Source of the DNA: Candidatus Latescibacterota bacterium
Lineage (GTDB): Bacteria; JAAXHH01; JABIQT01
DNA: 5,056 nucleotides
Assembly (NCBI GenBank): GCA_018667995.1
Contig: JABIQT010000175.1
Location: 1 to 5,056, forward strand
Direction: 5' to 3'
Of this stretch, positions 1-5,056 are shown piece after piece. The notes beneath the pieces were generated by a model. It ran no database searches and was not told where the DNA came from. It was given only the letters and a program-made list of their open reading frames with translations. A program made the translations under genes and the position numbers. Each line of letters begins with the position of its first letter. The first letter of the stretch is position 1.

Positions 1-2
1 AA

Positions 3-38
3 ATACGGGAGCGTACAGCCGGCTGCACGCCCCCGTAT
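3..38 (-). terminator. Likely terminator stem: 36-bp near-perfect palindrome
   Basis: Bases 3-38 form an inverted repeat around 20/21 with only two mismatched pairs (10/31 and 15/26). Outer arms are ATACGGG and CCCGTAT (7 bp), then GCGT/ACGC (4 bp), then the inner palindrome CAGCCGGCTG. On the minus strand the stem is followed by T at the window edge (bases 1-3 read TTT), so a U-tract may start there but is cut off. It lies about 185 nt after the permease stop. The plus strand has no T-run after it. Terminator is the best call; a protein-binding palindrome is the alternative. Confidence 0.55.
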
Positions 39-222
39 CGCAGGGTGACCACGGTAGAACAGGTGGCCACATGAGAGACCACCGACGAGCGGGAATGGTT
101 GGGGGCGTAGGTTTGGGACGCTTTGTGCGGGCAAGCTTGTCGTATAGGAGGCTAACGGGACCATTCTCGATTGATCTCTCGGAAATCGATTTTCCTGATT
201 TCAGGTGCGGAAGTTTAGACAG
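39..222. other. Non-coding stretch downstream of the permease gene
   Basis: No credible gene is seen on either strand. A plus-strand open frame beginning at 71 runs into the permease gene in antisense and has an arginine/serine-rich, unstructured product. Small symmetric elements are present (GTGGCCAC at 63-70, AAATCGATTT at 183-192, CCTGA-TT-TCAGG at 194-205), none with a T-run. On the minus strand this would be the 3' untranslated part of the permease transcript, ending at the hairpin at 3-38. Confidence 0.5.
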
Positions 223-2595
223 TCAGTTCTTACCCATCCGCAATATCTCGGTCATCATCTGTCGGAAGGCTATTACACAAACGAGGAATTCCTCAAGGTG
301 CAACTCCCGTTGCCTCCGTTCCTCATTCATTGAATTCACAATCAAACCACTGATCTTGAAAGCGCGCGTACCCGTATGGAGCAGAAGGTGGAGTCCCTCG
401 TCCGGAAAATCCTTGTCCAGTTCATCCGAATAGCTGGCCAATATGGATACGCCTTTGGGACTCGCAGACATGCGCTCAATCGCCCGTTGCGTTACGTCAT
501 GGAGTAGCCCTGCAGCATGGCCAAAATCCTGATCCTCATAGCTCGAGAGGGCATCGGTCAGCTGAGTTTCAAAATAGGGGGCGTCCAGGGTCTTGTTCAT
601 CTCCCAGCGAGACAACAGTCTCTTCATGGCTGAGAATACCACGGCCACCTGTCGATCTTGAATCATAGGTTCGGCTTCCAGCATTCGATAGAGCCGATCC
701 TGGGTGTCCATCAGATGTCCCAGCGCTTGGGCAAGGGCCTTTCGCTCGAAGCCGGGAGTGCTGTCGCGCATAAGATCATAGATGCGAGGAAGAATTTCAT
801 CGGCCTCGAGTTTACTCAGGGCCTCTACCGTCGCCAGAGCAATGGCCCGATCCGTTTCCGTTTCGAGCACCTGAGAGAGGGCGGGACGCATGCGTTCATC
901 GCCGAGTCGGTCGAGGGCCTGGACTGCACTGCGGCGAATATCGGTACGTTCGTCCCCAAGTAGTGTGACCAGGATGTTGAGACTGAGTGGCGTGCGCACA
1001 GCACCCAGGGCCTGGATAGCTTCGTGAGCAATATCGGAGTACGGGTCACTGATCTTGTCGAGTAATGGTGTTACTGCCCTGCGGTCCCCGATATTGCCAA
1101 GTGAGCGTGCTGCCTCCTCCCGTACGTGACGATCGCTGTCGTCAAGCAGATCAATGAGCTCCTCCACCGCCAGAGCGCTGCCAGTCTCGCCCAATTCACG
1201 GGCGGCCCTGGCCTTTACTTCCGGATCATTTGACTTGACCATCCTTATCAGATGCCAGAGCGTAGCCAGCGGGCGGCCCCTGCTGACCTGGCGTAGAACT
1301 ACGCGTGGTGATGTGGATGCCTCTTCTCGTATCAACCTCAGCAAAACTACGCTGATCAATCTCAAGACGAAACCGATCAGGAAGAGGTATTGCAGCCCAG
1401 AGATGGTATACCCATAGATTTGATAGGAACCTATATCCATACAAAAAGTAGCCAGCACACCGCCGACCATGGCTCCGATCGCAGAACCGGTGTTGAACAT
1501 GGCCGAGTAACAGCCGATGTAAATGGAGCGGTTTTCCTTGGGCGCTATTTTCGCCATGAGATTGAACCGGGCGGTAGGAATTCCTGCGCTAACCAGACCG
1601 CCCCATGCCTGTATCAAAGGTACGGCGATCATGTAATTTTCGTGGGTAGCAAATACCCAACCCAGAGGAAACACAGCCAATCCGGCACTGCAGATCAGAA
1701 GGACGGGGCGGTATCCGAATTTATCTCCCAGGTATCCCCATAGAGGATTAAAGGCCACGCGAACAAGGATCTGAAGAGCGGCAAACAGGGCTATCTCGGA
1801 ATAGGGGATCATCAGGGTCTGCAGCATGTATACGGCGAAGAATGGCGCCGCGACCATTGCGAGCATGCCCCGAACAGAGACCAGCATCATGAATGTGCGG
1901 AACTGCCGATGCTTGAACGGCAGCGTCAGCAGTACCTTCGCAGGTTGGAGAGCCATGCGTTGTGATGGTGGTTCAGGAATTCTGCTCCACACGAATATGG
2001 CCACCATGCCGAACACCACCGCTATGATGAAGAGCGAGGTGAATCCCATCTGAGGGTCAGTCGCCTCAAATAGATCCAGATAGGCGCCCGCCGCCAATGA
2101 GACCACAAGTCCCACAGCGGCGATGATACTCTGTTGACGTGAGACAAACCGGCCACGCACATCTGCGGGTACCAGGTCCGTCAACCAGGAGGAATTTGCG
2201 GGTGCGGCCACTGAGCTCGCCAGCCCGCCAATGACAATACAGATCACCATCGCCATTGGCAGCCATTCGCGCGAGATGAAGGACGGCAGTAGGGCAACGG
2301 GTAGCCAAATAGCGAAACTGAACCCGAAGGCCAGCAGGCAAAGCGTCTTGCGTCGTGGAAGCCGTTCTATCAGAAGGGGTGAGAATACCTGAAGCAGAGC
2401 GCCCCAGGAGGCAGCTGCCGAGAGGAGACCAATAATGGCATTTGAAGCGCCGAGATGCAGGGCATAGCCGGTGGTATAGGCACCGGTGGTGATGGAAGAG
2501 TGTACGGCAGAGAAGGCCCCGCGTACATTCCACAGGCGCATACCACGCAGAGTCTGCAAGCGGGTGAATCTGGGCTTGGGTCCGGGATTGGTCAC
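223..2595 (-). CDS. MFS permease with C-terminal HEAT-repeat domain (790 aa)
   Basis: Predicted inner-membrane secondary transporter; substrate unknown. Twelve hydrophobic segments can be placed at about residues 26-46, 52-72, 85-105, 111-132, 154-174, 185-204, 237-260, 266-285, 296-315, 321-340, 359-384 and 397-421. A classical MFS loop motif (GYLGDKFGYRP) follows TM8. After TM12 comes a soluble tail. Residues ~455-625 hold PBS-lyase/HEAT-like repeats with a 31-residue period (helices starting near 457, 488, 519, 550, 581 and about 613; e.g. VREEAARSLGNIGD). Residues ~672-790 form a further charged helical region I do not recognise. The GTG start at 2595 is chosen because it overlaps the receptor gene's stop as GTGA and sits just before the first membrane segment. 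The upstream AGG/GGAAC is a weak ribosome site, as expected for a coupled gene. Ordinary MFS proteins are about 400-450 aa, so the tail nearly doubles the size. An ATG at 2541 is a less likely start. Confidence 0.9.
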   Translation of the reverse strand: MTNPGPKPRFTRLQTLRGMRLWNVRGAFSAVHSSITTGAYTTGYALHLGASNAIIGLLSAAASWGALLQVFSPLLIERLPRRKTLCLLAFGFSFAIWLPVALLPSFISREWLPMAMVICIVIGGLASSVAAPANSSWLTDLVPADVRGRFVSRQQSIIAAVGLVVSLAAGAYLDLFEATDPQMGFTSLFIIAVVFGMVAIFVWSRIPEPPSQRMALQPAKVLLTLPFKHRQFRTFMMLVSVRGMLAMVAAPFFAVYMLQTLMIPYSEIALFAALQILVRVAFNPLWGYLGDKFGYRPVLLICSAGLAVFPLGWVFATHENYMIAVPLIQAWGGLVSAGIPTARFNLMAKIAPKENRSIYIGCYSAMFNTGSAIGAMVGGVLATFCMDIGSYQIYGYTISGLQYLFLIGFVLRLISVVLLRLIREEASTSPRVVLRQVSRGRPLATLWHLIRMVKSNDPEVKARAARELGETGSALAVEELIDLLDDSDRHVREEAARSLGNIGDRRAVTPLLDKISDPYSDIAHEAIQALGAVRTPLSLNILVTLLGDERTDIRRSAVQALDRLGDERMRPALSQVLETETDRAIALATVEALSKLEADEILPRIYDLMRDSTPGFERKALAQALGHLMDTQDRLYRMLEAEPMIQDRQVAVVFSAMKRLLSRWEMNKTLDAPYFETQLTDALSSYEDQDFGHAAGLLHDVTQRAIERMSASPKGVSILASYSDELDKDFPDEGLHLLLHTGTRAFKISGLIVNSMNEERRQRELHLEEFLVCVIAFRQMMTEILRMGKN
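606..1233 (-). other. HEAT-repeat domain coding segment of the MFS permease
   Basis: This part of the permease gene encodes about five to six helical repeats of 31 residues. The repeated core reads roughly D-x-x-V-R-x-x-A-x-x-x-L-G-x-x-G-D, with A and L recurring at fixed places (ARELGETG, ARSLGNIG, IQALGAVR, VQALDRLG, VEALSKLE, AQALGHLM). This is the pattern of PBS-lyase HEAT-like repeats, which form a curved alpha-solenoid used for protein binding. The first four or five repeats are clear; the last ones decay. The domain should be cytosolic because it follows an even number (12) of membrane segments and MFS proteins have cytosolic termini. A binding partner is not identified by the sequence. 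Confidence 0.85.
2592..2595 (-). promoter_or_regulatory. GTGA stop/start overlap coupling receptor to permease
   Basis: On the minus strand the four bases GTGA hold both the GTG start of the permease (2595-2593) and the TGA stop of the c-di-AMP receptor (2594-2592). Only a weak ribosome site (AGG at 2608-2606, or GGAAC at 2613-2609) precedes the GTG. Such overlaps usually mean that ribosomes finishing the first gene re-initiate on the second, which holds the two products in fixed ratio. Confidence 0.85.
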
Positions 2596-2921
2596 ACTTG
2601 TACAACCTGTTCCACGTTGAGAACGAATACCTGGGCACCACCCACGGGGACTGAGATCGCCTCCTCGAGCGGATTCGCATCGATTCGGGTCCCTGGTTGT
2701 GCGACGCTCATGGGTTCTTCCCGGGATTGGCAATGGGCGCGGATGATATCTATCACCGGCTCTACATCCGCATCGGCCACGCCAAGCAACAGCGTATCAT
2801 TTCCTTCTCCCACAAAACCCCCAGTGCTTCCAATTTTTGTAAATCGAAATCCGGTATCAACGAGCGCATCGCTCAGCCGCCGTATGTCGCGCTTGTTTAC
2901 AATCACAATCAGCAGCTTCAT
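2592..2921 (-). CDS. Cyclic-di-AMP receptor, DarA/PstA (DUF970) family
   Basis: A 109-aa PII-like cytosolic protein, the same length as Bacillus subtilis DarA (YaaQ) and Staphylococcus PstA. Members form trimers and bind c-di-AMP between subunits. The hallmark segment is present: RFTKIGSTGGF at residues 26-36 and G-x-G-N-D-T at 38-43, with the C-terminal strand VGGAQVFVLNVEQ (93-105). Residues reported as nucleotide contacts in Staphylococcus PstA (from memory R26, T28, F36, N41, G47, F99, Q108) all fall at identical numbers here; N24 is replaced by G. The ATG at 2921 is preferred over the in-frame ATG at 2969 because GAGGA lies 7 nt before it and the family begins MKLLI/MKLII. The stop overlaps the start of the permease gene by 4 nt, so the two are translationally coupled. 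Known family members have no catalytic activity and their downstream target is generally unclear. No symbol is given because darA, pstA and cdaR are all in use. Confidence 0.93.
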   Translation of the reverse strand: MKLLIVIVNKRDIRRLSDALVDTGFRFTKIGSTGGFVGEGNDTLLLGVADADVEPVIDIIRAHCQSREEPMSVAQPGTRIDANPLEEAISVPVGGAQVFVLNVEQVVQV

Positions 2922-3080
2922 TTCATTTTCCTCGTTAGAACCGGTCCTGGAGGTTGATACGTCTTTCATAGTGCCCAGATTCGTAAAACCCCTGTAGGCT
3001 CGGTGCAGTGGTCAATTACGGATGCTACTGATAAGAGAGGCCCGTGACTATAAGATTGCAGGCAAATTCGTCGACTGGAA
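2922..3080. other. Intergenic spacer between dehydratase and receptor genes
   Basis: This is the only sizeable gap inside the row of four genes. I see no convincing terminator hairpin with a T-run after the dehydratase stop and no clean -35/-10 pair for the receptor. TTGACC (minus strand, 3015-3010) and TATAGT (3052-3047) occur, but not with partners at correct spacing. The spacer is long enough for a promoter, so the receptor-permease pair may be a separate transcription unit, but the sequence does not settle this. Confidence 0.5.
2929..2933 (-). promoter_or_regulatory. Ribosome binding site of the c-di-AMP receptor gene
   Basis: GAGGA on the minus strand lies 7 nt upstream of the ATG at 2921. 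It decides the start codon: the longer in-frame option at 2969 would add 16 residues (MKDVSTSRTGSNEENE) that are polar and unlike the family N-terminus. Confidence 0.8.
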
Positions 3081-4262
3081 TCACTCTCCCCAGTACGTTT
3101 CGCCGTCAGCCAGGAATCTCTGGACGATCTCTGGATTCAGTTGGACTCCCAGGCCCGGAGCATCCGAGATATGGACATAGCCCTTGTGAATGATGGGGCC
3201 GTCATGGAGAATGAGGTCCTCCCACCAGGGGTAATCCTCTCCGGCTCGCTCGATCATGCCGAAGTCGCGAATCGTCGCTGCCACATGGGCAGATGCTATG
3301 GTACCGATGACGCTCGCCGGATTGTGCATGGAGGTCTTCATGTAGTGCAGATCTGCCAGGTCCGCAATGCGCTTGGTTTCCAGTAAACCTCCCGCTTTTG
3401 GTACGTCGATATGCACGATATCGGTACCTCCCTGCTCAATGAAGGGCCGAAATTCATGCCGTCCGTACAGATTCTCTCCCATGGCAATAGGAACGGGTGA
3501 TCGTTCTGTGAGGCGGACCCATGCGGGTGCGAATGGGACGGGGAGAGGGTCTTCGAGCCACGCAGGACCATAGGGCGCCACACGTTCGGCAAGAGACAGC
3601 GCATCGCGCATATCAAGTGCCCAGTGGCAGTGGACAGCGATCTCGTAATCGTCCCCAAAGGCGTGGCGCATGTTGGCCATTATGGTCTCTGCCAATCGGA
3701 GATCGGATGCGGTCAGGCTCCGTGTCAAAGGTTCGTGACCATGCTCACGACAATCCGGATCGTACCGCTGCCAGAGACTATCTGCATCGATGGTCTTGAT
3801 TGCAGTCCAACCTTCCTCGTCTTTGATTCGTGCTGCATAGTCCTTGCAGACGGACAGATCTTCGGCGTGCATAGGCGTACCGGTCCGGTATAGTCTGACG
3901 CGTTCTCTGAATTTACCGCCCAATAGACGACACACCGGGAGTCCGGTCAACTTGCCAGCAAGATCCCATAGAGCGATTTCGATGCCGCTCAATGCGGCCA
4001 TCACCAAACCATTTTGCGTGTGCAGACCGGCAAGACGATCCCTGACTGTGACAAACAATCGGTCCACATCCAGAGGATTTTCACCTAATAGAGGTGGTTT
4101 CAGGATTTCCTCTATCACCTCACCAAGGCCGGGGCCCCAATAAGCTTCGCCCAAGCCCCACACGCCCTGATTGGTGTCTACTCTGATCAGGTTCCAGGCG
4201 CCGGTACGGTCTCCATGCTGCAGTCTCATTAACCTGATATCAGTAATCTTGGCGTGTAGCAT
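3081..4262 (-). CDS. Enolase-superfamily (mandelate racemase/muconate lactonizing type) protein, probable sugar-acid dehydratase
   Basis: A 393-aa cytosolic protein of COG4948, full length for the family. An N-terminal capping domain (~1-120, including LSGIEIALWDLAGKLTGLP at 91-109) is followed by a (beta/alpha)7-beta barrel. Metal ligands on strands 4 and 5 are clear: E237 in WLEDP and E263 in MGEN. H213 (HCHW, 211-214), H313 (MHNP) and E338 match the catalytic His/His/Glu layout of the ManD/GalD dehydratases, which remove water from sugar acids such as mannonate or galactonate to give 2-keto-3-deoxy products. Odd: the first metal ligand, normally Asp two residues before the catalytic His, is H211 here. 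Exact substrate cannot be read from the sequence. The ATG at 4262 has GGAG 5 nt upstream. The gene starts 12 nt after the kinase-like gene, so they are very likely co-transcribed. The superfamily assignment is firm; the dehydratase subgroup is inference. Confidence 0.9.
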   Translation of the reverse strand: MLHAKITDIRLMRLQHGDRTGAWNLIRVDTNQGVWGLGEAYWGPGLGEVIEEILKPPLLGENPLDVDRLFVTVRDRLAGLHTQNGLVMAALSGIEIALWDLAGKLTGLPVCRLLGGKFRERVRLYRTGTPMHAEDLSVCKDYAARIKDEEGWTAIKTIDADSLWQRYDPDCREHGHEPLTRSLTASDLRLAETIMANMRHAFGDDYEIAVHCHWALDMRDALSLAERVAPYGPAWLEDPLPVPFAPAWVRLTERSPVPIAMGENLYGRHEFRPFIEQGGTDIVHIDVPKAGGLLETKRIADLADLHYMKTSMHNPASVIGTIASAHVAATIRDFGMIERAGEDYPWWEDLILHDGPIIHKGYVHISDAPGLGVQLNPEIVQRFLADGETYWGE

Positions 4263-4267
4263 ATGGT

Positions 4268-4271
4268 CTCC
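4268..4271 (-). promoter_or_regulatory. Ribosome binding site of the enolase-superfamily gene
   Basis: GGAG on the minus strand lies 5 nt before the ATG at 4262 and just after the TGA stop (4277-4275) of the upstream kinase-like gene. This supports the chosen start and tight co-expression of the two genes. Confidence 0.75.
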
Positions 4272-4274
4272 GAA

Positions 4275-4991
4275 TCACTTCGTAAACGTCTTGCGAACAC
4301 CGTTCTCGTACCGCACTTCATACTTCTCGCTGGGTACGGGCATAGCTCGCATGGCCAGTTCACCATCTGTAATCAGCGGCTCTGACTTGAGCAGTATCTC
4401 GTCCAAAGACTCCTCCGGCGTTTTGTCGGTGGTGTCGATGTGTACCAACCGTCCTTTGCTATTGAAGAGGGACTGCGCGATCTCGTCATCAAATCGTTTC
4501 TGTACTTCGGCAATGTCCTGTTCCCGTACAATCGGATACTCGTGGGGTGTTGTCCGCATTCTCTCCTTCAACGCATCATCGCTGGCTGTGACGTGGAACA
4601 TGACGATGTCCGGTAGGCGAGCTTCGAGTGTCATTACCTCATAGTGCCGCTGGAATCCGTAGTGATAGTTGGGATAGTAGGGATTGTCCGGATCGTTGCC
4701 GTACATGGAAGTATACACAGCCTCTTCGATATGCCAGCCACTGATCAGAGGATACGGGTAATTCTTGATAATCTCGATATGATAGTGTAGTTGCATGCGT
4801 TGCATACGCTCTTTTACATCGTCAGGATATTCCACGAACTTCGATCTCGACTCAGCGCTGAGACTTGAATCGGGGATGGTAAAGTGGTCATCATTATGGG
4901 TCGGTCGGTTTCGGTGCTGGCAGTAATCCTGCAACTTATTGATCAGGGTGGTCTTTCCCGCATATTCGATTCCAACGAAGATGGAACGCAT
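4275..4991 (-). CDS. P-loop kinase-like protein, thymidylate/nucleotide kinase fold
   Basis: A 238-aa cytosolic protein with a Walker A motif at the extreme N-terminus, GIEYAGKTT (residues 7-15), resembling the G-x-D/E-G-x-G-K-T/S-T of thymidylate kinases but with Tyr in place of Gly. Other kinase-like elements follow: DDHF (34-37) after the second strand, LISGWHIEEAVY (82-93) where nucleoside kinases carry a D/E-R motif, the strand PDIVMFHVTASDDALKERM (127-145) equal to the pre-LID segment of NMP kinases, and a basic/acidic LID-like stretch up to about 160. It probably phosphorylates a small molecule using ATP, but the substrate is unknown and it is not a standard Tmk. The C-terminal ~35 residues (YEVRYENGVRKTF) look like an added tail. 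The start is supported by AGGAGA 7 nt upstream. It is the first gene of a likely operon with the enolase-superfamily gene. Confidence 0.75.
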   Translation of the reverse strand: MRSIFVGIEYAGKTTLINKLQDYCQHRNRPTHNDDHFTIPDSSLSAESRSKFVEYPDDVKERMQRMQLHYHIEIIKNYPYPLISGWHIEEAVYTSMYGNDPDNPYYPNYHYGFQRHYEVMTLEARLPDIVMFHVTASDDALKERMRTTPHEYPIVREQDIAEVQKRFDDEIAQSLFNSKGRLVHIDTTDKTPEESLDEILLKSEPLITDGELAMRAMPVPSEKYEVRYENGVRKTFTK

Positions 4992-4998
4992 TGAGCAG

Positions 4999-5004
4999 TC
5001 TCCT
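4999..5004 (-). promoter_or_regulatory. Ribosome binding site of the kinase-like gene
   Basis: AGGAGA on the minus strand ends 7 nt before the ATG at 4991, a near-consensus Shine-Dalgarno site at good spacing. It is the strongest such site in the window. Confidence 0.8.
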
Positions 5005-5019
5005 GTTTCGGTAGATAAC

Positions 5020-5031
5020 GCGCCGAAGCGC
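5020..5031 (-). other. Small UUCG hairpin in the leader of the kinase-like gene
   Basis: The minus strand reads GCGC-TTCG-GCGC, a perfect 4-bp stem closed by a C(UUCG)G tetraloop, an unusually stable RNA loop. It lies about 28 nt before the start codon. It has no T-run after it, so it is not an obvious terminator. It may be an mRNA leader stem or chance. Confidence 0.35.
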
Positions 5032-5056
5032 CATTGGTTAGTGGTTCGCCTGTCAG

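Follow-up and report, generated by a model that had tools for sequence, protein, structure and literature searches.

Does the small c-di-AMP receptor encoded at this locus regulate the membrane transporter whose gene it overlaps? The window (the whole stretch of DNA that was analyzed, 5,056 nucleotides) contains darA, for a receptor of the DarA/PstA family, followed on the same strand by a gene for a major facilitator superfamily transporter with HEAT repeats (MFS-HEAT). DarA/PstA has been known as a c-di-AMP receptor for more than 10 years. Its binding partners were still stated to be unknown in 2025 (PMC12802241). It is established that PII-like proteins can bind transporters that are encoded next door (PMC10117731), and none of the papers that we searched joins c-di-AMP and DarA to an MFS transporter. 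Neither the receptor family nor the notion of a PII-like protein encoded next to a transporter is new; the pairing of this receptor with this transporter is. We consider it probable (about 0.57) that this conserved operon of two genes specifies a transporter under the control of c-di-AMP, and that DarA is the soluble subunit that regulates it.

The locus

The window is contig C677 of genome G000, an assembly of 6.06 Mb in 1165 contigs that is 85% complete. When we re-examined the open reading frames, the Pfam matches, and the contact residues, the earlier coordinates and sequence statements for positions 223 to 2921 proved correct (Table 1). These include the claim that the stop codon of darA overlaps the start of the transporter gene as GTGA. 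The GTG at 2595 is itself a presumed start; homologues start at the same place. The transporter gene's stop ends at 223, and the contig ends beyond it. Upstream of darA by 159 bp and on the same strand is an MR_MLE gene, which could share the darA transcript.

Table 1. Features of the window and the diadenylate cyclase of the source genome
Feature	Position	Strand	Evidence
P-loop kinase-like ORF	4275-4991	-	Weak Pfam match to Thymidylate_kin, below its cut-off; no NCBIfam family
MR_MLE gene (enolase superfamily, sugar-acid dehydratase-like)	3081-4262	-	Pfam
darA, 109 aa, c-di-AMP receptor (DarA/PstA family)	2592-2921	-	PF06153, E=6e-29; PstA structures; contact residues
Putative c-di-AMP binding segment of DarA, residues 26-47 (RFTKIGSTGGFVGEGNDTLLLG)	2781-2846	-	R26, T28, GGF, N41, and G47 match the contacts in PMC4316997
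B'-loop of DarA, residues 68-92, presumed effector-contact loop	2646-2720	-	Alignment; role suggested in PMC4316997
GTGA overlap of darA stop codon and presumed transporter start codon	2592-2595	-	Also GTGA in G396 and G424
MFS-HEAT transporter gene, 790 aa	223-2595	-	MFS_1, E=7e-38; HEAT_2, E=4e-37
12-helix MFS transmembrane domain, residues 12-419	1339-2562	-	AlphaFold2; Foldseek matches to MFS structures
HEAT repeats, residues 450-642, predicted cytoplasmic	670-1248	-	Pfam; AlphaFold2; alpha-Rep matches
C-terminal helical domain, residues 643-790	226-669	-	AlphaFold2 helices 643-789; profile alignment
Diadenylate cyclase, CdaA type, 525 aa	L030:6064-7641 (G000:C690); DAC match G000:C690:6412-6759		E=3e-40

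A divergent DarA in a genome with a diadenylate cyclase

The window's DarA matches PF06153 (CdAMP_rec) over residues 1 to 107 with 100.9 bits, which passes the gathering score (cut-off 27). Against the NCBIfam equivalog model for DarA, it scores 99.5 bits, below the cut-off of 140, so it is a divergent member of the family and does not receive the equivalog call. By sequence, its relatives in the PDB are PstA from Listeria (4rww and 4rwx) and from S. aureus (4d3g and 4d3h). Using the published c-di-AMP contacts of the S. aureus PstA complex as the reference (PMC4316997), we found R26, T28, G34-G35-F36, N41, G47, F99, and Q108 in the window's DarA, along with D12, R67, and GGA at 94-96. The only changed contact is L37V, which is a backbone contact; all of the side-chain contacts are kept, in agreement with the original prediction. 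The protein resembles B. subtilis DarA and the PstA proteins of L. monocytogenes and S. aureus in its sequence family, its c-di-AMP contacts, its TxxxxxGGFxxxGNxT core, its GGA, and D12/R67, and by analogy with PstA it is probably a trimer. Unlike them, it belongs to a divergent subfamily under the NCBIfam cut-off, has another B'-loop, and has a transporter as its partner gene.

Among the DarAs that are linked to an MFS-HEAT gene (see below), T28, G34, G35, T43, R67, G94, and G95 are invariant. Some of them have changes at contact residues (F36L in G396, G47C in G424, and N41S in G410), which makes ligand binding uncertain in those proteins.

The original prediction depended on there being a diadenylate cyclase (DAC) gene in the source genome, and the genome contains one (PF02457; Table 1) as well as a single darA. 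Of 16 genomes examined from this phylum, 15 have a DAC gene and 14 have darA. In the source genome, a CdaA-type N-terminal membrane region, the DAC domain, and YbbR repeats are joined in one protein. In Firmicutes, CdaA and the YbbR-type regulator CdaR are encoded by separate genes. Similar lengths of the open frames suggest that the DAC-YbbR fusion is conserved across the phylum. More broadly, darA is common outside the Firmicutes: besides the 14 of 16 genomes, it was present in 189 of 251 genomes from a second phylum. By contrast, Gram-negative species were stated in 2015 to lack PstA (PMC4475381).

A transporter with a long helical tail

We built an AlphaFold2 model of the window's transporter (25-row alignment, mean pLDDT 87.3), in which a linker joins the MFS domain to the HEAT repeats. 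The tail is predicted to be cytoplasmic because 12 transmembrane helices place the C-terminus inside. The profile of this subfamily aligns through the C-terminal end in the clade of darA-linked transporters and in its sisters from G414 and G454, and most other MFS-HEATs align to it only to about 530-730. Those other MFS-HEATs (the p2 paralogue of the same phylum and many proteins in the second phylum) likewise have an MFS domain and then HEAT repeats, but they are just 22-32% identical, approximately, to the window's transporter, fall in a separate part of the tree, and never adjoin darA in the 77 genomes described below. A second MFS-HEAT paralogue (L033:1572-3845, L121:5649-7922) occurs throughout the order, about 25% identical to the window's transporter and away from darA.

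In structural comparisons with Foldseek, the transporter matched alpha-Rep repeats and MFS carriers for a wide range of substrates, and no substrate class stood out: the best matches are a mix of nucleoside, sugar-acid, lipid, and drug carriers. The loci do have carbohydrate-related neighbors (MR_MLE, FGGY kinase, RraA-like, and mannonate dehydratase-like genes), and the nearby sugar-acid and carbohydrate genes weakly suggest a sugar or an organic anion as the substrate. We also considered whether the carrier might export or import c-di-AMP, or a related nucleotide, with DarA as a sensor or buffer, so that the operon sets the level of c-di-AMP. The Listeria MFS multidrug transporters MdrM and MdrT mediate c-di-AMP secretion (PMC3933815), and the MFS half of the window's transporter is weakly similar to drug-efflux families (TIGR00880, E=2e-14). 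However, this weak profile similarity is non-specific, the top structural matches are mixed, and some of the neighbors (MR_MLE, FGGY kinase, and RraA-like) are carbohydrate genes. We regard a c-di-AMP carrier as improbable.

Adjacency in two phyla

Within the window's own phylum, darA and MFS-HEAT are linked in just 2 of the 13 genomes that have both. Besides the source genome, this is G001, from another family, where a class-III aminotransferase gene, darA, and MFS-HEAT follow each other in that order with 50-bp gaps. Genus g3 (11 genomes) has darA and the orthologue of the transporter gene on different contigs or about 750-790 kb apart: the aminotransferase gene and darA are kept together, and MFS-HEAT lies elsewhere, beside a sodium:solute symporter gene in the loci examined. 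G014, which is 99% complete, keeps the transporter and the aminotransferase, and we did not find a darA match in its genome or beside the aminotransferase gene. When we used the transporter alignment to scan the named genome collection, we obtained only own-phylum loci and one distant match; for the source group, that collection has MAGs that carry the labels Latescibacterota, Gemmatimonadetes, or Zixiibacteriota. By itself, adjacency in this phylum is a weak case for a module.

Two other genes recur near these loci. The class-III aminotransferase gene is directly upstream of darA (by about 26-50 bp) in G001 and in genus g3 (L024:7277-8668, L029:7222-8568, L032:10788-12134); in the source genome it is on a contig other than darA's. 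A gene for an RraA-like aldolase is convergent with MFS-HEAT in G001 and genus g3 (L024:3628-4362, L028:13147-13863, L031:10225-10941) and may be a hint to the metabolism of the substrate.

We then turned to the second phylum (that of G019), for which our sample was 251 genomes, 153 of them with MFS-HEAT-type matches, and inspected what flanks the genes most closely orthologous to the window's transporter gene. In seven of the nine testable genomes, darA is directly upstream on the same strand. Both genes are present but apart in G414 and G454; G436 has the transporter without any darA match, and in G571 the gene runs off the end of the contig. The original prediction called for adjacency that is conserved across distant species and found in more than one or two close genomes, and this is what we observed: darA precedes MFS-HEAT on one strand in nine genomes from two phyla. 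The spacing is -4 bp in G000, +50 in G001, +120 in G582, +73 in G590, -8 in G553, +19 in G410, -4 in G396, +3 in G434, and -4 in G424. Thus, the reading frames overlap in four of the nine pairs, and three of these overlaps are GTGA. Where the transporter start overlaps the darA stop, it has no separate ribosome-binding site that we could recognize, as would be expected for translational coupling.

Orthologues from the linked loci have only about 40-60% identity, and no gene other than darA and MFS-HEAT occurs at all nine (the close pair G396 and G424 share further neighbors). In that close pair, the genes on either side run on the opposite strand, which leaves darA and MFS-HEAT as the whole unit. 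Second-phylum genomes with darA and another subfamily of MFS-HEAT provide a comparison: in none of 77 are the two genes adjacent, and the closest two on a shared contig are separated by more than 20 kb. (These 77 are the genomes with both gene positions listed, as read from the match tables.) The difference between 7 of 9 and 0 of 77 gives P = 7e-9 by Fisher's test, which is uncorrected for phylogeny and so ignores shared descent. Chance is excluded because the pair is conserved in two phyla. Overall, the module is well supported as a conserved operon.

The pair is not obligatorily linked, as genus g3 keeps the genes apart and two genomes whose transporters belong to the linked clade, G014 and G436, lack a darA match. 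In addition, among 24 darA loci from other phyla, there was no MFS-HEAT match nearby, and in most of the other bacteria examined darA is near tmk/holB-type genes. These exceptions favor the main rival explanation, which is co-expression without contact: one operon would serve one shared physiological condition, and DarA would act on another target, as is presumed in Firmicutes. However, nothing but this pair is conserved among nine otherwise scrambled loci, four times with overlapping frames, and PII-type regulators are known to bind the transporters next to which they are encoded (PMC10117731). We therefore view co-expression without contact as rather unlikely.

History of the pair

In the tree of MFS-HEATs, the linked transporters and those of the window's own phylum form one clade (support 99/98), with the unlinked transporters of G414 and G454 outside. 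Similarly, the linked DarAs form one clade across phyla (94/96), and the unlinked DarA of G454 is outside. These congruent clades point to a single origin of the arrangement. From the trees, the pair probably formed once, was inherited or transferred together between phyla, was kept in most lineages, and was later split (genus g3) or reduced (G014 and G436).

A single origin, followed by loss in genus g3, is also what neutral synteny would predict, with adjacency left over from common descent or arising by chance and without a functional link. But the pair has been kept across two phyla, at protein identities of about 40-60%, while the other neighbors all changed, the spacing is tight, and other MFS-HEAT subfamilies show zero adjacency. 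Neutral synteny is already disfavored and seems very improbable.

How DarA might control the transporter

If the operon does encode a c-di-AMP-controlled transporter, then DarA would dock on the cytoplasmic HEAT/C-terminal tail through its B'-loop. Binding of c-di-AMP would reorder the T'- and B'-loops, which would alter the docking and thereby switch transport. The apo form, at low c-di-AMP, may dock and restrain transport, by analogy to GlnK-AmtB and SbtB-SbtA; we can only guess at the sign. With their translation coupled, receptor and transporter would be made in near-stoichiometric amounts. DarA could dock just as plausibly on the C-terminal helical domain (643-789) as on the HEAT repeats. 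Of the original prediction of a c-di-AMP-controlled transport module, the conserved operon (nine genomes, two phyla, DAC present) stands; that the HEAT tail is bound, that c-di-AMP has an effect, and in which direction control runs are what we infer.

A close parallel is SbtB-SbtA of cyanobacteria, in which a small PII-like receptor of adenyl nucleotides, which also binds c-di-AMP, is in one operon with the transporter that it binds and modulates (PMC10117731). However, SbtB is from another branch of the PII superfamily and acts via its T-loop, and SbtA is a Na+/bicarbonate symporter with no HEAT tail described. GlnK-AmtB is similar in that a PII regulator restrains a membrane channel from the cytoplasmic side (PMC10117731), but its ligands are ATP, ADP, and 2-oxoglutarate, and AmtB is a channel made of three subunits rather than a HEAT-tailed MFS carrier.

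The B'-loop was proposed for effector binding in PstA (PMC4316997). In the alignment, unlinked DarAs of the second phylum mostly have a B'-loop close to the motif PP[DE]A.P.G.F.P.PV, and the linked DarAs, including the window's, lack that motif. We rejected the idea that this loop is unusually conserved in linked DarAs: it is less conserved, with a mean identity of 0.29 as against 0.54 in unlinked DarAs, though the motif differs. The lower conservation counts against a strict single partner. A distinct and variable B'-loop would fit a different partner, not a rigidly constrained interface.

Implications

Because the linked DarAs make up a separate subfamily whose B'-loop is different, our result need not apply to the DarA of Firmicutes. 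For this branch of the family, the conserved operon provides a direct, testable candidate for a partner. At only just better than even odds, we propose that this DarA subfamily is the dedicated c-di-AMP-sensing subunit of the MFS-HEAT transporter, that it exerts PII-like control of an MFS carrier via the HEAT/helical cytoplasmic domain, and that this is the first concrete partner for the DarA family. PII-like control of transport would thereby be extended to the major facilitator superfamily and to c-di-AMP. The findings also place c-di-AMP/DarA signaling in uncultivated lineages outside the Firmicutes.
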